Below the pieces are notes generated by a model. It saw only the letters and a list, made by a program, of their open reading frames with translations. It was not told the origin of the DNA and did not search any database. The position numbers and the translations under genes were made by a program. This document shows, in pieces, positions 1 to 64,000 of a stretch of 64,000 bases of DNA. The stretch is from Chamaesiphon minutus PCC 6605 (lineage in GTDB: Bacteria > Cyanobacteriota > Cyanobacteriia > Cyanobacteriales > Chamaesiphonaceae). The stretch lies in NCBI RefSeq assembly GCF_000317145.1, contig NC_019697.1, positions 4,724,886-4,788,885 of the forward strand, in the 5' to 3' direction. The stretch's first letter is position 1; every line of letters begins with the position of its first letter.

Positions 1-10
1 AGCCCGAAAT

Positions 11-364
11 ATGTCTCGTAAAACCGATATAGAAGTAATGGCTGAAGCAGAAGAAGCCATTGAAGATGGCGAACGTAAATTCAAACAGCGAAATACTGCT
101 TGGAAAATATTTATTGAAAGTGGCGTGCTAACATTTGTCGCCGAATGGGGCGATCGCACTCAGTTTGCGACAGTGACGTTGGCGGCGACTAAAGACTCGC
201 TGGGAGTCATGGCTGGGGGCATTGTCGGACATGCAATCTGCGCGCTGATTGCGGTCATTGGCGGTCGCGCGATCGCCAGTCATATTTCTGAGCGGACGAT
301 TACGATAATTGGCGGATTATTATTTATCTTGCTGGCGATCGTCACGATCTCTTTTGGTAGATAG
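11..364 (+). CDS. Half-size TMEM165/Gdt1 (UPF0016) family cation transporter
   Basis: The 117-residue protein carries one copy of the family signature, E-W-G-D-R-T-Q near residues 45-51, in the first of about three hydrophobic segments. Gdt1/TMEM165/Mnx proteins export Mn2+ or Ca2+ from the cytoplasm. Full-length members are about 200 residues with two such repeats; here only one is present, preceded by a charged N-terminus rich in Glu. Some cyanobacteria encode the two halves as adjacent small genes that work as a heterodimer, so the partner may lie just upstream of the window. The frame is open to base 2, so the start at 11 is not certain. Family assignment is firm; the transported ion is inferred. 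Confidence 0.8.
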   Translation: MSRKTDIEVMAEAEEAIEDGERKFKQRNTAWKIFIESGVLTFVAEWGDRTQFATVTLAATKDSLGVMAGGIVGHAICALIAVIGGRAIASHISERTITIIGGLLFILLAIVTISFGR

Positions 365-399
365 CGATCGTTTGGGATAATATTACTCACCCAAATTAA

Positions 400-999
400 C
401 TATAAAATTCTCGTTAAATCCAAATTAAATCCTGGCATTACATCCTGGCAATCAATTGCATCTGGAGCTTGCAGAACTTCAGCTTCTCTTTCTAATCGAT
501 AAATTTCAACTTGACGATCTTGAGGGTTAATTAATAATCCCAACTTGACACCCAGCCGTTGATATTCCAGCATTTTAGCTTGTAAGTCGCTCAACCTGTC
601 GGTTGTGGAGCGCAACTCAATCAGAAAATCGGGCACCACCGGAATAAATTGTCTGAGCGAAATACCTTCTAATCGAGAGTTTTCGATCCACGAGACATCA
701 GGAGAAATTTTACCGCCACCGATTGCCGTAAAATCATAGCCAGTGGAAGAGTCAAATGCTTTCCCTAATTCGGCGCGTTCGTTCCAAGCCCAAACTCGAC
801 CGAATAAATTACCATTTTTTTCGCCACTCTCCCCAAACGTTGGTGCCATGACGATTAATTTTCCTTCTTTGGTCAACTCCAATCGCAAATCTCGATTGTC
901 TGCACACAACCTGTCGAATTGTGCTGGCGTAACATGGAGATCTGCACTGCGAATATTAATTAACAGCGGTTCGGTATCTACGGATTGGGTGACATTCAT
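400..999 (-). CDS. Uma2 family (DUF820) putative endonuclease
   Basis: The protein is 199 residues if it starts at the ATG at 999, which matches the usual family length of about 190. A longer frame to 1191 runs through a dispersed repeat and is unlikely to be coding. The core shows the PD-(D/E)xK-like pattern of the family: SPDVSW around residues 95-100 followed by PDFLIELRS about 25 residues later, then a Lys in the next helix. Uma2 proteins are very numerous in cyanobacterial genomes and are predicted restriction-type nucleases of unknown biological role. No partner gene is next to it. Family is confident, function is not. Confidence 0.8.
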   Translation of the reverse strand: MNVTQSVDTEPLLINIRSADLHVTPAQFDRLCADNRDLRLELTKEGKLIVMAPTFGESGEKNGNLFGRVWAWNERAELGKAFDSSTGYDFTAIGGGKISPDVSWIENSRLEGISLRQFIPVVPDFLIELRSTTDRLSDLQAKMLEYQRLGVKLGLLINPQDRQVEIYRLEREAEVLQAPDAIDCQDVMPGFNLDLTRIL

Positions 1000-1062
1000 A
1001 AAACATCCACTCGATCGATTAGCTTTCACTACATTTCTATTATGCCAGTCTGGGTTCATGGG

Positions 1063-1190
1063 TAAAGGCAATGTCTTGCCTTGACGCACACAAACGGGGG
1101 GGAACCTCTCGTTTGTGTGCGTCGCTGAGTGAAACACATGGGTCGGGAACCGCCGCGTGATTTCACTCGCTTCATGAATTGCTCCTACCA
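1063..1190. repeat. MITE-like repeat R2, copy 1 (degenerate ends)
   Basis: The stretch begins with GGTAAAGGCAATGTCTTGCC and ends with CGCTTCATGAATTGCTCCTACC, the same two ends that bound a cleaner copy at 56779-56872. Inside is a strong hairpin whose arms are GACGCACACAAACG and CGTTTGTGTGCGTC, different from the inner hairpin of the other copy. It lies upstream of the Uma2 gene start. Confidence 0.6.
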
Positions 1191-1202
1191 AGCAACTTAG
1201 AC

Positions 1203-1228
1203 AAAAAGCCCGCAGGTGCGGGCTTTTT
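1203..1228. terminator. Symmetrical rho-independent terminator
   Basis: AAAAAGCCCGC and GCGGGCTTTTT pair perfectly around an AGGT loop, so the hairpin has a T-run on either strand. It lies between typA (minus strand) and the Uma2 gene and most likely ends typA transcription. Confidence 0.75.
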
Positions 1229-1290
1229 ATGAATTAGGGGGATAGATTTTCTCCGTTTCAACATCGCAGTGGGGTTGGAAACCTACGCTG

Positions 1291-1352
1291 GTGATGCGAA
1301 GTCCGCCTGCGCGGACTAATTGACTAGTCCGCGCAGGCGGACTTCGCATCAC
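1291..1352. repeat. Perfect 28-bp inverted repeat (family R1, copy 1)
   Basis: Arms 1291-1318 and 1325-1352 are exact reverse complements, separated by ATTGAC. Each arm itself holds the smaller palindrome AGTCCGCCTGCGCGGACT, so the transcript could fold in several ways. Related sequence recurs at 38911-38993 and 55444-55495. It lies just downstream of typA. Confidence 0.85.
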
Positions 1353-1407
1353 TAGACCCGATTTTAATCGGAGGCGATCTTAGAACGGAGCTAACATCCT
1401 TCTCAAC

Positions 1408-3198
1408 CTAACGTCGAGCTAGTTTCTTAGTAATCTTCCGCAACCGAATTGATTGAGGAGTAACTTCAACTAGCTCATCGCCGCTGATATATTCTAGAGC
1501 GCGTTCGAGCGTCATATCGATCGGGGTTTTGAGCTGTACCAATTCTTCCCCGCCAGATGCGCGGTGGTTGGTCAATTGTTTGCTCTTACAGATATTCAGT
1601 TCGAGATCCTGCGGACGGTTGTTTTCGCCAACGATCATTCCTTTATATACCTTCGTACCAGGCTTGATAAAGAACGTGCCGCGATCTTCAGCACCCATCA
1701 GCGCGTAGTCGGTAGCAGTACCTTCTTCAAAAGAAATCAGTACACCATTCCGACGGGCAGAAATATCACCACAAGTCGGACGATATTCGAGGAAACTGTG
1801 ATTCATAATCCCCGCACCGCGAGTCATCCGCATGAATTCGCCCCGGAAGCCAATCAAACCCCGTGCAGGGACGACAAATTCTAGGTTAGAACGACCGTTT
1901 GCGCCGACGACCATATCTTGCATTTCTCCCTTACGCTGACCGAGACGTTCGATACAGCTACCGACGGCTTCTTCAGGTACATCTAAAGCCAACAATTCAA
2001 ACGGTTCGCATTTTTGACCGCCAATCTCACGGTAGATTACCTGCGGCTGGGATACTTGGAATTCGTATCCTTCCCGACGCATATTCTCGATCAAAATACC
2101 GAGGTGAAGTTCCCCACGTCCAGCGACGGCAAATTTATCTGCTTCGCCAGTTTCTTCGACGCGCAGGGCTACGTTAGTTTCTAATTCGCGGAAGAGTCGG
2201 TCGCGAACTTGGCGCGAGGTGACGTTTTTGCCTTCAGTACCTGCAAACGGCGAATCATTCACGCAGAAAGTCATCTGCAAGGTTGGTTCGTCTACATCGA
2301 TTAATGGCAATGCCATTGGTTCGTTCGGACAAGTAATGGTTTCACCGATATTTGCATCAGCAAATCCAGTTACAGCCACGATATTACCCGCAGTTGCGCT
2401 GGGAATTTCGATCCGCTTCAAGCCATCAAAGCCTAAAAGCTTGGTAATCCGGCCTTTGGAGATCGAGCCATCTCTTTGAATTAGCGCGGCTTGCTGACCC
2501 ATGGTAATAGTACCGTTGTGGATCTTGCCAATTACGATCCGACCGAGATAATCGGAATAATCGAGAGTGGTCACTTGCAGTTGCAAGGGCTTGTCGGAGT
2601 CGCCGATTGGAGGTGGAACGTGGCGCAAGATCGCCTCAAACATCGGTACCATATCGGTACCTTTCGTTTCCATATCGTTTTGGGCGTAACCACCCATCCC
2701 CGAAGCAAATAGGTGGGGGAAGTCGCACTGGTCGTCATCTGCTCCGAGTTCGAGGAATAAGTCTAAAACTTTATCCACTGCCGCGTGGGGCGATGCTAGT
2801 TCGCGATCGATTTTATTAACTACGACGATCGGGCGCAAGCCTTTTTCGAGGGCTTTTTTGAGGACGAAGCGAGTCTGGGGCATCGGCCCTTCATTGGCAT
2901 CGACGATCAGGATACAGCCATCGACCATGCCCAATACGCGCTCGACTTCGCCACCAAAATCTGCGTGTCCGGGGGTATCGATAATGTTAATTAATGTGTC
3001 TTTGTACTTGACAGCGGTATTCTTGGATAGAATTGTAATACCACGTTCGCGTTCGATGTCATTGGAGTCCATCACACAAATAGGCACTTCCTCCCCTTCG
3101 CGGAAAACACCGGATTGTTTCAAAAGTGCATCAACAAGGGTAGTTTTACCGTGGTCTACGTGCGCGATGATGGCTACGTTACGAATGGGAATGCTCAT
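1408..3198 (-). CDS. typA: Ribosome-associated translational GTPase TypA/BipA
   Basis: The 596-residue protein is full length. The G1 loop AHVDHGKTT is at residues 12-20, G3 DTPGHADF near 74, and G4 NKID near 127, followed by EF-G-like domains II, III and V and the BipA-specific C-terminal domain ([10 protein letters not shown] and the RASG segment near residue 550). TypA binds ribosomes and is needed for assembly of the large subunit and growth under stress such as cold. It stands alone: the next minus-strand gene is over 400 bases away behind repeats and a terminator. Identification is certain. Confidence 0.97.
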
Positions 3199-3664
3199 AA
3201 ATTGTGGAGTTAGAACTCTAGTACGATCCGATCTGGATGTTTGAAATTTACTAATTTCTGTAAATATCTATGAATAATTGTAGCCGATCGCGGGTACTAT
3301 TGCCGCCAGGAATTGGTACGGATTGACCGCTCGATCTCGATTTATTCTGATGTTCGCTCAAGAAAATCCCCTCCCAAGAGCGGTGCGCGCCCGTCGGGTT
3401 TCCCGACGCGAAAAGCGCAACAAGACAGGGGTTGCCCGCAGGGCGGGGTGGGTAGATCTCCAACGTAGCCTAGCAATTGCCACGCGCCACACGATCGACT
3501 GCTAATGCTTCGAGGGGAAGATCGGATTGCTGGTGCTAAGTAAAGACCCTTACCCACCCCGCCCGTTGGGCACCCCTCCGAGGAGGGGATTTTTCGATCG
3601 ATCTTACTTAGTAAAATTGACTCAACTGCAATCGTCCGAGTAGGGGATTTTTCAATCGACCTTA
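3199..3664. repeat. Repeat-rich gap with inverted R3 copies
   Basis: This gap upstream of typA holds two oppositely oriented copies of a repeat with the core ACCCACCCCGCC ... GGCACCCCTCC ... GAGGGGATTTT. The reverse copy spans about 3358-3455 and the forward copy about 3550-3594; a fragment of the AGTAGGGGATTTTTC end recurs at 3641. A further copy lies between chlL and chlN at 32351-32393. Small frames on both strands are products of the repeat and are not believable genes. Confidence 0.65.
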
Positions 3665-4627
3665 TTAAGCTAAATTGATTAAACCGCGATCGATAATTTG
3701 GCCTTGGCTATCGATGCCAGTGAGCAGAAGTTGGTCTTGATAGACTTCGATGATGCCGAAGCTGTGGATGCTTTGAGCGAATGCCGTCCAGCTTTGGGCT
3801 TTGACAGGATAGAGCGTCGCGCCGCCACCGCCACAGACTAGATATGTAGTGCCATCGATCGGTTGAGAGCGTTGATAATTATGGTCGTGACCGTTAATCC
3901 ACAACTTTACCTTATGCTTTTTCAAGATGGGGGTGATATCTCTTTGCATGATGGCATCGACTTTATAGACGCCCGCCGAATAGATATTGTGATGTCCGTA
4001 GACGATATTCCATCTTGCTTTACTCGCTGCTAACTCGCGATCGAGCCATGCCAACTGTTTGGCACGCTCTGTTGATGCTGGATTGACGATCGCATTAGTT
4101 TCGAGTACAAAAAATTTCACATCCCCATGTGTGTGAGTATAGTACTGCCCCTGCATATTAAATAGGGGATATTCAACTTGGCGATCGCCATTGTCTGTCC
4201 GCACGTCATGATTGCCCAAAGCCGCATAAAATTTCACCCCTCGCTTGAGTAAATCTGCATAAGGAATTTCAAAAGCCTCTTTAATCTTGGACATCTCGCC
4301 ATTATTATAGATATTATCGCCCACCATCAACACTGCCTGAAATGGATTTTGCTGATGGTATTGGCTCAGGGCGCGACCGACAGCATATTGATTTTTGGTG
4401 CTACTGCCAGTGTCGGCCATCACTGCGAATCGCTGCAACAATTTTGACTTGGGCAATGCTACTGCCAAACGCGAGTTGTCATCGGCAACGGCGGGACGAT
4501 CTTCCTGCGCAGCATTTGCGCCATCATTGGTATTATTAAAACGCTCGGTTAGTAACTTGCCAGACACAGCCAAACCAAAGCCAGCCAAGCCAGCTCCAAT
4601 TATAAATTCACGACGGTTATTACTCAT
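3665..4627 (-). CDS. Tat-exported metallophosphoesterase, purple acid phosphatase-like
   Basis: The 320-residue protein opens with a twin-arginine signal, NRREFIIGAGLAGFG, so it should be folded in the cytoplasm and exported. The calcineurin-type metal sites can be followed in order: DTG at residues 72-74, GDN at 103-105, GNHD at 138-141, GHH near 207, and GHDHNYQR near 245. These make a binuclear metal centre that hydrolyses phosphomonoesters. The layout is that of small purple acid phosphatase/tartrate-resistant phosphatase relatives. The natural substrate is unknown; a role in scavenging external phosphate is inference, supported only loosely by the PiT transporter 2.6 kb away. Confidence 0.85.
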   Translation of the reverse strand: MSNNRREFIIGAGLAGFGLAVSGKLLTERFNNTNDGANAAQEDRPAVADDNSRLAVALPKSKLLQRFAVMADTGSSTKNQYAVGRALSQYHQQNPFQAVLMVGDNIYNNGEMSKIKEAFEIPYADLLKRGVKFYAALGNHDVRTDNGDRQVEYPLFNMQGQYYTHTHGDVKFFVLETNAIVNPASTERAKQLAWLDRELAASKARWNIVYGHHNIYSAGVYKVDAIMQRDITPILKKHKVKLWINGHDHNYQRSQPIDGTTYLVCGGGGATLYPVKAQSWTAFAQSIHSFGIIEVYQDQLLLTGIDSQGQIIDRGLINLA

Positions 4628-4702
4628 AAATTTTGATTATCTGTCAGGGCTGACCGAGTAAAGATGATAAATTAGAGTGAAGTGACACTCATCCTAACCG
4701 AA

Positions 4703-5845
4703 ATGGCACCCCGATCGAGGACTGGAAAATTAATGAAAGGATTGTTTGGGCGGTTTGGGAAAAAGACCACAGAACAGTCGGCAGTTTCCAATGAAAATTC
4801 TCGTAAAAACGATTTTCTTCGGGATGGCAAAGCCGAACGACGATCGAAGTTAGAAGTTGAAGATCGCCAAAATGATGCTTTGAGCGATTGGGATCGAGCG
4901 ACACCAAGCGATCGAGATTTTCCGATCTCTAGTAGCTTTGATGATGACGAAGAAACCAATTGGGATGATGCTGAAACATTAGCTGACGAAAATAATCAAA
5001 TCGTCTATGCCCAGCCAATAGCCCCCGAAACCATCCCGACGATCCCCAAGACTACTCTAGATATCGATGATTGGGATGATGCTCTCCCCGCGCCAACAGT
5101 TAGAGATCGCAATACGCTAGAAGCTCGACGCAGCAAAAATTCGATCCCTTTACCAACAAATGAAGATATCTGGGACGATATTCCGTTAGACACTAGCATA
5201 CCGCTAGCTAGTCCGCCGACATTTTCACCAATTACCGCTGAGTCTAGGGCGCAAAACTTGCGCGACAGCTCTACATCACAGTCTGTAAATCGCGTAGTCG
5301 GTAAATGGGCGGGATTGATGGAGCAATTTCGGCGTATTCTCCCAGCTCAAATTCAGAAGTTTGCCGATGCGATCGCGATCGCAATTATCGTCGCATTTCT
5401 AACTATCGGGATCTGGTTTGTTGACGGTTTCTTCGTCCCGAAAATCAAGCCATCTGTCGCCAGTCCGACACCCGCACCCGCACCCAGTATTGCCCAACCC
5501 ACTCCCACTGATCCCGATCTAGTTAGCACGCCCCAAATTAGCCCCGAACAAGTGTTTATCGAAGAAATCGAAGCCCAATTAAGCGAGATTACCAGCCAGT
5601 ACCCAGCAGATCTCGTGCGTTCCCTCAGCGTCGATCTCGCACGCGATCGCCTAATCGTCCAGCTCAATTTAGCTTGGTATACGATCGATGAAGAACTGCA
5701 AACTAGTTTAACCGATCGAATGTGGCAACAAGCCCAAGCCAATCATTTTACCAAATTAGAAGTCCAAGACAGTCAGGGTGTCTCGATCGCCCGCAGTCCA
5801 GTAGTCGGCAAACATCCAATTATCATGCGCCGCCGCGAAAGTTAA
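4703..5845 (+). CDS. Single-pass membrane protein of unknown function
   Basis: The protein is 380 residues from the ATG at 4703; a GTG at 4682 in the same frame would add seven. The first half is acidic, low in complexity and probably disordered, with repeated D-D-W-D-D-type patches (DIDDWDDALP, EDIWDDIPL). One strong transmembrane segment follows near residues 220-240, then a Pro/Thr linker (PTPAPAPS), and a C-terminal soluble domain of about 95 residues with regular alpha/beta pattern (DLARDRLIVQLNLAWYTIDEE). I do not recognise a named family. It is divergent from the exported phosphatase at 4627, with about 75 bases between them for two promoters. Confidence 0.75.
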   Translation: MAPRSRTGKLMKGLFGRFGKKTTEQSAVSNENSRKNDFLRDGKAERRSKLEVEDRQNDALSDWDRATPSDRDFPISSSFDDDEETNWDDAETLADENNQIVYAQPIAPETIPTIPKTTLDIDDWDDALPAPTVRDRNTLEARRSKNSIPLPTNEDIWDDIPLDTSIPLASPPTFSPITAESRAQNLRDSSTSQSVNRVVGKWAGLMEQFRRILPAQIQKFADAIAIAIIVAFLTIGIWFVDGFFVPKIKPSVASPTPAPAPSIAQPTPTDPDLVSTPQISPEQVFIEEIEAQLSEITSQYPADLVRSLSVDLARDRLIVQLNLAWYTIDEELQTSLTDRMWQQAQANHFTKLEVQDSQGVSIARSPVVGKHPIIMRRRES

Positions 5846-6043
5846 TCGTTAATCTCTATGCAAACTCCCAGGCAAACGATCGGACTGTTGCTGAAGTTTG
5901 CAAATTTGTCTGGTATTGGTCAGTCAACTAAGTTATCTACACTTAGTCGTTAGATTTTAGCTTCTTTCCGCTCCGCAATGCAGCAGTGCTGACGATTGGA
6001 GTACCATAGTTAAATTGCCATCTCGACCCAAATTACCCGCTTT

Positions 6044-7096
6044 ATGGCTCGAAAATCTAAACCTGCTACTCGCCAGCCTACGGACACCGCTAATAGAGTA
6101 CCTAGCTCTGATGGGTTAGCACTCTCAGATCTACGCATTCGACTGGACTTTTTAGAGCGGGACAACGAAAAGCTGCTCAAGCAAATCGAGAAAAAACGTA
6201 CAGAACTCAATAATTTACTCGATCGAATTCGCGAAATTGGCGTAGAAGTAGCACAGCGGAGTGCTCCAGTCCTCCAGCAACTTTTTGAACTAGACACCAA
6301 AATTCATGCAGTATTTACCGAAATATTTACTGGTAAAAAACTCGGCAAACAGACTCGCAAAAACATCGAGAAAATTTACTATACACTTCAGATATCAGGA
6401 TTGATTAGCCATAATAACAGTCACGGTCAATCCTCAGACGAACCAGAAGACCTAGAAGATGAAGACAGTTGGAGTGCAGAAGATTTTTTTGGACGCGATC
6501 GACAATCTCGCTTCAATCCAGAGCCAGAATCTACACAGATAGACAGAGACGAATTGAAAAAAATTCGCCAGCTTTTCTTGAGATTGGCCGATGTGTTTCA
6601 CCCCGATAAAGTTGGTGATGATAAAGATCGCGAGTATCATACCGAAGTGATGAAAGAAATTAATCAAGCTTATCAAGCAGGCGATCTGGCCAAGCTACTC
6701 GCGATCGAGAAACAGCATCAGATGGGCGAAATTATCGATCGCGATAGTGAAGACGATCTGGCTCGCAGGTGCGCGCGAATCGAGCAAGAAAATGAATTTC
6801 TCAATAGCCAATACGCCAATCTCAAACAAGAAATTCGCATTACCAAAAGCACCCCCGAAGGTTCGATCGTGGCTGAGTACAAGAAATTAACCAAATCCGG
6901 TCTCGACCCGATCGGCGAAATGGTCGCCGAAACCGAGTCACAAGTCGAGGTGATTTTGGAGGTATATCAATTTGTCAGCGATTTTCGTGACAAGAAGATG
7001 ACAATTAAAGATTTTATGAAAGGCCCCGCCGTTTTCCAACAAATGCAACAAGTCTCAGCCGAAGAATTATTGATGGAATTATTTGCAGAATTTTAG
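6044..7096 (+). CDS. J-domain (DnaJ-like) protein with coiled coils
   Basis: The 350-residue protein has a J-domain in its middle rather than at its N-terminus: the HPD tripeptide is at residues 186-188 (LRLADVFHPDKVGDD), followed by the helix-III segment MKEINQAYQAGDL. Charged coiled-coil segments flank it (about residues 28-66 and 235-275), and an acidic linker lies at 130-150. There are no DnaJ zinc-finger or Gly/Phe regions. The HPD loop is what stimulates Hsp70 ATPase, so this is likely a specialised co-chaperone of DnaK; its client is unknown. Confidence 0.85.
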   Translation: MARKSKPATRQPTDTANRVPSSDGLALSDLRIRLDFLERDNEKLLKQIEKKRTELNNLLDRIREIGVEVAQRSAPVLQQLFELDTKIHAVFTEIFTGKKLGKQTRKNIEKIYYTLQISGLISHNNSHGQSSDEPEDLEDEDSWSAEDFFGRDRQSRFNPEPESTQIDRDELKKIRQLFLRLADVFHPDKVGDDKDREYHTEVMKEINQAYQAGDLAKLLAIEKQHQMGEIIDRDSEDDLARRCARIEQENEFLNSQYANLKQEIRITKSTPEGSIVAEYKKLTKSGLDPIGEMVAETESQVEVILEVYQFVSDFRDKKMTIKDFMKGPAVFQQMQQVSAEELLMELFAEF

Positions 7097-7203
7097 AGTA
7101 GAAGGTAGAGGGTTTTAAGCTTTAGGCATAAAAGACTGGCTATTTCTTACCCACAGATCCGGGTTCTGTAGCACCGATAACTTAAAACTAAGCACCATAC
7201 AAT

Positions 7204-8460
7204 CTAGAAAAAGTAACGCAAACCCGAAAATATAGCCGCACTAAGGATCGTAGCGATCGGAATAGTCACTATCCAAGCTAAACCGATCGATTTGAGCGTG
7301 TCCAACCTAACCGACTGCCAATTCTTGACCAAACCGACCCCCACTACCGCACCAACCAAAGCATGAGAAGTCGAGACAGGCAAACCATAACTCGAAGCAA
7401 TTAATATCGTTGCAGCGGTGGCTAGCTCGGCAGCAAACCCACTACTAGGTTCGAGTTTGATAATTCCTTCACCGATAGTCGCAATCACCTGTTTGCCCCA
7501 GATTGCCAACCCAGTCACGATTCCGACTCCGCCTAGCACTAGCACCCACAGCGGGATTTCTAAACTAGATTGGGGGACAGTCCCCGTACTTTGAATATAT
7601 AAAATTGTTGCCAACGGTGCGATTGCATTGCCCACATCATTAGAACCGTGAGCGAAAGCCACACAACAAGCACTAAGTAGTTGAAATCTGGCTAACTGAC
7701 GCTCGACAACTTCGGTTGTCTGAGGATTTGTCATCGAGTCGAGATCGACCTTCTCCGCACCCAATCTGCGCCAACCTACCAACGTAATCGCTAACGCCGC
7801 CGCCCCGCCCAATCCTAATCCAAAATCGTGGCGGGGGACTTCAGGTAAAAATGCCGACGGTAATGTTGCGACCACGGTCGGTAAAACAATTACCCCAAAT
7901 ACACTCACCAAAATTAGCGACAACCACGGCATCCATTGTTGGAGCTGTAACAACGGTCGCTCGCGTTCTAAAATCCACCGTTTAATAATTGAATACAAGC
8001 CCGCAGCTACCGTCGCACTGAGTACGGGTGTAACTACCCATGCCAGCGAAATCGTGCCCAGTGCCGACCATTGTACCGCACTCGTCCCAGCGGCAACCCA
8101 ACTAAATCCCGCGATCGCGCCAACGACCGCATGAGAAGAAGCGACAGGTAAATTTTTGGTAGTCGCAATTTGCAACCACAACCCACAGCTTATTAAGACG
8201 GCAATCATCCCCAACAATAATGTCTGTGGCTGGGAGACAAATAAATCGGGATTGGCAATACTAATTGCTAAAGTTGAAGAAACTTGTCGCCCGAACAAGA
8301 CTGCCCCAGTAAATTCGAGGATGCCAGCAATGACGATCGCTTGATTGAGTGTAATTGCTTTGGAACCAACCGAAGTCCCCATCGAGTTAGCAACATCATT
8401 CGCGCCTAGATTGCAGGCTACATAAACGGCCAAACAGCAAACAAATCCAATAAATAACAT
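7204..8460 (-). CDS. PiT family inorganic phosphate transporter
   Basis: The 418-residue protein has about ten hydrophobic segments and the two inverted halves of the PHO4/PiT family. Each half carries the signature GANDVANSMGTSVGSKA (near residue 18) and HGSNDVGNAIAPL (near residue 270), with the matching SSHAVVGAIAG and STSHALVGAVVG helices. PiT proteins take up phosphate as a metal-phosphate complex or with H+/Na+. No phosphate-regulon partner is adjacent. The bases between its start and the next gene (8461-8685) show nothing notable. Confidence 0.93.
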   Translation of the reverse strand: MLFIGFVCCLAVYVACNLGANDVANSMGTSVGSKAITLNQAIVIAGILEFTGAVLFGRQVSSTLAISIANPDLFVSQPQTLLLGMIAVLISCGLWLQIATTKNLPVASSHAVVGAIAGFSWVAAGTSAVQWSALGTISLAWVVTPVLSATVAAGLYSIIKRWILERERPLLQLQQWMPWLSLILVSVFGVIVLPTVVATLPSAFLPEVPRHDFGLGLGGAAALAITLVGWRRLGAEKVDLDSMTNPQTTEVVERQLARFQLLSACCVAFAHGSNDVGNAIAPLATILYIQSTGTVPQSSLEIPLWVLVLGGVGIVTGLAIWGKQVIATIGEGIIKLEPSSGFAAELATAATILIASSYGLPVSTSHALVGAVVGVGLVKNWQSVRLDTLKSIGLAWIVTIPIATILSAAIFSGLRYFF

Positions 8461-8685
8461 CGATCGGTGTAAGAATGGGTAAAATTAGTGTATGAAGTCT
8501 GGCTCGATCTTAGTGTACTGGTAGCATAGTCTCCCATAATCTCTATCACCTCAGCCCGAGATCGTTACTCCTTAAAATGTGGGGAGATCGACGATCCCAA
8601 CCCATAGATTTTACTCCGTCAGATCGATCGCTCTCGATCCCTCCTGGCGATCGACCATCGACAATCGACTAAGTTAATTATTTTT

Positions 8686-8946
8686 ATGGCACAGCACAAT
8701 CCTCACAGCATTCAACTCCAAATCAATCGCATGTTTGAGAGCGGTCAATCTTTATTTGCCAAAACAAAAGTAGAAGATTGGCTCAAACAGCGCAATGAAA
8801 ATCCCGCCGACTATAATATTAGCTTTAACAAACAACCTGCTGCTGTAGGTTCTAGAGCAGTCATGGCGATCTCTGTCGAGATCGATCGCAAAGATGGACA
8901 ACCTGTAGATGAGTGGCTGCTCGCTCAACTAAACGATCTGCAATAA
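8686..8946 (+). CDS. Small conserved-looking hypothetical protein
   Basis: The 86-residue soluble protein (starts MAQHNPHSIQLQINRMFESG) has a balanced composition and a plausible alpha/beta pattern. There is no signal peptide or membrane segment. I do not recognise the family. It ends about 150 bases before the WecB-type glycosyltransferase on the same strand and could share its transcript. Confidence 0.65.
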   Translation: MAQHNPHSIQLQINRMFESGQSLFAKTKVEDWLKQRNENPADYNISFNKQPAAVGSRAVMAISVEIDRKDGQPVDEWLLAQLNDLQ

Positions 8947-9095
8947 ATCCCAGCGCGGATTTTTACACTCTTGCCTGCCGATGTCCAGATCGCTGATATT
9001 TGCAGCTTTGCCATGGATCGATCGCCCCAACAGCGAAGATCGACAACCAGTTTCTCCTCCAGATCGACGTACCATTCAATCACTCTGCTAATTCC

Positions 9096-9872
9096 ATGTC
9101 CGAGCGCGAATCTACACCTTTGCCACAATTCAAGATTTTAGGTCAACCAGTCCATCTGTCTAAAGATTACATTCCGTGGTTGCTCGATCGGTTACAACGA
9201 GGCATTGGTACTCACGTTGTGACGATGAATGCGGAGATCGTCATCCAAGCAACTCACGATCTCGAACTATCAACCATTATCCACAATGCGGACTTAGTGA
9301 CCCCAGATGGTTCGGGCATCATTATGGCTCTAAAACTGCATGGCATCACTCAACCGCGCTATGCAGGCATCGATCTGGGCGAAGATTTAATCCGTCTAGC
9401 AGGTGAAGCAGATCGTGAATATCCAGTTTTTTTATATGGCGGCAAACCCCAAATCGTCCAGAAAGCGGCGCAAAAGTGGCAAACTGAGTTACCCAACTTG
9501 AAAATTGTAGGCATCGAACACGGTTATCTCGATACCGAACAGCAGGCGAAACTGCTGCATCAAATTCAGTCTACGCAGCCAAAAATCATCCTCGTCGCGC
9601 TAGGAATGCCCCGACAAGAAATTTGGATTCGCGACAACTTTCATTTGTGTCCGCAAGCTATTTGGATCGGTGTCGGTGGCAGTTTCGACGTCTGGTCTGG
9701 CGTCAAAAATCGCGCCCCACAATATATCCGCAATCTGGATTTAGAATGGTTGTATCGCATTGCCCAAGAACCCAGCCGTTGGCGCAGAGCCTTAGCTCTA
9801 CCTCAATTTGCCATCCTGGCAATTTTAGAGAGATTATGGGGTAAGCACAAGGACAAGCTCGCACCGAACTAG
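9096..9872 (+). CDS. WecB/TagA/CpsF family glycosyltransferase
   Basis: Starting at the ATG at 9096 gives 258 residues beginning SERESTPLPQFKILGQPV, close to the normal family length of about 240-250; a TTG at 9000 in frame would add 32 residues that do not look like the family. Family landmarks are VTMNAEIVIQA, NADLVTPDGSGIIMAL, YAGIDLGEDL, the FLYGGKP turn, VALGMPRQEIWI, and WIGVGGSFDVWSG, ending in the RAPQYIRNLDLEWLYRIAQEPSR segment. These GT26 enzymes add an N-acetylmannosamine-type sugar to a lipid-linked acceptor in cell-surface polymer synthesis. The acceptor here is unknown and no other glycan genes are adjacent. Confidence 0.92.
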   Translation: MSERESTPLPQFKILGQPVHLSKDYIPWLLDRLQRGIGTHVVTMNAEIVIQATHDLELSTIIHNADLVTPDGSGIIMALKLHGITQPRYAGIDLGEDLIRLAGEADREYPVFLYGGKPQIVQKAAQKWQTELPNLKIVGIEHGYLDTEQQAKLLHQIQSTQPKIILVALGMPRQEIWIRDNFHLCPQAIWIGVGGSFDVWSGVKNRAPQYIRNLDLEWLYRIAQEPSRWRRALALPQFAILAILERLWGKHKDKLAPN

Positions 9873-9934
9873 ATACTACGCATTAAGCAAGTACACTAGA
9901 GACAGTATTTAGACAATCCTTCATTCTTGGTTTC

Positions 9935-11260
9935 ATGTCCCTAACTGCGGAATTATTGCTGGTTTTCTTCCTGATTTTACTCAATGCTTTATTTGTGATG
10001 TCTGAGATGGCGATCGTCTCAGCCCGGAAAGTCAGATTGCAAGCATTGGCAGATCGAGGAGATCGACGTGCTGGAATTGCATTGGGGTTGGCAATGACAC
10101 CCGATCGCTTCTTGCCCACAGTGCAAGTGGGAATTACCTTGATGGCAATTTTATCTGGGGCGCGTGGTGAAAGTGCGATTTCTAGGCTACTGACACCACC
10201 ATTGGCACAAGTATTACCGCGCGAGTATAGCGAACCGATCTCATCAGCGTTGGCAATTGTGTTACTTACATATCTGACGCTGATCGTCGGCGAACTTGTG
10301 CCCAAACAGATAGCTTTAAATAGCCCAGAAACAATTGCCAGTTTTTTGTCTAGACCGATCGATCTGCTAGCACGACTATCGACACCACTAATCTATGTAT
10401 TGGGTCACTCTACCAACTTTGTAGTCAAACTACTGGGAATTAAACGCTCTAGTCAGCCTGAAGTCACCGAAGAAGAAATCAAGGTGATGATCGAACAAGG
10501 TACGGAGACGGGCATGTTTGAGGAATCCGAGCAGGATATGGTCGAAGGGGTACTCAGTCTGGGCGATCTCAAAATCGGCGCGCTAATGACGCCACGTCCA
10601 GATATTACCTGGATCGATATCGACGACCAGATTGGGATTACCCGCCAAAAAATTATCGATAGCGATTATTCCCGCTTGCCCGTGTGTGAAGGCGAACTCG
10701 ATCGCGTTTTGGGTGTCGTTCATGTTGCCGATTTACTCTCCCAAACTCTCAAGGGTGAAGAAATCAATCTCACTGCATCCCTGAGCCAACCACTATTTAT
10801 CCCTGAAAGTACGCGCGGTCTCAAAGTACTCGAACAGTTTAAGAAATTTGGCACCCATATTGCGATGGTCGTGGATGAATATGGTGTGATTCAAGGCTTA
10901 GTCACCATGCACGATCTGTTTGAAGAGATCTTTGGTGATATTACCGATTTTAACGAAGAACCAGAAGAACCCCAAATCATTCAGCGCGACGATGGTTCGT
11001 GGCTGTTAGATGGCATGTTATCGATCGAAGAATTACTCGAACAATTTAGTATTCCCGAAAGTGCGATCGATCGCGGCAACTATCATACATTAGGCGGATT
11101 CGCAATCATGCAGTTAGGTAAAATACCGATTTCTGGAGAACATTTTGAATGGCGAAAGTTGCGGTTTGAAATTGTCGATATGGATGGAAAAAGAGTGGAT
11201 AAAGTATTAGTTAAATTTTCGGAAAATGATGAGGAAATAGAAGAAATCGAGAGAGATTGA
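9935..11260 (+). CDS. CNNM/CorC-HlyC family membrane protein with CBS pair
   Basis: The 441-residue protein has the full three-part layout of the hemolysin C/CNNM family: a DUF21 membrane domain with about four segments (residues 1-185), a CBS pair (about 205-330, with MTPRPDITWIDID and the VVDEYGVIQGLVTMHDLFEE motif), and a C-terminal CorC/HlyC domain (345-430, DGMLSIEELLEQF ... TLGGFAIMQLG). Relatives take part in Mg2+ or Co2+ efflux or sensing; the old name hemolysin is not a functional claim. It lies 62 bases after the glycosyltransferase on the same strand. Confidence 0.93.
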   Translation: MSLTAELLLVFFLILLNALFVMSEMAIVSARKVRLQALADRGDRRAGIALGLAMTPDRFLPTVQVGITLMAILSGARGESAISRLLTPPLAQVLPREYSEPISSALAIVLLTYLTLIVGELVPKQIALNSPETIASFLSRPIDLLARLSTPLIYVLGHSTNFVVKLLGIKRSSQPEVTEEEIKVMIEQGTETGMFEESEQDMVEGVLSLGDLKIGALMTPRPDITWIDIDDQIGITRQKIIDSDYSRLPVCEGELDRVLGVVHVADLLSQTLKGEEINLTASLSQPLFIPESTRGLKVLEQFKKFGTHIAMVVDEYGVIQGLVTMHDLFEEIFGDITDFNEEPEEPQIIQRDDGSWLLDGMLSIEELLEQFSIPESAIDRGNYHTLGGFAIMQLGKIPISGEHFEWRKLRFEIVDMDGKRVDKVLVKFSENDEEIEEIERD

Positions 11261-11348
11261 AGTGGATAGCGGATATTGAATAAGATGTTAGGTTGGGTAA
11301 AGGTACGAAAACTAACATTACCAGTCATCCACTATTCACTATCAATTG

Positions 11349-12239
11349 TCAATTATTTACTGTTTCCCAGATAAAGTCCGCAGGTTTCGGGGATGTAAGT
11401 AAATCGCGATCGAGACTGAGTAAAACTGTCTTTTGGGTAAATTTCGGACCACTTACCCTCCGTAAAACTCGATCGGGAATACCATAGCCATAAATAATAT
11501 GCGAACTACCTGCAATAACGACCTTTTGGGAACGCGGATTTTGCTTGACAAAATTAGCAACTCGCTCCGCCATCGTCTCATCCCATAATAATTGGGCATT
11601 GTAAAATCTGTCGAAACTTTTGCTCGAAATCGAAACAATCCCGGCATGTTGACGGTAACTACCCAAAATCATCTGCTGATATTTGGCGTTAGAGCGATCG
11701 ATTTCCGTCAGTGGCGGTATCCATTGTCGTTCGGCTGCTGTGAGGCTCTCCAAGCCTTCTCTGGCTGCCTTACGAGTGATTTCGGTAGGGGTATTGAGGG
11801 CGATGACTGGCAAACGATTGGCTTTAGCAAATTCTAAAATTGGTGCGTAATCTTCCCATTTATATCCCCAGCGTTTATCAAATTCCGATTGCACTCGCAA
11901 CTCGGCAACAGTAATTTTGCCCGCTAAATAGCGATCGAGTAGCGGCTGCGCTGGACGCTGAAACATTTCCATGCCGATGGCGACCTGTGGGTTATGCTGA
12001 AATAAGGCTTCAATAATTGCCAACTGATGTTGACGATCGATCGGTCGATCGTGAGTTTCACCTAGATAGATGACATTGGCAGTTTTGAGCTGTGCGACGA
12101 TTTGCTGTTGTTGCGATGTAAATCGGACATCGTTTTGAGCAGACGAGTTGGCACTCGCAGTGGGCATCATCACGATCGTATTACTAGCTACAATTACAAT
12201 TAACCCCCAAACAAATACGGCAATCCGGCGTATATTCAT
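11349..12239 (-). CDS. ChaN/Tiki-fold family exported protein
   Basis: The 296-residue protein begins with a hydrophobic signal segment (RIAVFVWGLIVIVASNTIVM) with no lipobox Cys, so it is secreted or anchored by its N-terminus. The family core is clear: VIYLGETHDRPIDRQHQLAIIEAL near residue 52, IGMEMFQRPAQPLLDRYLAG, and a C-terminal VVIAGSSHIIYGYGIPDRV segment. The conserved G-E-x-H is the metal/active-site motif of the EreA/ChaN/TIKI superfamily. Campylobacter ChaN binds haem; other members are metalloproteases. The exact role in cyanobacteria is not established. Confidence 0.85.
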   Translation of the reverse strand: MNIRRIAVFVWGLIVIVASNTIVMMPTASANSSAQNDVRFTSQQQQIVAQLKTANVIYLGETHDRPIDRQHQLAIIEALFQHNPQVAIGMEMFQRPAQPLLDRYLAGKITVAELRVQSEFDKRWGYKWEDYAPILEFAKANRLPVIALNTPTEITRKAAREGLESLTAAERQWIPPLTEIDRSNAKYQQMILGSYRQHAGIVSISSKSFDRFYNAQLLWDETMAERVANFVKQNPRSQKVVIAGSSHIIYGYGIPDRVLRRVSGPKFTQKTVLLSLDRDLLTSPKPADFIWETVNN

Positions 12240-12317
12240 ATCAACGCTACATACTATTATTCAGTTAACATAACGCACTACCTCATTGTCCGCATCACTA
12301 ACCGCAGATAGATCGTC

Positions 12318-12809
12318 ATGGCAGAAACTACGGATATTCGCTCTCAAATTCCCACAGAGAGTTCGATCGAAAAATTGAGTTACCAAGCCATGTCCGCCAA
12401 CTGGTTTGAGTATCCGATCGTGGTACATCCCCACCACACCGACTATGGCGGGATTGTCTGGCACGGTACCTATCTCACCTGGATGGAAGAAGCTAGAGTC
12501 GAATGCCTAAAATCGATTGGAATTGATTTTGCCGATTTGGTATCGATGGGTTGCGATCTCCCGGTAGTGGATCTATCACTTCGCTATCATCGATCGCTTA
12601 AAATGGGCGAGTCGGCAATCGTCAAAACCCGCACCATCGATATGGAAGGCGTGCGGATTATCTGGGAATATGAAATCCAATCAGCCGATCGCGAAATTAC
12701 CTACCTAACTGGGATGGTAACCCTCGTCGCGGTCGATCGGGAAAAAGGTAAAATCATGCGCCAATTACCAAATACGGTTAAAGATGCCTTGGTGAAAATG
12801 CGGGAGTAA
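12318..12809 (+). CDS. Hotdog-fold acyl-CoA thioesterase (YbgC/4HBT type)
   Basis: The 163-residue protein has the hotdog signature HPHHTDYGGIVWHGTYLTWMEEAR near residues 38-60, in which the Asp of HTDYGG is the catalytic residue of the 4-hydroxybenzoyl-CoA thioesterase group. The rest (LRYHRSLKMGESAIVKTRTID) fits the sheet of the fold. In cyanobacteria a member of this family hydrolyses 1,4-dihydroxy-2-naphthoyl-CoA in phylloquinone synthesis, but that enzyme cannot be told apart from general thioesterases by eye. The gene is divergent from the ChaN-like gene, 78 bases away. Confidence 0.85.
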   Translation: MAETTDIRSQIPTESSIEKLSYQAMSANWFEYPIVVHPHHTDYGGIVWHGTYLTWMEEARVECLKSIGIDFADLVSMGCDLPVVDLSLRYHRSLKMGESAIVKTRTIDMEGVRIIWEYEIQSADREITYLTGMVTLVAVDREKGKIMRQLPNTVKDALVKMRE

Positions 12810-12876
12810 GATAATTACGGATTGCAAATTGTGAATTTTGCAGATTCCCACTACCTTCTCCGTTCTAAAACCATCT

Positions 12877-13821
12877 CTACATAACATTAGTTGTCGGGAC
12901 TGGCGCATGTCGATCGTCAGCAGCACTCTGCCAGTAAACTTCTTCCAAACCCACCTGAAAATCTGCCGTCATCCATACCAAACCAGCTTGAGTTACCTTG
13001 CCATCAATCATGGTAACCAGCGAAAAGTTACGGACGGTACGTTCGATCGTCGAGAGAATGCGCGGACAGCGTGCCGCATTGAGATAAACCGTGTCGGGAC
13101 GAACCACAATCGGCTGGCGTAGGCGTTCTTTGGTATGTCTGAGCTTATGGTGCATGTGCCCGAATGTCACCAGCGGAATCGATTTACCCCGCTCCTGGAG
13201 TTGCGCGATGGCTGCGGCTAAATCCGGATCGCCGTAATCGCCACCGATAGGTTCGCCCCAATCTTTACCACATATCGATTCGGGATCTTCGCCTAGTCCA
13301 GTTGGCCCATTGTGACCGATGATAATCAAATGTTCGCAAGTCGCATTCATCCCCATCTCTACAATCCGCTGAGTAGATGCCTCAAAACTAGCGATACCAT
13401 ATCTGGCTTGATAAAAATCGCTATATTTCCACTCCATACCACCCCAGCTAAAGGGACGACTCCCCACGACCGAAAGATTGAATTGCGGAAAATCTAACTT
13501 GCCATAACCAACCGAACTCGCTCCCAACAGGTCGATTTGTTGCTGCACGCGATCTTCGACCTTCGGGTCGTAAGGGCGTTTGCTGCGACCCCAATCGCTA
13601 GCAGTATACCAAGCATCGTGATTGCCAAAGATTGCCGCTTTGGGCAAATTTAAAGCTGCCAACCGCCCGACTAGTTCGACCGCTTCGTTACCAAAATCAC
13701 CAACTAATAATACTAAATCTACGTCTAAATGTTGAAGCGCGATCGCATCGGCTTCTTCCCATTGGTCGTGAACGTCGCCAACGATCGCAATTCTAATCGG
13801 TTTGGGAGAATTCTCCAGCAT
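12877..13821 (-). CDS. TIGR04168 family calcineurin-like phosphoesterase
   Basis: From the ATG at 13821 the protein is 314 residues; a GTG five codons upstream is an alternative. The metallophosphoesterase motifs run in order: IVGDVHDQW near the N-terminus, LLVGDFGNE, IFGNHDAWY, IIGHNGPTG, and FGHMHHKLRH. There is no signal peptide, so it is cytoplasmic. The family is shared by cyanobacteria and plant plastids and has no settled function. Its stop lies only 67 bases from the convergent thioesterase gene. Confidence 0.88.
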   Translation of the reverse strand: MLENSPKPIRIAIVGDVHDQWEEADAIALQHLDVDLVLLVGDFGNEAVELVGRLAALNLPKAAIFGNHDAWYTASDWGRSKRPYDPKVEDRVQQQIDLLGASSVGYGKLDFPQFNLSVVGSRPFSWGGMEWKYSDFYQARYGIASFEASTQRIVEMGMNATCEHLIIIGHNGPTGLGEDPESICGKDWGEPIGGDYGDPDLAAAIAQLQERGKSIPLVTFGHMHHKLRHTKERLRQPIVVRPDTVYLNAARCPRILSTIERTVRNFSLVTMIDGKVTQAGLVWMTADFQVGLEEVYWQSAADDRHAPVPTTNVM

Positions 13822-13863
13822 GGTTGTGATGAGCACTTAACTTGCGCCTTCATCATTATAGGG

Positions 13864-13900
13864 GCTGATGGATGGATGGGTGGATGAATAGATGGGGAAG
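13864..13900. repeat. Short GGATGGAT-type simple repeat
   Basis: A run of GGATG/GGTGG/GAATAGATGG units marks the gap between TIGR04168 and the next minus-strand gene. Similar CCCATCCA-type runs occur on the other strand at 59153-59235 and 61489-61538. Confidence 0.6.
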
Positions 13901-13918
13901 ATTTTCATCCAAAATCAG

Positions 13919-14275
13919 CTAGGGAGCCTTGTAAGTAAAGAAGCGATTGAAGATCCCGATCGATTCGATCCGAGTATTGAAGTTGGCAACCGGAACGGAG
14001 ATATCCGATCGATAAATGCTAAATAAGAACAAATTCTGACGAGATGTAGTAGCAGATAGCAGCGGACGAAGTTGTGGCAGATAGGCGGAGACTGCTGCCC
14101 GACAAGGCCCCTGAACCAGAATACCCAATCCACCCGGATCGCGATCGCATTGGTCTCTAGCCAGATTGCCAATTTGCTCGACCGCATAGGTTTCATACGC
14201 CGCTCGATCGGGATTGGTCGCGGCTAGTCCGCCTAATGCAAAAATACCGAGTAATGCTATTTGCCACCGTGCCAT
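13919..14275 (-). CDS. DUF4359-type small exported protein
   Basis: Starting at MARWQIALLGIFALGG (ATG at 14275) gives 118 residues with a single N-terminal hydrophobic segment, followed directly by the ATNPDRAAYETYAVEQI stretch that marks DUF4359. Two Cys (in RDQCDR and GPCRAAV) could form a disulfide outside the cytoplasm. The C-terminal part has the IGIFNRFFTY ending typical of the family. Function unknown. An in-frame ATG at 14296 would add seven residues. Confidence 0.75.
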   Translation of the reverse strand: MARWQIALLGIFALGGLAATNPDRAAYETYAVEQIGNLARDQCDRDPGGLGILVQGPCRAAVSAYLPQLRPLLSATTSRQNLFLFSIYRSDISVPVANFNTRIESIGIFNRFFTYKAP

Positions 14276-14318
14276 ATTTACGATCGACTCACTCACTAAA
14301 ATTATTCTACAGCAGCAC

Positions 14319-14348
14319 TAGACTAATTTACAGAAGCTATGTTATAGT
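14319..14348 (+). promoter_or_regulatory. Candidate promoter for tRNA-His
   Basis: TAGACT (14319-14324) and TATAGT (14343-14348) are separated by 18 bases and lie about 20 bases before the tRNA. Each matches the sigma70-type consensus only in part. Confidence 0.35.
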
Positions 14349-14368
14349 GAGTTTTACGTCTATGACAT

Positions 14369-14442
14369 GGCGAGCGTCGCCTAGTGGTTATGGCAGAGGT
14401 TTGTGGTACCTCCACTCGCGGGTTCGAATCCCGTCGTTCGCC
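14369..14442 (+). tRNA. tRNA-His (anticodon GTG)
   Basis: A complete cloverleaf can be folded. The acceptor stem is GCGAGCG/CGTTCGC (one G-T pair), the anticodon stem GAGGT/ACCTC closes the loop TTGTGGT with anticodon GTG, and the T-arm contains GGGTTCGAATCCC. The base before the acceptor stem is G and the discriminator is C: the extra G(-1)-C73 pair that identifies histidine tRNAs is encoded in the DNA. The 3' CCA is not encoded. No other RNA gene is next to it, and a terminator follows 19 bases later. Confidence 0.96.
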
Positions 14443-14460
14443 CTTTTAAACACCACACGA

Positions 14461-14488
14461 AAACCCCCAAAGTTGTTTGGGGGTTTTT
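14461..14488 (+). terminator. Terminator after tRNA-His
   Basis: AAACCCCCAAA and TTTGGGGGTTT pair perfectly around GTTG and run into TT. It also carries A's on the left, so it could act for the minus-strand GTPase gene as well. Confidence 0.8.
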
Positions 14489-14598
14489 CAGTTTTTAGGC
14501 TAAATCTAATATACGGTTTTGAAGTTCGATCTTCTGTCTTGACGCATCGACCTAGAGGTTCTCGCCAGATCGATGCATCGCAATTATCAATTACTAAA

Positions 14599-16050
14599 TC
14601 AAGCCGCCGCGCTATTGGGCATCAAGCGTTCGATACCTTGCTTGACGAGCGTTTGCATGTAAGCGACGCGTTCGTTGGCTTGGAAGACCTTTTGGAGGGT
14701 ATTGCCGAGCAAATCGAGATTCCAGTCGCGGGCGGGTTCGGCAGCAACGAGATCTTGAGCTTCGAGATATTCAACCAGAGTCAAACCAGCGATGTGGGTC
14801 AAATAAGCAGCACTTATGCCTTGCACCAATCCGCCAGCGACATAAGTTACAGCATTAGTCTTGAGCACTCCCGCAACTGTCTGCGTACACAGTTCTACCA
14901 ATCCTAATTTCAACATGACATTACCCATCGCGCCAGCAGCGGATTGAGCGTGTTCTAAGGAGAATTTTTGTTGATAAATCGCCCCCAAATCCATTACCAT
15001 TTGAGCGTTAACTGCCGCAGTCGCGAGTAGATCTAATGCGGGTACCGGATTTGCAAAAGCTGCGGCACCAACAATCCACTGATTTTGTTCGACCAGCGGT
15101 AACGCGCGCTCGCGTCTGACTCGATTGAGTTCGGTTTTAGCAACAACTCGCACGCCAGCAATTTGACGATAAGTACTCGCCCATAAGAGTTTTTCGCTCT
15201 CTGTCGCTAGGATCTGAGTCAGTTGGCTTGCCAAGCTACCGATGTCTGCTGGCGGTAATTCTCGGCTCTTAAGCACACTGCCATCGGCTTGAATTTTGCG
15301 AACTTCAATCGGTGCGGGTGCGGTACTAGTCGCTACAATATCTGAAGCGGCGATCGTCCCCTTGACTGTCACTTGCAGTTTTTGGAGAATCAGATTGCGT
15401 TCGTCTGGTAAATAACGATCGGCTTGGTTGAATAGTAAAATTACGCGCTGATGAGCTTGATGCAGTGCGGTGAGATATTTATATTCACTAGCCGTCAAGT
15501 CACCATTGGTGACAAATAAGACTAAATCCGAATTTAGTGCCATTCGTTCGGCGGTGGCGTTAGCTGTCTGACTCTGCGCGCCGCTGGTAAATAAGCCTGG
15601 TGTCTCGATGTACTTCAGCGGTGTCATTGACGGGACGGGATGTTCCACCAGTAGCTTCATCAAACTGCTTTTACCCACTTTTTGTCCGCCCGTAATGGCA
15701 ATATGACGATCGGGTCGAGTTAAATTGGTCTGAGCTTGAAGTAATTGTTGTTGTAATAGCGCGATGTGTGCCGAATCAGGACTTTCGATCGCTAATTGAC
15801 CGATGGCTAATTCTACTTGATTCAACACGCGATTCAGCGTGAGGCGATTTATATTTACGATGACTGGGGCTGCTTGTCCCTGGGTGCCACGCTGACTATA
15901 CCACCAGTAACCACCGCCAGCGGCGAGTGTGCCCAGTGTCAACCAATCGCCTATGCCTGCGAGGTTGTGTGAAATACTATCCAAACCCCACAAGCCCAAT
16001 GTTAGCCCAATCCCACCAACTAAAAGCGGACGCTGTAATTGCACAGTCAT
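14599..16050 (-). CDS. Membrane-associated GTPase with DUF697 domain
   Basis: The 483-residue protein starts with a membrane hairpin (residues 8-52), then a GTPase domain with P-loop GGQKVGKSS at 121-129, a switch region around TPGLF, and the G4-like FNQADR. The C-terminal 150 residues are a DUF697 domain (FANPVPALDLLATAAVNAQMV, then MLKLGLVELC and Gly/Ala-rich helices that look membrane-inserting). Related cyanobacterial proteins are described as small GTP-binding proteins of unknown function, distantly like the dynamin/Era group. It is the first of a minus-strand group, with no clear partner. Confidence 0.85.
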   Translation of the reverse strand: MTVQLQRPLLVGGIGLTLGLWGLDSISHNLAGIGDWLTLGTLAAGGGYWWYSQRGTQGQAAPVIVNINRLTLNRVLNQVELAIGQLAIESPDSAHIALLQQQLLQAQTNLTRPDRHIAITGGQKVGKSSLMKLLVEHPVPSMTPLKYIETPGLFTSGAQSQTANATAERMALNSDLVLFVTNGDLTASEYKYLTALHQAHQRVILLFNQADRYLPDERNLILQKLQVTVKGTIAASDIVATSTAPAPIEVRKIQADGSVLKSRELPPADIGSLASQLTQILATESEKLLWASTYRQIAGVRVVAKTELNRVRRERALPLVEQNQWIVGAAAFANPVPALDLLATAAVNAQMVMDLGAIYQQKFSLEHAQSAAGAMGNVMLKLGLVELCTQTVAGVLKTNAVTYVAGGLVQGISAAYLTHIAGLTLVEYLEAQDLVAAEPARDWNLDLLGNTLQKVFQANERVAYMQTLVKQGIERLMPNSAAA

Positions 16051-16374
16051 ATATGCCCCGTCAATTCAATGCTAAAGAATCATACCCATTATCTCTAGAC
16101 TACCCGATTTAGACCGATCGGCGCAGGTGAGATACCGATCTTTACCTGAGCTAAATATGGGGGTTTCCCGCTCTGTTCGATCGAATTGACTTCGTACACC
16201 TAGTGTGGCTGGATTTATGTATGAAAACTAGAGATGGGAGCGAAGGGCGGGGGCGAGAAGGACATAATGCCAAAGCTAGATCCTACTCTAAATCAGCGAT
16301 GCTGCTGTGTCCTGTTCTTTGCGCTCCCCGCCCTACCCCCACCAAAATAGCAACCAACTTGATGTTATTGACGA

Positions 16375-16734
16375 CTAAGTATTGTGCCTACTCAATTCGA
16401 GTGTAATCTTGCCACCAAAATCTGGTATTGGTGCGCCTGGTTTGTGTAGTTTTAACTCTACAGATTGCACCTTATCGATCGCTAATACTTTAGTAATAAT
16501 TGTCTCAGCAAGTTTTTCAATCAGGGCAAACTTCGCTGTGGCAATTATTTCTTTGACAGTTGAAATGACACTCCGATAATCGAGTGTATCCTCGATCCGA
16601 TCGCTTTGACCCGATGGTGCTAAATCTAGACCGATTCGTAAATCGACCTCAAACCACTGTCCGAGTATTTGCTCCTCTGGCAAAAGTCCTGTATAACCGT
16701 AACAACGAATCCCCGTTAATTGAATTGCATCCAT
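16375..16734 (-). CDS. folB: Dihydroneopterin aldolase
   Basis: The 119-residue protein matches FolB over its length: MDAIQLTGIRCYGYTGLLPEEQ at the start with the conserved G-Y-T-G and E, DLAPSGQSDRIEDTLDYRSV in the middle, LIEKLAETI, and VQSVELKLHKPGAPIPDFGG with the catalytic Lys in the K-P segment. It splits 7,8-dihydroneopterin to 6-hydroxymethyl-dihydropterin and glycolaldehyde in folate synthesis. No other folate gene is in the window. Confidence 0.93.
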   Translation of the reverse strand: MDAIQLTGIRCYGYTGLLPEEQILGQWFEVDLRIGLDLAPSGQSDRIEDTLDYRSVISTVKEIIATAKFALIEKLAETIITKVLAIDKVQSVELKLHKPGAPIPDFGGKITLELSRHNT

Positions 16735-16852
16735 AAATTTGAAAGTCGTACCAAAAGTTAGCGATCGTCACCGAGCCAAATTTGGCCAGCGTCTTGTCAT
16801 CTTATCGCGATCGCTAGTTAATTATGTCATCACAAAAATTTAGTACTAGGAT

Positions 16853-17752
16853 TTAATTAATTCCTGGCCAATTGCCCTGATTCATCTCATTCCATACTTC
16901 ATCGATTAACATGCCAGAATTTTCTGGTTTGCCCAAATCCTGAAGATTCATTCCCTCATCCGCACCTTCCGACATCCCATTAGCTTCAAAATTAAGTAAA
17001 TCGTGTTCGGAAAAATCCAAGCCTAGATCTGTCAGATCCAACTCCATTCTGCCATTTGGTACGAAGATTCCCCGATCCTGATTATCTCGATCGAATTCAA
17101 AAGCAATTTCATCAAAACTGTTATGATGCGGAACGTTGGCATCGGGATGATGTTCTTCTGGTTCTAAGGTAGTTTCGGCATGATGTGGAATCGATGGCTC
17201 AAAAATGTTTGTTGGCACGGAACTAGCTACTGTTGCGGCTACAGCAGCAGTACCGATAGCTGCTGCGACGGGTACTGCCATCGGCACGGGATCGGGACTA
17301 TCGGCAATCGATGTTGGTGTCGTTGCTGGAGATTCGAGGCTACTCTGATGATGAACATCGTCAGTGGGAGCCGAAAAGCTCGGCGGTGGGGGTGGTTGAA
17401 TGGTATTTGTAGTTGGAGCGGTAGTAGGATGATTTGCAGCAGGTACAGTGCTATTACTGAGATTCTGCGCTGCGGCATTTGGCTCGTCGTCTGGGCAAAA
17501 TTCCAAACACAACCTAATCCGACCTTTTTGCCAACCATTAGAGCCAAATCTCAGAGCTTCGCAATCGATACCCTGAGGGCTGAACCAGCCATTGTTTTCT
17601 TCATTCCAATTTTCGATCGCCTTTTTGAGATGACTTTCGATCGCTTCGCTTAATTCGCCCACCCTAAAAGTTCGATGACCGCTTAAGACCTGGGTATCGT
17701 GCTGAACTGAAATAACTTCTCCACTTTCCAGTGATTCAAAGTGCTCGCTCAT
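16853..17752 (-). CDS. KGK-domain protein with long acidic/proline tail
   Basis: The first 90 of 299 residues carry the cyanobacterial KGK domain, ending in the diagnostic GIDCEALRFGSNGWQKGRIR followed by LCLEFCPDD. The remainder is low complexity: Pro/Thr/Ala-rich (PPPPPSFSAP), a weakly hydrophobic Ala/Val stretch near residues 155-185, then an acidic tail (FDRDNQDRGIFVPNG, DLTDLGLDFSEHDL). No enzyme motif is visible. The KGK domain has no known function. It is downstream of ccsA on the same strand but a perfect palindrome separates them. Confidence 0.8.
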   Translation of the reverse strand: MSEHFESLESGEVISVQHDTQVLSGHRTFRVGELSEAIESHLKKAIENWNEENNGWFSPQGIDCEALRFGSNGWQKGRIRLCLEFCPDDEPNAAAQNLSNSTVPAANHPTTAPTTNTIQPPPPPSFSAPTDDVHHQSSLESPATTPTSIADSPDPVPMAVPVAAAIGTAAVAATVASSVPTNIFEPSIPHHAETTLEPEEHHPDANVPHHNSFDEIAFEFDRDNQDRGIFVPNGRMELDLTDLGLDFSEHDLLNFEANGMSEGADEGMNLQDLGKPENSGMLIDEVWNEMNQGNWPGIN

Positions 17753-17797
17753 AAATATTCTCCAAATAATTCGATCGAATTTCGATAGGTCGAGCTG

Positions 17798-17829
17798 ATA
17801 TTGTTGATGGGAATTCCCATCAACAATAT
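17798..17829. terminator. 32-bp perfect loop-free palindrome after ccsA
   Basis: ATATTGTTGATGGGAA is followed directly by its exact reverse complement, with GAATTC at the centre. It lies 1 base past the ccsA stop codon. It can cruciform or, in RNA, hairpin, but there is no T-run, so it may cap the mRNA 3' end rather than terminate. Confidence 0.6.
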
Positions 17830-17830
17830 A

Positions 17831-18838
17831 TTACAGGAACCAACCGTAACTGTGTAGTCCTTTGCCCAACAGATTTACACCCAAATAACAAATCCACACA
17901 ACTACAAATCCAGCCGAAGCCAAAAGCGCGGGTTTGCGTCCTTGCCAACCTTTCGTAATGCGTGAATGTAAATAAGCCGCAAATACCAACCACAAAATCA
18001 ACGCCCAAGTTTCCTTAGGATCCCAGCTCCAATAAGAACCCCAAGCTTCGTTTGCCCACACACCACCTGCAATAATGCCGATCGTCAGTAATGGAAATCC
18101 CAAGCCGATAATCCGATAACTGATATTATCGAGCGTGTCAGCTAAACTTAACCGCTGCGGTGTAAGAGTGGCTGTTGCCGACATGGCCGGAAGTTCGAGG
18201 ACTGCTGTATTACCGACATCGGATTTCGAGATCGCCATCGGTTGGGCAGGACTAATTGGCTCGCTAGTTTGAGTAGCCAAACTACTAGTTAAGCGATAAC
18301 CGCTACCGCCAAACGAACTTCCGCGTAATTCGACTTCTTGACCGCGAGTGATAAACAAAAAGGCGATCGCCAAGACAGAGCCTACCAATAAGGTGGCGTA
18401 TGATAGCATCATCACGCTGACATGCATCATCAACCAGTTAGATTTTAATGCGGGTACTAGTGGTGCCGATGCCTGCATATCGTCGGGTAGTTTCAATGCG
18501 GCAAAAGCGGTAATCAACATTGCCACAGGCGCGGTGACAACTCCTACTAGCGCACTCCGACTGATAGTTTCAGCAAATAGGTGCATCGCGGTGATGCCCC
18601 AAGTCAGGAAAAATAGCGATTCGTATAAGTTACTTAGTGGAAAATAACCTGCTTCGATCCAGCGCGCGCTCAACAGAGCTGCGATGCAGAGATTGGCAAC
18701 CGCCATGCCAGTAGTGCCCAAGTTTTGCAAAAATGGAATTTTGGGAAAAGCGGCACCGACCCAATAAATTAGCATCGTTGCAAATAAGATGCCAAAAGAG
18801 ATGTTGTCCAGTTGGTTCTGGAGCGATATTAAGTTCAT
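17831..18838 (-). CDS. ccsA: CcsA-type haem handling protein for cytochrome c maturation (system II)
   Basis: The 335-residue integral membrane protein has about eight hydrophobic segments. The tryptophan-rich haem-binding motif is intact near the C-terminus ([18 protein letters not shown]), followed by the conserved His-bearing [12 protein letters not shown]. The N-terminal half contains [16 protein letters not shown], a family landmark. A non-conserved loop of about 50 residues (after [14 protein letters not shown]) separates the two halves. With CcsB (not in this window) it delivers haem across the membrane to apocytochromes such as cytochrome f and c6. Some databases call this protein CcsB. 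Confidence 0.93.
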
Positions 18839-18971
18839 ATATTAGCTATCTTGCGATCTATCGATTTGAACGTGGAAATGTAAACTGGAACTGAATCGTC
18901 GGCGTAGTCAACCGGAGGTAGTCGCGCTTGCGCTGCTAGCCGCAGCGATAACTCTCAACCGCCAACTCAAT

Positions 18972-19178
18972 TTATTCTGGCCAATCGGGAATCACCCAAA
19001 CTGGTGGAGCCGTCAATTTCTTCCGCCGCGCTTCCTCGGCGATCTCGTGCATTTTATCTAATGAAGTTTCGTTAATAAATTTGGATGCGGACTCGACGTG
19101 CGCTTGATTTTGGCAACTATCGGGCTGAATGCACCCGTTGACACAAACTTCGCTACAGTTAATTGTCTTACTTTCCAC
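18972..19178 (-). CDS. Small cysteine-containing hypothetical protein
   Basis: The 68-residue protein has four cysteines in its first 25 residues (NCSEVCVNGCIQPDSC, spacing 4-3-5), which could bind a metal or form disulfides, followed by a charged helix and a TAPPVWVIPDWPE ending. There is no signal peptide. I do not recognise the family. Length, single reading frame and the Cys pattern argue it is real. Confidence 0.6.
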   Translation of the reverse strand: MESKTINCSEVCVNGCIQPDSCQNQAHVESASKFINETSLDKMHEIAEEARRKKLTAPPVWVIPDWPE

Positions 19179-19558
19179 TGGATCTAGATCGAGAATTTAT
19201 AAAGTTATTAATATTTTAGCTCAATTACCACTGTGCCCTCGGTGGGGATCTCTCTATCGATCGAGTGATGGGTGTGGGGAGCGGGGAGACAGGGGAGTGG
19301 AGGAGCGGGTACCACCTTAGGGCGATAGCGTCTTGCTCTTAACATTTAACAAGGCTCGAACTCCACTGGTTCAACACTGGTATCAGTTGGTATGAGTCTA
19401 AACTCACTATTGTCCGTGATGCTGTGCGCTCTTATCTGTCTGCGCCTTAGTTTGTGCTTTCTGCAACTGCGTAACGCCTAAGTCATAAAAAAAGAGACTG
19501 TACGCAGATTGTTACAGTCTCCTAAAACTATTTAACGATTACTTTCTAGATCGCAGTC
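19179..19558. other. Intergenic region with possible coding remnant
   Basis: From 19349 to 19450 a short plus-strand frame reads LHWFNTGISWYESKLTI and later RDAVRSYLSAP before a stop. It has the look of a C-terminal end of a larger protein, possibly a transposase, but it has no start and I cannot name it. A GC-rich purine run (GGGGAGCGGGGAGACAGGGG) precedes it. Confidence 0.35.
19487..19521 (-). terminator. Rho-independent terminator of rnj
   Basis: GAGACTGTA (19494-19502) pairs with TACAGTCTC (19513-19521). Read on the minus strand the stem is followed by a run of seven T's, placed 38 bases after the rnj stop. Confidence 0.88.
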
Positions 19559-21376
19559 TTAAGAACCAACTTTAGCCGTCGAGCGTTGTTTGCGACGACC
19601 GACTGGTACTGCATTATTTTGATTCGCACCCGCATCTTCAGGCGACTGCATCATTAATACTAACAACGGACGACTTTGGAGTTCGCGACGGACTAAGCGT
19701 TGGAGCGCAGCTTCTAATTCGATTTGCAATCCAGTCCAGTCTACATCGACTTGGCCGGATTCAAAGGTGCGGGCGAACCGTCCCCACCGATCGATCAGCG
19801 TATTTTCGATCGTTTTTTGAATCAAAGCAGCGACTAATGACTGCTCGACACCAGTGACGACACCACGCAGGTTGACCTGTGGTTTGACCATCATTTTACC
19901 ATCCATGCCGATCGCGACTGCTACAGTTACGACGCCATCGCCAGCAAGCTGTTTGCGCTCTTCCATGACTTGTGCTTGGTCGTGGACGATCCCAGCATTA
20001 TCGACGAGTTGAACTCCCGAAGGTACCTTACCATTCTTGCCGATACTATTTTCGGTCAGTTCGACAATGTCACCATTATCGATAATCACCATATTTTCAG
20101 CCGGAATGCCCATACTTTGAGCGGTTTGGGAGTGCTTGATGAGCATCCGGTGTTCGCCATGAACGGGGATAAAGTATTTCGGACGGGTGAGGCTGAGCAT
20201 CAATTTCTGGTCTTCCTGACAGCCGTGTCCAGAAACGTGAATGCCTTTGTCGCGCCCGTAAATGACGTTAGCACCTTGCATCATCAATTTATCGATCGTG
20301 TTGACTACAGCAATCGTATTGCCCGGAATTGGGTTAGCAGAGAAGATAATTGTATCGCCTTTACGAATCCGCACTTGACGGTGTTGACCGTTGGCAATCC
20401 GCGTCATGGCGGCGAGGGTTTCACCCTGAGAACCTGTAGTTAGGACTAATACTTTATCATCAGGGAGATGGTTTGCTGATTGCAGTGGCTCAAACACATC
20501 ATCGGGACAGTTAATGTAGCCTAAGTTGCGAGCGTGAGCGATCACGTTGAGCATCGATCGACCGACAACGCAGACTTTGCGATTGTACTTCATGGCTAGC
20601 TCGATCGTCATATTGATCCGGTGGACGGATGACGAGAAGGTAGTCACCATCACTCGACCTTTGGCTTGCGAGATAAACCTGTCGAGGTTGGGGAAAACGG
20701 AACGTTCGGAAGGTGTAAAGCCAGGGATCTCAGAGTTGGTAGAATCGCTGATCAAACACAGGACGCCTTTTTCACCATGCTCGGCAAGCTTGGCATAATC
20801 GTAAGCTTCGCCATCGACGGGGGTATGGTCGAATTTAAAGTCGCCTGTATGGATGACTACGCCGACGGGAGTATGTAGCGCAACTGTAAAGCTATCGGCG
20901 ATCGAGTGGGTATTGCGAATGAACTCGACAAAGAAGGATTGACCGATGCGGACGATATCGCGCGGGGCGACTGTTTTAATTTTCGTGCGATCGGCGACGC
21001 CTGCTTCTTCAAGCTTACCTTGCAACAAGGCCATAGCTAGGCGAGGGCCGTAGATGACGGGGATGTCAAATTGCTTGAGGTGATAGGGAATCCCACCGAT
21101 ATGATCTTCATGTCCGTGGGTGACGATCATCCCTTTGATTTTGTGCTGATTTTCCCGCAGATAAGTCATATCTGGCAAGACGATATTGATACCGTGCATA
21201 CCATCGGTAGGGAATGCCAAGCCTGCATCTAGCAATAAAATCTCATCGTTTATTTCAAAGACGCAGGTGTTTTTACCAATTTCATGCAAACCACCCAATG
21301 GAATCACTTTTAGAGTTGGTTCGGATGAATTTTTGTTGGCTACGGGGGTGGTGGATGATTTAAGAATTGGACTCAT
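19559..21376 (-). CDS. rnj: Ribonuclease J
   Basis: The 605-residue protein has the metallo-beta-lactamase/beta-CASP fold: VTHGHEDHIGG at residues 85-95 supplies the zinc ligands, LISDSTNSE and the beta-CASP segment TFSSSVHRI follow, then VLTTGSQGE and the late VSGHGCQED and PVHGEHRML His motifs. The C-terminal part (residues 450-560) matches the RNase J domain. RNase J is the main 5'-3' exonuclease and endonuclease for mRNA turnover in cyanobacteria alongside RNase E. It is the last gene of the minus-strand series asd-dapA-rnj, but 600 bases separate it from dapA, so it may have its own promoter. Confidence 0.96.
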   Translation of the reverse strand: MSPILKSSTTPVANKNSSEPTLKVIPLGGLHEIGKNTCVFEINDEILLLDAGLAFPTDGMHGINIVLPDMTYLRENQHKIKGMIVTHGHEDHIGGIPYHLKQFDIPVIYGPRLAMALLQGKLEEAGVADRTKIKTVAPRDIVRIGQSFFVEFIRNTHSIADSFTVALHTPVGVVIHTGDFKFDHTPVDGEAYDYAKLAEHGEKGVLCLISDSTNSEIPGFTPSERSVFPNLDRFISQAKGRVMVTTFSSSVHRINMTIELAMKYNRKVCVVGRSMLNVIAHARNLGYINCPDDVFEPLQSANHLPDDKVLVLTTGSQGETLAAMTRIANGQHRQVRIRKGDTIIFSANPIPGNTIAVVNTIDKLMMQGANVIYGRDKGIHVSGHGCQEDQKLMLSLTRPKYFIPVHGEHRMLIKHSQTAQSMGIPAENMVIIDNGDIVELTENSIGKNGKVPSGVQLVDNAGIVHDQAQVMEERKQLAGDGVVTVAVAIGMDGKMMVKPQVNLRGVVTGVEQSLVAALIQKTIENTLIDRWGRFARTFESGQVDVDWTGLQIELEAALQRLVRRELQSRPLLVLMMQSPEDAGANQNNAVPVGRRKQRSTAKVGS

Positions 21377-21978
21377 TTAGATAAACTTAGATAGTTGGAT
21401 GAATTTTAAACAAAACTGTTCGAGTCGATTTTTTAATCGGTTGCAATTAACTTAATTTGCTGTCCGACTTTGATAATGTAAATCGAATTTTTATATGTAG
21501 TCGATCGCCAGATCTGTTTTCGCTCTCAGATCCCGGACAAACGAAACTTATTTCCTTAATGAAAATTGCTACAATCCGGAATCTAACGACTGCTACTGTT
21601 GACTACAATACTCTATCCTCAAGAGAAAACAGGTAAGACAACTTGCTAAAACTATGCGCTGGAAATTTGCACTTGCTACTATTAAACTAACTGAATATTT
21701 ATCGTTCTAGGTCGAGAGTATTGGAATTCGCTCTTGTGTCGATCTAGTTCTGATTTTTAATGATACCGATCGGGCTTGACTCGATCGACCTGACAAAGTT
21801 GATGCTGCTAACTTGTCAAATTTTAACCTTGCAGCTTTAGAAGCTCGTGGATATTTTTCTCCGTTACCTTAGTTGTATCATAATATTTGTAATGGGTCAA
21901 TCGTTGGCGTAGCCTACCGGAGGTAATCGCCGATTGTGGTAATTACTACCTGAGTCGATCGAGGGTGAAATTAAATCG
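21377..21978. other. 602-bp gap between dapA and rnj
   Basis: It holds a copy of repeat R9 at 21904-21932 (GGCGTAGCCTACCGGAGGTA) and otherwise AT-rich sequence that should include the rnj leader and promoter. No believable gene. Confidence 0.6.
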
Positions 21979-22875
21979 TTATTTTGCTATTTTAAGTAGT
22001 CCTTGTTGTTGGAGCAACTGCTGGAGCTGCGGCAATAATTCTGAGGGTAACTCGCACATTGGCAATCTCAGTCCGCCGACTTCCCAACCTTGCAATTTTA
22101 AAGCTGCTTTAATTGGCATTGGATTTGGTGCGAAAAACAGCCCTTTGAATAGAGGGAGCATTTTGATGTGCATCTGAGTCGCAAGCTGGTTGTGTCCCGA
22201 TTCAAAAGCCGCAACCATCGCCTGGATTTCTTTCCCGACTAAATGACTGGCAACGCTGACTACTCCATATCCGCCTACTGACAGCATTGGTAATGTCAAC
22301 GAATCATCACCAGAGTAAATTTTAAAATTTGGTGGTGTGAGGCTGCGAATCTGACTGACTATATCTAGATTACCCGTAGCTTCCTTAATTGCTACAATTC
22401 CATCTAGTTTAGCTAATTTAGAGATCGTCTCTGGCTCTAAGTGTTGCCCCGTCCGACCGGGGATATTATAGAGCATCATCGGTAAGTCACAAGCTGACGC
22501 GATCGCCTCGAAGTGCTGGTACAAACCAATCTGTGGGGGTTTGTTATAGTAAGGTACCACTTGCAAACTTCCATCTACTCCTAGTTTAGCAGCTTTTTGA
22601 GTGGCTTCGATCGCCTCGCTAGTAGAATTTGACCCCGTACCCGCAATTACTTTGACTTTGCCCGCTACCGCCTTTTGCACGACTTGAAATAGTTCGTACT
22701 CTTCTTCCCAACTCAGTGTCGGCGACTCGCCTGTCGTCCCGCAGACGACAATGCCATCCGAACCATTTGCCGCTAAATGCGCGGCTAATTTCTCGGCTTC
22801 GGCGTAGTGGACGTTCCCTTCGAGATCGAAAGGTGTAATCATGGCCGTGATGACTCGTCCGAAATCGATTGTCAT
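21979..22875 (-). CDS. dapA: 4-hydroxy-tetrahydrodipicolinate synthase
   Basis: The 298-residue protein is full length with GTTGESPTL at 46-54, the catalytic Tyr in LYNIPGRTG (Tyr136) and the Schiff-base Lys in AIKEATGN (Lys164). It condenses pyruvate with aspartate semialdehyde, the first step committed to diaminopimelate and lysine. The enzyme just upstream on the same strand, Asd, makes its substrate; the 261-bp gap between them contains repeats R8 and R4. Confidence 0.97.
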
Positions 22876-22909
22876 GGGATAGGGATTAGGGGATAGGGAT
22901 TAGGGGGTA

Positions 22910-23071
22910 GCGGATGCGCGAAAAGTTGGGTTTCCCAATGATTGAGCGCACCAAGCAGGGATTAGGGCATTTGCAGGAAGGAAGATTAGAGTAACCAGAT
23001 CTGTAGGGGCGAGTTTATGCCATAACTTACAGATAATTTTAAAAATCTAATTCAAACCCGTCCTCCCCACT
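22910..23071. repeat. Repeats R8 and R4 between asd and dapA
   Basis: 22910-22960 (GCGGATGCGCG ... TTTCCCAATGATTGAGCGCACCAAGCAGG, shortened) matches 61415-61462. 23001-23071 (CTGTAGGGGCGAGTTTATGC ... AAACCCGTCCTCCCCAC) matches two copies between chlL and chlN at 32402-32486 and 32530-32600. Confidence 0.65.
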
Positions 23072-23136
23072 AGCAGTCTTAAGTATCGAGATTTATGCCA
23101 GAATCTATTTGGCCCGATCGCAATGTTTTCATTCGA

Positions 23137-24162
23137 CTACTTCCGCTTGAGCCAATTGTTCTCGATGAGTAGCTCGGCAATTTGGACGGCATTGAGAGCT
23201 GCACCTTTGCGGATTTGGTCACCGCAGAGCCATAATTCTAGCCCATTGGGGTGCGAAATATCGCGACGGATGCGTCCGACGAGCACTTCATCTTTACCTG
23301 AAGCATCGATCGGCATCGGAAAATAATTGGCACTCCAATCTTCGACTAATTTTACACCTGGAGCGTTGGCTAAAATCGCTCTGGCTCGCTCTGGATCGAA
23401 GGGTGCGGCAAATTCGAGGTTGATCGCCTCGGAGTGCGCGCGGAGGACGGGTACGCGGATGCAGGTAGCCGTAACGCGCAAATCTGGGGCACCGAAAATT
23501 TTGCGGGTTTCGTTAACCATCTTCATTTCCTCTTCACAGTAGCCGCGATCGTCGATCGGGGTATTGTGGGGAAATAAATTAAACGCTAACGGATAGGGGA
23601 AAATTTCCGGCTTAGGTGTTTTGCCGTCTAGGATATCCCGACTTTGGGTTTCCACTTCTGCCATCGCTCTGGCACCCGCACCGCTAGCCGATTGGTAGGT
23701 AGCCGCCACAACGCGTTGAATCGGCTGAACTTGATGCAGCGGATAAATCGCCACCGCCATCAAAATCGTCGTACAGTTGGGATTGGCGATAATCCCCTGA
23801 TGCTCCGCTGCCGCATGAGGATTTACCTCGGGAATGACTAAGGGTACATCTGGGCGCATCCGAAAAGCACTGGAGTTGTCGATTACTACCGCGCCAGCCG
23901 CGACAGCTTGGGGAGCCAAAGCTTTCGATGTCGAGCCACCAGCAGACGCCAGCACGATATCGATCCCCTCGAAAGAGCGATCGTCAACGCACTCTACCGT
24001 AATTTCCGCACCTTTGAACTTTAACTTGGTTCCCGCTGACTTCGGCGAAGCAAACAGTCGGAGTTCGGCAATCGGAAAATTGCGACTTGCTAGTAATTCG
24101 ATTAATTCGGTACCGACAGCGCCTGTCGCCCCTAAAATAGCTACACGATATCGCTCGGACAA
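23137..24162 (-). CDS. asd: Aspartate-semialdehyde dehydrogenase
   Basis: The protein is 341 residues from a TTG at 24162. That start is chosen because GGAGGT sits seven bases upstream of it and because the resulting N-terminus, SERYRVAILGATGAVGTE, is where family members begin; a GTG five codons earlier would put the Shine-Dalgarno sequence inside the gene. The NADP site GATGAVG, the catalytic Cys in ANPNCTT (about residue 130) and the late His region (LRAHSEAINLEF) are present. It reduces aspartyl phosphate to aspartate semialdehyde for lysine, threonine and methionine. It is divergent from tig. Confidence 0.95.
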   Translation of the reverse strand: MSERYRVAILGATGAVGTELIELLASRNFPIAELRLFASPKSAGTKLKFKGAEITVECVDDRSFEGIDIVLASAGGSTSKALAPQAVAAGAVVIDNSSAFRMRPDVPLVIPEVNPHAAAEHQGIIANPNCTTILMAVAIYPLHQVQPIQRVVAATYQSASGAGARAMAEVETQSRDILDGKTPKPEIFPYPLAFNLFPHNTPIDDRGYCEEEMKMVNETRKIFGAPDLRVTATCIRVPVLRAHSEAINLEFAAPFDPERARAILANAPGVKLVEDWSANYFPMPIDASGKDEVLVGRIRRDISHPNGLELWLCGDQIRKGAALNAVQIAELLIENNWLKRK

Positions 24163-24183
24163 GAAAGCTACCTCCACTGATAT
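24163..24183 (-). promoter_or_regulatory. Strong ribosome-binding site deciding a TTG start
   Basis: On the minus strand GTGGAGGTAGCTTTC precedes the TTG at 24162. The GGAGGT core is spaced seven bases from TTG, which fixes the start of asd. Confidence 0.7.
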
Positions 24184-24592
24184 TATCTAAAAATTTTACC
24201 CGCATTTCAGCGGTGCCCTCAGCCTGACGGATCTCAGGTACGCATCGATCGTCGATCTATAAATCATCGATCCGCACATCGCTCGAATATCTAATGCCCA
24301 ACACTCTAAATCGCAAATCCCCCGTCTTAAATACCTAATACCGAACGGCAATGTACTATCATCAAATAGGTGAATCGTGCAGATAAACTTGGCATTTTAG
24401 ATAAATAATGCGTCTATAGCAACCTACTCTAGGTAGCGGGCTTGCAGTGCGACTTTGCCTTGCTGCAAGCAGTTAAGTCGAATTGTATGCTACCTTTAAC
24501 GATCTCACTGGCTATAGACCTAAGCATATCATAAGTACGCGATTTCCCAGCCCATTACATATCGTCATTGACTGTTGTCGGACATACACATC
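24184..24592. other. Divergent promoter region between asd and tig
   Basis: About 400 bases with no gene. A GC-rich hairpin-like segment lies near 24420-24500 (GTAGCGGGCTTGCAGTGCGA ... TTGCTGCAAGCAG). Promoters for asd and tig must be here, but I cannot pick convincing boxes. Confidence 0.5.
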
Positions 24593-25981
24593 ATGAAAGT
24601 TACCCAGGAAAAACTCGAACACAGCCGGATTGGTTTGCAGATAGAAGTAACCGGAGACCAAACGACTAAATACTACGAACAGGCAATTAAAAAACTGACT
24701 ACCAGTGCCAATATTCCTGGGTTCCGCAAGGGGAAAATCCCAAGACAAGTCATCTTACAACGGATGGGTCAAACTCAGGTCAAAGCAATGGCCCTCGAAG
24801 CATTGCTCGAACCATCAATAAATCAAGCCATCGAGCAAGAATCAGTCCCCGCGATCGGTAATTACCAGATTACATCCGATTTCGACAAATTACTCGAAAC
24901 CTACGTCCCCGGACAAGCTTTGACTTTTGGGGCGACAGTAGATGTTCCACCCACAGTAACCTTAGGTACTTATACCGGATTGGCTGTCAAAGCCGAAGAA
25001 ATCGTTTACGATCCCGCCCAAGTAGATGATTTTATCGATCGCCAACGCCGTGAAAAAGCCACGACAGTTCCCGTTGTCGGACGTGCGGCCAAGCTGGAAG
25101 ATATTGCTGTAGTTGACTATGAGGGCAAACTCGCCGACGGTACGCTCATCGATGGTGCTCAAGCTGACGATTTTGACATCGAATTATCTGAAGGTAAATT
25201 CATTAGCGATCTCGTCCATGGCATTGTCGGCATGAATGTCGGCGAAACTCGCGAAGTAAATGTGACTTTTCCCGCCGATTATCCGCGCGAAGATTTGGCC
25301 GCCCAACCCGCGATTTTTAATGTCGTCCTCAAAGATCTCAAAGAGCAAGAATTACCTGCCTTAGACGACGATTTTGCCAAAGAAGCAAGTGATTTTGACA
25401 CCCTAGCAGAATACCGCGAATCGATCGTCACGCGGTTCCAAGAACAAGCTAAAAAATCTACCGACCAAAATATCACCACCGCGATCGAAACTGCCCTGAT
25501 TGACGTCGCCGAAGCAGATTTGCCAGAGACAGCCATCGAGCGGGAAACGATGAACATCCTCAACCAAATGGCCAACCAATTCAGTCAATATGGGATGGAT
25601 GTCAATAAACTCTTCACGCGGGAAACAATTCCCAAAATGAAGGAAAATTGCCGCCCCGATGCCATCTCCAACATCAAACAGCAACTCGCGATCGCCGAAA
25701 TCGCCAAACGTGAGAACATTACTGTTGGCGACGAAGACATTGCGGCCAAAATGTCGGAAATTATTCCCCAATTAGCTGGTGAAAATATCGATGAAAATCG
25801 CTTGCGCAGCTTCATTACCGAAGATCTTCAAAAAGAGAAAACGCTCGAATGGCTCAAAGAACATGCCAAGGTAGAATTAGTCCCCGAAGGCTCGTTAAAA
25901 GCTACCGTTGAAGACGACGAAGCTACCAGTGCAGGCGAATCTGAAGCGATCGATATTTTAGCCGAAGCTGTAGCTGAATAA
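24593..25981 (+). CDS. tig: Trigger factor
   Basis: From the ATG at 24593 the protein is 462 residues (an in-frame TTG at 24575 is less likely). The N-terminal ribosome-binding signature is present as NIPGFRKGKIPRQVI (usual G-F-R-x-G-x-x-P), the FKBP-type prolyl isomerase domain covers about residues 155-245 (VVDYEGKLADG, FPADYP), and the helical chaperone domain fills the rest. The tail is acidic (EDDEATSAGESEA). It binds nascent chains at the ribosome exit. The order tig-clpP-clpX on one strand is conserved in many bacteria, but here a terminator-like hairpin and over 500 bases lie between tig and clpP. Confidence 0.96.
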   Translation: MKVTQEKLEHSRIGLQIEVTGDQTTKYYEQAIKKLTTSANIPGFRKGKIPRQVILQRMGQTQVKAMALEALLEPSINQAIEQESVPAIGNYQITSDFDKLLETYVPGQALTFGATVDVPPTVTLGTYTGLAVKAEEIVYDPAQVDDFIDRQRREKATTVPVVGRAAKLEDIAVVDYEGKLADGTLIDGAQADDFDIELSEGKFISDLVHGIVGMNVGETREVNVTFPADYPREDLAAQPAIFNVVLKDLKEQELPALDDDFAKEASDFDTLAEYRESIVTRFQEQAKKSTDQNITTAIETALIDVAEADLPETAIERETMNILNQMANQFSQYGMDVNKLFTRETIPKMKENCRPDAISNIKQQLAIAEIAKRENITVGDEDIAAKMSEIIPQLAGENIDENRLRSFITEDLQKEKTLEWLKEHAKVELVPEGSLKATVEDDEATSAGESEAIDILAEAVAE

Positions 25982-26011
25982 ACTCGATTCGATCGAGACA
26001 GTTAATACCTC

Positions 26012-26047
26012 AATGTGAGATTAAAGAGCGATCTTTAATCTCACATT
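26012..26047 (+). terminator. 16-bp perfect hairpin after tig
   Basis: AATGTGAGATTAAAGA and TCTTTAATCTCACATT pair perfectly around GCGA. It starts 30 bases after the tig stop. The T-run is absent, so it may terminate weakly or protect the 3' end. Confidence 0.65.
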
Positions 26048-26298
26048 AATACAGCAGTCCGATCCGATTGGATCTCGCATCGAACTGAGCGGCTGCATCA
26101 ATTAGTAAATAAATAGCTCTAGATCGTAGCGCGGACGAGCGAATTAATACATTTTTCCTAGAGAACAATTAGAGATTGAATATCCAAAGCGAGCAAAATT
26201 TATACTAGTACTATGCGGCAGAAATTAACTAACCATTTCCTTCCCCGCTGTCTTGATGCGCTAACCCGTCGGGAAACAAAGGCGTGCGCAAATCGCTC

Positions 26299-26342
26299 GC
26301 TCCCCGCAAAATATTAACCTTATTTACGCCGCAGACTACTAG
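26299..26342. repeat. Repeat R5, copy 1
   Basis: CGCTCCCCGCAAAATATTAA followed by CCTTATTTACGCCGCAGACT and ACTAG. Near-identical copies are at 37050-37093 and 46331-46373, all intergenic and on the same strand. Confidence 0.75.
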
Positions 26343-26453
26343 TTCTGCAACGGCTGCTCCGATCGCGATAAAATCGACGTAACTCACGCATCCAGTCAGG
26401 TTTACCGAACGTATTACCCCTGCGTTGGGGCACAACATTATCTAAGAGATTGG

Positions 26454-26459
26454 TATAAT
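26454..26459 (+). promoter_or_regulatory. Candidate -10 box for clpP
   Basis: A perfect TATAAT lies 68 bases before the clpP start. No good -35 box is at the right distance, so activity would depend on another factor or sigma type. Confidence 0.35.
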
Positions 26460-26526
26460 CCAATTAAATAGGTGAAAAAATCCCACCTGTACGACATTCT
26501 CACTTTTCTTTTACAGGTATTCCACC

Positions 26527-27174
26527 ATGCTTGCATCAAATTCTAGCTACGGGTCGATTACTAGTTACAATCGCAGCGAAATCTTTGCCAGTACCAATGT
26601 GGTACCGATGGTGGTAGAACAATCGGGGATGGGCGAACGCGCCTTCGATCTCTACTCTAGATTATTACGCGAACGAATCATTTTCTTGGGCGGTGAAGTT
26701 AACGACGGTGTTGCCGATACCCTCGTCGCTCAAATGCTCTTCCTCGAAGCAGAAGATCCCGAAAAAGATATCCAACTATATATCAATTCTCCTGGTGGAT
26801 CGATTACAGCAGGGATGGCAATTTATGACACCATGCAGCAAATTCGTCCCGATGTGGCCACTACTTGCTATGGTTTGGCTGCCAGTATGGGCGCGTTTTT
26901 ATTAGCTAGTGGCGCACCGGGCAAACGCAGATCCTTGCCTAATTCGCGGATTATGATCCATCAACCGTTAGGTGGTGCCCAAGGACAAGCCGTAGACATC
27001 GAAATTCAAGCACGGGAAATCTTATATCTCAAAAATCATCTTAACGGTTTGCTCGCCTATCATACCGGACAACCGATCGAGCGCATTGCTGAAGATACCG
27101 AACGCGATTTTTGGATGTCCCCCGCTGAGACTCAAGCTTATGGCTTAATCGACGAAACCATCGAGCGTACTTAG
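26527..27174 (+). CDS. clpP: ATP-dependent Clp protease proteolytic subunit
   Basis: The 215-residue serine protease has its triad at Ser120 (GLAASMGAF), His145 ([10 protein letters not shown]) and Asp194 (TERDFWM). The substrate-binding INSPGGS loop is at 86-92. The N-terminus runs about 27 residues beyond the mature-looking [16 protein letters not shown], probably a propeptide that is cleaved. Cyanobacteria have several ClpP and ClpR paralogues; this clpX-linked one presumably assembles with ClpX from the next gene. 211 bases separate them. Confidence 0.96.
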
Positions 27175-27385
27175 GTAATATTGTCAGCGATCGCCTACAG
27201 AATCATAATGCGTTCGCTCGATCGACGATCTCATCGAGCAATTAAATATATAATGTAGCGATCGTCTTCCACTATTTTCGATCTAATCGATCGTTGACCC
27301 CGAATCTCAGGCAAACGCTAATCGAGCACCGAGTTCCCGATCGCCGATCTTACTCTATCTTGCTTCACGAGGCACGCTCACTAAT

Positions 27386-28780
27386 ATGCCAGCTATAAAA
27401 AACTATGACTCCCATCTCAAATGTTCTTTTTGTGGTAAATCGCAAGAACAAGTTCGCAAGTTAATTGCGGGGCCAGGAGTCTATATCTGTGATGAATGTG
27501 TAGAGTTATGTAATGAAATCCTCGATGAAGAATTATTAGATCCGAACGGCCCAGTGAGTCATCCGCCAGCCAAACCCGAACCGCAGCGCAAGCGTCGCGA
27601 ATCTGTGCCGATGAATCTCAGCCAGATGCCCAAACCCCGCGAGTTAAAGAAATATCTAGACGAGCACGTGATCGGCCAAGACGAAGCCAAAAAAGTGCTC
27701 TCAGTATCTGTTTATAACCATTACAAGCGACTCAGCTACGCCCAAGCTAAAAGTACTCCCAACGCCACACAGCCTGCGACAGGGGTCAACGGCGTACATA
27801 AAGCCAACGCTACTGATGATGGGGTAGAACTGCAAAAGTCGAATATCTTGCTCATCGGCCCGACAGGTTGTGGTAAAACCATGCTCGCGCAGACATTGGC
27901 CAAAGTTTTAGATGTCCCTTTTGCCGTTGCTGATGCTACCACCCTCACCGAAGCAGGCTATGTCGGTGAAGATGTCGAAAATATCCTGTTGCGATTGCTC
28001 CAAGTTGCCGATTTAGATGTCGAAGAAGCCCAACGCGGTATCATCTACATCGACGAAATCGATAAAATTGCTCGTAAAAGCGAAAATCCCTCAATCACTC
28101 GCGATGTCTCTGGCGAAGGCGTCCAGCAAGCACTCCTCAAAATGCTCGAAGGCACGATCGCCAGCGTACCACCTCAAGGCGGTCGCAAGCACCCCTATCA
28201 AGACTGCATTCAAATCGATACCAGCAACATCATGTTTATCTGTGGTGGGGCATTTGTGGGGCTAGAAAAAGTTATCGAACAGCGGATGGGCAAAAAGTCG
28301 ATGGGCTTTATCCAACAGGGCGAGACTCCCAACCGCGAACAGCGCGCTGCCGATATGATGAAGCACCTAGAACCAGAAGACCTAGTTAAATACGGCCTAA
28401 TTCCAGAATTTATCGGTCGCGTCCCCGTCATCGCTACCCTTAATCCCCTGGATGAAAACACACTGGTATCGATTTTGACAGAGCCACGGAGTGCCCTCGT
28501 CAAGCAGTATGAGAAGTTGCTGCATATGGATAACGTCGCCCTCGACTTTCATCCCGACGCAATTCGCGCGATCGCCAAAGAAGCACATCGCCGCAAAACC
28601 GGAGCTAGAGCCTTACGCGGGATTGTGGAGGAATTGATGCTCGATGTCATGTACGAGCTACCCTCGCGCAAAGATCTCACTCGCTGTACTATTACACGGG
28701 AAATGGTCGAGAAAAGATCGACTGCGGAATTATTAATTGGCGTTGCTGAATTGATGTATGATATGGCGACCGCCGCTTAG
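27386..28780 (+). CDS. clpX: ClpX unfoldase with IS-derived C-terminus
   Basis: The 464-residue AAA+ protein has the N-terminal zinc finger (Cys13, 16, 35, 38), Walker A GPTGCGKT at 158-165, Walker [10 protein letters not shown], the [19 protein letters not shown] pore/sensor region, and the C-terminal [13 protein letters not shown] helix. Residues up to Ile451 ([10 protein letters not shown]) are normal. The last 13, [13 protein letters not shown], are not ClpX sequence: they are translated from the terminal inverted repeat of the IS1-family element and from an R6 repeat just inside it. The native tail HPASVPKPESA is intact on the other side of the IS (29623-29658). The core needed for unfolding is complete, so the protein is probably still active. 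Confidence 0.95.
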
Positions 28781-28801
28781 GCGGCGCGCAAGCTTCGAGA
28801 C
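28766..28801. repeat. Repeat R6, copy 1, inside the IS end
   Basis: GCGACCGCCGCTTAGGCGGC followed by GCGCAAGCTTCGAGAC. Relatives are at 60524-60558, 62419-62453 and, more weakly, 41217-41252. Its TAG is the stop codon used by the altered clpX. Confidence 0.7.
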
Positions 28802-28841
28802 CAAAAAAATATTCAAAATAGGATGAAATCTTTAGCTACAT

Positions 28842-29230
28842 TTAATAGTTAGCTGAATATGGGATGGGAACATCCCAGAACTTGAGATAGTGAATTAGTA
28901 ATCTAACTGAATGTGCCAGCATTTCTTTCGACTTAGAATAGCAAAGCGTCTTGCGATGAAGTCTGGCTAAATAGTGTCTAAGCCTTGTATTTTCTCCCTC
29001 TACTCTAGTCATATAAGTTTTACAAATAATCTGGTCTCCATCTGGAATAAATATCGGGTAGACTGGCCATCCATCCGTGATGTAAAAGTAGCATTTCCAG
29101 CTACTGACTAGTTCCCATAATGGCTGAAAAGTTTTTGCACTGTGGTCGCCCAGTACCCATCCTAAAATTCCTGGGTGAAAGTGATTTACTGCCGTCCAGA
29201 GCCAGATTTTGTTTTTTTTGAGCCAACAAA
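28842..29230 (-). CDS. IS1 transposase, catalytic part (reached by -1 frameshift)
   Basis: Read in the frame one base behind orfA, the segment after the A-run gives KIWLWTAVNHFHPGILG, then TDGWPVYPIF and RVEGENTRLRHYL, ending WDVPIPYSANY and TAA at 28842. The Asp of TDGW and Glu of VEGENT are the second and third members of the DDE triad; the first Asp is in orfA (GELDELETFVG). The part has no good start of its own and is expected to be made as a fusion with orfA. The frame is open throughout. Confidence 0.85.
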
Positions 29231-29566
29231 TGTTTCTAGTTCATCCAGCTCTCCTACTTGTGGAATTATTTCTGGTGCATAAGCATTTGGGAGTAATTCA
29301 CCGACTTGCTTAACCCAATTAATAATACTTGTATGATGTACTCCCTTAATTCGCTCAATTGCTCTGAAACCCATCCCATTTACATACATGAGGAGACATT
29401 CTTTTTTAATTTCTTCTCCATAACCTTGATCAGTTTGATAACAATCTATGAATTGTCTGCCGCAATCAACACAGATATGATTCTGTTTGCCTGCTTTATG
29501 CCCATTTTTATTAACACGAGTTGACTTACACTCTGGACATTCGATCGACTCTAATTTACTGTTCAT
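29186..29566 (-). CDS. IS1 transposase, orfA (zinc finger and HTH part)
   Basis: The 126-residue product has the IS1 N-terminal zinc finger (CPECKSTRVNKNGHKAG and HICVDCGRQF), an HTH (GFRAIERIKGVHHTSIINWV) and the first catalytic Asp in LDELETF. It runs into TAA 33 bases beyond eight consecutive A's followed by C on the minus strand (29212-29219). IS1 elements use A-AAA-AAC slippage of -1 to make the complete transposase, and the sequence here allows that exactly. Confidence 0.9.
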   Translation of the reverse strand: MNSKLESIECPECKSTRVNKNGHKAGKQNHICVDCGRQFIDCYQTDQGYGEEIKKECLLMYVNGMGFRAIERIKGVHHTSIINWVKQVGELLPNAYAPEIIPQVGELDELETFVGSKKTKSGSGRQ

Positions 29567-29622
29567 TGTTTTTAGTCAACTTTACACTCGATCGTTATAT
29601 CATACATCAATTCAGCAACGCC

Positions 29623-29658
29623 CACCCTGCTTCCGTCCCCAAGCCAGAATCAGCTTAA
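29623..29658 (+). pseudogene. Severed native 3' end of clpX
   Basis: The first bases after the IS translate without a gap as HPASVPKPESA and a TAA stop. That is the typical ClpX tail in cyanobacteria (AELL-HPSSLPKPESA type) and joins in frame to [10 protein letters not shown] before the IS. Confidence 0.9.
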
Positions 29659-30010
29659 ACCGGACATAGTATGGCTGGGAGATAGCGATACTTCTAAGCC
29701 ATATCTCTTAGATAACTACTCGTGCTAACGTACCAACCAGTTCGCTACTAGGCTTCAAGTTCCAGACTACCAGCCGCTTTGAGTCATCGATCGCCTACAT
29801 AGCTTATCGATAGTTACTTTGACCCAAAGTCTGTCTACCATAAGCTGTTTGAGTCAAAGCTAAGACGAACGATCGAGTAAAAAAGTTCCATACAAATGGC
29901 TGATGTTCAAACAGAAGTTAGAGAGTTATATTTGATATATAAATTCAAGTCGCTAATTTAAGTCTTTTAAGTAGAGCAACACGAATTTTAATAATTCTTT
30001 TTTAGTAGTG
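29659..30010. other. Intergenic region after clpX remnant
   Basis: No gene is visible. It leads into a candidate small RNA at about 30011. Confidence 0.5.
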
Positions 30011-30099
30011 CTGACCTAACTGTAAATTCACCATTACTAAGGGAAATCGGGGTTTAAGCTTTCGCAGGCTGGTAACATTGTTGCCAGCCGTTTTTGTTT
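30011..30099 (+). ncRNA. Candidate small RNA, copy A
   Basis: A T-rich box TTTTTTAGTA followed by TGCTG ends near 30012, an unpaired-looking core AGGGAAATCGGGGTTTAA lies at 30040-30057, and a terminator closes it: GGCTGGTAAC/GTTGCCAGCC (30067-30089) then TTTTTGTTT. A second locus at 60730-60822 has the same three parts in the same order and spacing. No open frame covers it. Size and build recall the Yfr2/Cyano-1 small RNAs of cyanobacteria, but I cannot confirm membership. Confidence 0.5.
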
Positions 30100-30248
30100 G
30101 TAATATTTCTAAGCTGGCCGAGCTGGGCAACCTTAACAGTCGAAGCCTACTTATGAATTCAACCTGACTTCAAAATAAGCATACTACCAGAATAGCTCGC
30201 TCGATCGGCGAGCGCGGTTTCGATCGTTCCAAAATATCGATGGCACCT

Positions 30249-30881
30249 TTACACTCCCGTATGCCCGAATCCACCCTTCCGTTCGCCTACGGTCGTTAAC
30301 TCCGCCACTACCCGCTCTTGCGCCACACACACCTCCAGATACATCACCTGCGCAATTCTGGCACCATGACTGAAGAGATGTAAATCTCCACCATGATTGA
30401 CTAACCCAATTCCCACCCAATCAGGATAGTGCTCGTCCACAATTCCGGGCGCATTAATTACCGTAATCGAGTTCTTGCACGCCAAGCCACTGCGAGGACA
30501 TACCAGCATTGTCGCAATCTTGTTAGGGTCATCTGTACTCAAACCCACCTTAAAGCCTGCATTGACGATTTTCTGCGTGCCTGGAGCGAGGACGAAAAAT
30601 CTCAGTTGCGGTTCGGATTGCTGCAATAAATCTATCGTCAAATCATCCGTAATTTTCTGGCCATTAATATATAACGATCCTTCTGGGTATTTAGTTAAGA
30701 AAAGATCGTGCTGGGCACGAATAGACTCCATAAAATCATCTGGAGGTGCTACTGGTAAATAAGCCTTCACATCCAGAGCAGCAGCTCTATCTACGGCTCT
30801 GAGCGGTCTAAATTCTGGAGCTGCTAAGACATATTCGACTGAAATCACGATCTTACGTTCGCCTCGATTTGGCTTCAACAT
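30249..30881 (-). CDS. dut: dUTPase-family nucleotidohydrolase
   Basis: The 210-residue protein has the dUTPase motifs in order: PRSGLACKNSI at 129-139, APGIVDEHYPDWVGIGLVNHG at 144-164 (with the conserved GxxD-type turn), GARIAQVMYL near 173, and the C-terminal Gly-rich arm GERKGGFGHTGV. It is longer than a standard dUTPase (about 150), with about 95 extra N-terminal residues before the fold, which resembles the dUTPase/dCTP deaminase-type proteins. It should convert dUTP to dUMP; a bifunctional or dCTP-directed role cannot be excluded. It stands alone. Confidence 0.82.
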   Translation of the reverse strand: MLKPNRGERKIVISVEYVLAAPEFRPLRAVDRAAALDVKAYLPVAPPDDFMESIRAQHDLFLTKYPEGSLYINGQKITDDLTIDLLQQSEPQLRFFVLAPGTQKIVNAGFKVGLSTDDPNKIATMLVCPRSGLACKNSITVINAPGIVDEHYPDWVGIGLVNHGGDLHLFSHGARIAQVMYLEVCVAQERVVAELTTVGERKGGFGHTGV

Positions 30882-31463
30882 TTACCAATTTTTATCCTAC
30901 TCGATTCTCCCCGAGCGGCTCCGCCAACACCTAACGCTTAACTAATTTTTACAAAAACTCCCGATATTTATAAACTTAACTAATTTTTACAAACTAAAGA
31001 TTATGCCAGGATTTATCGATCGTTTAGTGGCATTCTCGATCTCTAATTATGGCTCGATCGCACTGTTTTAGTCTCTAGATCGCTCGAATCCCACGCCCTA
31101 ACCATTCACCTACGAACGTTACTAGCGACTGAGAGCGTCGATGGGGGATATTTTCTAGCGATTTTTCGACCGTTACTTGCTCTGTGACTGCGATCGAGTA
31201 TTTTTTGTTATTGTTCTAATTTAAAATTAAAACAAACACAAAAATTATTAGCAACTAATTTGAAAGGTTGAAGCTGAGTGAGTGCGGCCTGAGGTGTTCC
31301 AAGTAGATTATCGAATAGATTAAGCAATTTAAACTCCCGATCGATTTGTAAATTTTCCCCCATTTCCTGGAAAGTTAGTGAATAATGCTAGACGTAGCAG
31401 AAATTTTTATAGATAGTTCTTCTCGTTTAATAACACCCACAAAGTATTGGAGACTAGCAGATC
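30882..31463. other. Long leader region of chlL
   Basis: 582 bases without a gene. AT-rich segments and runs of A/T near 31200-31260 suggest a promoter region for chlL. No riboswitch fold recognised. Confidence 0.5.
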
Positions 31464-32330
31464 GTGAAACTGGCAGTATATGGAAAAGGTGGTATCGGCA
31501 AATCTACAACTAGTTGCAACATCTCCGTCGCATTAGCAAAACGCGGCAAAAAAGTATTACAAATCGGTTGCGACCCCAAGCACGATAGCACCTTCACGCT
31601 GACGGGGTTCTTGATTCCCACCATCATCGATACACTTCAAGAAAAAGACTATCATTACGAAGATGTCTGGCCGGAAGATGTCATCTACAAAGGTTATGGC
31701 GGCGTCGATTGCGTCGAAGCTGGTGGCCCTCCTGCTGGTGCTGGTTGCGGTGGTTACGTCGTAGGTGAGACAGTTAAGCTGCTCAAAGAATTAAATGCTT
31801 TTGACGAGTACGACATTATTTTATTCGACGTACTCGGCGACGTGGTTTGTGGTGGTTTTGCCGCACCGCTAAACTATGCCGACTACTGTTTAATCGTGAC
31901 TGACAATGGTTTCGATGCTTTATTCGCAGCCAATCGGATTGCCGCATCAGTACGTGAAAAAGCACGGACGCATCCCCTCCGTTTAGCTGGTTTAATCGGC
32001 AATCGGACATCCAAACGCGACTTGATCGATAAATACATCGAAACAGTGCCAATGCCCGTATTGGAAGTGTTGCCGTTGATTGAAGATATTCGCGTTTCCC
32101 GCGTCAAAGGCAAGACTTTGTTTGAAATGGCAGAAACCGATAAATCATTAGAATATGTCTGCGACTACTATCTGAATATTGCGGATCAGATTCTGGCATT
32201 GCCTGAAGGCGTGGTACCGACGGATGCACCCGACCGGGATCTATTCAGTCTGTTGTCTGATTTCTATCTCAATCCTGTTGAGCCAAAGGTTCAGGACGCT
32301 AGCGAGAAAGTGGATTTAATGATGGTTTAA
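31464..32330 (+). CDS. chlL: Light-independent protochlorophyllide reductase, iron protein ChlL
   Basis: The 288-residue protein begins at a GTG with GGAG eleven bases upstream ([16 protein letters not shown]). The P-loop [10 protein letters not shown] is at 8-16 and the two Cys that hold the 4Fe-4S cluster between subunits are Cys95 (GAGCGGYVV) and Cys129 (GDVVCGGFA). It is the ATP-dependent electron donor, a NifH relative, to the ChlN-ChlB catalytic part in dark chlorophyll synthesis. chlN follows on the same strand after 320 bases; chlB is not in the window. Confidence 0.98.
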
Positions 32331-32350
32331 CGAGTAGGTGGTGGAGATCT

Positions 32351-32600
32351 GACCCACCCCGCCTGCGGCACCCCTCCAATGAGGGGATTTTCCCACGCCA
32401 GGGTCTGTAGGGGCGGGTTTATGCGCTCGATTACGCTGTAACAATAACTATCGTACAAACCCGCCTTCCTCACGATTAACCTACAGATCGCATTTCTATT
32501 TCTCATGGCATTTAGGTTGCTGGTGGGGTTGGGCAGGTTTGTACGGAGGTTAATTGCACGTTTGAATTAGTTGCATAAACCTGCCCCTACGAGGTTAATG
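32351..32600. repeat. Repeats R3 and two R4 copies between chlL and chlN
   Basis: 32351-32393 is an R3 copy (ACCCACCCCGCC ... GAGGGGATTTTCCC). 32402-32486 and 32530-32600 are R4 copies, each a long imperfect inverted repeat with ends like TAGGGGCGGGTTTATGC and AAACCCGCC. These may separate the expression of chlL and chlN. Confidence 0.7.
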
Positions 32601-32623
32601 TCAGTGTGTCGATTCAATTATAA

Positions 32624-34054
<1,431 letters not shown>

Positions 34055-34070
34055 ATTACTGAATAAATTT

Positions 34071-34106
34071 AACCGAGTTAGCAAATAAGCTAGACTCGGT
34101 TTTTTA
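34071..34106 (+). terminator. chlN terminator
   Basis: ACCGAGT-TAGC pairs with GCTA-G-ACTCGGT around AAATAA, followed by TTTTTTATT, 17 bases after the chlN stop. Confidence 0.88.
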
Positions 34107-34232
34107 TTAATTTAAATTTATGGATATTAATGAAGGTAGTCATCTTAGTAGATTGCACACATAATTTACTCAATGCTCGATCGATTCAATCGCACTGTCA
34201 CGAATCGATCGAGTATTGAGCCAGACAGTTGC

Positions 34233-36182
34233 TCAATCGCCGCCATCCAAATACTTGGTGAGTAACATCGGTAAGTAATCGAAGCCATCGACGCCGATCG
34301 CGGGTAGTAAATTCGGGCGATACTTAGTGAGGAATCGATCGAATTCTTCGCGACCGAGTTGTCCTTGCAAGACAATGGCTAAACTCGCACTTTGTCGCCA
34401 TTCTTTCGCGCCGATTTGATGGAGTTGGTACATTGCCAGACAGCTATAAAAGACGGCGGTACCGTTTTTTTGGAGGCTGTGGTTGGCTTCGGCGAGATAG
34501 GTGAGATTGAGTCCTTGGAGATATAAATCGCCGACGGCTTGGGCGGCTTTGGTGCCTTGTTGGAGATATTCGATCGCTTTTTCGGGCTGTTGGATGGTGA
34601 GATAGGCAAGTCCGAGGCTGTGATAGCACAGGGCGAGACTTTGTTTGTCGGCTAGAGTTTCGGCGAGTTTCAAACCACGATCGAGATAGCCGATTTGCTG
34701 CTCGTAGATTTCTTCATCCATCCGATCGATCGCGTGGGCGGCGCGGACTTCTGAGTAGCCGACATTCGTCAGGGCATTGGCTTCGCCTAATTTGTCGCCT
34801 GTTTGTCTGGCTAAAATTAGGGCGCGTTGACTGTAACTAATTGCCTGGGCATAATCTTTTTGCCCGATCGAAATCCGGCTGAGGTGGTTGAGATTGGCAA
34901 TTTCGCAGGGACGATCTCCAGCTTGGTTGGCGATTTCTAGGGCTTCGCGATGGAGGGCAATGGCACGATCGATTTGGCCTAGAGCTTGCTGAGAATAACC
35001 TAAAATCGTTAGGAGTCGGCCTTTTTCTTGAGTACCTGCTACCTGTTTGAGCGGCAGATCGAAGTAAGAGAGTGTATCGCGGAGCGTTTCGCCAGAAAAT
35101 GCCGCAAAAATGCCACCATATAAGGGGAAATTCGGGCGTTGAGCGGCGGTGCGTAAGACTTGCAGCGTGACTTGAAAACAAGCTTTGGCGATCGCGTCCC
35201 GATGACTGCTATTGATGCCTGTAGCTCTACCGATGCCATTTGCCAGCTCGCACCAAATGGCGGCAAACGTAATTAGCGTACTAAATGCCATCCGCTGTCC
35301 CCACTCGCGATCGTACATCTGTCCGTCGAACCAAGTTACCAGCGCAGTCTGAATGCTTTGTAAGACGATCGCCAGCTCCGTCCATTCGCCTTCATCCCCA
35401 GTCGCTCGATCGCCGCCCAGCGGCGCGCTTGCGCGATCGGCTATGAGGTCGGAAATCGACCGTTGAAGGCCGATTGTTTTAAATAATGATTGAATTAGCG
35501 GTTGGGAGACTTGTTTCGACCACAGCGACCAGGGGCCGTTTTCGGTGACGCCACCAAAGCCGATTTGTTGGCCGCTTTCGTAGATCCAGCTTACCAAATG
35601 CGGTTCTAAAGCTGGCAGCAGCTTTAAGCCGCGATCGAGTCCCAAGGCTAATTGGCGCAACTGCTCGAAGTCAGCAGGTTCGAGATTGACGCTAGCGACG
35701 GACTGAAGCCGAGTAATGATTAGTTGGATCTGGGCGCGCTCCAACTTGCGTTCGAGGTTGGGATCGAGTGCTTGCAGCAAGAGATTTAGCCGTTCGGTAG
35801 GAGCGGCGGTGACGATCCGATCGATCGTCGTATTGACTGCGGCTACGGCTTGGCGTTCGTCTTGGAGGTTGCCCAGAGCCGTCTGAATCCACGCCAGCGC
35901 ATTAAGGCGGTGTTTTAATTTCGCTTGCTTGACTTCATCGGGTTGGCTGGCGATCGATCGTTCGATGCCTTGCACCGTCTCACTCAGGCAGCCTTCAAAG
36001 ATTTCACTCGTCCCCAGCTCGATCCGCTCGACCAAAATTTGATAGATATATTCCTTCGAGATAATCTGCTTACCCATGAGAATTCGATCGACAATATCCT
36101 CGATCGTCTGAAGATATTTGTCGCGCAGGCTCTGCGATCGATCGTCGCTGTTAATATTCGATCCAGCATCAGCAGAAGTCAT
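34233..36182 (-). CDS. TPR-repeat protein
   Basis: From the ATG at 36182 (MTSADAGSN) it is 649 residues. The N-terminal 330 residues are helical with no recognised motif. The C-terminal half has at least five tetratricopeptide-like repeats: LTILGYSQQALGQIDRAIALH, ANLNHLSRISIGQKDYAQAI (about residues 425-445), ANALTNVGYSEV, ALCYHSLGLAYLTIQQPEKAI and LTYLAEANHSLQKNG. There is no signal or kinase/CHAT domain. It is a cytoplasmic scaffold or regulator; its partner is unknown. It is the convergent neighbour of chlN. Confidence 0.8.
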   Translation of the reverse strand: MTSADAGSNINSDDRSQSLRDKYLQTIEDIVDRILMGKQIISKEYIYQILVERIELGTSEIFEGCLSETVQGIERSIASQPDEVKQAKLKHRLNALAWIQTALGNLQDERQAVAAVNTTIDRIVTAAPTERLNLLLQALDPNLERKLERAQIQLIITRLQSVASVNLEPADFEQLRQLALGLDRGLKLLPALEPHLVSWIYESGQQIGFGGVTENGPWSLWSKQVSQPLIQSLFKTIGLQRSISDLIADRASAPLGGDRATGDEGEWTELAIVLQSIQTALVTWFDGQMYDREWGQRMAFSTLITFAAIWCELANGIGRATGINSSHRDAIAKACFQVTLQVLRTAAQRPNFPLYGGIFAAFSGETLRDTLSYFDLPLKQVAGTQEKGRLLTILGYSQQALGQIDRAIALHREALEIANQAGDRPCEIANLNHLSRISIGQKDYAQAISYSQRALILARQTGDKLGEANALTNVGYSEVRAAHAIDRMDEEIYEQQIGYLDRGLKLAETLADKQSLALCYHSLGLAYLTIQQPEKAIEYLQQGTKAAQAVGDLYLQGLNLTYLAEANHSLQKNGTAVFYSCLAMYQLHQIGAKEWRQSASLAIVLQGQLGREEFDRFLTKYRPNLLPAIGVDGFDYLPMLLTKYLDGGD

Positions 36183-36332
36183 AGTTGTATATCCGATCTC
36201 TTGCAAATGTGTTTTTTGTTATCCTATCTCTTTCCCAATTATGATGGGAAAACAAGAGACGATCGGTAAGTCGGTATAATTAGCGATTATCTTCGTTAGA
36301 CTCCGCAAACAAATAGATAATAGTTAAATATA

Positions 36333-36356
36333 GATGGTGGGCATTGCCCACCCTAC
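36333..36356. repeat. GGTGGGCATTGCCCACC hairpin
   Basis: The hairpin at 36334-36353 shares its sequence with the terminator at 47056-47078. It precedes tsaB. Confidence 0.55.
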
Positions 36357-36362
36357 GAACTT

Positions 36363-37001
36363 ATGAAATATGGTTTGGCACTGCACACGAGCAGTCCAGC
36401 ATTAGGTTTGGCAATTAGTAGTAGTGCAGATGATGTCCGCTGTCAAACCTGGGATTTAGGACGAGAAACTTCTAATTATCTCCACCCTTATCTGCGCGAT
36501 TTTCTGTCTCCCCAAACATGGCAAGACTTGGAATGGATCGCTACAGCTAGCGGCCCTGGGGGATTTACGGGGACGAGGCTAGGGGTAGTTACAGCACGGA
36601 CGTTAGGACAACAGTTAGATTTGCCTGTATTTACTATTTCTAGTTTAACGGCGATCGCTTGGCAACTACCACAAGTTGGCGTATTAGCGATTTCGATGCC
36701 CGCACAACGGGGTGAGGTATTTGGGGCTATTTATCGTCGTAGTGCAGATCGGCAAAATCTGACAACTATTGTTGCCGATAAAGTATTTTCATTAGCTGAC
36801 TGGGATAGCCAACTAGCCGAAGTGCCACCAGTGCATCACGAGATCGTCCCACAATCGGCCAATTTAGCGGATACGGTACGGGGGGTGATTGCGCTAGCGC
36901 GGATGGCTTACGATCGTCAAGAACGTCCTCAATGGGCACAAGCGTTACCTTTTTACGGTCAGCATCCAGTAATTAGGGGGATACCGACGGATTATCAGTA
37001 A
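36363..37001 (+). CDS. tsaB: tRNA threonylcarbamoyladenosine biosynthesis protein TsaB
   Basis: The 212-residue protein has the ASKHA fold of the TsaB/YeaZ group: LALHTSSPALGLAI at the start, the W-I-A-T-A-S-G-P-G-G-F-T-G-T-R-L-G motif at about 58-74, and AISMPAQRGEVFGAIY near 118. TsaB is the non-catalytic partner of TsaD in making t6A37 on ANN-decoding tRNAs. It is shorter than E. coli TsaB (231) but complete for cyanobacteria. Confidence 0.93.
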   Translation: MKYGLALHTSSPALGLAISSSADDVRCQTWDLGRETSNYLHPYLRDFLSPQTWQDLEWIATASGPGGFTGTRLGVVTARTLGQQLDLPVFTISSLTAIAWQLPQVGVLAISMPAQRGEVFGAIYRRSADRQNLTTIVADKVFSLADWDSQLAEVPPVHHEIVPQSANLADTVRGVIALARMAYDRQERPQWAQALPFYGQHPVIRGIPTDYQ

Positions 37002-37049
37002 ACGACTTACCTAAGCTGTCAATCATTGAATGTACTTAGGTCTTCTCCC

Positions 37050-37093
37050 CGCTCCCCGCAAAATAGTAACCTTACTTACGCCGTAGACTACTA
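37050..37093. repeat. Repeat R5, copy 2
   Basis: CGCTCCCCGCAAAATAGTAA followed by CCTTACTTACGCCGTAGACT and ACTA, in the gap between tsaB and the PAP2 gene. Confidence 0.75.
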
Positions 37094-37120
37094 TTATGTG
37101 ATTTAAATGTTCCGCAGCTT

Positions 37121-37777
37121 ATGCATTATTTTCGCACTAATCGTCAAAAGTTAATCGATAGCTTGCAGCAGCATGGCTTATGGTTGGTTATCTATTTATC
37201 GATCTTAGCGATCGTTGCTTGGCTATGTAGTGAGGTATGGGAAAAAGAAGCTTTTAGCTTCGATCGATCTTTCTTATTATGGCTTCATCAATTTGCCAAT
37301 CCTCAACTCGATCGGCTGATGTTATTTTTTACGGCTTTGGGCGATCCACCCACTGTAGTGGCAATTTTTGTTTTGACGATTGCATGGCTGATATTCAAGC
37401 AGCGATATTCTGATGTAATTAAATTTGCGATCGTTTGCGTGGGTGGTGTGATTATCAACCAGGAAATGAAGTTATTTTTTGCCAAACCGCGTCCCGAATT
37501 ATGGCAGAGGTTGATAACAGATATGACGTATTCTTTTCCTAGCGGTCATGCCACAGGTTCGATGGTGGTGTATGGTTTTCTTGCTTATATATTAGCTAAA
37601 CAATGGTTGAAGTATCAGATATATATTTACGCGATCGCGAGTATGGTAATTGTCTCGATCGGCTTTAGTCGCTTGTATTTAGGGGTGCATTATCCGACGG
37701 ATATTATTGCTGGTTATGGCATCGGATTTTTGTGGCTGGCTACTTGTTTGAGGTTGGATTTTCGATTTAGGAGATAA
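37121..37777 (+). CDS. PAP2-family membrane phosphatase
   Basis: The 218-residue protein has about five or six membrane segments and the three-part acid phosphatase site: KLFFAKPRP (near 121-129), FPSGHATGS (near 143) and SRLYLGVHYPTDIIAGY (near 184). Family members remove phosphate from phosphatidic acid, diacylglycerol pyrophosphate or undecaprenyl pyrophosphate at the membrane surface. Which of these applies here cannot be read from the sequence. Confidence 0.92.
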   Translation: MHYFRTNRQKLIDSLQQHGLWLVIYLSILAIVAWLCSEVWEKEAFSFDRSFLLWLHQFANPQLDRLMLFFTALGDPPTVVAIFVLTIAWLIFKQRYSDVIKFAIVCVGGVIINQEMKLFFAKPRPELWQRLITDMTYSFPSGHATGSMVVYGFLAYILAKQWLKYQIYIYAIASMVIVSIGFSRLYLGVHYPTDIIAGYGIGFLWLATCLRLDFRFRR

Positions 37778-37779
37778 GC

Positions 37780-37830
37780 TAAAATCCTCGGTAGGGGCAA
37801 TTCATGAACTACCCTTACCGAGGATTTTAG
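37780..37830. terminator. Bidirectional terminator between PAP2 gene and cydB
   Basis: CTAAAATCCTCGGTA and TACCGAGGATTTTAG are perfect complements 12 bases... extended inward by GGG/CCC. The loop carries GGGGCAATTCATGAA, the core of the R2 repeats, so this terminator looks derived from that family. The two flanking genes are convergent. Confidence 0.8.
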
Positions 37831-37841
37831 ACCTTCATTGC

Positions 37842-38855
37842 CTACTTATACTCGACCCCAGTAACGACTTTACCCCGAAACACCACATAATTGTAGATGT
37901 TGTAGAAGATCATAATCGGAATTAGTACCCCAATAAAAGTCAGCATGAATACCAACGCACTTGGCGAAGCCGCAGCCTGGTAAATCGTAACTTGTGTTGG
38001 AATCACATAGGGAAATATAATTAGCCCTAACCCGACAAAGCTGAGGAAGAAAAGCAAAATTGTCCAGATAAAAGGAGTTTTTTCTTCTTGCTTATCGATA
38101 CTTCTAATCAACAGGTAAACTAATAACACTCCTAGGAGTGGAATCGCTGCAAATACGTAGATCGTCGGTGCTGAAAATAATCGCACCCGCGTTGTTTCAT
38201 AAAAGACTGGCGTCACAATCGTAATTAAAACTGCACCGATAAATGTAGTGATGGTCGCGAGTTTGGCGGTTTTGTAGTGAGTTTTTTGCAATTCCCCTTC
38301 AGTTTTCAAGATCAGATAGGTAGAGCCGATTAAGACATAACCTTGAATCAGAGTCAAAGCCACGAGAATCGATCGCCAATCTAACCAATCCCAAGTCGAA
38401 CCAGCAAAATGACCCGCAGCATCGACCGTAATTCCTTCGAGCGTACTACCGAGTGCGAATCCTTGACCTAAAGCAGCTAAAAAACTACCCAGGCCGAAGG
38501 CATAATTCCAGAACAATTTATTATTAGAATGTTCGCGAAACTCAAATGCTACTGCCCGAAAAACTAGCCCAAAAATCATCATGAAGATGGGGATATATAA
38601 GGCCGTAAGAATTGTATTGTATGCTAGTGGAAATGCCCCAAATAAGGCACCAGCCATCACGACTAACCAGGTTTCATTGGCATCCCAAATATTTCCCAAA
38701 CTAGTCATCAATAGGCCGCGCCGTTCTTCATCGGAGCTAGTGAGCGAGAGGATGCCTACACCCAAATCGAACCCGTCTAACATCACATATAAGAACAAAA
38801 ACAAGCCCAAAATCACAAACCAAACTTGCGGCAGAAAATGTAATAATGCGTCCAT
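37842..38855 (-). CDS. cydB: Cytochrome bd-type quinol oxidase subunit II
   Basis: The 337-residue protein has nine or so membrane segments and the CydB landmarks LYVMLDGFDLGVGIL near the N-terminus, GNIWDANETWLVV near 52-64, and FREHSNNKLFW. It forms with CydA the terminal oxidase that moves electrons from quinol to O2. It is the second gene of cydA-cydB; the 171-bp spacer holds an R1 repeat. Confidence 0.96.
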   Translation of the reverse strand: MDALLHFLPQVWFVILGLFLFLYVMLDGFDLGVGILSLTSSDEERRGLLMTSLGNIWDANETWLVVMAGALFGAFPLAYNTILTALYIPIFMMIFGLVFRAVAFEFREHSNNKLFWNYAFGLGSFLAALGQGFALGSTLEGITVDAAGHFAGSTWDWLDWRSILVALTLIQGYVLIGSTYLILKTEGELQKTHYKTAKLATITTFIGAVLITIVTPVFYETTRVRLFSAPTIYVFAAIPLLGVLLVYLLIRSIDKQEEKTPFIWTILLFFLSFVGLGLIIFPYVIPTQVTIYQAAASPSALVFMLTFIGVLIPIMIFYNIYNYVVFRGKVVTGVEYK

Positions 38856-38910
38856 GAAAACTCCTACAAGACCTTTGGTAAAAGCTAGCGATTGAAATTG
38901 CCGCTAATGT

Positions 38911-38993
38911 TGCAAGGTCAGCGTAGGCGGACTAATCTGTTAGTCTGCGTCGGCGGACCTTGCACTCCGAGCAGCGGTTAAAAACCGCTGAAG
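38911..38993. repeat. Repeat R1, copy 2, between cydA and cydB
   Basis: TGCAAGGTC...GGCGGACTA and TAGTCTGCG...GACCTTGCA form an imperfect 24-bp inverted repeat (38911-38964), followed by a small hairpin AGCGGTTAAAAACCGCT. The right half matches 55455-55495. Confidence 0.75.
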
Positions 38994-39026
38994 TTATTGA
39001 CATCTAACACATTCCCTATTCCCTAG

Positions 39027-40469
39027 TTATTGTTGCGCTTCTACTGGTCGGCGATCCGGGACGGATTCGGCGGGTTCGGTATTAATGACAAATTGACCGT
39101 CTGCACCTGGTACTGGTAAATCCAGTTTTGGCCCTTCACCAATAATCCGACTGCCAAAGTAGAGTGTCGTCACGAATAAGAGCGAGTAGACAACCATAAA
39201 GAAAATTAGGGAAGTCAAAACATTATTCGGCGGGACATTGGAGACCCCATCTGCCGTGCGAATGCGATCGTAAAGTACCCACGGTTGGCGTCCTACGCAG
39301 CGCACCACCCAACCAGCTTCGATCGCGATATAGCCTAAAGGTGCCGCAAACATCCACAGGCGCATCAACCACTTTTGCGCGCCAATTTTGTCGGGTGCGA
39401 GGTTGCCCCGATACCACTCAACCACATTCCACAACATTACTGCTGCTAAAAAGAAGCCGATGGCGATCATCACTCGGAAGGAATAATAAATCAATCCGAC
39501 CATTTTGGGGCGATCTTCACGTTTCCACTCATTCAGTCCCGGTACGGGTACCGATAGATTTTTGCGAAACTCTAAAATATAACCCAAAGCATTAGGAATT
39601 GTCAGTTCCCACGAGTTGCGGTTATTTGCTTCATCGGGGATTGCTAGCAAGCTCCAGTCCGCTGGTTGACCCGCCGGACTGCTCTCCCACTTAGATTCCA
39701 TCGCCGCGAGCTTTGTCGGCTGATAATAAGCCACTTGCTCGGCACTGAGGTGTCCGGCATAGATTTGAATCGGCGCAACCGCAATTGTGGTTGCAAGGAT
39801 AATTTTGAGAGAACGACTAAAAAAGGCGGTATGGCGATCTTTGAGGATATACCAAGCACTAATACCGCCAATCATAAATAGCGACGTTTCTAGCGTCGCC
39901 AAGAACATGTGAGCGACACTTTTGACCATAAATGGATTCAAAATCGCCTGAAAATAATCGCTCACGATAAACTTTCCATTCACCATTGCGCCACCAGCAG
40001 GAGTTTGGAGCCAAGAGTTCGCAGAAAGAATCCAAAAGATCGACAGGTTGGCACCAAAAGCAACCATGATGGTCGCTAAGTAGTGAATTGGCGGTGCAAC
40101 TCGTCCCCAACCAAAAATCATAATCCCTAAAAAACCAGCTTCGAGCATAAAGGCCATCGAAGCTTCAAACCCCAACACGCTACCAAAGAAATCCCCGACA
40201 GCTTCGGACAGAGGCCCCCAATTGGTACCGAACTGAAACTCTAACGGTAACCCAGTGGCAACGCCAATCCCAAAGTTCAAGATATACAGCTTCGACCAGA
40301 AGCGGATGTGAAGGTAATAATCCGGGTCGCGGGTCTTCAGCCACAGTCCTTCGATGATAACTAGATAGATGGACATCCCTGTGGTCAACACAGGCCACAG
40401 CATATGAAAAATGGCTGTAAAAGCAAACTGCATTCGCGAGAGGGCAACGGTATTTGAAAAAATATCCAT
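39027..40469 (-). CDS. cydA: Cytochrome bd-type quinol oxidase subunit I
   Basis: The 480-residue protein keeps the haem ligands in their usual settings: FTAIFHMLWPVLTTG near residue 22, GFEASMAFMLEAGFLGIM near 101-118 and SVAHMFLATLETS near 185. The Q-loop is short (about residues 255-320), as in the cyanide-insensitive (CioA) subfamily rather than E. coli CydA. Cyanobacterial bd oxidases work as an alternative route for plastoquinol oxidation. It is followed by cydB. Confidence 0.96.
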   Translation of the reverse strand: MDIFSNTVALSRMQFAFTAIFHMLWPVLTTGMSIYLVIIEGLWLKTRDPDYYLHIRFWSKLYILNFGIGVATGLPLEFQFGTNWGPLSEAVGDFFGSVLGFEASMAFMLEAGFLGIMIFGWGRVAPPIHYLATIMVAFGANLSIFWILSANSWLQTPAGGAMVNGKFIVSDYFQAILNPFMVKSVAHMFLATLETSLFMIGGISAWYILKDRHTAFFSRSLKIILATTIAVAPIQIYAGHLSAEQVAYYQPTKLAAMESKWESSPAGQPADWSLLAIPDEANNRNSWELTIPNALGYILEFRKNLSVPVPGLNEWKREDRPKMVGLIYYSFRVMIAIGFFLAAVMLWNVVEWYRGNLAPDKIGAQKWLMRLWMFAAPLGYIAIEAGWVVRCVGRQPWVLYDRIRTADGVSNVPPNNVLTSLIFFMVVYSLLFVTTLYFGSRIIGEGPKLDLPVPGADGQFVINTEPAESVPDRRPVEAQQ

Positions 40470-40765
40470 GTCTGACCTGCTATTTGGTTTGAATTTTCAT
40501 TTGACCTAGTTTAATGATAGACACTTTATGTAGTGAAAAGCTCGATCGATCCAATTTAGTACGCACATCTATGTCAATTCGTCAACCGTAGCAGCCGCCT
40601 GACTATCGAGGGAATTGGATAAATTGTAGGTTAGATAGCGGATGCGCGTTTCTCCGATGGGAGCGGCTACGCCAACGTAGGGTTTCCCGACGGTTTATTG
40701 ATGGTGTTGAGTTTCGCTATCTGGGTTGAACTCTGCGCGATATCTGTAAATCGATCGCACGCGTT
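40470..40765. other. Region upstream of cydA with repeat R7
   Basis: 40640-40694 holds CGGATGCGCGTTTCTCC and GGCTACGCCAACGTAGGGTT followed by TCCCGACGG; the second part recurs at 62371-62409. No gene seen. Confidence 0.55.
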
Positions 40766-42063
40766 TTAGCGGCTCTGCTCATTATTTGTGTATCTCCGGA
40801 TCGTATCGATGGTCTGTTGATATTTAGTCATATTGCCATCTTGTTTGTAGAGTTTGGCAGCTTGTTGAAGGTATAAAATTGCCAACATCCGATCGTTATT
40901 TTTTTTGACCGATGGGCGGGGCGCAAGCCTCCGCATTCATGCGTGGGGTCGAGCCTGTCGCGGTCATCTGACCGCCTTGAAGCGATGCCACGGCTTTAGC
41001 CGCAGTATGCGCTTCACTAATGGTAAAATTGGCTTGTGAGTAGAAACAACCATCTACGCGTTGAAACATCCTAGTACTGAGAAATCCAGGCAACGGAAAG
41101 ATCCGACTAGAATCGGAATAGTTAAAGGGCAAATAATGGCAGGATGTTGAGCGTACCGATTTGGCAGAGTGATGGACTTAGAAAACATACACATTTAAGA
41201 AGTATACGCAAGGATTGAGCGACCGCCTTGGTGGCGCGCTTCGCGTTCGATCCGAGTGGGTAGCGGCGCATTGATAACGCCTTTGTGAGTTCAATTGTGA
41301 ACTGTGCAAGAATCCCCTGCTTTAACGAATCGAACCGCTTGCGGTGCGACAGAGCAAGCATGGGGATTATCAAGACCTCCTTAGCCATGCGGGCATAAAA
41401 TTCTGCTCGATCGGCATTAAGTGTTTGCAGGAGTCTTCTAGCAGAGATACTACTACGTCTATTTGGGCTAGTGCTATCGCGTATGAATCCATCCGATCTC
41501 ACACCACCCTGACGATTGCTACTGCTAGGATCGAGCATGGCATTAGCCATTTGCAGGGCAGTCGGGCTGCCCTCTTTTTTGGCTAATATGGCAGCTTGAC
41601 GGTAATCGGCCATCGCTCCCGATCGATCGCCCCCGCCGCACGCCAATACCTGCGCTGGTAATACGCATAAGAATACTCGGCAACGGGATAAATTTCGCCA
41701 GCTCTTTTAAAATCGGCAATGCTAGCAGCCGCCTTACTCGGGTCGCGCTTCTGGAGTTCGCCGCGCAGAACGTAGAGATTAGCTAGATTCAGCTTGACAT
41801 AATAATCTGGTAAATCTTTGGGATAGAGCTGAATCGCCCGATCGAGTTTTTGGAGCGAACTTTGATATGTTGCACCTAGCTGTGGCTGTTGGCGTTGTCG
41901 CCGTACATTTGTTTGAAACCGCTGTAATTCTGTTGTAGCTTCCACCCCGAGTTTGTTCGCTAGGGTAAAGTTCTGATTGTCTTCTAGCCATCGATCTAAT
42001 CGATCGACTGGGATCGGCTTGCTAATGTATGGCGATGGTATAAACACTGCTGAAGCTAACTGA
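40766..42063 (-). pseudogene. Trypsin/TPR gene, C-terminal fragment (degraded)
   Basis: Read on the minus strand, the first part (42063-41600) encodes VFIPSPYISKPIPVDRLDRW then TPR-like helices (LQKLDRAIQLYPKDLPDYY, LANLYVLRGELQKRDPSKAA). A frameshift near 41640 moves to another frame with GAMADYRQAAILAKKEGSPT and ALQMANAML. Then about 700 bases are scrambled and contain an R6-like repeat (41217-41252). The original end reappears at about 40900-40766 as AILYLQQAAKLYKQDGNMTK and IDTIRRYTNNEQSR with a stop at 40766. It is the third piece of the gene whose start is at 45693. Confidence 0.75.
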
Positions 42064-42070
42064 TACCAAT

Positions 42071-42637
42071 TTAAATGGTGTTGACGACAGATAGTGCATC
42101 TAAAATGAATGGATATCCGGTAATACTCGCAATGATTTCAGGAGTTAGTTCTGCCAAAAGTTGCCCTACCTTGATTTGAAGTTCTTCCAGAGTTTTGACT
42201 GAAGCCCATCGTAGATCAGCTTTGAGATATTGCCACAAGTGCTCAATTGGATTTAGTTCTGGGCAATAAGGTGGTTGAAATATCAGGATAATATTTTCTG
42301 GTATCACCAATTTCTTGCTGGTATGAAAACGACCATTGTCAACTTGAATAACATTGAGACTATCTGGATAAATCTTGGCAAATTCATCCAAAAACCGTTG
42401 AAAGCACTCGGTATCGACATGAGAGAATTGCAGAAAAAAAGACTCTCCTGTGGCTGGTTCAACCGCCCCATATAGCCAAAATGCCTTAAATAGCCATTGC
42501 CATTCTCCAATCGGTTTAATGCCGCAAGCCGTCAGCAATCTACCAATTAACGTTTTGAGTCCAAACCGACTTTCATCTTGAACAAAATACCTTAAAGGTC
42601 GCTCATTCTGGCGATCGAATAAACTTAACAGTTCCAA
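42071..42637 (-). CDS. IS630 transposase, catalytic part
   Basis: The 188-residue frame has the DDE triad: YFVQDESRFG (first Asp), VIQVDNGRFHTSKK (second Asp) and PELNPIEHLWQYLK (Glu, in the usual NPIEHLW context). Its own start would be a TTG; it is probably produced by -1 frameshifting from the upstream frame at seven consecutive A's (minus strand; 42651-42657). Confidence 0.9.
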   Translation of the reverse strand: MELLSLFDRQNERPLRYFVQDESRFGLKTLIGRLLTACGIKPIGEWQWLFKAFWLYGAVEPATGESFFLQFSHVDTECFQRFLDEFAKIYPDSLNVIQVDNGRFHTSKKLVIPENIILIFQPPYCPELNPIEHLWQYLKADLRWASVKTLEELQIKVGQLLAELTPEIIASITGYPFILDALSVVNTI

Positions 42638-42645
42638 GTCCGAAG

Positions 42646-43140
42646 CTAAGTTTTTTTAAAAGCCAAACGGCTGTCCCGATCTTGCTTGTAATGTTGTGGT
42701 CGTGCTACTTTCAGCTTGGCTTTGAGCCGATAGCGGGTCATTTGATAAACCGCATGATACTCTGCTTCGACGCCTAACGTTTCGGACAACCATTCCTGGA
42801 CTGCTCCATAGCTATCAAATCCATTTTCTGGATCTTGTAATCGTTTTGACAACGACTCTTCTGCCCAGGTCGGAATTACCCGATTGCCCCCGCCTGGGCT
42901 ACTTTTGACACTTTCTAATGCTGCCAATCCTCCGGTGCGATAGATTCTTAACCATTCTTGTAATGTCCCTCGATGTCTCCCAATTGCTTTAGCAATCTTG
43001 CTGATGCTGGGTGCCTTCTCTTGTTTGAGCCAGTAGAGTACCTGGAGCCTTTCCTTGACTATCGGCTGGCTGGCTTGATGTAATCTTGCGGTTATTTCTT
43101 CTAAGCTCTGTGCGATCGTAATTGAGGTTTTTCCTGCCAT
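42646..43140 (-). CDS. IS630 transposase, DNA-binding part
   Basis: The 164-residue frame holds two helix-turn-helix units (ISKIAKAIGRHRGTLQEWL and the winged part GGGNRVIPTWAEESLSKRL). It ends in LAFKKT just after an A7 run; a -1 slip there enters the catalytic frame in NLASDLELLSLF. The two frames together give a complete transposase of about 350 residues. Confidence 0.9.
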   Translation of the reverse strand: MAGKTSITIAQSLEEITARLHQASQPIVKERLQVLYWLKQEKAPSISKIAKAIGRHRGTLQEWLRIYRTGGLAALESVKSSPGGGNRVIPTWAEESLSKRLQDPENGFDSYGAVQEWLSETLGVEAEYHAVYQMTRYRLKAKLKVARPQHYKQDRDSRLAFKKT

Positions 43141-43206
43141 CTCTATCTCTCTTATCCTCCATTTCTCATTTTAGCCGATCTGTCATCCCTTAAATTTAAA
43201 TTGGTA

Positions 43207-43668
43207 TGATAATTTTTGATCATATCGCTGCTGGTAGCAGCTCTATTCCCTAATTGCAGGTTAACTGAAAATTTTAAAAAATGAGACATCGCATAGTTAG
43301 GCTGGAGTTGAATGCTCTGATTTATATATGCCAAAGCCTGTTGCTTATCTTGTTTGATATTATCGGTATCCGGGGCGATAAATTTATTCATCCCCAAAAT
43401 CAAAAAGTCATCGGCACTTTGCGGGGGGTGATACTGATTTTCCCAACTTGTCCTATCAAATTGGATGTTAATAACCATTGCGTGGATACACCGCGATTAA
43501 ACCCCATCTTGTTACCATAGTTGTCGCTCTTAGATGGGGTCGATCGAGTAGTGCGATCGCTCGGATCGTGCCAAAAAGTACCTACAGTAATGCGATCTCC
43601 ATGACCGTGAATGGCGACTACTCGTCCCTGTCGATCGAATACTGCACTACCACTCATGCCTTTGTTAG
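43207..43668 (-). pseudogene. Trypsin/TPR gene, middle fragment
   Basis: The minus strand starts with NKGMSGSAVFDRQGRVVAIHG, which contains the catalytic Ser of the protease (GMSGS). It continues to MGFNRGVSTQWLL, where the frame breaks near 43470. The next frame reads NIQFDRTSWENQYHPPQSAD and a first TPR-like unit (ALAYINQSIQLQPNYAMSHF), ending at the IS630. Removing the IS at 43674-45167 with one copy of the 5-bp duplication joins this fragment in frame to the upstream one. Confidence 0.85.
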
Positions 43669-43673
43669 TGTAA
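43669..43673. repeat. Target-site duplication TGTAA, left copy
   Basis: TGTAA here is repeated at 45168-45172, immediately outside the other end of the IS4-type element. Confidence 0.8.
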
Positions 43674-45167
43674 CTCGATGTTCAAGTTTTTGAAAACTGC
43701 TGAAGTGTATGATATGGGATGAAGGATCGGTATAGAAAGGTAAAGACATGCTACTCAATAAGCCTTTGCCCTTCATCGAAGACTTTATCAACGAATTGAA
43801 CAAGGGACTGAAAAGTTACAATCCAGATGGGGGCTTGAGCAGAATTCAGCGTGGATGGATCGGATTCTGTCTGATGGGCATAATACTGACGAACAGCGTA
43901 TGCTGGGCAAGATTTGAACGGGTGAGCCTGGGGAAATACAGCCTGGGAGCCTTATCATGGATGTTTCGCAAATCCAAACTGCCATGGGAGATGATGCTTC
44001 AAGTTAGTATAGCAATAGTGCTCAAGCAGTATGGTATTTCTGGAGGTACTTTGGTGACTGACGACTCAGATCATCAGCGCAGTAAGAAGACACCAAGGTT
44101 ATTCAAAACCCATAAAATCAGAGACAAAGGTAGCGGGGGATATATAAATGGTCAAAACATAGTGTTATTAATACTAGTTACTGACAAAGTGAGCTTGCCA
44201 GTTGGATTTGAGGTCTATCAACCTGACCCTCAACAACAAGCATGGACAAGAGAAGATCAACGTCTGAGAAAGAAAGGTATCGCGAAAAAAAACCGCCCAG
44301 AGGCTCCACCCCATAATCCAGACTACCCAACTAAACCAGAATTAGTGTTGCGATTAATGGAGCAGTTTCGGAAGCACCACAGTCAAATCAAGATCAAAGC
44401 CGTCGTTGCTGATGCACTATATGGTCAGGCAAAATTCATGGATGCAGCATCAGGCTTATTTGGTGGAGTCCAAGTCATTAGCCAATTGCGTTATAACCAA
44501 AATATTCGTTTTCGAGGCCGAAAACAAAGCCTAAAGCACTATTTTTCAAGTTATCCGGGAGTTCCTCAAGAGTTGAGTATTCGAGGTCAACCTGCCATTA
44601 CAGCCAATGTTGGAAGTATCAGAGTGGAAGTTTGTGCTCACGGAAAAAAGCGATTTGTGATTGCGCTGAAGTATCCGGGTGAGCAAGATTATCGATATTT
44701 AGTTGCTACGGATCTGACTTGGCGCACCATAGATATCATCCAAGCGTATACACTGAGATGGTTAGTAGAGGTTTTCATCGAGGACTGGAAGTCTTATGAA
44801 GGTTGGGCGCAGTTGGCCAAGCAAACAGGTAAAGAAGGGACAAGCCGTGGCCTGACCCTGAGTCTGTTGCTTGACTTATGCCTCTTGCTTCACCCGAGAC
44901 AAATAGCCCGCGTTGACAGCAAGCTGCCCGCATATACTGTGGGCAGTCTACTCCGCAATCTTCAGATGGAAGCTTTGTTGTTATATTTTGAGCAGTTGCT
45001 ACAAGCACCTAATCCGGTTGAGCAGTTGAATCAATTAAGTCAATCAGTTCAGGAGTTTTTCCTTTTGAGATCGTCTGGTAAACATATGAGTGGTAGAGAT
45101 TTAGGTCGCTTAGAACCCACTCCCTCCCTCAATCGTCGAGCTGTAGCTTAAAAACTTGAACATCGAG
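43674..45167 (+). mobile_element. IS4-type insertion sequence (1494 bp)
   Basis: Terminal inverted repeats of 18 bp (CTCGATGTTCAAGTTTTT) are perfect at both ends, flanked by the 5-bp duplication TGTAA. A single full-length transposase gene fills it. It is inserted in the trypsin-like gene and its duplication restores the interrupted codons when removed. Confidence 0.93.
43748..45151 (+). CDS. IS4-type DDE transposase
   Basis: The 467-residue protein has the DDE positions: TDDSDHQRSKKT (first Asp, near residue 101), VVADALYGQAKF (second), and the YREK signature of IS4 transposases, Y-TL-R-WLV-E-VFIEDW-K, near 340-354. The frame is open from start to stop, and the ends of the element are perfect, so it could still be mobile. 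The exact IS subgroup (IS4, IS701 or neighbour) cannot be set by eye. Confidence 0.93.
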   Translation: MLLNKPLPFIEDFINELNKGLKSYNPDGGLSRIQRGWIGFCLMGIILTNSVCWARFERVSLGKYSLGALSWMFRKSKLPWEMMLQVSIAIVLKQYGISGGTLVTDDSDHQRSKKTPRLFKTHKIRDKGSGGYINGQNIVLLILVTDKVSLPVGFEVYQPDPQQQAWTREDQRLRKKGIAKKNRPEAPPHNPDYPTKPELVLRLMEQFRKHHSQIKIKAVVADALYGQAKFMDAASGLFGGVQVISQLRYNQNIRFRGRKQSLKHYFSSYPGVPQELSIRGQPAITANVGSIRVEVCAHGKKRFVIALKYPGEQDYRYLVATDLTWRTIDIIQAYTLRWLVEVFIEDWKSYEGWAQLAKQTGKEGTSRGLTLSLLLDLCLLLHPRQIARVDSKLPAYTVGSLLRNLQMEALLLYFEQLLQAPNPVEQLNQLSQSVQEFFLLRSSGKHMSGRDLGRLEPTPSLNRRAVA

Positions 45168-45172
45168 TGTAA

Positions 45173-45693
45173 GCATTATACACAAGGCTATAGCCGCCCC
45201 GATCTCCCGAAAGACGTCTTTGAGCATTAATTAGCACCTCGCCACCAGCAAAAGTAAACCCAGCAGCTTCGGCGGCAAAACCTGACGTGTAAATGATATC
45301 GCCTGGTTTGACTGCGGTGCAGTCGCCCAATCGAGCCAGTGGATAGTTGTTAGAACTGATAAATTCGATCGCGGCGAGATCTAAATTTGGGGAGGTAATA
45401 ACCTGCTTGTCCGTGGCTAGATAGCGGCGGCCATCGGCTGTGGTAATAGTGTAAGTACAGCTATTTTCTGGACATCTGGTGACGTGTTTGTTGGTAATGA
45501 GGGAGTAGATGCTGCCCCGCTTTTTGAGCAAAAATCCCGAACCACGACCGATCGATCGTCCATTTTGGCTCACATCGATTCTCGCCGTCACTGACTTAGC
45601 AATATTATAAACTTCGCGAGTAGTTGCCGCCCGAACGGGCTGGGCAATCCAGACACCTAGGGTGGCTACGGCTGACAAAATAATTAGTTTCAT
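45173..45693 (-). pseudogene. Secreted trypsin-like protease/TPR gene, N-terminal fragment
   Basis: From the ATG at 45693 the fragment has a signal peptide (MKLIILSAVATLGVWIAQPV, then RA-A) and the first part of a trypsin-like domain: GRGSGFLLKKRGSIYSLITN with His in TNKHVTR, and Asp in SPNLDLAAIE. The frame goes RRLSGDRGGYSLVYNAYT, then reads into the IS end as RCSSF and stops. The catalytic Ser is in the next fragment (43668). Two exported cysteine pairs (RCPENSC) fit a periplasmic enzyme. Two IS elements and at least two frameshifts make the gene non-functional. Confidence 0.88.
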
Positions 45694-45872
45694 GGCATTT
45701 GGCACCAAATACAGAAAATCTCGCTCTCATCGCAAAATTATCACGGTCGTGGGGAATGCTAGAATTGAGCTTAGGTATCAATTGTATCTAAATGTCGAGA
45801 CTTGCTCGCTCATTGCCCTGGAGCGCAGTACAATCTACATTTAGATCGAGCAACAATCACTAGGTGTTCGCT

Positions 45873-46262
45873 ATGGAAGAATGGCAAAACGAAATCGCCG
45901 CCGCGTTCAAAGATTTAACCGCGTTGTTTGATGAATTTGGTCGCGAACTCACGGAATTTGTTGAAGAAGTTACCACAGAAGCTCAGGAAATCCTTACTCT
46001 CCAATGGGACGAACTGAAAGAAGTGCTGACAGAATTTTGGCAAGAGATCGAATTAGACTTTGAAGAACCTAGTGCCACGATCTGGGATATCCCCATCTCT
46101 ACCAAGCCCGTGGCAGATCCGGCAACACATCCCGCTTGCGTGGGCTGTATCAACTATAATGGGACTGTCTATGGTGGCAATATGTTAGTTTGCGGGATTT
46201 ATCCTTACGGTTGCGGTAGCGATACCTGCGCCGATTGGGAAGGTGAGAACGATCTCAACTAG
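45873..46262 (+). CDS. Hypothetical protein with helical N-terminus and Cys-rich C-terminus
   Basis: From the ATG at 45873 the protein is 129 residues; a GTG three codons upstream is an alternative. The first 70 residues form an acidic amphipathic coiled coil (EFVEEVTTEAQEILTLQWDE). The last 40 hold five Cys in a tight pattern (HPACVGC, LVCGIYPYGCGSDTCADWE), suggesting a metal site. I have no family name for certain; the Cys tail is of a kind seen in conserved cyanobacterial proteins. Confidence 0.75.
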   Translation: MEEWQNEIAAAFKDLTALFDEFGRELTEFVEEVTTEAQEILTLQWDELKEVLTEFWQEIELDFEEPSATIWDIPISTKPVADPATHPACVGCINYNGTVYGGNMLVCGIYPYGCGSDTCADWEGENDLN

Positions 46263-46588
46263 TCCGAGACGGTAGAAATGAAGCTACTATTTCTTGCCAA
46301 CTCTCCTAACTCCCAACTTCCAACTCTCAACTCCCCGCCAAAACAGTAAATAGATTTACGTCGTAGACTACTAGTTGGGTTGTCTCAGCCAGATTAGATC
46401 TGTGTAGCTAACATCTTTGTAACTTAATCTAGCTTCAACAATTTTCTCTCATACTGATATTTATGGTGGGGGCAGTTGATGAATTGCCTCGACCCTAAAT
46501 ATCGAGAGCGACAAAAAATAGCGATTGCCGAATTGTTCGATCGCAATTTATATCCTTAGCCTTTATCAATAACCATTCACTCAATTAC
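46263..46588. other. Gap with R5 copy 3 and an R2-like core
   Basis: R5 copy 3 is at 46331-46373 (CTCCCCGCCAAAACAGTAAA, then ACGTCGTAGACTACTAG). GGTGGGGGCAGTTGATGAAT at 46464-46485 resembles the R2 core. No gene and no preQ1-type riboswitch fold was recognised before queF. Confidence 0.6.
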
Positions 46589-46996
46589 ATGACTCAGGCT
46601 CATCCAGAAGCAGCTACGACCCCCAGCGAAATGAAATATGGGGAACGCGAAATTATTAATGGCGAACTGATTACGTTTCCCAATCCCCGGATGGGTAGAC
46701 GTTACAACGTCGATATCAGCTTGCCAGAGTTTACTTGTAAATGTCCCTTTTCTGGTTACCCCGATTTTGCGACGATCGGGATTATTTACGTTCCAGACCA
46801 AAAAGTCGTCGAACTCAAGGCATTGAAACTATATATCAACAGCTACCGCGATCGATATATTTCTCATGAAGAGGCTGCAAATCAAATATTAGATGATTTT
46901 GTCAGCATAGCTGACCCGCACCAGATTACGGTTAGAGCTGATTTTTCGCCACGCGGTAACGTTCATATGATTGTCGAAGTCAAGCATGAGAAATAA
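46589..46996 (+). CDS. queF: NADPH-dependent 7-cyano-7-deazaguanine reductase
   Basis: The 135-residue protein is of the short QueF type. The catalytic Cys is in EFTCKCPFSGYPDFATI (Cys52 within C-P-F-S-G-Y-P-D), and the NADPH-binding motif VVELKALKLYINSYRDR follows near 76-92. It reduces preQ0 to preQ1 for queuosine in tRNA. No other queuosine gene is in the window. Confidence 0.95.
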   Translation: MTQAHPEAATTPSEMKYGEREIINGELITFPNPRMGRRYNVDISLPEFTCKCPFSGYPDFATIGIIYVPDQKVVELKALKLYINSYRDRYISHEEAANQILDDFVSIADPHQITVRADFSPRGNVHMIVEVKHEK

Positions 46997-47049
46997 GGAC
47001 TAGATACTAGGATTGGCGTTAGCAGCTTTAGATATTATTTAATTTCTTT

Positions 47050-47084
47050 AAAAAAGATGGTGAGCATTGCCCACCATCTTTTTT
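47050..47084. terminator. Bidirectional terminator of queF and lipoprotein gene
   Basis: AAAAAAGATGGTG and CACCATCTTTTTT pair, with GC/GC inside an ATT loop; runs of A and T on either side serve both strands. The two flanking genes are convergent. Confidence 0.88.
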
Positions 47085-47134
47085 AGGTAGTTATAAATTA
47101 TTGCTACTGCTGAAAATTTGTCTACTTATCGTTA

Positions 47135-47611
47135 CTAATCGATACTAACCAATGAAACCGATTTTTTATCTGGTTCCTGACAATATTGATTCAATCCCGT
47201 GACTAAATCTAGTTCGGGACTAACACTGCTGGCATACTTTTTCAGCCCTTCATTAACCTTAGTTGATTTTCTTTCTTTAATACTGACAATCAGTTGTTTG
47301 GTAACATCAGTCGTCCCTTTATACATGGCCAAAAACTGATTTTTGTATGTATTAAGTTTTTCGTCACTAACATTTACTGCTTCGAGATCATTGGCTGCTT
47401 TATCAAATATTTCGACTAGTTTTTCGATCGTTTGAATATCGCCCTTGGTGCCAGAATTGCTAATTGCTTTGGTACTGACCACTGTCTGATTGACTACCTC
47501 AATGGTGTTCGCACATTGAGTTATCTTGCTACTGGTACAACTCACTGTCAAAAAACTAGCCGCGATCGCTGTGGCAAGGGTTGCCACCTGTTGTACTTTA
47601 AAAGATTTCAT
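47135..47611 (-). CDS. Small lipoprotein of unknown function
   Basis: The 158-residue protein has a signal peptide with lipobox LTVSC at 21-25. The mature part is helical and charged, with no known domain (TIEVVNQTVVSTKAISNSG and LVEIFDKAANDLEAVNVSDE). It is likely anchored in the plasma or outer membrane by its acylated Cys25. Similar small Cys-lipidated helical proteins occur widely in cyanobacteria without known function. Confidence 0.78.
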   Translation of the reverse strand: MKSFKVQQVATLATAIAASFLTVSCTSSKITQCANTIEVVNQTVVSTKAISNSGTKGDIQTIEKLVEIFDKAANDLEAVNVSDEKLNTYKNQFLAMYKGTTDVTKQLIVSIKERKSTKVNEGLKKYASSVSPELDLVTGLNQYCQEPDKKSVSLVSID

Positions 47612-47716
47612 TTACCCTACCTCTCATCACACAACACATCTTAGCTTATTTAGTCAAGCTGTTAACGACGATCGCCAGATAAATATCCGAGCTTGAAAAC
47701 TCCAATCGCGATCGAC

Positions 47717-48490
47717 CTAAAATTGGTCTTTACGACCGCGAATTCGGGCGAAAGTCTCGATCGGATCGCGACTGGCGACACTGGCTTGGAGGGCGGTTGT
47801 ATCCCAGCGGAGGAAGGGATTGGTGCGTTTCTCAACACCGATATAAGTGGGGACGGTGGGAATTAATTTTTGACGTGCGGTGGTGACATCTACCAATCGC
47901 TGTTGGAGTTCTTGATTGTCAGGATCGACGGTTACGGCAAATTTCAGATTGCTTAAGGTATACTCATGAGCGCACCAGATTCGGGTATTGTCGGGCAACT
48001 GGCGCAGTTTGGAGATGGAACTCACCATTTGTGCGGGAGTACCTTCAAATAAGCGTCCGCACCCCCCAGCAAAAATCGTATCGCCACAGAAAAGTTCGCC
48101 TGCTTCGTCGCTGTCTACAGGTGGGAAATAATAAGCAATGTGGGCGCGAGTATGTCCGGGGATAAAGAAAACTTCACCCGCTCGATCTCCGAATTCCACG
48201 CGATCGCCATCGGCTAGGTATACTTGTTGTCCGGGGATGCGTCCCCGATCTTCGGCACCGCCATAAACGCGAACGTCGGGAAATGCAGCGATTAAGTCTT
48301 TATTGCCACCGACATGATCGCCATGATGGTGAGTGTTAAAGATGGCGACGAGCTGCACTTGATGATGGGCGACTTCGGCAAGTACTGGTGCTGCTTCTGC
48401 CGGATCGACAACTGCGGCAATCTGGCGATTTCGATCGAGCATCAGAAAGATATAGTTGTCTGATAGAACGGGAATGCGAATGATGTCCAT
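47717..48490 (-). CDS. gloB: Hydroxyacylglutathione hydrolase (glyoxalase II)
   Basis: From the ATG at 48490 ([17 protein letters not shown]) the protein is 257 residues, the usual size; the frame extends upstream in-frame to 48598 but that part is not family sequence. The zinc motif [10 protein letters not shown] is at 53-62, and [31 protein letters not shown] and [13 protein letters not shown] follow. It splits S-D-lactoylglutathione to D-lactate in methylglyoxal detoxification. Confidence 0.95.
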
Positions 48491-48649
48491 AGTATCGAGA
48501 TTTTTGTTAGCTGATGTTCTTAACTTAACAAAATCTGTAGACTCAGATCTTTTAATAACGCGTAGATCTGAATTACCCTCATAACCTAGGGTATCCACAA
48601 GGGGCAGCCCCTACAGCCTCTTGACTATTTACTATCCCCTATTCCCTGT

Positions 48650-50554
48650 CTAATTCCCCAAGATACTATCGCTATCTGTCTCACTCTGAGTGGGAGTCGG
48701 TTGAGGATTGAGTTGCTGCTCCCATTGTTGGACGTAGCTTTGAGCCGAACCGTAGGCAGATGTGCTCTCAGGAATGACTTTGGCGATCGCGATCGCGCGG
48801 CGGAGGTCGCTACTGGCGGTACTTTGGGCTACTTCTAACATTTGAGCACCCCAGTTATCCATCAAGAGTCGGGCTTGGGAGCGCAATTGCGAACTCTTAG
48901 GTACTCTCGCCGCAGCTTGAATGGCACCCAGCAAGGCTTCGGGCGTACCGTTACCAGCCAATCTTTGCGCTGAAGCTAAATTGTTGGCGGCTTGGAGTTG
49001 GGCTTGCCAATCGTTTACGCGTTCTTGAGTTTGAGCGTACATGGCTCTGCCCCTGCGGACTCTTTGTGCCATGGCGACAGCAGCACTCAGATCGCCGCTA
49101 GTTGCCAAACTTTCGGCTTGAGTGAGGATCGGGCCATCTTCGGCGCGTTGTAGCTCGGCTGTCCATTGTTGAACTTTTTGCTGGGCTTGAGGGTAGAGGG
49201 CGCGTCCGGGGCGAATTTGGTTGAGTTGGGCGATCGCATTTTGGACTCCCACCGCCGTGCCATTGGCAGCAAGTTTATCTGCCGCAGTCATGTAAGGTGT
49301 ATCTTCGACTGTCTCAATTTGTTTGCGCCACTCACTAACGACTTGAGCGGCTTCTTTGCCGCGCGGATTGCTCGCTGGAATCCGCTGCACTTGAGTAATT
49401 GCCGTTTGAAGATCTTTGACAGTACCAGTCGTGGCTAGGTTGCGAGCGTGCTGGAGGGCGGCGAGATCCTGAATTTCGAGTTGCCAAGCAACCAGCGATT
49501 GCTGCGCTCGCTGGTACATCGAACTGTTCGCCCCAATGCCTTGGACTAGCGAAATCGCTGTTTCTAGTTCGGCGATGCTGGTATTTGTGGCATGAGAAAG
49601 AGCTTGCGATAGATTGATGAGATCCTGAAGTTCGGTTTTAATGGGGGAAACTTCAGGTGTTTGATTGGCGATTTCGAGTGCGCCTTGCCAGTCGTTGTTA
49701 TCGAGTTTGGCTCTAGCTAGCTTGAGCATTTGGCTGGCTGCTGTGCTAATTAAAGTTTTGGCTTCTGTCTGGGCGAAACTTTTGGGATCGACTTTCTTGG
49801 CGATTTCGATCGCTTTGAGTAGGGTTTTGACATCCTGAGTCTTGACTAATTGACGAGCTTCGTCCAACTTGGCACTGTCGGCTTTAGCAATTTGCACTAA
49901 GTCGGCTAATTCTTGATATTTAGTTGTCGCCCAGTAGCGATTATTTAAACGAGTTAATTTGATGGCTACTGAGTAGGCATTTACCCATTTTGAGCTATTT
50001 AATAATGCTCTAGTTTCTTTATCGAGTGCGACGCCTTTAGTCCAGGTTTCTTGCCATTGTTTCAGTCGTTTAGAAACAACTTTATATGCGGGGACATTTT
50101 GAGGGACTGTTTTGGCAGCATTTACAGCTTCATCATAATTACCCTCTTGATAGGTTGCTTCGGCCAACCGCAGAATTGACAAAGACCAACGTTGGACATT
50201 GCTATCGACATAACCGCGAGTCGGATCGTTGGCGGGGATATCTTTAACTAGATTTAGAGCCGACACCAAATCGGTTAATGTTTGTTTGCTAGCGGCTAAT
50301 TGTCCGCAATAAACGCGCAAAGATGCTGAAGACATCGGCACGAATATTTCGGGACAGTTAGGTACTGCTTTGGGATTTAGCAATAAGCCTAATGCCAAAT
50401 AGACTAAGCCACCCGAAATGCCGAGGGTCATAATCGCCCAGAACACCCAACTTCGGATAAACGATAGTCGCAACCAACCGGGCATCTGGTTCACTAATTG
50501 TTTAGTGGCTTGGTTTGCTTGTTCAAAATCAAAGCGGGAGTTTGGTTTGGCCAA
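48650..50554 (-). CDS. Membrane-anchored protein with about six AIxxAxxIP-type helical repeats
   Basis: The 634-residue protein has one membrane segment at about residues 33-55 and then a long helical repeat region. The recurring unit of about 45-50 residues ends with A-Q-x-x-V-x-x-W-x-x-Q-L, for example LQTAITQVQRIPASNPRGKE, VGVQNAIAQLNQIRPGRALY and LRRAIAIAKVIPESTSAYGS. Repeats look related to TPR but with a tryptophan-ended second helix. The tail is Pro/Gln/Thr-rich. The topology places the repeats on one side of the membrane. I recognise no named function; some annotations of such proteins as chromosome segregation ATPases are not supported by any ATPase motif here. Confidence 0.75.
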   Translation of the reverse strand: MAKPNSRFDFEQANQATKQLVNQMPGWLRLSFIRSWVFWAIMTLGISGGLVYLALGLLLNPKAVPNCPEIFVPMSSASLRVYCGQLAASKQTLTDLVSALNLVKDIPANDPTRGYVDSNVQRWSLSILRLAEATYQEGNYDEAVNAAKTVPQNVPAYKVVSKRLKQWQETWTKGVALDKETRALLNSSKWVNAYSVAIKLTRLNNRYWATTKYQELADLVQIAKADSAKLDEARQLVKTQDVKTLLKAIEIAKKVDPKSFAQTEAKTLISTAASQMLKLARAKLDNNDWQGALEIANQTPEVSPIKTELQDLINLSQALSHATNTSIAELETAISLVQGIGANSSMYQRAQQSLVAWQLEIQDLAALQHARNLATTGTVKDLQTAITQVQRIPASNPRGKEAAQVVSEWRKQIETVEDTPYMTAADKLAANGTAVGVQNAIAQLNQIRPGRALYPQAQQKVQQWTAELQRAEDGPILTQAESLATSGDLSAAVAMAQRVRRGRAMYAQTQERVNDWQAQLQAANNLASAQRLAGNGTPEALLGAIQAAARVPKSSQLRSQARLLMDNWGAQMLEVAQSTASSDLRRAIAIAKVIPESTSAYGSAQSYVQQWEQQLNPQPTPTQSETDSDSILGN

Positions 50555-50655
50555 AACTTAAAATTAAAGGGTAAAGAGTAAGTAATTGCCCGATCTAAAT
50601 GGGGCAGTTATAACCCGATCGAGCGTTCGATACATCAAATTATTGCACCAACATT

Positions 50656-51840
50656 TTAACTCACTTCGGTTTCGCTGAAGATCCGCTCGATCGCCTTAAC
50701 TAATCGCTCCAGTTGTGAATGTTGATGAGTTGCCATCAGCGATAGTCTAATCCGACTTGTCGGTACAGTCGGCGGTCGAATGGCTGGGGCAAAGATTCCG
50801 GCTTGGCGGAGTTTGTCGCCGATAACGATCGCGGTGTGGGAATCTGGTAGCTCGATACAAATAATCGGCGAGGCCGAGGGGATGAGCCTGACTTGGGGCA
50901 ACTTTGTCAATAGTTTGTTCAAATATGTCACATTTTGCCATAATTGGTGACGGAGTTGGGACCCAGTCGTAACGATTTCGATCGCGGCTAATGCCGCAGC
51001 CGTGTCGGCGGGAGAGAGTCCCGTAGTGTAGATCCAGCTCGCACAGCGGTTTTTGAGAAACTCGATCGTCTGGGTACTGGCAGCCACATAGCCACCCAAA
51101 CTCCCCAACGATTTACTCAATGTACCCATTTCGATTAGAGATCGATCGCCCAGCTCATAATGCTCGACGACACCCGCACCAGTCGCCCCAAAAACTCCCG
51201 TAGCATGAGCTTCGTCTACCAAAACCATCGCCCCATATTCGGTAGCCAAGTCCGTCAGCTCTGGCAGCGGACACAGGTCGCCATCCATGCTGAACACGGT
51301 ATCGGTGACAATCAGGCAGCGACGGTAGTTAGCACGATGCAACTGTAACTGGTGGCGCAGCGAATCTAGATCGCAGTGCTGGTAGTCGATCGTCATCGCA
51401 CCGCTCAGGAGCGAGCCATTTTTGAGACTAGAATGATTGAGTCGATCGCTCAAGATCAGGTCTTTTTTGCCCACTAGAGCCGCGATCGTCCCCAAATTAG
51501 CTAAATATCCAGAACTAAATACTAAGGCAGCTTCAGTGCCCTTTAACCTAGCGATCGCTAGCTCTAAATCTTGGTGGAGATGCTTGTGTCCGCTCGTCAA
51601 TCGCGAACCAGTGGCTCCCGTTCCAAATTGTTGCGTCGCCGCCATCGCCGCGCGGATCGTGCGCTCGTCGCCAGCTAAACCCAAATAATCATTGCTGCCA
51701 AAATTGAGTAAGACGCGTCCGTCGATCGTCACCTCAGTTCCAGGTAAACTATCGATCGATCGCACAGAGCGATACCAATTCGCCTGTTGAATCGTTTCTA
51801 ACGATCGATCGATCCAAGCATAAGGATTTAATTGATTCAA
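50656..51840 (-). CDS. bioF: 8-amino-7-oxononanoate synthase (BioF) family PLP enzyme
   Basis: Assigned from a TTG at 51840 ([20 protein letters not shown]), giving 394 residues. An ATG at 51909 is in frame but would overlap the start of psb28 on the other strand, and the extra 23 residues are not family sequence. Motifs: [12 protein letters not shown], the PLP Lys in [31 protein letters not shown] and HSSLKNG. It joins pimeloyl-CoA/ACP and alanine in biotin synthesis. Other members of the alpha-oxoamine synthase group are possible but the match is strong. Confidence 0.9.
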
Positions 51841-51894
51841 AATTAGAACTCTCGATCGATTAGTATATGAAAATAACCTTATCCAACTTAATTC

Positions 51895-52233
51895 ATGGCG
51901 GAAATCCAATTTTCTAGAGGAACCACCGAGCCTGTCGTTCCCGATGTTCGACTGACCAAATCTCGCACTGGCGAGCAGGGCAAAGCATCATTTTACTTCG
52001 AGAAACCTGCCATCCTCGGTAATGACGTTACCGAAGAAGTCACCGGGCTGTATATGATCGATGAAGAAGGCGAAATCGTGACGCGGGAAGTCAAAGCCAA
52101 ATTTGTTAATGGTAAACCCGAAGCATTGGAAGCCATTTATATCATGAATTCTACGGCAGAGTGGGATCGATTCATGCGCTTTATGGAACGCTACTCCGAA
52201 GCAAATGGTTTGGGCTTTACCAAGGCTGAATAG
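51895..52233 (+). CDS. psb28: Photosystem II assembly factor Psb28
   Basis: The 112-residue protein is a full-length match: [20 protein letters not shown] at the start, [15 protein letters not shown]-type middle (here [13 protein letters not shown]), the MYMIDEEGE-like ITYP loop ([15 protein letters not shown]) and [24 protein letters not shown] at the end. Psb28 binds PSII assembly intermediates containing CP47 and helps RC47/PSII repair. It is divergent from bioF across a 54-bp gap (as annotated). Confidence 0.96.
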
Positions 52234-52397
52234 TTAGCATGAGTTGCTAGTTATGAGTTATTTGTAAAGTTAGGGAGTAGCGAGTAGCGAGCGGGAAAAA
52301 GCAGGTACTTTATAATAAATTTCTACCGTTTACCCTCTACCCCTCACACCCAATCACAACGATCGACTAGCAACTTACGTTAATTAGCTTAAAATTT

Positions 52398-52934
52398 ATG
52401 CTCGATCCTCTCAGTTCTGGCACAGTCGAAAAATCTGCACAGCCGCATCCAGATGCGAGCCAAATGTCAGTCAATTGCGCGGTAATCACTGTCAGCGATA
52501 CGCGCACGCCCAGCACAGATCGTAGCGGTGAATTAGTCCAACAATTGCTATTAGCGGCTGGCCATCAAATTGGCATGTATCGGATCGTTCCTGACGAGCC
52601 GAGGCGGATTCTTGCCGAGCTAGAGGCGGCAACGACAGCAGAGCCGACAATTAGCGCGATCGTCTTCAATGGTGGTACGGGCATTTCTCCCCGCGATACC
52701 ACCCACGAGGCAATTGCTAGCGTTCTCACCAAAACTTTACCAGGCTTTGGAGAAATCTTTCGCCTCCTCAGCTATCAAGAAATTGGGTCGCGAGCGATAG
52801 CCTCCCGCGCGATCGCAGGTACCTACAGACACCTGCTCGTTTTCTCGCTACCTGGGTCGCGCGGTGCAGTACAATTAGGCATAGAAAAATTGATTCTGCC
52901 CGAACTCGTCCATCTCATCACCCAATCGACATGA
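52398..52934 (+). CDS. MoaB/MogA family molybdenum cofactor protein
   Basis: The 178-residue protein has the MoCF-binding core: VNCAVITVSDTRTPSTDRSG, DEPRRILAELEAA, FNGGTGISPRDTTHEAI (the GGTG loop), FRLLSYQEIGSRAIASRAIAG and SLPGSRGAVQLGIEKLI. It adenylylates molybdopterin or supports that step. The first 25 residues are an extra N-terminal tail. Its last four bases overlap the start codon of the next gene (ATGA), which implies joint translation. Confidence 0.9.
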   Translation: MLDPLSSGTVEKSAQPHPDASQMSVNCAVITVSDTRTPSTDRSGELVQQLLLAAGHQIGMYRIVPDEPRRILAELEAATTAEPTISAIVFNGGTGISPRDTTHEAIASVLTKTLPGFGEIFRLLSYQEIGSRAIASRAIAGTYRHLLVFSLPGSRGAVQLGIEKLILPELVHLITQST

Positions 52935-53407
52935 CATCTACTGATAAGGTCGAGACAAAACCCGATAAAAATGTAAAGAAAAAAAGTACGTCGTATTGGC
53001 TCTCGATCGGGATTATTGGTTTACTCGTTGGTGGCACTATTGCCGCCAAGCACGTCTTTCTCGTCGATGAAGATATCGAAATTACCACTAAGTTTAGCGG
53101 TAAAAGTTGGCAAATAAGTTCCCAATCGATCCGGAAATCGCTCGTCGATCTCGATCGATTCACGCATCATTATCTCGATCCAGTCAGCGCGCAGATCGGC
53201 CAACAATCGCAACAATTGCTCGCCCAGGCTGGTGATGCTCTCTCCGAGCGCAAAGATTGGTGCATTCCCAAGCTTCAATTCTCCAGTACTTCAGCTACTA
53301 TCAAAGACATAAATTCAACTCAATTAAAGAAAGATCGAGTTGCTAACCAGCCTAATTTAGAGCGATCGAGTCAAGACTGGTGTATTACTACAGGTACTAA
53401 AAAATAA
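52931..53407 (+). CDS. Single-span membrane protein of unknown function
   Basis: The 158-residue protein has a charged N-terminus (KVETKPDKNVKKKS), one membrane segment at about 23-42 (WLSIGIIGLLVGGTIAAKHV) and a soluble outside part with two Cys in matching contexts (KDWCIPKLQF and QDWCITTG). The paired DWC-I motifs suggest an internal disulfide or repeat. I do not recognise the family. It starts on the ATGA overlap with the MoaB-type gene. Confidence 0.65.
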   Translation: MTSTDKVETKPDKNVKKKSTSYWLSIGIIGLLVGGTIAAKHVFLVDEDIEITTKFSGKSWQISSQSIRKSLVDLDRFTHHYLDPVSAQIGQQSQQLLAQAGDALSERKDWCIPKLQFSSTSATIKDINSTQLKKDRVANQPNLERSSQDWCITTGTKK

Positions 53408-53501
53408 GCCAGCAACTTGGCTTGCTAAATTCAAGGCGATCGGCAGATGAGAAGATCCTCCACATCTGTAAAATAGTGAAGTTGCTAGATGATGTGAATA
53501 C

Positions 53502-54935
53502 ATGAGTGCGAACGCGATTAAGTTTGGGACGGATGGTTGGCGGGGCGTAATTGGTGCAGAGTTTACATTCGAGCGATTGCTGATGGTTGCCCCGATTGCC
53601 GCAGCCGTGTTGGCAGATGCCTATACAGCCAAGACGGGCAATCGCACGATTATCGTCGGTTTCGATCGCAGATTCATGGCCGAAACCTTTGCCAAGCGGA
53701 TGGCTGTTACTCTACAGCAGGATGGATTTGATGTAATTTTGAGCGATACTTATGCGCCGACTCCTGCATTTAGTTGGGCGGCATACAGTCTCAATGCACT
53801 TGGCGCATTAGTCATCACCGCTAGCCACAACCCTGGTGACTATTTAGGTTTAAAAGTTAAAGGTAATTTTGGCGGTTCGGTACCGCCAGAAATGACGCAA
53901 CAGATCGAAGCAAGATTGGGCGAGACTTTACCGCCAATGGCACCGGGAACGCTGACAACCTTCGATCCGTGGACGAGTTATTGTCAGGAATTGCGTGGGA
54001 AAGTCGATTTAGCCAGCATTCAACAAGCGATTGCCGCACGTAAGTTGACAGTATTTGCTGACGCCATGCACGGTGCAGCAAGTACCGGACTAGAACGGCT
54101 CTTAGGCACGCCCATTATCGAACTCAATAGTAATGCCGATCCGTTATTCGATGGTGGTGCGCCGGAGCCATTACCGAAGTATCTGTCGCAATTAATGCGA
54201 ACGATCCGCAGCCACAAGGATGAGTCAGGAGTAAGAGTCGGTTTAGTTTTCGATGGCGACTGCGATCGAATTGCAGCAGTAGATGGTTCGGGTGAATTTT
54301 TTAGCTCGCAAATCTTGATTCCTATTTTGACAGAGCATTTAGTCAAACGGCGGGGATTTACAGGCGAAATTATCAAGACGGTGAGCACGTCCAATCTCGT
54401 CCCCAGAATGGCAAAGTTATATAATTTACCAATTTATGAAACACCAATCGGTTACAAATATATCGCCGATCGGATGTTAGATACGTCAGTCCTAATTGGG
54501 GGCGAAGAATCGGGTGGTATCGGTTATGGCAATCATATTCCCGAACGCGATGCGCTACTCTCCGCTTTATATCTACTTGAAGCAATCGCTCAATCAAATC
54601 TAGCTCTAAGCGATTTGTACGGTCAACTCCAAACTCAAACTGACTATCATTTTAAATACGATCGCGTCGATATCCATCTCAAAAATATGGATGAAAGACT
54701 ACGACTAATGGCGCAGTTAGAAAACCAGCCATTTACTAAAATTGCTAACATAGAAGTACGGGATCGCAATCTTGCTGATGGGTACAAATTTAATTTAGTC
54801 GATGATAGTTGGCTATTAATTAGATTTAGTGGAACCGAACCAGTACTCAGACTCTATTGTGAAGCACAAACACTCGATCGAGTACATCAAACGCTTGCCT
54901 GGGCACAAGATTGGGCAAAATCGATCGACACTTAG
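53502..54935 (+). CDS. Phosphoglucomutase/phosphomannomutase family protein
   Basis: The 477-residue protein has the four mutase motifs: phospho-Ser in VITASHNPGDYLG (near 107), metal loop DGDCDRIA (near 250), sugar loop GGEESGGIGYG (near 330) and phosphate loop RFSGTEPVLR (near 448). The N-terminus KFGTDGWRG is typical. It converts hexose-1-phosphate and hexose-6-phosphate; which sugar is preferred cannot be read here. There is no close operon partner. Confidence 0.93.
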   Translation: MSANAIKFGTDGWRGVIGAEFTFERLLMVAPIAAAVLADAYTAKTGNRTIIVGFDRRFMAETFAKRMAVTLQQDGFDVILSDTYAPTPAFSWAAYSLNALGALVITASHNPGDYLGLKVKGNFGGSVPPEMTQQIEARLGETLPPMAPGTLTTFDPWTSYCQELRGKVDLASIQQAIAARKLTVFADAMHGAASTGLERLLGTPIIELNSNADPLFDGGAPEPLPKYLSQLMRTIRSHKDESGVRVGLVFDGDCDRIAAVDGSGEFFSSQILIPILTEHLVKRRGFTGEIIKTVSTSNLVPRMAKLYNLPIYETPIGYKYIADRMLDTSVLIGGEESGGIGYGNHIPERDALLSALYLLEAIAQSNLALSDLYGQLQTQTDYHFKYDRVDIHLKNMDERLRLMAQLENQPFTKIANIEVRDRNLADGYKFNLVDDSWLLIRFSGTEPVLRLYCEAQTLDRVHQTLAWAQDWAKSIDT

Positions 54936-55025
54936 TAGGGATTTTGTCTGCGCAATCTCTATATTGAAGTATCGATCTGTTACTCGAACAATTAGCTAGT
55001 GAATAATTTTTACTAATAGTTAATC

Positions 55026-55424
55026 ATGAAAACTTCGATCTACTTAACGGCGATTGCTACGACAGTTATTACTTGCTTGGGAATGGGATCTGCTAGGGCA
55101 CAAGGTGTCTTTGTCCAACCTTTTCCTTCAACTGGTTACTCTTCGACGACGATTTTTGTACCATCCAATGTACCCGATCGCGGTTACACTAGCAGCCCCA
55201 GCGAGTACGGAGCGGTAGACCCCAATCTTTACCAAAATAATCGTACTTTTGGTTCGACAACGACAATCTACGACTATAGTCCTAACTACGGTAGCAAGGT
55301 GACTTACGGCAGCAGCTACCGCAATTATCGCAAACCCGCCCAGGTGACCTGTAGCACGTCGATAATCGGCAGTCCGATTCCCAGTCCGATTGCTTTGGGC
55401 GCGAATGGTCAACCTTGTCGTTAG
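55026..55424 (+). CDS. Small secreted Tyr/Ser/Gly-rich protein
   Basis: The 132-residue protein has a signal peptide (YLTAIATTVITCLGMGSARA, cut before QG). The mature part is rich in Tyr, Ser, Pro and Asn with short repetitive patches (PFPSTGYSSTT, TTTIYDYSPNYGSK, GSSYRNYRKP) and two Cys near the end. No domain seen. It may be a surface or matrix protein. Confidence 0.7.
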   Translation: MKTSIYLTAIATTVITCLGMGSARAQGVFVQPFPSTGYSSTTIFVPSNVPDRGYTSSPSEYGAVDPNLYQNNRTFGSTTTIYDYSPNYGSKVTYGSSYRNYRKPAQVTCSTSIIGSPIPSPIALGANGQPCR

Positions 55425-55443
55425 AGAAACTAAAGTTAATACC

Positions 55444-55495
55444 GAGTCCGTGAAGGCGGACTTTGCACCACCAGCAGCGGTTTCTACCCGCTGAG
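55444..55495. repeat. Repeat R1, copy 3 (right half)
   Basis: AGTCCGTGAAGGCGGACTTT, then GCACCACCAGCAGCGGTTTC and ACCCGCTGAGG, match the right part of the cydA-cydB repeat. It lies between convergent genes. Confidence 0.65.
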
Positions 55496-55504
55496 GTTGG
55501 AATG

Positions 55505-56236
55505 CTAATCCTCCTGGGGACATTCTTCCCAGAGATTAGTATTTTGACGTAAGCTACTCCAATTACCTCCCCCTAAAATCAGATGATCCAATAGGGGAAT
55601 ACCCAATAATTTTGCACCAGCTAGCAACTGACGCGTGAGTTCGATATCGGCGTGGCTGGCGTGGGTGCTACCGGAGGGATGATTGTGCGCGACAATGGTT
55701 TTGGTAGCACCTTGCTTGAGAATTGCGGTAAAAATTTCCTTGGGTGGAGCTAGTGTCTCTGTCGCCGTGCCAATGGTAATTAACTGCGTCCCCAGCAACC
55801 GATTTTTGGTATCTAATAATAATATGGCAAATCGCTCTTGAGTAGACCACATTAACTCTTGACTGAGCGCGGCAGCCGCAGTATCGGGACTTTCGATAAT
55901 TGCTCGATCTGGCGGACGTAACGAACAAGCGCGTTGTCCTAATTCTACTGCGGCCAGAATTGCCGTGGCTTTAGCTGGCCCCACTCCTGGAATCTCCATC
56001 AATTCCTGGGGATGCAAATCGCGCAATCTTTCTAACGGATCTCGCTGATGTTGCCCTAAGTGATTGAGAATATATTCACCTAATCCGATCGCCGATAGTT
56101 TACCAGGCCCTTGTCCCGTCCCCAATAAAATCGCGATTAACTCCGCATTTTTCAGGTGTTTGACGCCGTGGGCGAGCAAGCGTTCGCGAGGACGTTCGGT
56201 ACTGGGGATATCGATGATACGAAGGCTGTAAGTCAT
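55505..56236 (-). CDS. radC: RadC/JAB-domain protein
   Basis: The 243-residue protein has the N-terminal UPF0758 helix-hairpin-helix ([23 protein letters not shown]) and the C-terminal MPN/JAB metal site ([21 protein letters not shown], in which HNHPSG then Asp hold the metal). The historic repair role is doubted; members are predicted metalloproteases or nucleases. It ends next to the secreted Tyr/Ser-rich gene (convergent). Confidence 0.93.
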
Positions 56237-56357
56237 GCCACGAAAGCGTAGTCGGTACGTAATTTAGAATTACTCGTCACTTTACGACGATTTGCTAGGC
56301 GATCGAATCGATATAATGGCCGATCTATTCTCTATCGAGCTGAAAATAATCTACCGT

Positions 56358-56681
56358 TTAGCCGCCACTCAGTTTGGCTTTGTAGCCTAATTTAGTGACA
56401 ATTTCTAATAATTTTTGACGGTGGTCGCCTTGAATTTCGATCGTGTTATCCTTCATCGCTCCACCAGCACCGCACTGATTTTTGAGGGTCTTGGTGAGGC
56501 TGATAAGTGTCTCTGAGGATACCTGAAAGCCGCTAACGATCGTCACTGTTTTACCGCCTTTGCCCTTTCTAGACACTTCGATCTTGAGTTTATGCTGGTT
56601 AGGTGGTAATTCTGTGACTTCTTCTTCGGGTTCTTCGTCCCCGAATTCGCGGTAGGCGATTTTGTTAGTATCTTTTGCCAT
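56358..56681 (-). CDS. SUI1/eIF1-like translation factor (YciH)
   Basis: From the ATG at 56681 (MAKDTNKIAYREFGDEE) the protein is 107 residues. The SUI1 core is clear: RKGKGGKTVTIVSGFQ, LTKTLKNQCGAGGAMKDNTI and IEIQGDHRQKLLEIVTKLGY. E. coli YciH favours correct start selection in vitro. The first 30 residues are an acidic arm. Confidence 0.92.
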   Translation of the reverse strand: MAKDTNKIAYREFGDEEPEEEVTELPPNQHKLKIEVSRKGKGGKTVTIVSGFQVSSETLISLTKTLKNQCGAGGAMKDNTIEIQGDHRQKLLEIVTKLGYKAKLSGG

Positions 56682-56778
56682 ATTTCCCAGTGTGTTGATT
56701 GTCTGCAACAGAAAGATAGCTCCCTCTTCGATCTCATTTTACGATCGAGATAGCGGCATTCTATATTTTTCCTGCTCG

Positions 56779-56872
56779 CAAAAATCGGTAGGGGCAATGT
56801 CTTGTCTGGCATAATCCGGGAGGAAACCTCCCGGCTGCGAGCCGCTTCATGAATTGCCCCTACCGATTTTTG
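56779..56872. repeat. MITE-like repeat R2, copy 2, with 20-bp perfect ends
   Basis: CAAAAATCGGTAGGGGCAAT (56779-56798) and its exact reverse complement (56853-56872) bound a 94-bp unit with an inner hairpin CCGGGAGG-AAA-CCTCCCGG. The outer A/T runs would make it a terminator for argS on the minus strand. Confidence 0.8.
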
Positions 56873-56886
56873 TTCGCGAACAATGT

Positions 56887-58644
56887 CTACATCCTTTCTA
56901 GTACCGGAATACCGAGTAAATCTAATCCTAACTTTAATGTTTTAGCAGTTAGATCGCATAACATTAACCGCGAGGTCCGTAAGGGTTCTTCTGCTTGTAA
57001 AACAGAATGTTTGTCATAAAATTGATTATATTTCTGACTCAGTTCAAACAGATACTGACACAATCGATTTGGGAGCAAATCTCGCTCGACTTCTGCAATA
57101 ACTGTACTCAGTTGCAACAAGTGTTTGGCAAGGGTAAGCTCTAATGCTTCGTTGAGAATAATTGGGGCATTATCTCCAAGATTATCATAATCGATATTCC
57201 CTTTACGGCTGATTCCTTGGGGTCTGACATAGGCATACATCATGTATGGCGCGGTATTCCCCTGGAGTGCGAGCATTTTATCAAAACTAAAGACATAATT
57301 ACTAGTGCGATTTTGGCTTAAGTCAGAGTATTTAACGGCACTGATACCGACAATATTGGCACTATTATCAATAAATTCTGGAGCTTCTTGTCTAGATTCT
57401 TCTATTAGTCGCGATTCTAGATCGTTGCGAAATCGATCGACAGCTTCATCGAGCAACTCTTTTAATTTGACAGATTCACCATCTCTAGTCTTAATTTTTT
57501 TACCGCCGTCACCTAATACTAAGCCGAAAGGAACGTGAAGCACTTCCACATTTTCGGGAATCCAGTTTGCTAATTTGGCAACTTGGAAAACTTGCGCGAA
57601 ATGATCGGCTTGTCCGGCATCGGTGATATAAATAATCCGCTCGGCTTTGTCGGTTTGAATCCGATATCTAATGGCGGCGAGATCGGTAGTGGCGTAGTTA
57701 TAACCGCCGTCGGTTTTTTGGACGATCAGCGGTAAAGGATCGCCGTCTCTGTTGGTAAATCCAGGGACAAAGACGCACTGTGCGCCGTCGCTTTCGACTA
57801 ACAATCCCGTTGCTTTTAAGTCTTCAACTACGGCGGCTAAATAAGGGTTATAAAAAGATTCACCACGTTCGGTGAGATTGACATTCAATCTGTCATAAAT
57901 CACCTGAAATTCGCGCCGAGATTGGTCGCAAAGCAGTTTCCAGGCTTTGATACTTTCGGGGTCTTGCGCCTGTAATTTGACTACTTCTTGTCTGGCGGCT
58001 TCCTTAAATTCTGCATCTTCATCAAAACGCTTTTTGGCTTGTTGATACAAAACAACAATATCCCCTAAATCGAGCGCATCAGCAGTCGTCAGAGCTTCGG
58101 GGTAGGCTTCCCGCAAGTAGAGGATTAACATGCCAAATTGGGTACCCCAATCACCGACGTGATTGAGTCTGAGCACATCGTGACCCCGAAATTCTAAGAC
58201 TCTGGCGATACAGTCTCCCAGAATAGTCGATCGCAAGTGGCCGACGTGCATTTCTTTGGCGATATTCGGACTCGAAAAGTCTACGATGACACGTTGGGGT
58301 TTGTCAGCGACGGCTACCCCCAAGCGGCTGTCTGCCTGCATAGCTTGGAGCTGAGTGGCCAGATAGCTGGATTTGACGGTAAAATTGATAAAGCCGGGGC
58401 CAGCAATTTGGGGTGGTTCGCAGACTGCCGCTACATCTAGATTATCCACGATCGATTGAGCGATCGCGCGCGGCTGTTGACCCAATTTTTTGGCCAGTCC
58501 CATCGCCATATTTGCCTGATAATCCCCAAATTTGGGATTGCTCGATAATACGAGGAGAGGATCGGTGCCAGCATAATCATCCCCCAATGCGGCCACGATC
58601 GCGCGATCGAGTTGAGTAGTCAAGTATGCGAGAGTAGAGTTCAT
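56887..58644 (-). CDS. argS: Arginyl-tRNA synthetase
   Basis: The 585-residue protein has the N-terminal Add-1 domain, the class I HIGH motif as HVGHLRS (near 133-139, in [20 protein letters not shown]), the [11 protein letters not shown] region, [20 protein letters not shown] in place of KMSKS, and the C-terminal anticodon-binding helices ([20 protein letters not shown]). It charges tRNA-Arg. Length and motifs are normal. The gene stands alone. Confidence 0.97.
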
Positions 58645-58917
58645 TTCAGGGCTGCGATGAATTAATAGCTAAGATCTATTATCCATTATCTACCGTCCAC
58701 TCTAGCGACTGTCACATCCTGTCAGATTTTCCGACCCACTTATGGGTACAATCGCTACAGACGATTCTCCCCAGCAGCGATCGGACAGAGGCTATGCCAA
58801 CGCGATTAGACGCGATTGTTAGTACCATTTTGATTTCGCACGGAGTCAGCTTCGCTACCGCAAACGCACCCCTATTTTCTAACAAATTGAATTATCTATA
58901 CCCCTATTTTCTAGCAT
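58645..58917. other. Region before the MFS remnant
   Basis: Contains two direct CCCCTATTTTCTA units (58869-58881 and 58900-58912), which border AACAAATTGAATTATCTATA. No gene. Confidence 0.5.
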
Positions 58918-59094
58918 ATGTTGCCTGCTAAAACACCTCCAGAGGCGAGTAAATTTAATGCTCTACTCAACAATCTATCGCTTTTATTGTTGTGGACTGG
59001 GCAAATTTTGGGACATTTAGGCAATCGCTTTTATCTAAAAGCATCACGCTCGATCGGATTTATGGGGATGGAGATAGCACCCGTTATGTGTTAG
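58918..59094 (+). pseudogene. N-terminal remnant of an MFS transporter
   Basis: A 58-codon frame reads MLPAKTPPEASKFNALLNNL then LLLLWTGQILGHLGNRFYLK and stops after APVMC. Up to about residue 42 it parallels the start of the next gene (MLPDRTPPAATGFKALLKNK, IFLWLGQVLSQIADK), so it is a broken second copy. The rest of the copy is missing. Confidence 0.7.
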
Positions 59095-59152
59095 GTGATG
59101 TATTGTAACTATTACCGATCGGGATTTAAGGATTGACAGGATTGAGTTATCA

Positions 59153-59235
59153 GTGCAATCGACCCATTCACCCATCCACCCATCCATCCTCTGGTGGTAC
59201 AGTCCACCTATTTACCCATCCACCCATTACCCCGT
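59153..59235. repeat. CCCATCCA-type simple repeat
   Basis: Runs of CCCATCCACC/CCCATTA units just before the MFS start. The same kind of unit is at 61489-61538 and, on the other strand, 13864-13900. Confidence 0.7.
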
Positions 59236-59241
59236 TAGCCT

Positions 59242-60510
59242 ATGTTACCCGATCGAACACCCCCAGCAGCAACTGGATTCAAGGCTTTACTCAAGAATAA
59301 ATATTTTATCTTCTTGTGGCTTGGGCAAGTCCTCTCGCAAATTGCGGATAAAGTGTTGATTGTTATGTCGATCGCGCTATTGACTAGTTACAATGTCCCC
59401 CTTAAATATGCGGCATCTTCTAGCTCGTATTTGATGGTTGCGACGACGATTCCGGCAATTTTATTTGGAGCCGCCGCAGGGATTTTTGTCGATCGCTATC
59501 CCAAAAAAAAGATTATGGTGTTGGCCGATCTCGTTCGAGGTTCGCTGATTTTATTATTGCCGATTCTACCGAGAGAGTTTATAGTTCTATTAATTATTAC
59601 GTTTGTAATTTCGACAGTTACTCAAGCCTTTGCTCCCGCAGAACAATCGGCAATTCCACTCGTTGTTAGGCCAGAAAATTTGTTGACAGCTAACGCGCTA
59701 TTTGCCACTAGCTCGACAGCTTCGATTATTATCGGGTTTGCGATCGGCGAACCTCTGTTGACGGCGGCAAGTAATATTAATAAATATGCCGGACAAGAAA
59801 TTTTATTAGCATCGCTCTATTTTATTGCCGCCGGATTGGGGCAATTGGTAAAGGTACAAGAAACCATCGATACTAGCAAACATACCAGTAGGATTAACCC
59901 GTGGTATGAGTTGAAATCGGGATTTCGATATCTTCGCACCAATAAAATTTTATTAAGTGCCATGCTGCAAGTGGCGGTATTATCTTTTACGATCGCTGCA
60001 TTGCCCGTGCTCTCGATCGAGCTAACGAAAGAGGTCGGCTTGAAACCAGAACAGTTTGGCTCTTTGGTAGCCGCCGCTGGAATTGGATTGGTCTTTGGAG
60101 CTGGCGTTTTAGGCCATTTTGGTAACCGGATTCAACAAAAATCACTACCACTAATTGGATTTATTGGCATGAGTGCGGTGATGGCTATATTTACATTTGT
60201 CAACAACATCCGGATCGGTTTGCTCTGTGGTGGAATTTTGGGGTTTGGTGCATCATTAATTGCCGTACCGATGCAAACGCTCATCCAAGAAAAAACACCA
60301 GAATCGATGCGCGGCAAGGTGTTTGGGTTTCAGAATAATGCGATTAATATTGCCGTAGCCGTCCCACTCTTAATTGTTGGCCCGTTGACCGAGCAATTTG
60401 GCCTCCAACGAGTATTATGGGTGATGAGTGGCATTGTTACGCTCGCGGGGGTTTTGGCTTGGAATGGTACTCGTCATGTGTTAGAAGATGCCATGCAGGA
60501 GGAATCTTGA
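59242..60510 (+). CDS. MFS transporter (MFS_3/TetV-like)
   Basis: The 422-residue protein has about 11-12 membrane segments and the MFS motif A-type loop GIFVDRYPKKKIMV near residue 75. The C-terminal half has LVFGAGVLGHFGNRI and a second motif-like segment PESMRGKVFGFQN. The build is that of the MFS_3/enterobactin-type exporters. The transported compound is unknown. A broken copy of its first 42 codons lies upstream (58918). Confidence 0.88.
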   Translation: MLPDRTPPAATGFKALLKNKYFIFLWLGQVLSQIADKVLIVMSIALLTSYNVPLKYAASSSSYLMVATTIPAILFGAAAGIFVDRYPKKKIMVLADLVRGSLILLLPILPREFIVLLIITFVISTVTQAFAPAEQSAIPLVVRPENLLTANALFATSSTASIIIGFAIGEPLLTAASNINKYAGQEILLASLYFIAAGLGQLVKVQETIDTSKHTSRINPWYELKSGFRYLRTNKILLSAMLQVAVLSFTIAALPVLSIELTKEVGLKPEQFGSLVAAAGIGLVFGAGVLGHFGNRIQQKSLPLIGFIGMSAVMAIFTFVNNIRIGLLCGGILGFGASLIAVPMQTLIQEKTPESMRGKVFGFQNNAINIAVAVPLLIVGPLTEQFGLQRVLWVMSGIVTLAGVLAWNGTRHVLEDAMQEES

Positions 60511-60523
60511 TTGACGGACATTT

Positions 60524-60558
60524 ACGACCGCCTAGGCAGTACGCAAGCTTCGGGATGC
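60524..60558. repeat. Repeat R6, copy 2
   Basis: ACGACCGCCTAGGCAGTACG followed by CAAGCTTCGGGATGC, 14 bases after the MFS stop. Confidence 0.65.
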
Positions 60559-60729
60559 AGTTAAATGTTGGGTCGATAATGGCAAGCTGTGAGCCGATTG
60601 TGGCAGTAGCGAGCAGATCTAGGTGAAATGGCTGATGGCCGTGTGTCCGAGATCGGGTTATCTTTGTGATATGAAGTTGGTTCGAGCTAATTTAGATTGG
60701 CAACCAGCGTCAAAAATATTTTTTTAGTA

Positions 60730-60822
60730 ACTGCTGCTCTCATTTGCATCTGTTTACGAAAGGAAATCGGGGTTTTAAATTTGAATGGCGTTCGTTAGTA
60801 ATCTAGCGATCGCCATTTTTTT
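60730..60822 (+). ncRNA. Candidate small RNA, copy B
   Basis: It has the same parts as copy A at 30011: TTTTTTTAGTA with CTGCTG after it (60720-60736), the core AAGGAAATCGGGGTTTTAAA (60760-60779), then a long terminator hairpin, AATGGCG...CGCCATT (60784-60817) with inner pairing TCGTTAG/CTAGCGA around TAAT, and seven T's. No open frame fits. It lies between the MFS gene and DUF3119. Confidence 0.5.
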
Positions 60823-60930
60823 GTCGATCTCGTTGGCTCAGAAACCCGACTTCTCAGACTCGACAAGGGAGGCACGATGGGTCGCTTGACACCATCATTG
60901 TCTCCTGTCTGAGAGTAGAATTGCAGCTTA

Positions 60931-61341
60931 TTACAGCGAACTAGCAGCACTATCTGACTTGGGGCGATAGTACTCCAGACAAGTTCGTAACATCTGCGGG
61001 TCGAAAATAATCGGCAAGAAGTGAATACTGTTGACTTCTTTGAAATAAAAGAGGATCGGTGCGGGCTGCCAAAAAATCTCCCAATTTTCCCATTCAGTGT
61101 AGGGGAACGTGCGAATGATATTACTGCCACGATAGACATTGAGCGTGGTGGTAGTAAATTCTAATTTGATAATTGCGGTTTGAATTGACAGAAATACACC
61201 AAAGATCCCAACTGCTAAACCTACCCATAATTGAAATGTGGCGATCGATATCGATGCAGCAATCAGGACGATCGGAATTTTGTAATTGGGTGCGAGTACT
61301 ACTCGATCGGGCAATCGCTCTGACATAGGAGTGCTGATCAT
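60931..61341 (-). CDS. DUF3119 family membrane protein
   Basis: The 136-residue protein has two adjacent membrane segments at about 24-56 (IPIVLIAASISIATFQLWVG and then VGIFGVFLSIQTAIIKL), then a soluble part with the family pattern TLNVYRGSNIIRTFPYTEWE, NWEIFWQPAPILFYFKE and SIHFLPIIFDPQML. DUF3119 is found in cyanobacteria and plastids, with no known role; the layout resembles a PH-like domain on a membrane hairpin. An in-frame ATG five codons down is an alternative start. Confidence 0.85.
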   Translation of the reverse strand: MISTPMSERLPDRVVLAPNYKIPIVLIAASISIATFQLWVGLAVGIFGVFLSIQTAIIKLEFTTTTLNVYRGSNIIRTFPYTEWENWEIFWQPAPILFYFKEVNSIHFLPIIFDPQMLRTCLEYYRPKSDSAASSL

Positions 61342-61414
61342 CGGCTAACTATCTCGTTGGCTACAGTTCTTCTTCTATTTTAACCATCCATCAGGATTTG
61401 AGGATTTGAGGATT

Positions 61415-61538
61415 CGGATGCGCGCTCCTTGGGTTCCCCAATGATTCATCGCACCAAGCAGGATTGACAGGATGAAATTGTCGGCACTATCCATCCACCC
61501 ATCTACCCATCTACTTATCCACCCCTCTTCCCATCTAT
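61415..61538. repeat. Repeat R8 copy 2 and CCCATCTA simple repeat
   Basis: 61415-61462 (CGGATGCGCGCTCC...CCCCAATGATTCATCGCACC, AAGCAGG) matches 22910-22960. 61489-61538 is a run of CCACCCATCTA-type units. Confidence 0.65.
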
Positions 61539-61613
61539 GTATCCCCTAGTTTGTTGAGAAACGTTAAGCTAAGCAAAGGATTGTAAAATTTATGGGGCGA
61601 TTGAGGTTTACGA

Positions 61614-62339
61614 ATGATACGACAGGCTACAAATCGCGGACTCTGGGTGGCAGTATCGCTGATTGGAATTTGGGCAACAAGCACGACAATACTGTTGAAT
61701 GTAGACCTCGATCGGGTGCCAAACTGGCTGAAAATGGTAGGCTTTTTGTGGCAGATGTTTTTGTATGTAGGGTTGTTTGTAACGGCACATGATGGAATGC
61801 ACGGATCGATCGCGCCATCCCATCCCAAATTGAATGATGCTATCGGTAGCTTCGTATTATTTGTCTATGCGATGTTCCCATTTGCCAAGATGCGTCAGAT
61901 GCACAATCTCCATCATGATATTCCCGCACGCGTAGGCGATCCGGACTTTCATAATGGTAAAGACAAAAATTTCTTTGGGTGGTATTTCAACTTCATGCAG
62001 AATTATTGGAGTTGGCTGCGGCTGGGGCTATTGATTTCGACATTCCATATCGTGCATCAAGTACTCCACGTTCCCGAAAGTAATCTCTCTTGGTTTTGGG
62101 TATTTCCTTCGGTTATGAGTTCCTTTCAACTATTTGTGTTTGGGACATTTCTACCCCATCGCGAACCTGTAGATGGATATATCAATGAAGCTCATGCGAC
62201 TAGTACGCCTTTTTCGGAGTTTTGGTCGTTTATTAGTTGTTATCACTTTGGCTATCATGAGGAGCATCATCAATTACCGCATCTCGGTTGGTGGCAATTA
62301 CCAGCAGCAAGGAGACAGGGTTTGGGGACGAGTGAGTAG
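61614..62339 (+). CDS. crtW: Beta-carotene ketolase CrtW
   Basis: The 241-residue membrane protein of the fatty acid desaturase superfamily keeps the His clusters that bind di-iron: AHDGMH at 58-63, HNLHHDIPARVGDPDFH at 97-113, and YHEEHHQLPHLGWWQLP near 214-230. These match CrtW ketolases, which add keto groups at C4/C4' of beta-carotene to give echinenone or canthaxanthin. Cyanobacteria use these for the orange carotenoid protein and membranes. It stands alone, with a terminator 137 bases downstream. Confidence 0.93.
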   Translation: MIRQATNRGLWVAVSLIGIWATSTTILLNVDLDRVPNWLKMVGFLWQMFLYVGLFVTAHDGMHGSIAPSHPKLNDAIGSFVLFVYAMFPFAKMRQMHNLHHDIPARVGDPDFHNGKDKNFFGWYFNFMQNYWSWLRLGLLISTFHIVHQVLHVPESNLSWFWVFPSVMSSFQLFVFGTFLPHREPVDGYINEAHATSTPFSEFWSFISCYHFGYHEEHHQLPHLGWWQLPAARRQGLGTSE

Positions 62340-62370
62340 TAGATAATAGATAGCAATTTGTGTAACTCGT

Positions 62371-62453
62371 ACGGAGTGGCTACGCCAACGTCAGGTTTCC
62401 CGACGGTGATGAGTGCGACGACAGCCGCCAAGGCGGCGCGCGAGCTTCGAGAC
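62371..62453. repeat. Repeats R7 and R6, adjacent copies
   Basis: 62371-62409 (GTGGCTACGCCAACGTCAGG, TTTCCCGACGG) is R7; 62419-62453 (GACAGCCGCCAAGGCGGCGC, GCGAGCTTCGAGAC) is R6. Confidence 0.7.
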
Positions 62454-62476
62454 AGTGGATAGTGAATAGTTCATAG

Positions 62477-62520
62477 CGCACCATGTGACTAGGTAGTTAC
62501 TTGGTGCGATTTTTCTATTT
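62477..62520 (+). terminator. Terminator after crtW
   Basis: CGCACCA (62477-62483) pairs with TGGTGCG (62502-62508), extended inward by GTGACT/AGTTAC, and is followed by ATTTTTCTATTTT. Confidence 0.75.
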
Positions 62521-62780
62521 TCAGAGCGGGAAGTGAGTAATCATCAAAATTCGATCGCGCTGCTAATTTAGCAATTTTTTAGAACTTAAGTACTATTTTT
62601 GAGCAATTCATGGTATACTTGTATTAGTAAGCGATTGAAGGCTAATCGCTCTACTTCACGGCTTGCAATCTCGATCGACATCTTCAGCACAATAAAAGCT
62701 GCCGAGACAGCTAGCAATCCAGACAGGCATCGCTCGATCGATGCAACCAGAGAACTTTACCTTATCTCCAGAGCAGATCT

Positions 62781-63740
62781 ATGACTTACTCTAAAACCAG
62801 AGCGACAAAAGACAATACTGCTGACTACTCCCACGATCCAGAGCGGCATCCCATTGCTGTAGCACCTGATCGCACCGACGTCGTTACACTTCACAACCCG
62901 ATTCCAACTGGCACCGAACGCAGCCAAACTAGTACGCCGGAGGTACGCGATCGATTTGCCGCGCCAGAATACGTCAATCCCAATGCTCGTCTGCCCAGAA
63001 TTCAAGCATTACGCGGAGAAAATGGTGCCAGCGAATGCGGCTATTTCATCACCGAAACCGAAATGGCCAGAGCTGGCTGGGCAAATGTCGATGAAAGCGA
63101 ACTAATCGTCTATGAATATAATAGTGGCGGCAAAGAACGGGGCTTATTAATTCAATCGCCTCGGATGTTAGTAGTACCACGCAGTCCTTTATTTGCCTTC
63201 GACAGACAGGCTTCTCGCACCGAAGAAAGATTGGTTGTTGCCGGACAATACAGCAAACAACTTTATAGCAATCGCGAAAAATATGGTACCGCACAATGCT
63301 ACGAAGTCTTGTTGCTCGATGCCAACAATCAACCATTACATGAAATCGGTTTAGCTTATATCGCTAAAGGTGCCAATCAGGCCAGTTTTAGCTTTCACTG
63401 GCAACAATTAGTTAATGAAGTAACTAAGTGCCACGCGATCGCCAATGACATTCCTGCCAGAGCTAAAGATGCTCGCTTTAATAGTCTGTGTGTCTTCCAA
63501 TTTACCGTCAAACGCGAACTGGCTGGCAACAATGCCAAATCCCCTGCTTGTAAAGTTCACAGCCATGTCGCACCCACTCAAAGTAATTGGGAAGAGTTCT
63601 TTTTAGGTCGGCAAGACGAGATTGCCAATCGTTTTCTCAATCTCTTAGCTCCTACTACCGAATTAACTTTGCCACAATCTAATACATTGAGTTTAGCAGA
63701 AGCAAGTGGCGATGCGATCGGTCACGAATTTGCTACATAA
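62781..63740 (+). CDS. DUF5895-type cyanobacterial protein
   Basis: The 319-residue soluble protein has a disordered first 60 residues, then LPRIQALRGENGASECGYFI, EMARAGWANVDESELI, ERGLLIQSPRMLVVPRSPLF and a middle part with CYEVLLLDANNQPLHEIGLA. This pattern matches the DUF5895 proteins found in cyanobacteria, often near mobile or plasmid genes. Function is unknown; the fold resembles single-strand DNA-binding/plasmid replication accessory proteins only in general shape, and I do not claim that. My family assignment is moderate. Confidence 0.7.
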   Translation: MTYSKTRATKDNTADYSHDPERHPIAVAPDRTDVVTLHNPIPTGTERSQTSTPEVRDRFAAPEYVNPNARLPRIQALRGENGASECGYFITETEMARAGWANVDESELIVYEYNSGGKERGLLIQSPRMLVVPRSPLFAFDRQASRTEERLVVAGQYSKQLYSNREKYGTAQCYEVLLLDANNQPLHEIGLAYIAKGANQASFSFHWQQLVNEVTKCHAIANDIPARAKDARFNSLCVFQFTVKRELAGNNAKSPACKVHSHVAPTQSNWEEFFLGRQDEIANRFLNLLAPTTELTLPQSNTLSLAEASGDAIGHEFAT

Positions 63741-63787
63741 ATCTTTGTTAGTTTAGCACGCGATCGACAAATTCAATAATATTTATG

Positions 63788-63822
63788 ACTAGAGATATTA
63801 CTGATAATATCTCTAGTTTTGT
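63788..63822 (+). terminator. Terminator after DUF5895 gene
   Basis: ACTAGAGATATTA pairs perfectly with TAATATCTCTAGT around CTGA, followed by TTTG, 48 bases after the stop. Confidence 0.8.
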
Positions 63823-63964
63823 GATATGCTTTTAGACAAACGATCGTGATAATAGTTTTTGTTTTTGACTACTTTGCACTATCGATCGACTAAAAAGGTT
63901 TTAAAAAGGAATCGAACGAGATGCTACTCGATCGTTATTTATCCTCTACCAGCAAACCGCGAAG

Positions 63965-64000
63965 ATGAGAGTTGCAGCATTAGGATTGGATGTCGGGAAT
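63965..64000 (+). CDS. RuvX/YqgF-like protein, first 12 codons
   Basis: The window ends in a frame that starts MRVAALGLDVGN. The AALGLDVG segment is the N-terminal RNase H-fold motif of the RuvX/YqgF putative Holliday junction resolvase/16S rRNA processing family (usual ALGLDVGxKRIGVA). The rest lies past the window, so this is a partial and tentative call. Confidence 0.5.
   Translation, partial: MRVAALGLDVGN

Follow-up and report, generated by a model that had tools for sequence, protein, structure and literature searches.

A multi-copy family of candidate small RNAs in Chamaesiphon cyanobacteria and a conserved complementary site before a PP2C-type phosphatase gene

Yfr2/Cyano-1 RNAs are laid out as hairpins and a terminator, and the Qrr sRNAs of Vibrio are several paralogous copies that have one common pairing core and separate promoters. 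In one study, Yfr2 is described as multi-copy at unconserved loci, and the conserved motif of Yfr1 as single-stranded between two stem-loops and used for base pairing (PMC6778093); a second study gives the Yfr1 motif as CACUCCUCACACC (PMC4734099).

We examined a window of 64,000 nucleotides from Chamaesiphon minutus PCC 6605 (G000:C1:4724886-4788885, where G000 denotes the window's own genome), in which two intergenic loci, at 30.0 and 60.7 kb, look like copies of one sRNA family, so far unnamed, in Chamaesiphon cyanobacteria. A 14-nt core, GGAAATCGGGGTTT, is present at each of them on the + strand, at 30042-30055 and 60762-60775. The first-pass annotation had proposed a pair of paralogous sRNAs, with TTTTTTAGTA..TGCTG about 30 bases before a shared core and, after it, hairpins that differ in sequence within a kept architecture. 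This description is borne out: TTTTTTAGTA..TGCTG is found at both loci, TGCTG is separated from the core by ∼29 nt at the 30.0-kb locus and by ∼24 nt at the 60.7-kb locus, a hairpin with a T-run follows the core (30067-30089 and 60784-60817), and the terminator sequence differs between types of copy while the core is common to them. Both loci were also said to lie in gaps, and indeed they are located between plausible genes; a 114-aa minus-strand ORF (60795-61139) overlaps the terminator at 60.7 kb, and also overlaps the DUF3119 gene (60931-61341) in another frame. The features of the two copies, A and B (of types A and B, respectively), are as follows.

29894..29905, + strand: copy A upstream element AAATGGCTGATG (sequence match)
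29975..30001, + strand: copy A predicted promoter (block identical in 7/7 type A copies)
29992-29997, + strand: copy A candidate -10 element TAATTC (read by eye)
30002..30097, + strand: sRNA copy A, predicted transcript of ∼96 nt (covariance model match of 49.8 bits; orthologous copies near clpX in 7 genomes)
30002..30040, + strand: copy A 5′ hairpin, stem UUAGUAGUG/CAUUACUAA (folds)
30042..30055, + strand: copy A core GGAAATCGGGGTTT, proposed target-pairing seed (identical in 7/7 type A copies)
30067..30097, + strand: copy A intrinsic terminator (terminator scan; 2 pairs changed on both sides in type A)
60626..60637, + strand: copy B upstream element AAATGGCTGATG (sequence match)
60717..60722, + strand: copy B candidate -10 element TATTTT (from its place relative to the 5′ hairpin)
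60724..60824, + strand: sRNA copy B, predicted transcript of ∼100 nt (covariance model match of 99.9 bits, to be read in the light of this copy belonging to the model's own building set)
60727..60757, + strand: copy B 5′ hairpin (folding z of -0.5)
60762..60775, + strand: copy B core GGAAATCGGGGTTT, proposed target-pairing seed (exact match)
60784..60823, + strand: copy B terminator hairpin and T-run (folds; double changes at 8/15 pairs in an alignment of 9 type B copies)

When the search for the core was extended to the whole genome (6.76 Mb, 3 contigs), we found one more exact copy, at G000:C1:4399508, and a fourth copy with one mismatch in the core; the opposite strand of the genome holds no exact core, and a reversed-pattern control gave none. 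All three exact cores have the same layout, with TTAGTA.. before and a hairpin and T-run after, and exact cores that lack a terminator, whose frequent occurrence the first-pass annotation had named as evidence against its own reading, were not found in the genome. With up to two mismatches allowed, the core occurs 75 times genome-wide compared to 89 for the reversed control and is not commoner than expected from it; thus, only exact or near-exact cores within the full layout carry meaning. The analysis adds to the earlier description two further genome copies, a common upstream element and a 5′ hairpin, and the earlier observation is both right and understated, except that its comparison with Yfr2 is wrong as a statement of membership.

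Apart from size, the number of copies and their dispersed positions, a likeness to Yfr2/Cyano-1 is not supported. No Rfam model gives a score at or above its gathering threshold for either locus; Cyano-1 and Cyano-2 are unmatched at E ≤10, and at this threshold both loci give only unrelated, chance-like matches. A separate Cyano-1-like candidate (L123, G000:C1:4044876-4044948) scores 40.1 bits, with a gathering score of 41, and carries GTGTGAGGAG, which is complementary to part of the Yfr1 motif and is found in none of the 26 copies of the family described below. We rejected membership in RF01701 on these three grounds: no model match, no GTGTGAGGAG, and a separate candidate in the genome. The Chamaesiphonaceae sRNA resembles Yfr2/Cyano-1 (RF01701) in its size class, in its several copies per genome and in its combination of hairpins and terminator, but differs from it in having neither a covariance-model match nor the Yfr1-complementary GUGUGAGGAG. 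Moreover, our searches place it in one cyanobacterial family only, whereas Yfr2 is said to occur in nearly all of the phylum. With regard to several copies at unconserved loci, the comparison is mixed, since there are 2–4 copies per genome but types A and C sit at fixed loci. Like Yfr1/Yfr10, the Chamaesiphonaceae sRNA has a conserved motif for which base pairing is proposed, but this motif is the G-rich AAUCGGGGUUU rather than CACUCCUCACACC, and Yfr1 is conserved far more widely. With Qrr it shares paralogous copies, a single common core (here proposed for pairing) and separate (here predicted) promoters; it differs in showing no sign of Hfq or of a quorum signal, and its sequence relation to Qrr was compared through Rfam alone.

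To describe the family, we read 26 copies in 11 of 11 Chamaesiphonaceae genomes searched, between 2 and 4 in each (4, 2, 2, 2, 2, 3, 3, 2, 2, 2 and 2 in G000 to G010); these counts are minima, since several of the genomes are incomplete MAGs. The copies comprise 7 of type A, 11 of type B, 4 of type C and 4 from the sister genus, in which the sRNA (L121, L122) occurs as two copies in tandem, ∼260 nt apart. The exact 14-mer core is present in 18 of the 26, and AATCGGGGTTT in 24, the exceptions being AGTCGGGGTTT in the type B copy of G001 and AATTGGGGTTT in one G010 copy. Among 100 genomes of the order, the exact core occurs in 11/11 family genomes and in 3/89 others; the three cores outside the family (L041-L043) lack the architecture and were rejected as relatives. 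A covariance model built from nine type B copies recovers the family in all 11 family genomes, and adds both the diverged type C (in the own genome at C1:3962339-3962439, minus strand) and the tandem copies of the sister genus. The search with model R1 found no convincing copy in 280 out-of-family genomes of the order (291 genomes in all, where stricter filters apply, as they do to any search of more than 40 genomes); seven outsiders matched by R1 (E 1.2e-5 to 0.005) proved on inspection to lack the core. Similarly, an exact-pattern scan of named genomes yielded no convincing copy outside Chamaesiphonaceae: TACNRRGGGAAATCGGGGTTTA was found in 14 stretches, of which 11 are from Chamaesiphon and the other three correspond to G009, G010 and G001. 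The named-genome collection holds one genome per species for 84,980 species, and near relatives of the own genome may be absent from it.

Two of the three Chamaesiphon types keep their genomic place. Type A is found downstream of clpX in 7/7 genomes, at a distance of 338–433 nt from the end of clpX to the core in six genomes and 1262 nt in the own genome; the adjoining genes look like tig and clpP, the Pfam identification covering clpX alone. Type C adjoins a 143-aa gene (weak DUF997) in 4/4 cases, and a lepB-like signal-peptidase gene is nearby in G000, G002 and G003. The sister-genus copies adjoin the same 143-aa gene, and thus the type C locus may be the ancestral one. This gene is present in 95 of the 100 order genomes, and the 25 out-of-family leader sides that were read by eye contain no such sRNA unit. 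Type B is located downstream of an MFS gene in 6/11 cases and in other places in 5, the latter including the G002 copy and the one G005 copy that precede a co-oriented ORF described below.

Each unit is arranged, from 5′ to 3′, as a ATGGCTGA(T/G)G element, a promoter-like block, a 5′ hairpin, the core and a terminator. We folded the types separately because MAFFT, when applied to all of them together, put the terminators out of register and yielded no structure; the covariation analysis covers types A and B. The terminator is well supported by the aligned sequences: double changes affect 8 of its 15 pairs in nine type B copies, the whole type B structure of 24 pairs is 97.2% paired compared to 28–52% in slid controls, and none of 500 shuffles reached the type B covariation score. 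A simple terminator scan at 60.7 kb missed the copy B hairpin, and a 5-pair stem at 60645-60658 was its sole entry there. Compared to 100 shuffles each, all copies but one have a negative folding z for the 5′ hairpin (25/26; the mean is -2.17), and in the one exception, C_G006, the segment start is probably misplaced. The hairpin of copy B is weaker than that of most other copies; among ten other type B copies z ranges from -1.48 to -3.77 in nine and is -0.59 in G003. The 5′ stem of copy A is unchanging across type A, and hence there is no covariation inside the type, while the type B stem has changes on one side of its pairs only, so that covariation is no proof of the stem. The sister genus has another stem sequence (GGUAU/RUACC) in the corresponding position, which is the better argument for a 5′ hairpin. 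The earlier claim that the conserved core is single-stranded stands for the type B consensus, in which the core is unpaired. It does not stand throughout, as the type A consensus shows a weak pairing between the core GAAA and UUUC, and minimum-energy single folds of copy B and of one sister-genus copy leave the core partly buried; in copy B, part of the core pairs with the 5′ region. From the modelled folds we infer that the seed may be exposed in the folded RNA.

The promoter-like block AGCAACACGAATTTTAATAATTCTTTTTTAG is identical in all seven type A copies. No consensus sigma-70 promoter was found on the + strand at either locus, and it is the conservation of this region that suggests that the sRNA copies would have promoters of their own. 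The upstream element ATGGCTGA(T/G)G is exact in 24/26 copies, with one base changed in B_G000b and B_G002, and its distance from the core, measured in 25 copies, is 129–146 nt; in types B and C it is followed by GTTATNTT at near-constant spacing. This common element is the best handle on the signal that would control the family.

The core had also been proposed as a target-binding or protein-binding site, and the former is probably right: the leader of a PP2C-type phosphatase gene contains an exact complement of part of the core. A search of the own genome returned 75 complements of the core with ≤2 mismatches, three of which are the exact sRNA copies; 69 of the remaining 72 were inspected, the type C copy being among them. 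These 69 include two one-mismatch sites at gene starts, of the PP2C gene and of a Spy-like gene, which were the two genes traced in relatives, and several two-mismatch sites ≤60 nt before an ATG (L018, L177, L182, L186). In the own PP2C-domain gene (PF13672), AACCCCCGATTTCC ends 6 nt before the ATG. A close orthologue is found in 7 of 9 Chamaesiphon genomes, and all seven leaders contain CCCCGATTTC, which is the exact complement of the core GAAATCGGGG and ends 7 nt before the ATG. Apart from this island, at leader columns -8 to -17, the 75 nt upstream of the PP2C start have no long conserved stretch and are largely scrambled: the columns of the island are all identical in 7/7 leaders, and of the other 65 columns, 2 are invariant, with the seven leaders not independent because the PP2C proteins of G000/G003 and of G001/G008 are near-identical pairs. 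G002 and G005 have the sRNA and no close PP2C orthologue.

We compared the predicted duplexes of the PP2C leaders with those of 45 ORF starts in the window. With the type A core, the PP2C leaders give -18.8 to -26.6 kcal/mol, compared to a background mean of -11.1 (sd 3.3, lowest -19.3), although the leaders of G001 and G008 (-18.8) do not exceed the strongest background start; for the type C core, the values are -15.0 to -22.3 for the PP2C leaders and -12.3 for the background mean. Both sister-genus genomes have the sRNA; G010 retains part of the PP2C site in the corresponding position (ACCCCGA), and G009 lacks the site. A search for PP2C homologues in 80 genomes of the order returned 30 loci, four of them in the family, and CCCCGATTTC is found in 0/26 out-of-family homologues within 300 nt before the aligned start, a stretch that is partly coding because many of these proteins have an N-terminal extension and a true start further upstream. 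In 25 of these homologues, the 14-nt complement is matched over at most 7 consecutive bases, and in the other (L340) over 8 (AAACCCCG, near the aligned start). These comparisons suggest that the sRNA family probably controls the mRNA of the PP2C phosphatase, at a site that fits the core letter for letter.

We consider it likely that the copies form a lineage-specific, multi-copy family of trans-acting base-pairing sRNAs of ∼85–100 nt, with the PP2C mRNA as the best-supported target. Each copy would be driven by its own promoter, with the common element far upstream, and would be made up of a 5′ hairpin, a seed with AAUCGGGGUUU at its centre and an intrinsic terminator. The seed would pair with C-rich sites at ribosome-binding regions, and on the phosphatase mRNA such pairing would block translation. 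Several copies may provide added dosage, or may take several signals as input. A more specific version, in which promoters sharing ATGGCTGA(T/G)G make the family a Qrr-like, dosage-additive switch that is confined to Chamaesiphonaceae and jointly sets the PP2C level, is conceivable but rather doubtful; if true, it would couple an environmental signal to serine/threonine phospho-signalling. The family adds to the cyanobacterial genus Chamaesiphon an sRNA with clean comparative support, and the conserved 10-nt complement at the start of the phosphatase gene offers a sharper prediction than the long lists of targets that are usual.

The RNA might be real and its core bind a protein, for example a translational regulator with a liking for GGA, in which case the match at PP2C would be incidental. 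Such a role would suit a core that is longer and more invariant than a pairing site requires, and would also suit its invariant GUUU end, which is mostly unused by the PP2C sites and which they leave unexplained. We think that this is unlikely, since the 10-nt PP2C island is the exact complement of part of the core and sits at the ribosome-binding position, and both base changes that occur within AAUCGGGGUUU, the second A to G in B_G001 and C to U in a G010 copy, could keep G-U pairing. It is very unlikely that the units are instead cis-acting, riboswitch-like leaders or attenuators of the genes downstream. The succession of hairpin, conserved core and terminator is attenuator-like, and a co-oriented long ORF, which reads as isoleucyl-tRNA synthetase, begins ∼160–180 nt downstream of the G002 type B copy and of one G005 type B copy (L105, L112), as does a co-oriented gene ∼550 nt downstream of the third own-genome copy (L101). 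However, the next gene is on the opposite strand at both window loci (30249-30881 after copy A and the DUF3119 gene after copy B), the own type C copy runs towards lepB, which has the opposite orientation, opposite-strand ORFs lie ahead of the type B copies in G001 and G006, and no downstream gene is common to all copies.

The units could also be small protein genes, as the ATGGCTGATG element opens an ORF that runs through the core in the sister genus (..GEIGV-stop), with 3/4 sister-genus copies reading through to the core. By contrast, all 21 of the Chamaesiphon copies that were translated (of 22) stop after 4–35 codons, before the core, and the orthologues of G009 and G010 have three residue differences and one silent change, with one copy frameshifted. 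We found no conserved coding frame in the sRNA units, where the detailed analysis covered the frame that opens at the upstream ATG; the small-protein reading of the ATGGCTGATG element was rejected for its early stops and its lack of a coding substitution pattern, the ATGGCTGA(T/G)G element does not behave as a conserved reading frame, and we regard the idea as highly improbable. The presence of multiple copies, and of type B at more than one location (6/11 by one MFS gene, 5 elsewhere), would be expected of an intergenic repeat, mobile or palindromic, that regulates nothing, but the terminators differ in sequence by type and keep their pairing through double changes, and types A and C hold the same place across genomes, which makes such a repeat extremely improbable. 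Nor do we find credible a divergent Yfr2/Cyano-1 RNA that acts as partner or sponge of Yfr1: the similar size, the several copies per genome, the 5′ hairpin and the terminator speak for it, but it is largely refuted by the lack of any Cyano-1 or Cyano-2 match at E ≤10 and by the distribution of GTGTGAGGAG, which is absent from the 26 copies and present in L123.

Turning from these alternatives back to base-pairing sRNAs, further targets may exist. In the gene of an LTXXQ (Spy/CpxP-like, PF07813) protein, AAACCCCGATTTCT ends 3 nt before the ATG. Of the 8 Chamaesiphon orthologues, 2 (G000, G003) have the exact site and 6 a degenerate one, and the predicted energies with the type A core are -14.9 to -18.3. 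This envelope protein is a second target candidate, in two genomes. In a family-wide scan for CCCCGATTTC-N-ATG, two genes recur among the downstream proteins compared, a comparison that covered five of the seven PP2C loci and neither gene of the Spy-like pair (G000, G003): the PP2C gene and, in G002 and G004 only, an ABC-transporter ATPase. A second pattern, AAACCCCGAT-N-ATG, was scanned and listed as well. Matches to CCCCGATTTC-N-ATG are more numerous than those of a reversed control in most Chamaesiphon genomes and not in the sister genus; this control is unfair in a CGAT-rich genome, and the matches include ordinary terminator hairpins and sRNA copies. At the ABC-transporter ATPase genes (L278, L283), CCCCGATTTC lies 7 nt before the ATG, and the two proteins are identical over 257 aa. 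Because the proteins are identical over the compared stretch, the recurrence says little, and the gene is possibly a further target or possibly shared contamination.

We regard this sRNA family as new, although the kind of regulator is an established one. In searches of Rfam and of the open-access literature, the latter by titles and abstract beginnings, we found no description of this Chamaesiphonaceae sRNA family; at the same depth, no sRNA work on Chamaesiphon was found in the open-access literature, nor any description of the family in connection with PP2C and cyanobacterial sRNAs. A search of the open-access literature for the RNA core string gave no match.

The own genome has ∼830–920 extra bases between clpX and copy A (window 28781-30001). 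The extra stretch, which looks like an old insertion-sequence remnant, holds a 126-aa ORF (29186-29566, minus strand) with a weak InsA-type Zn ribbon, under the Pfam cut-off.
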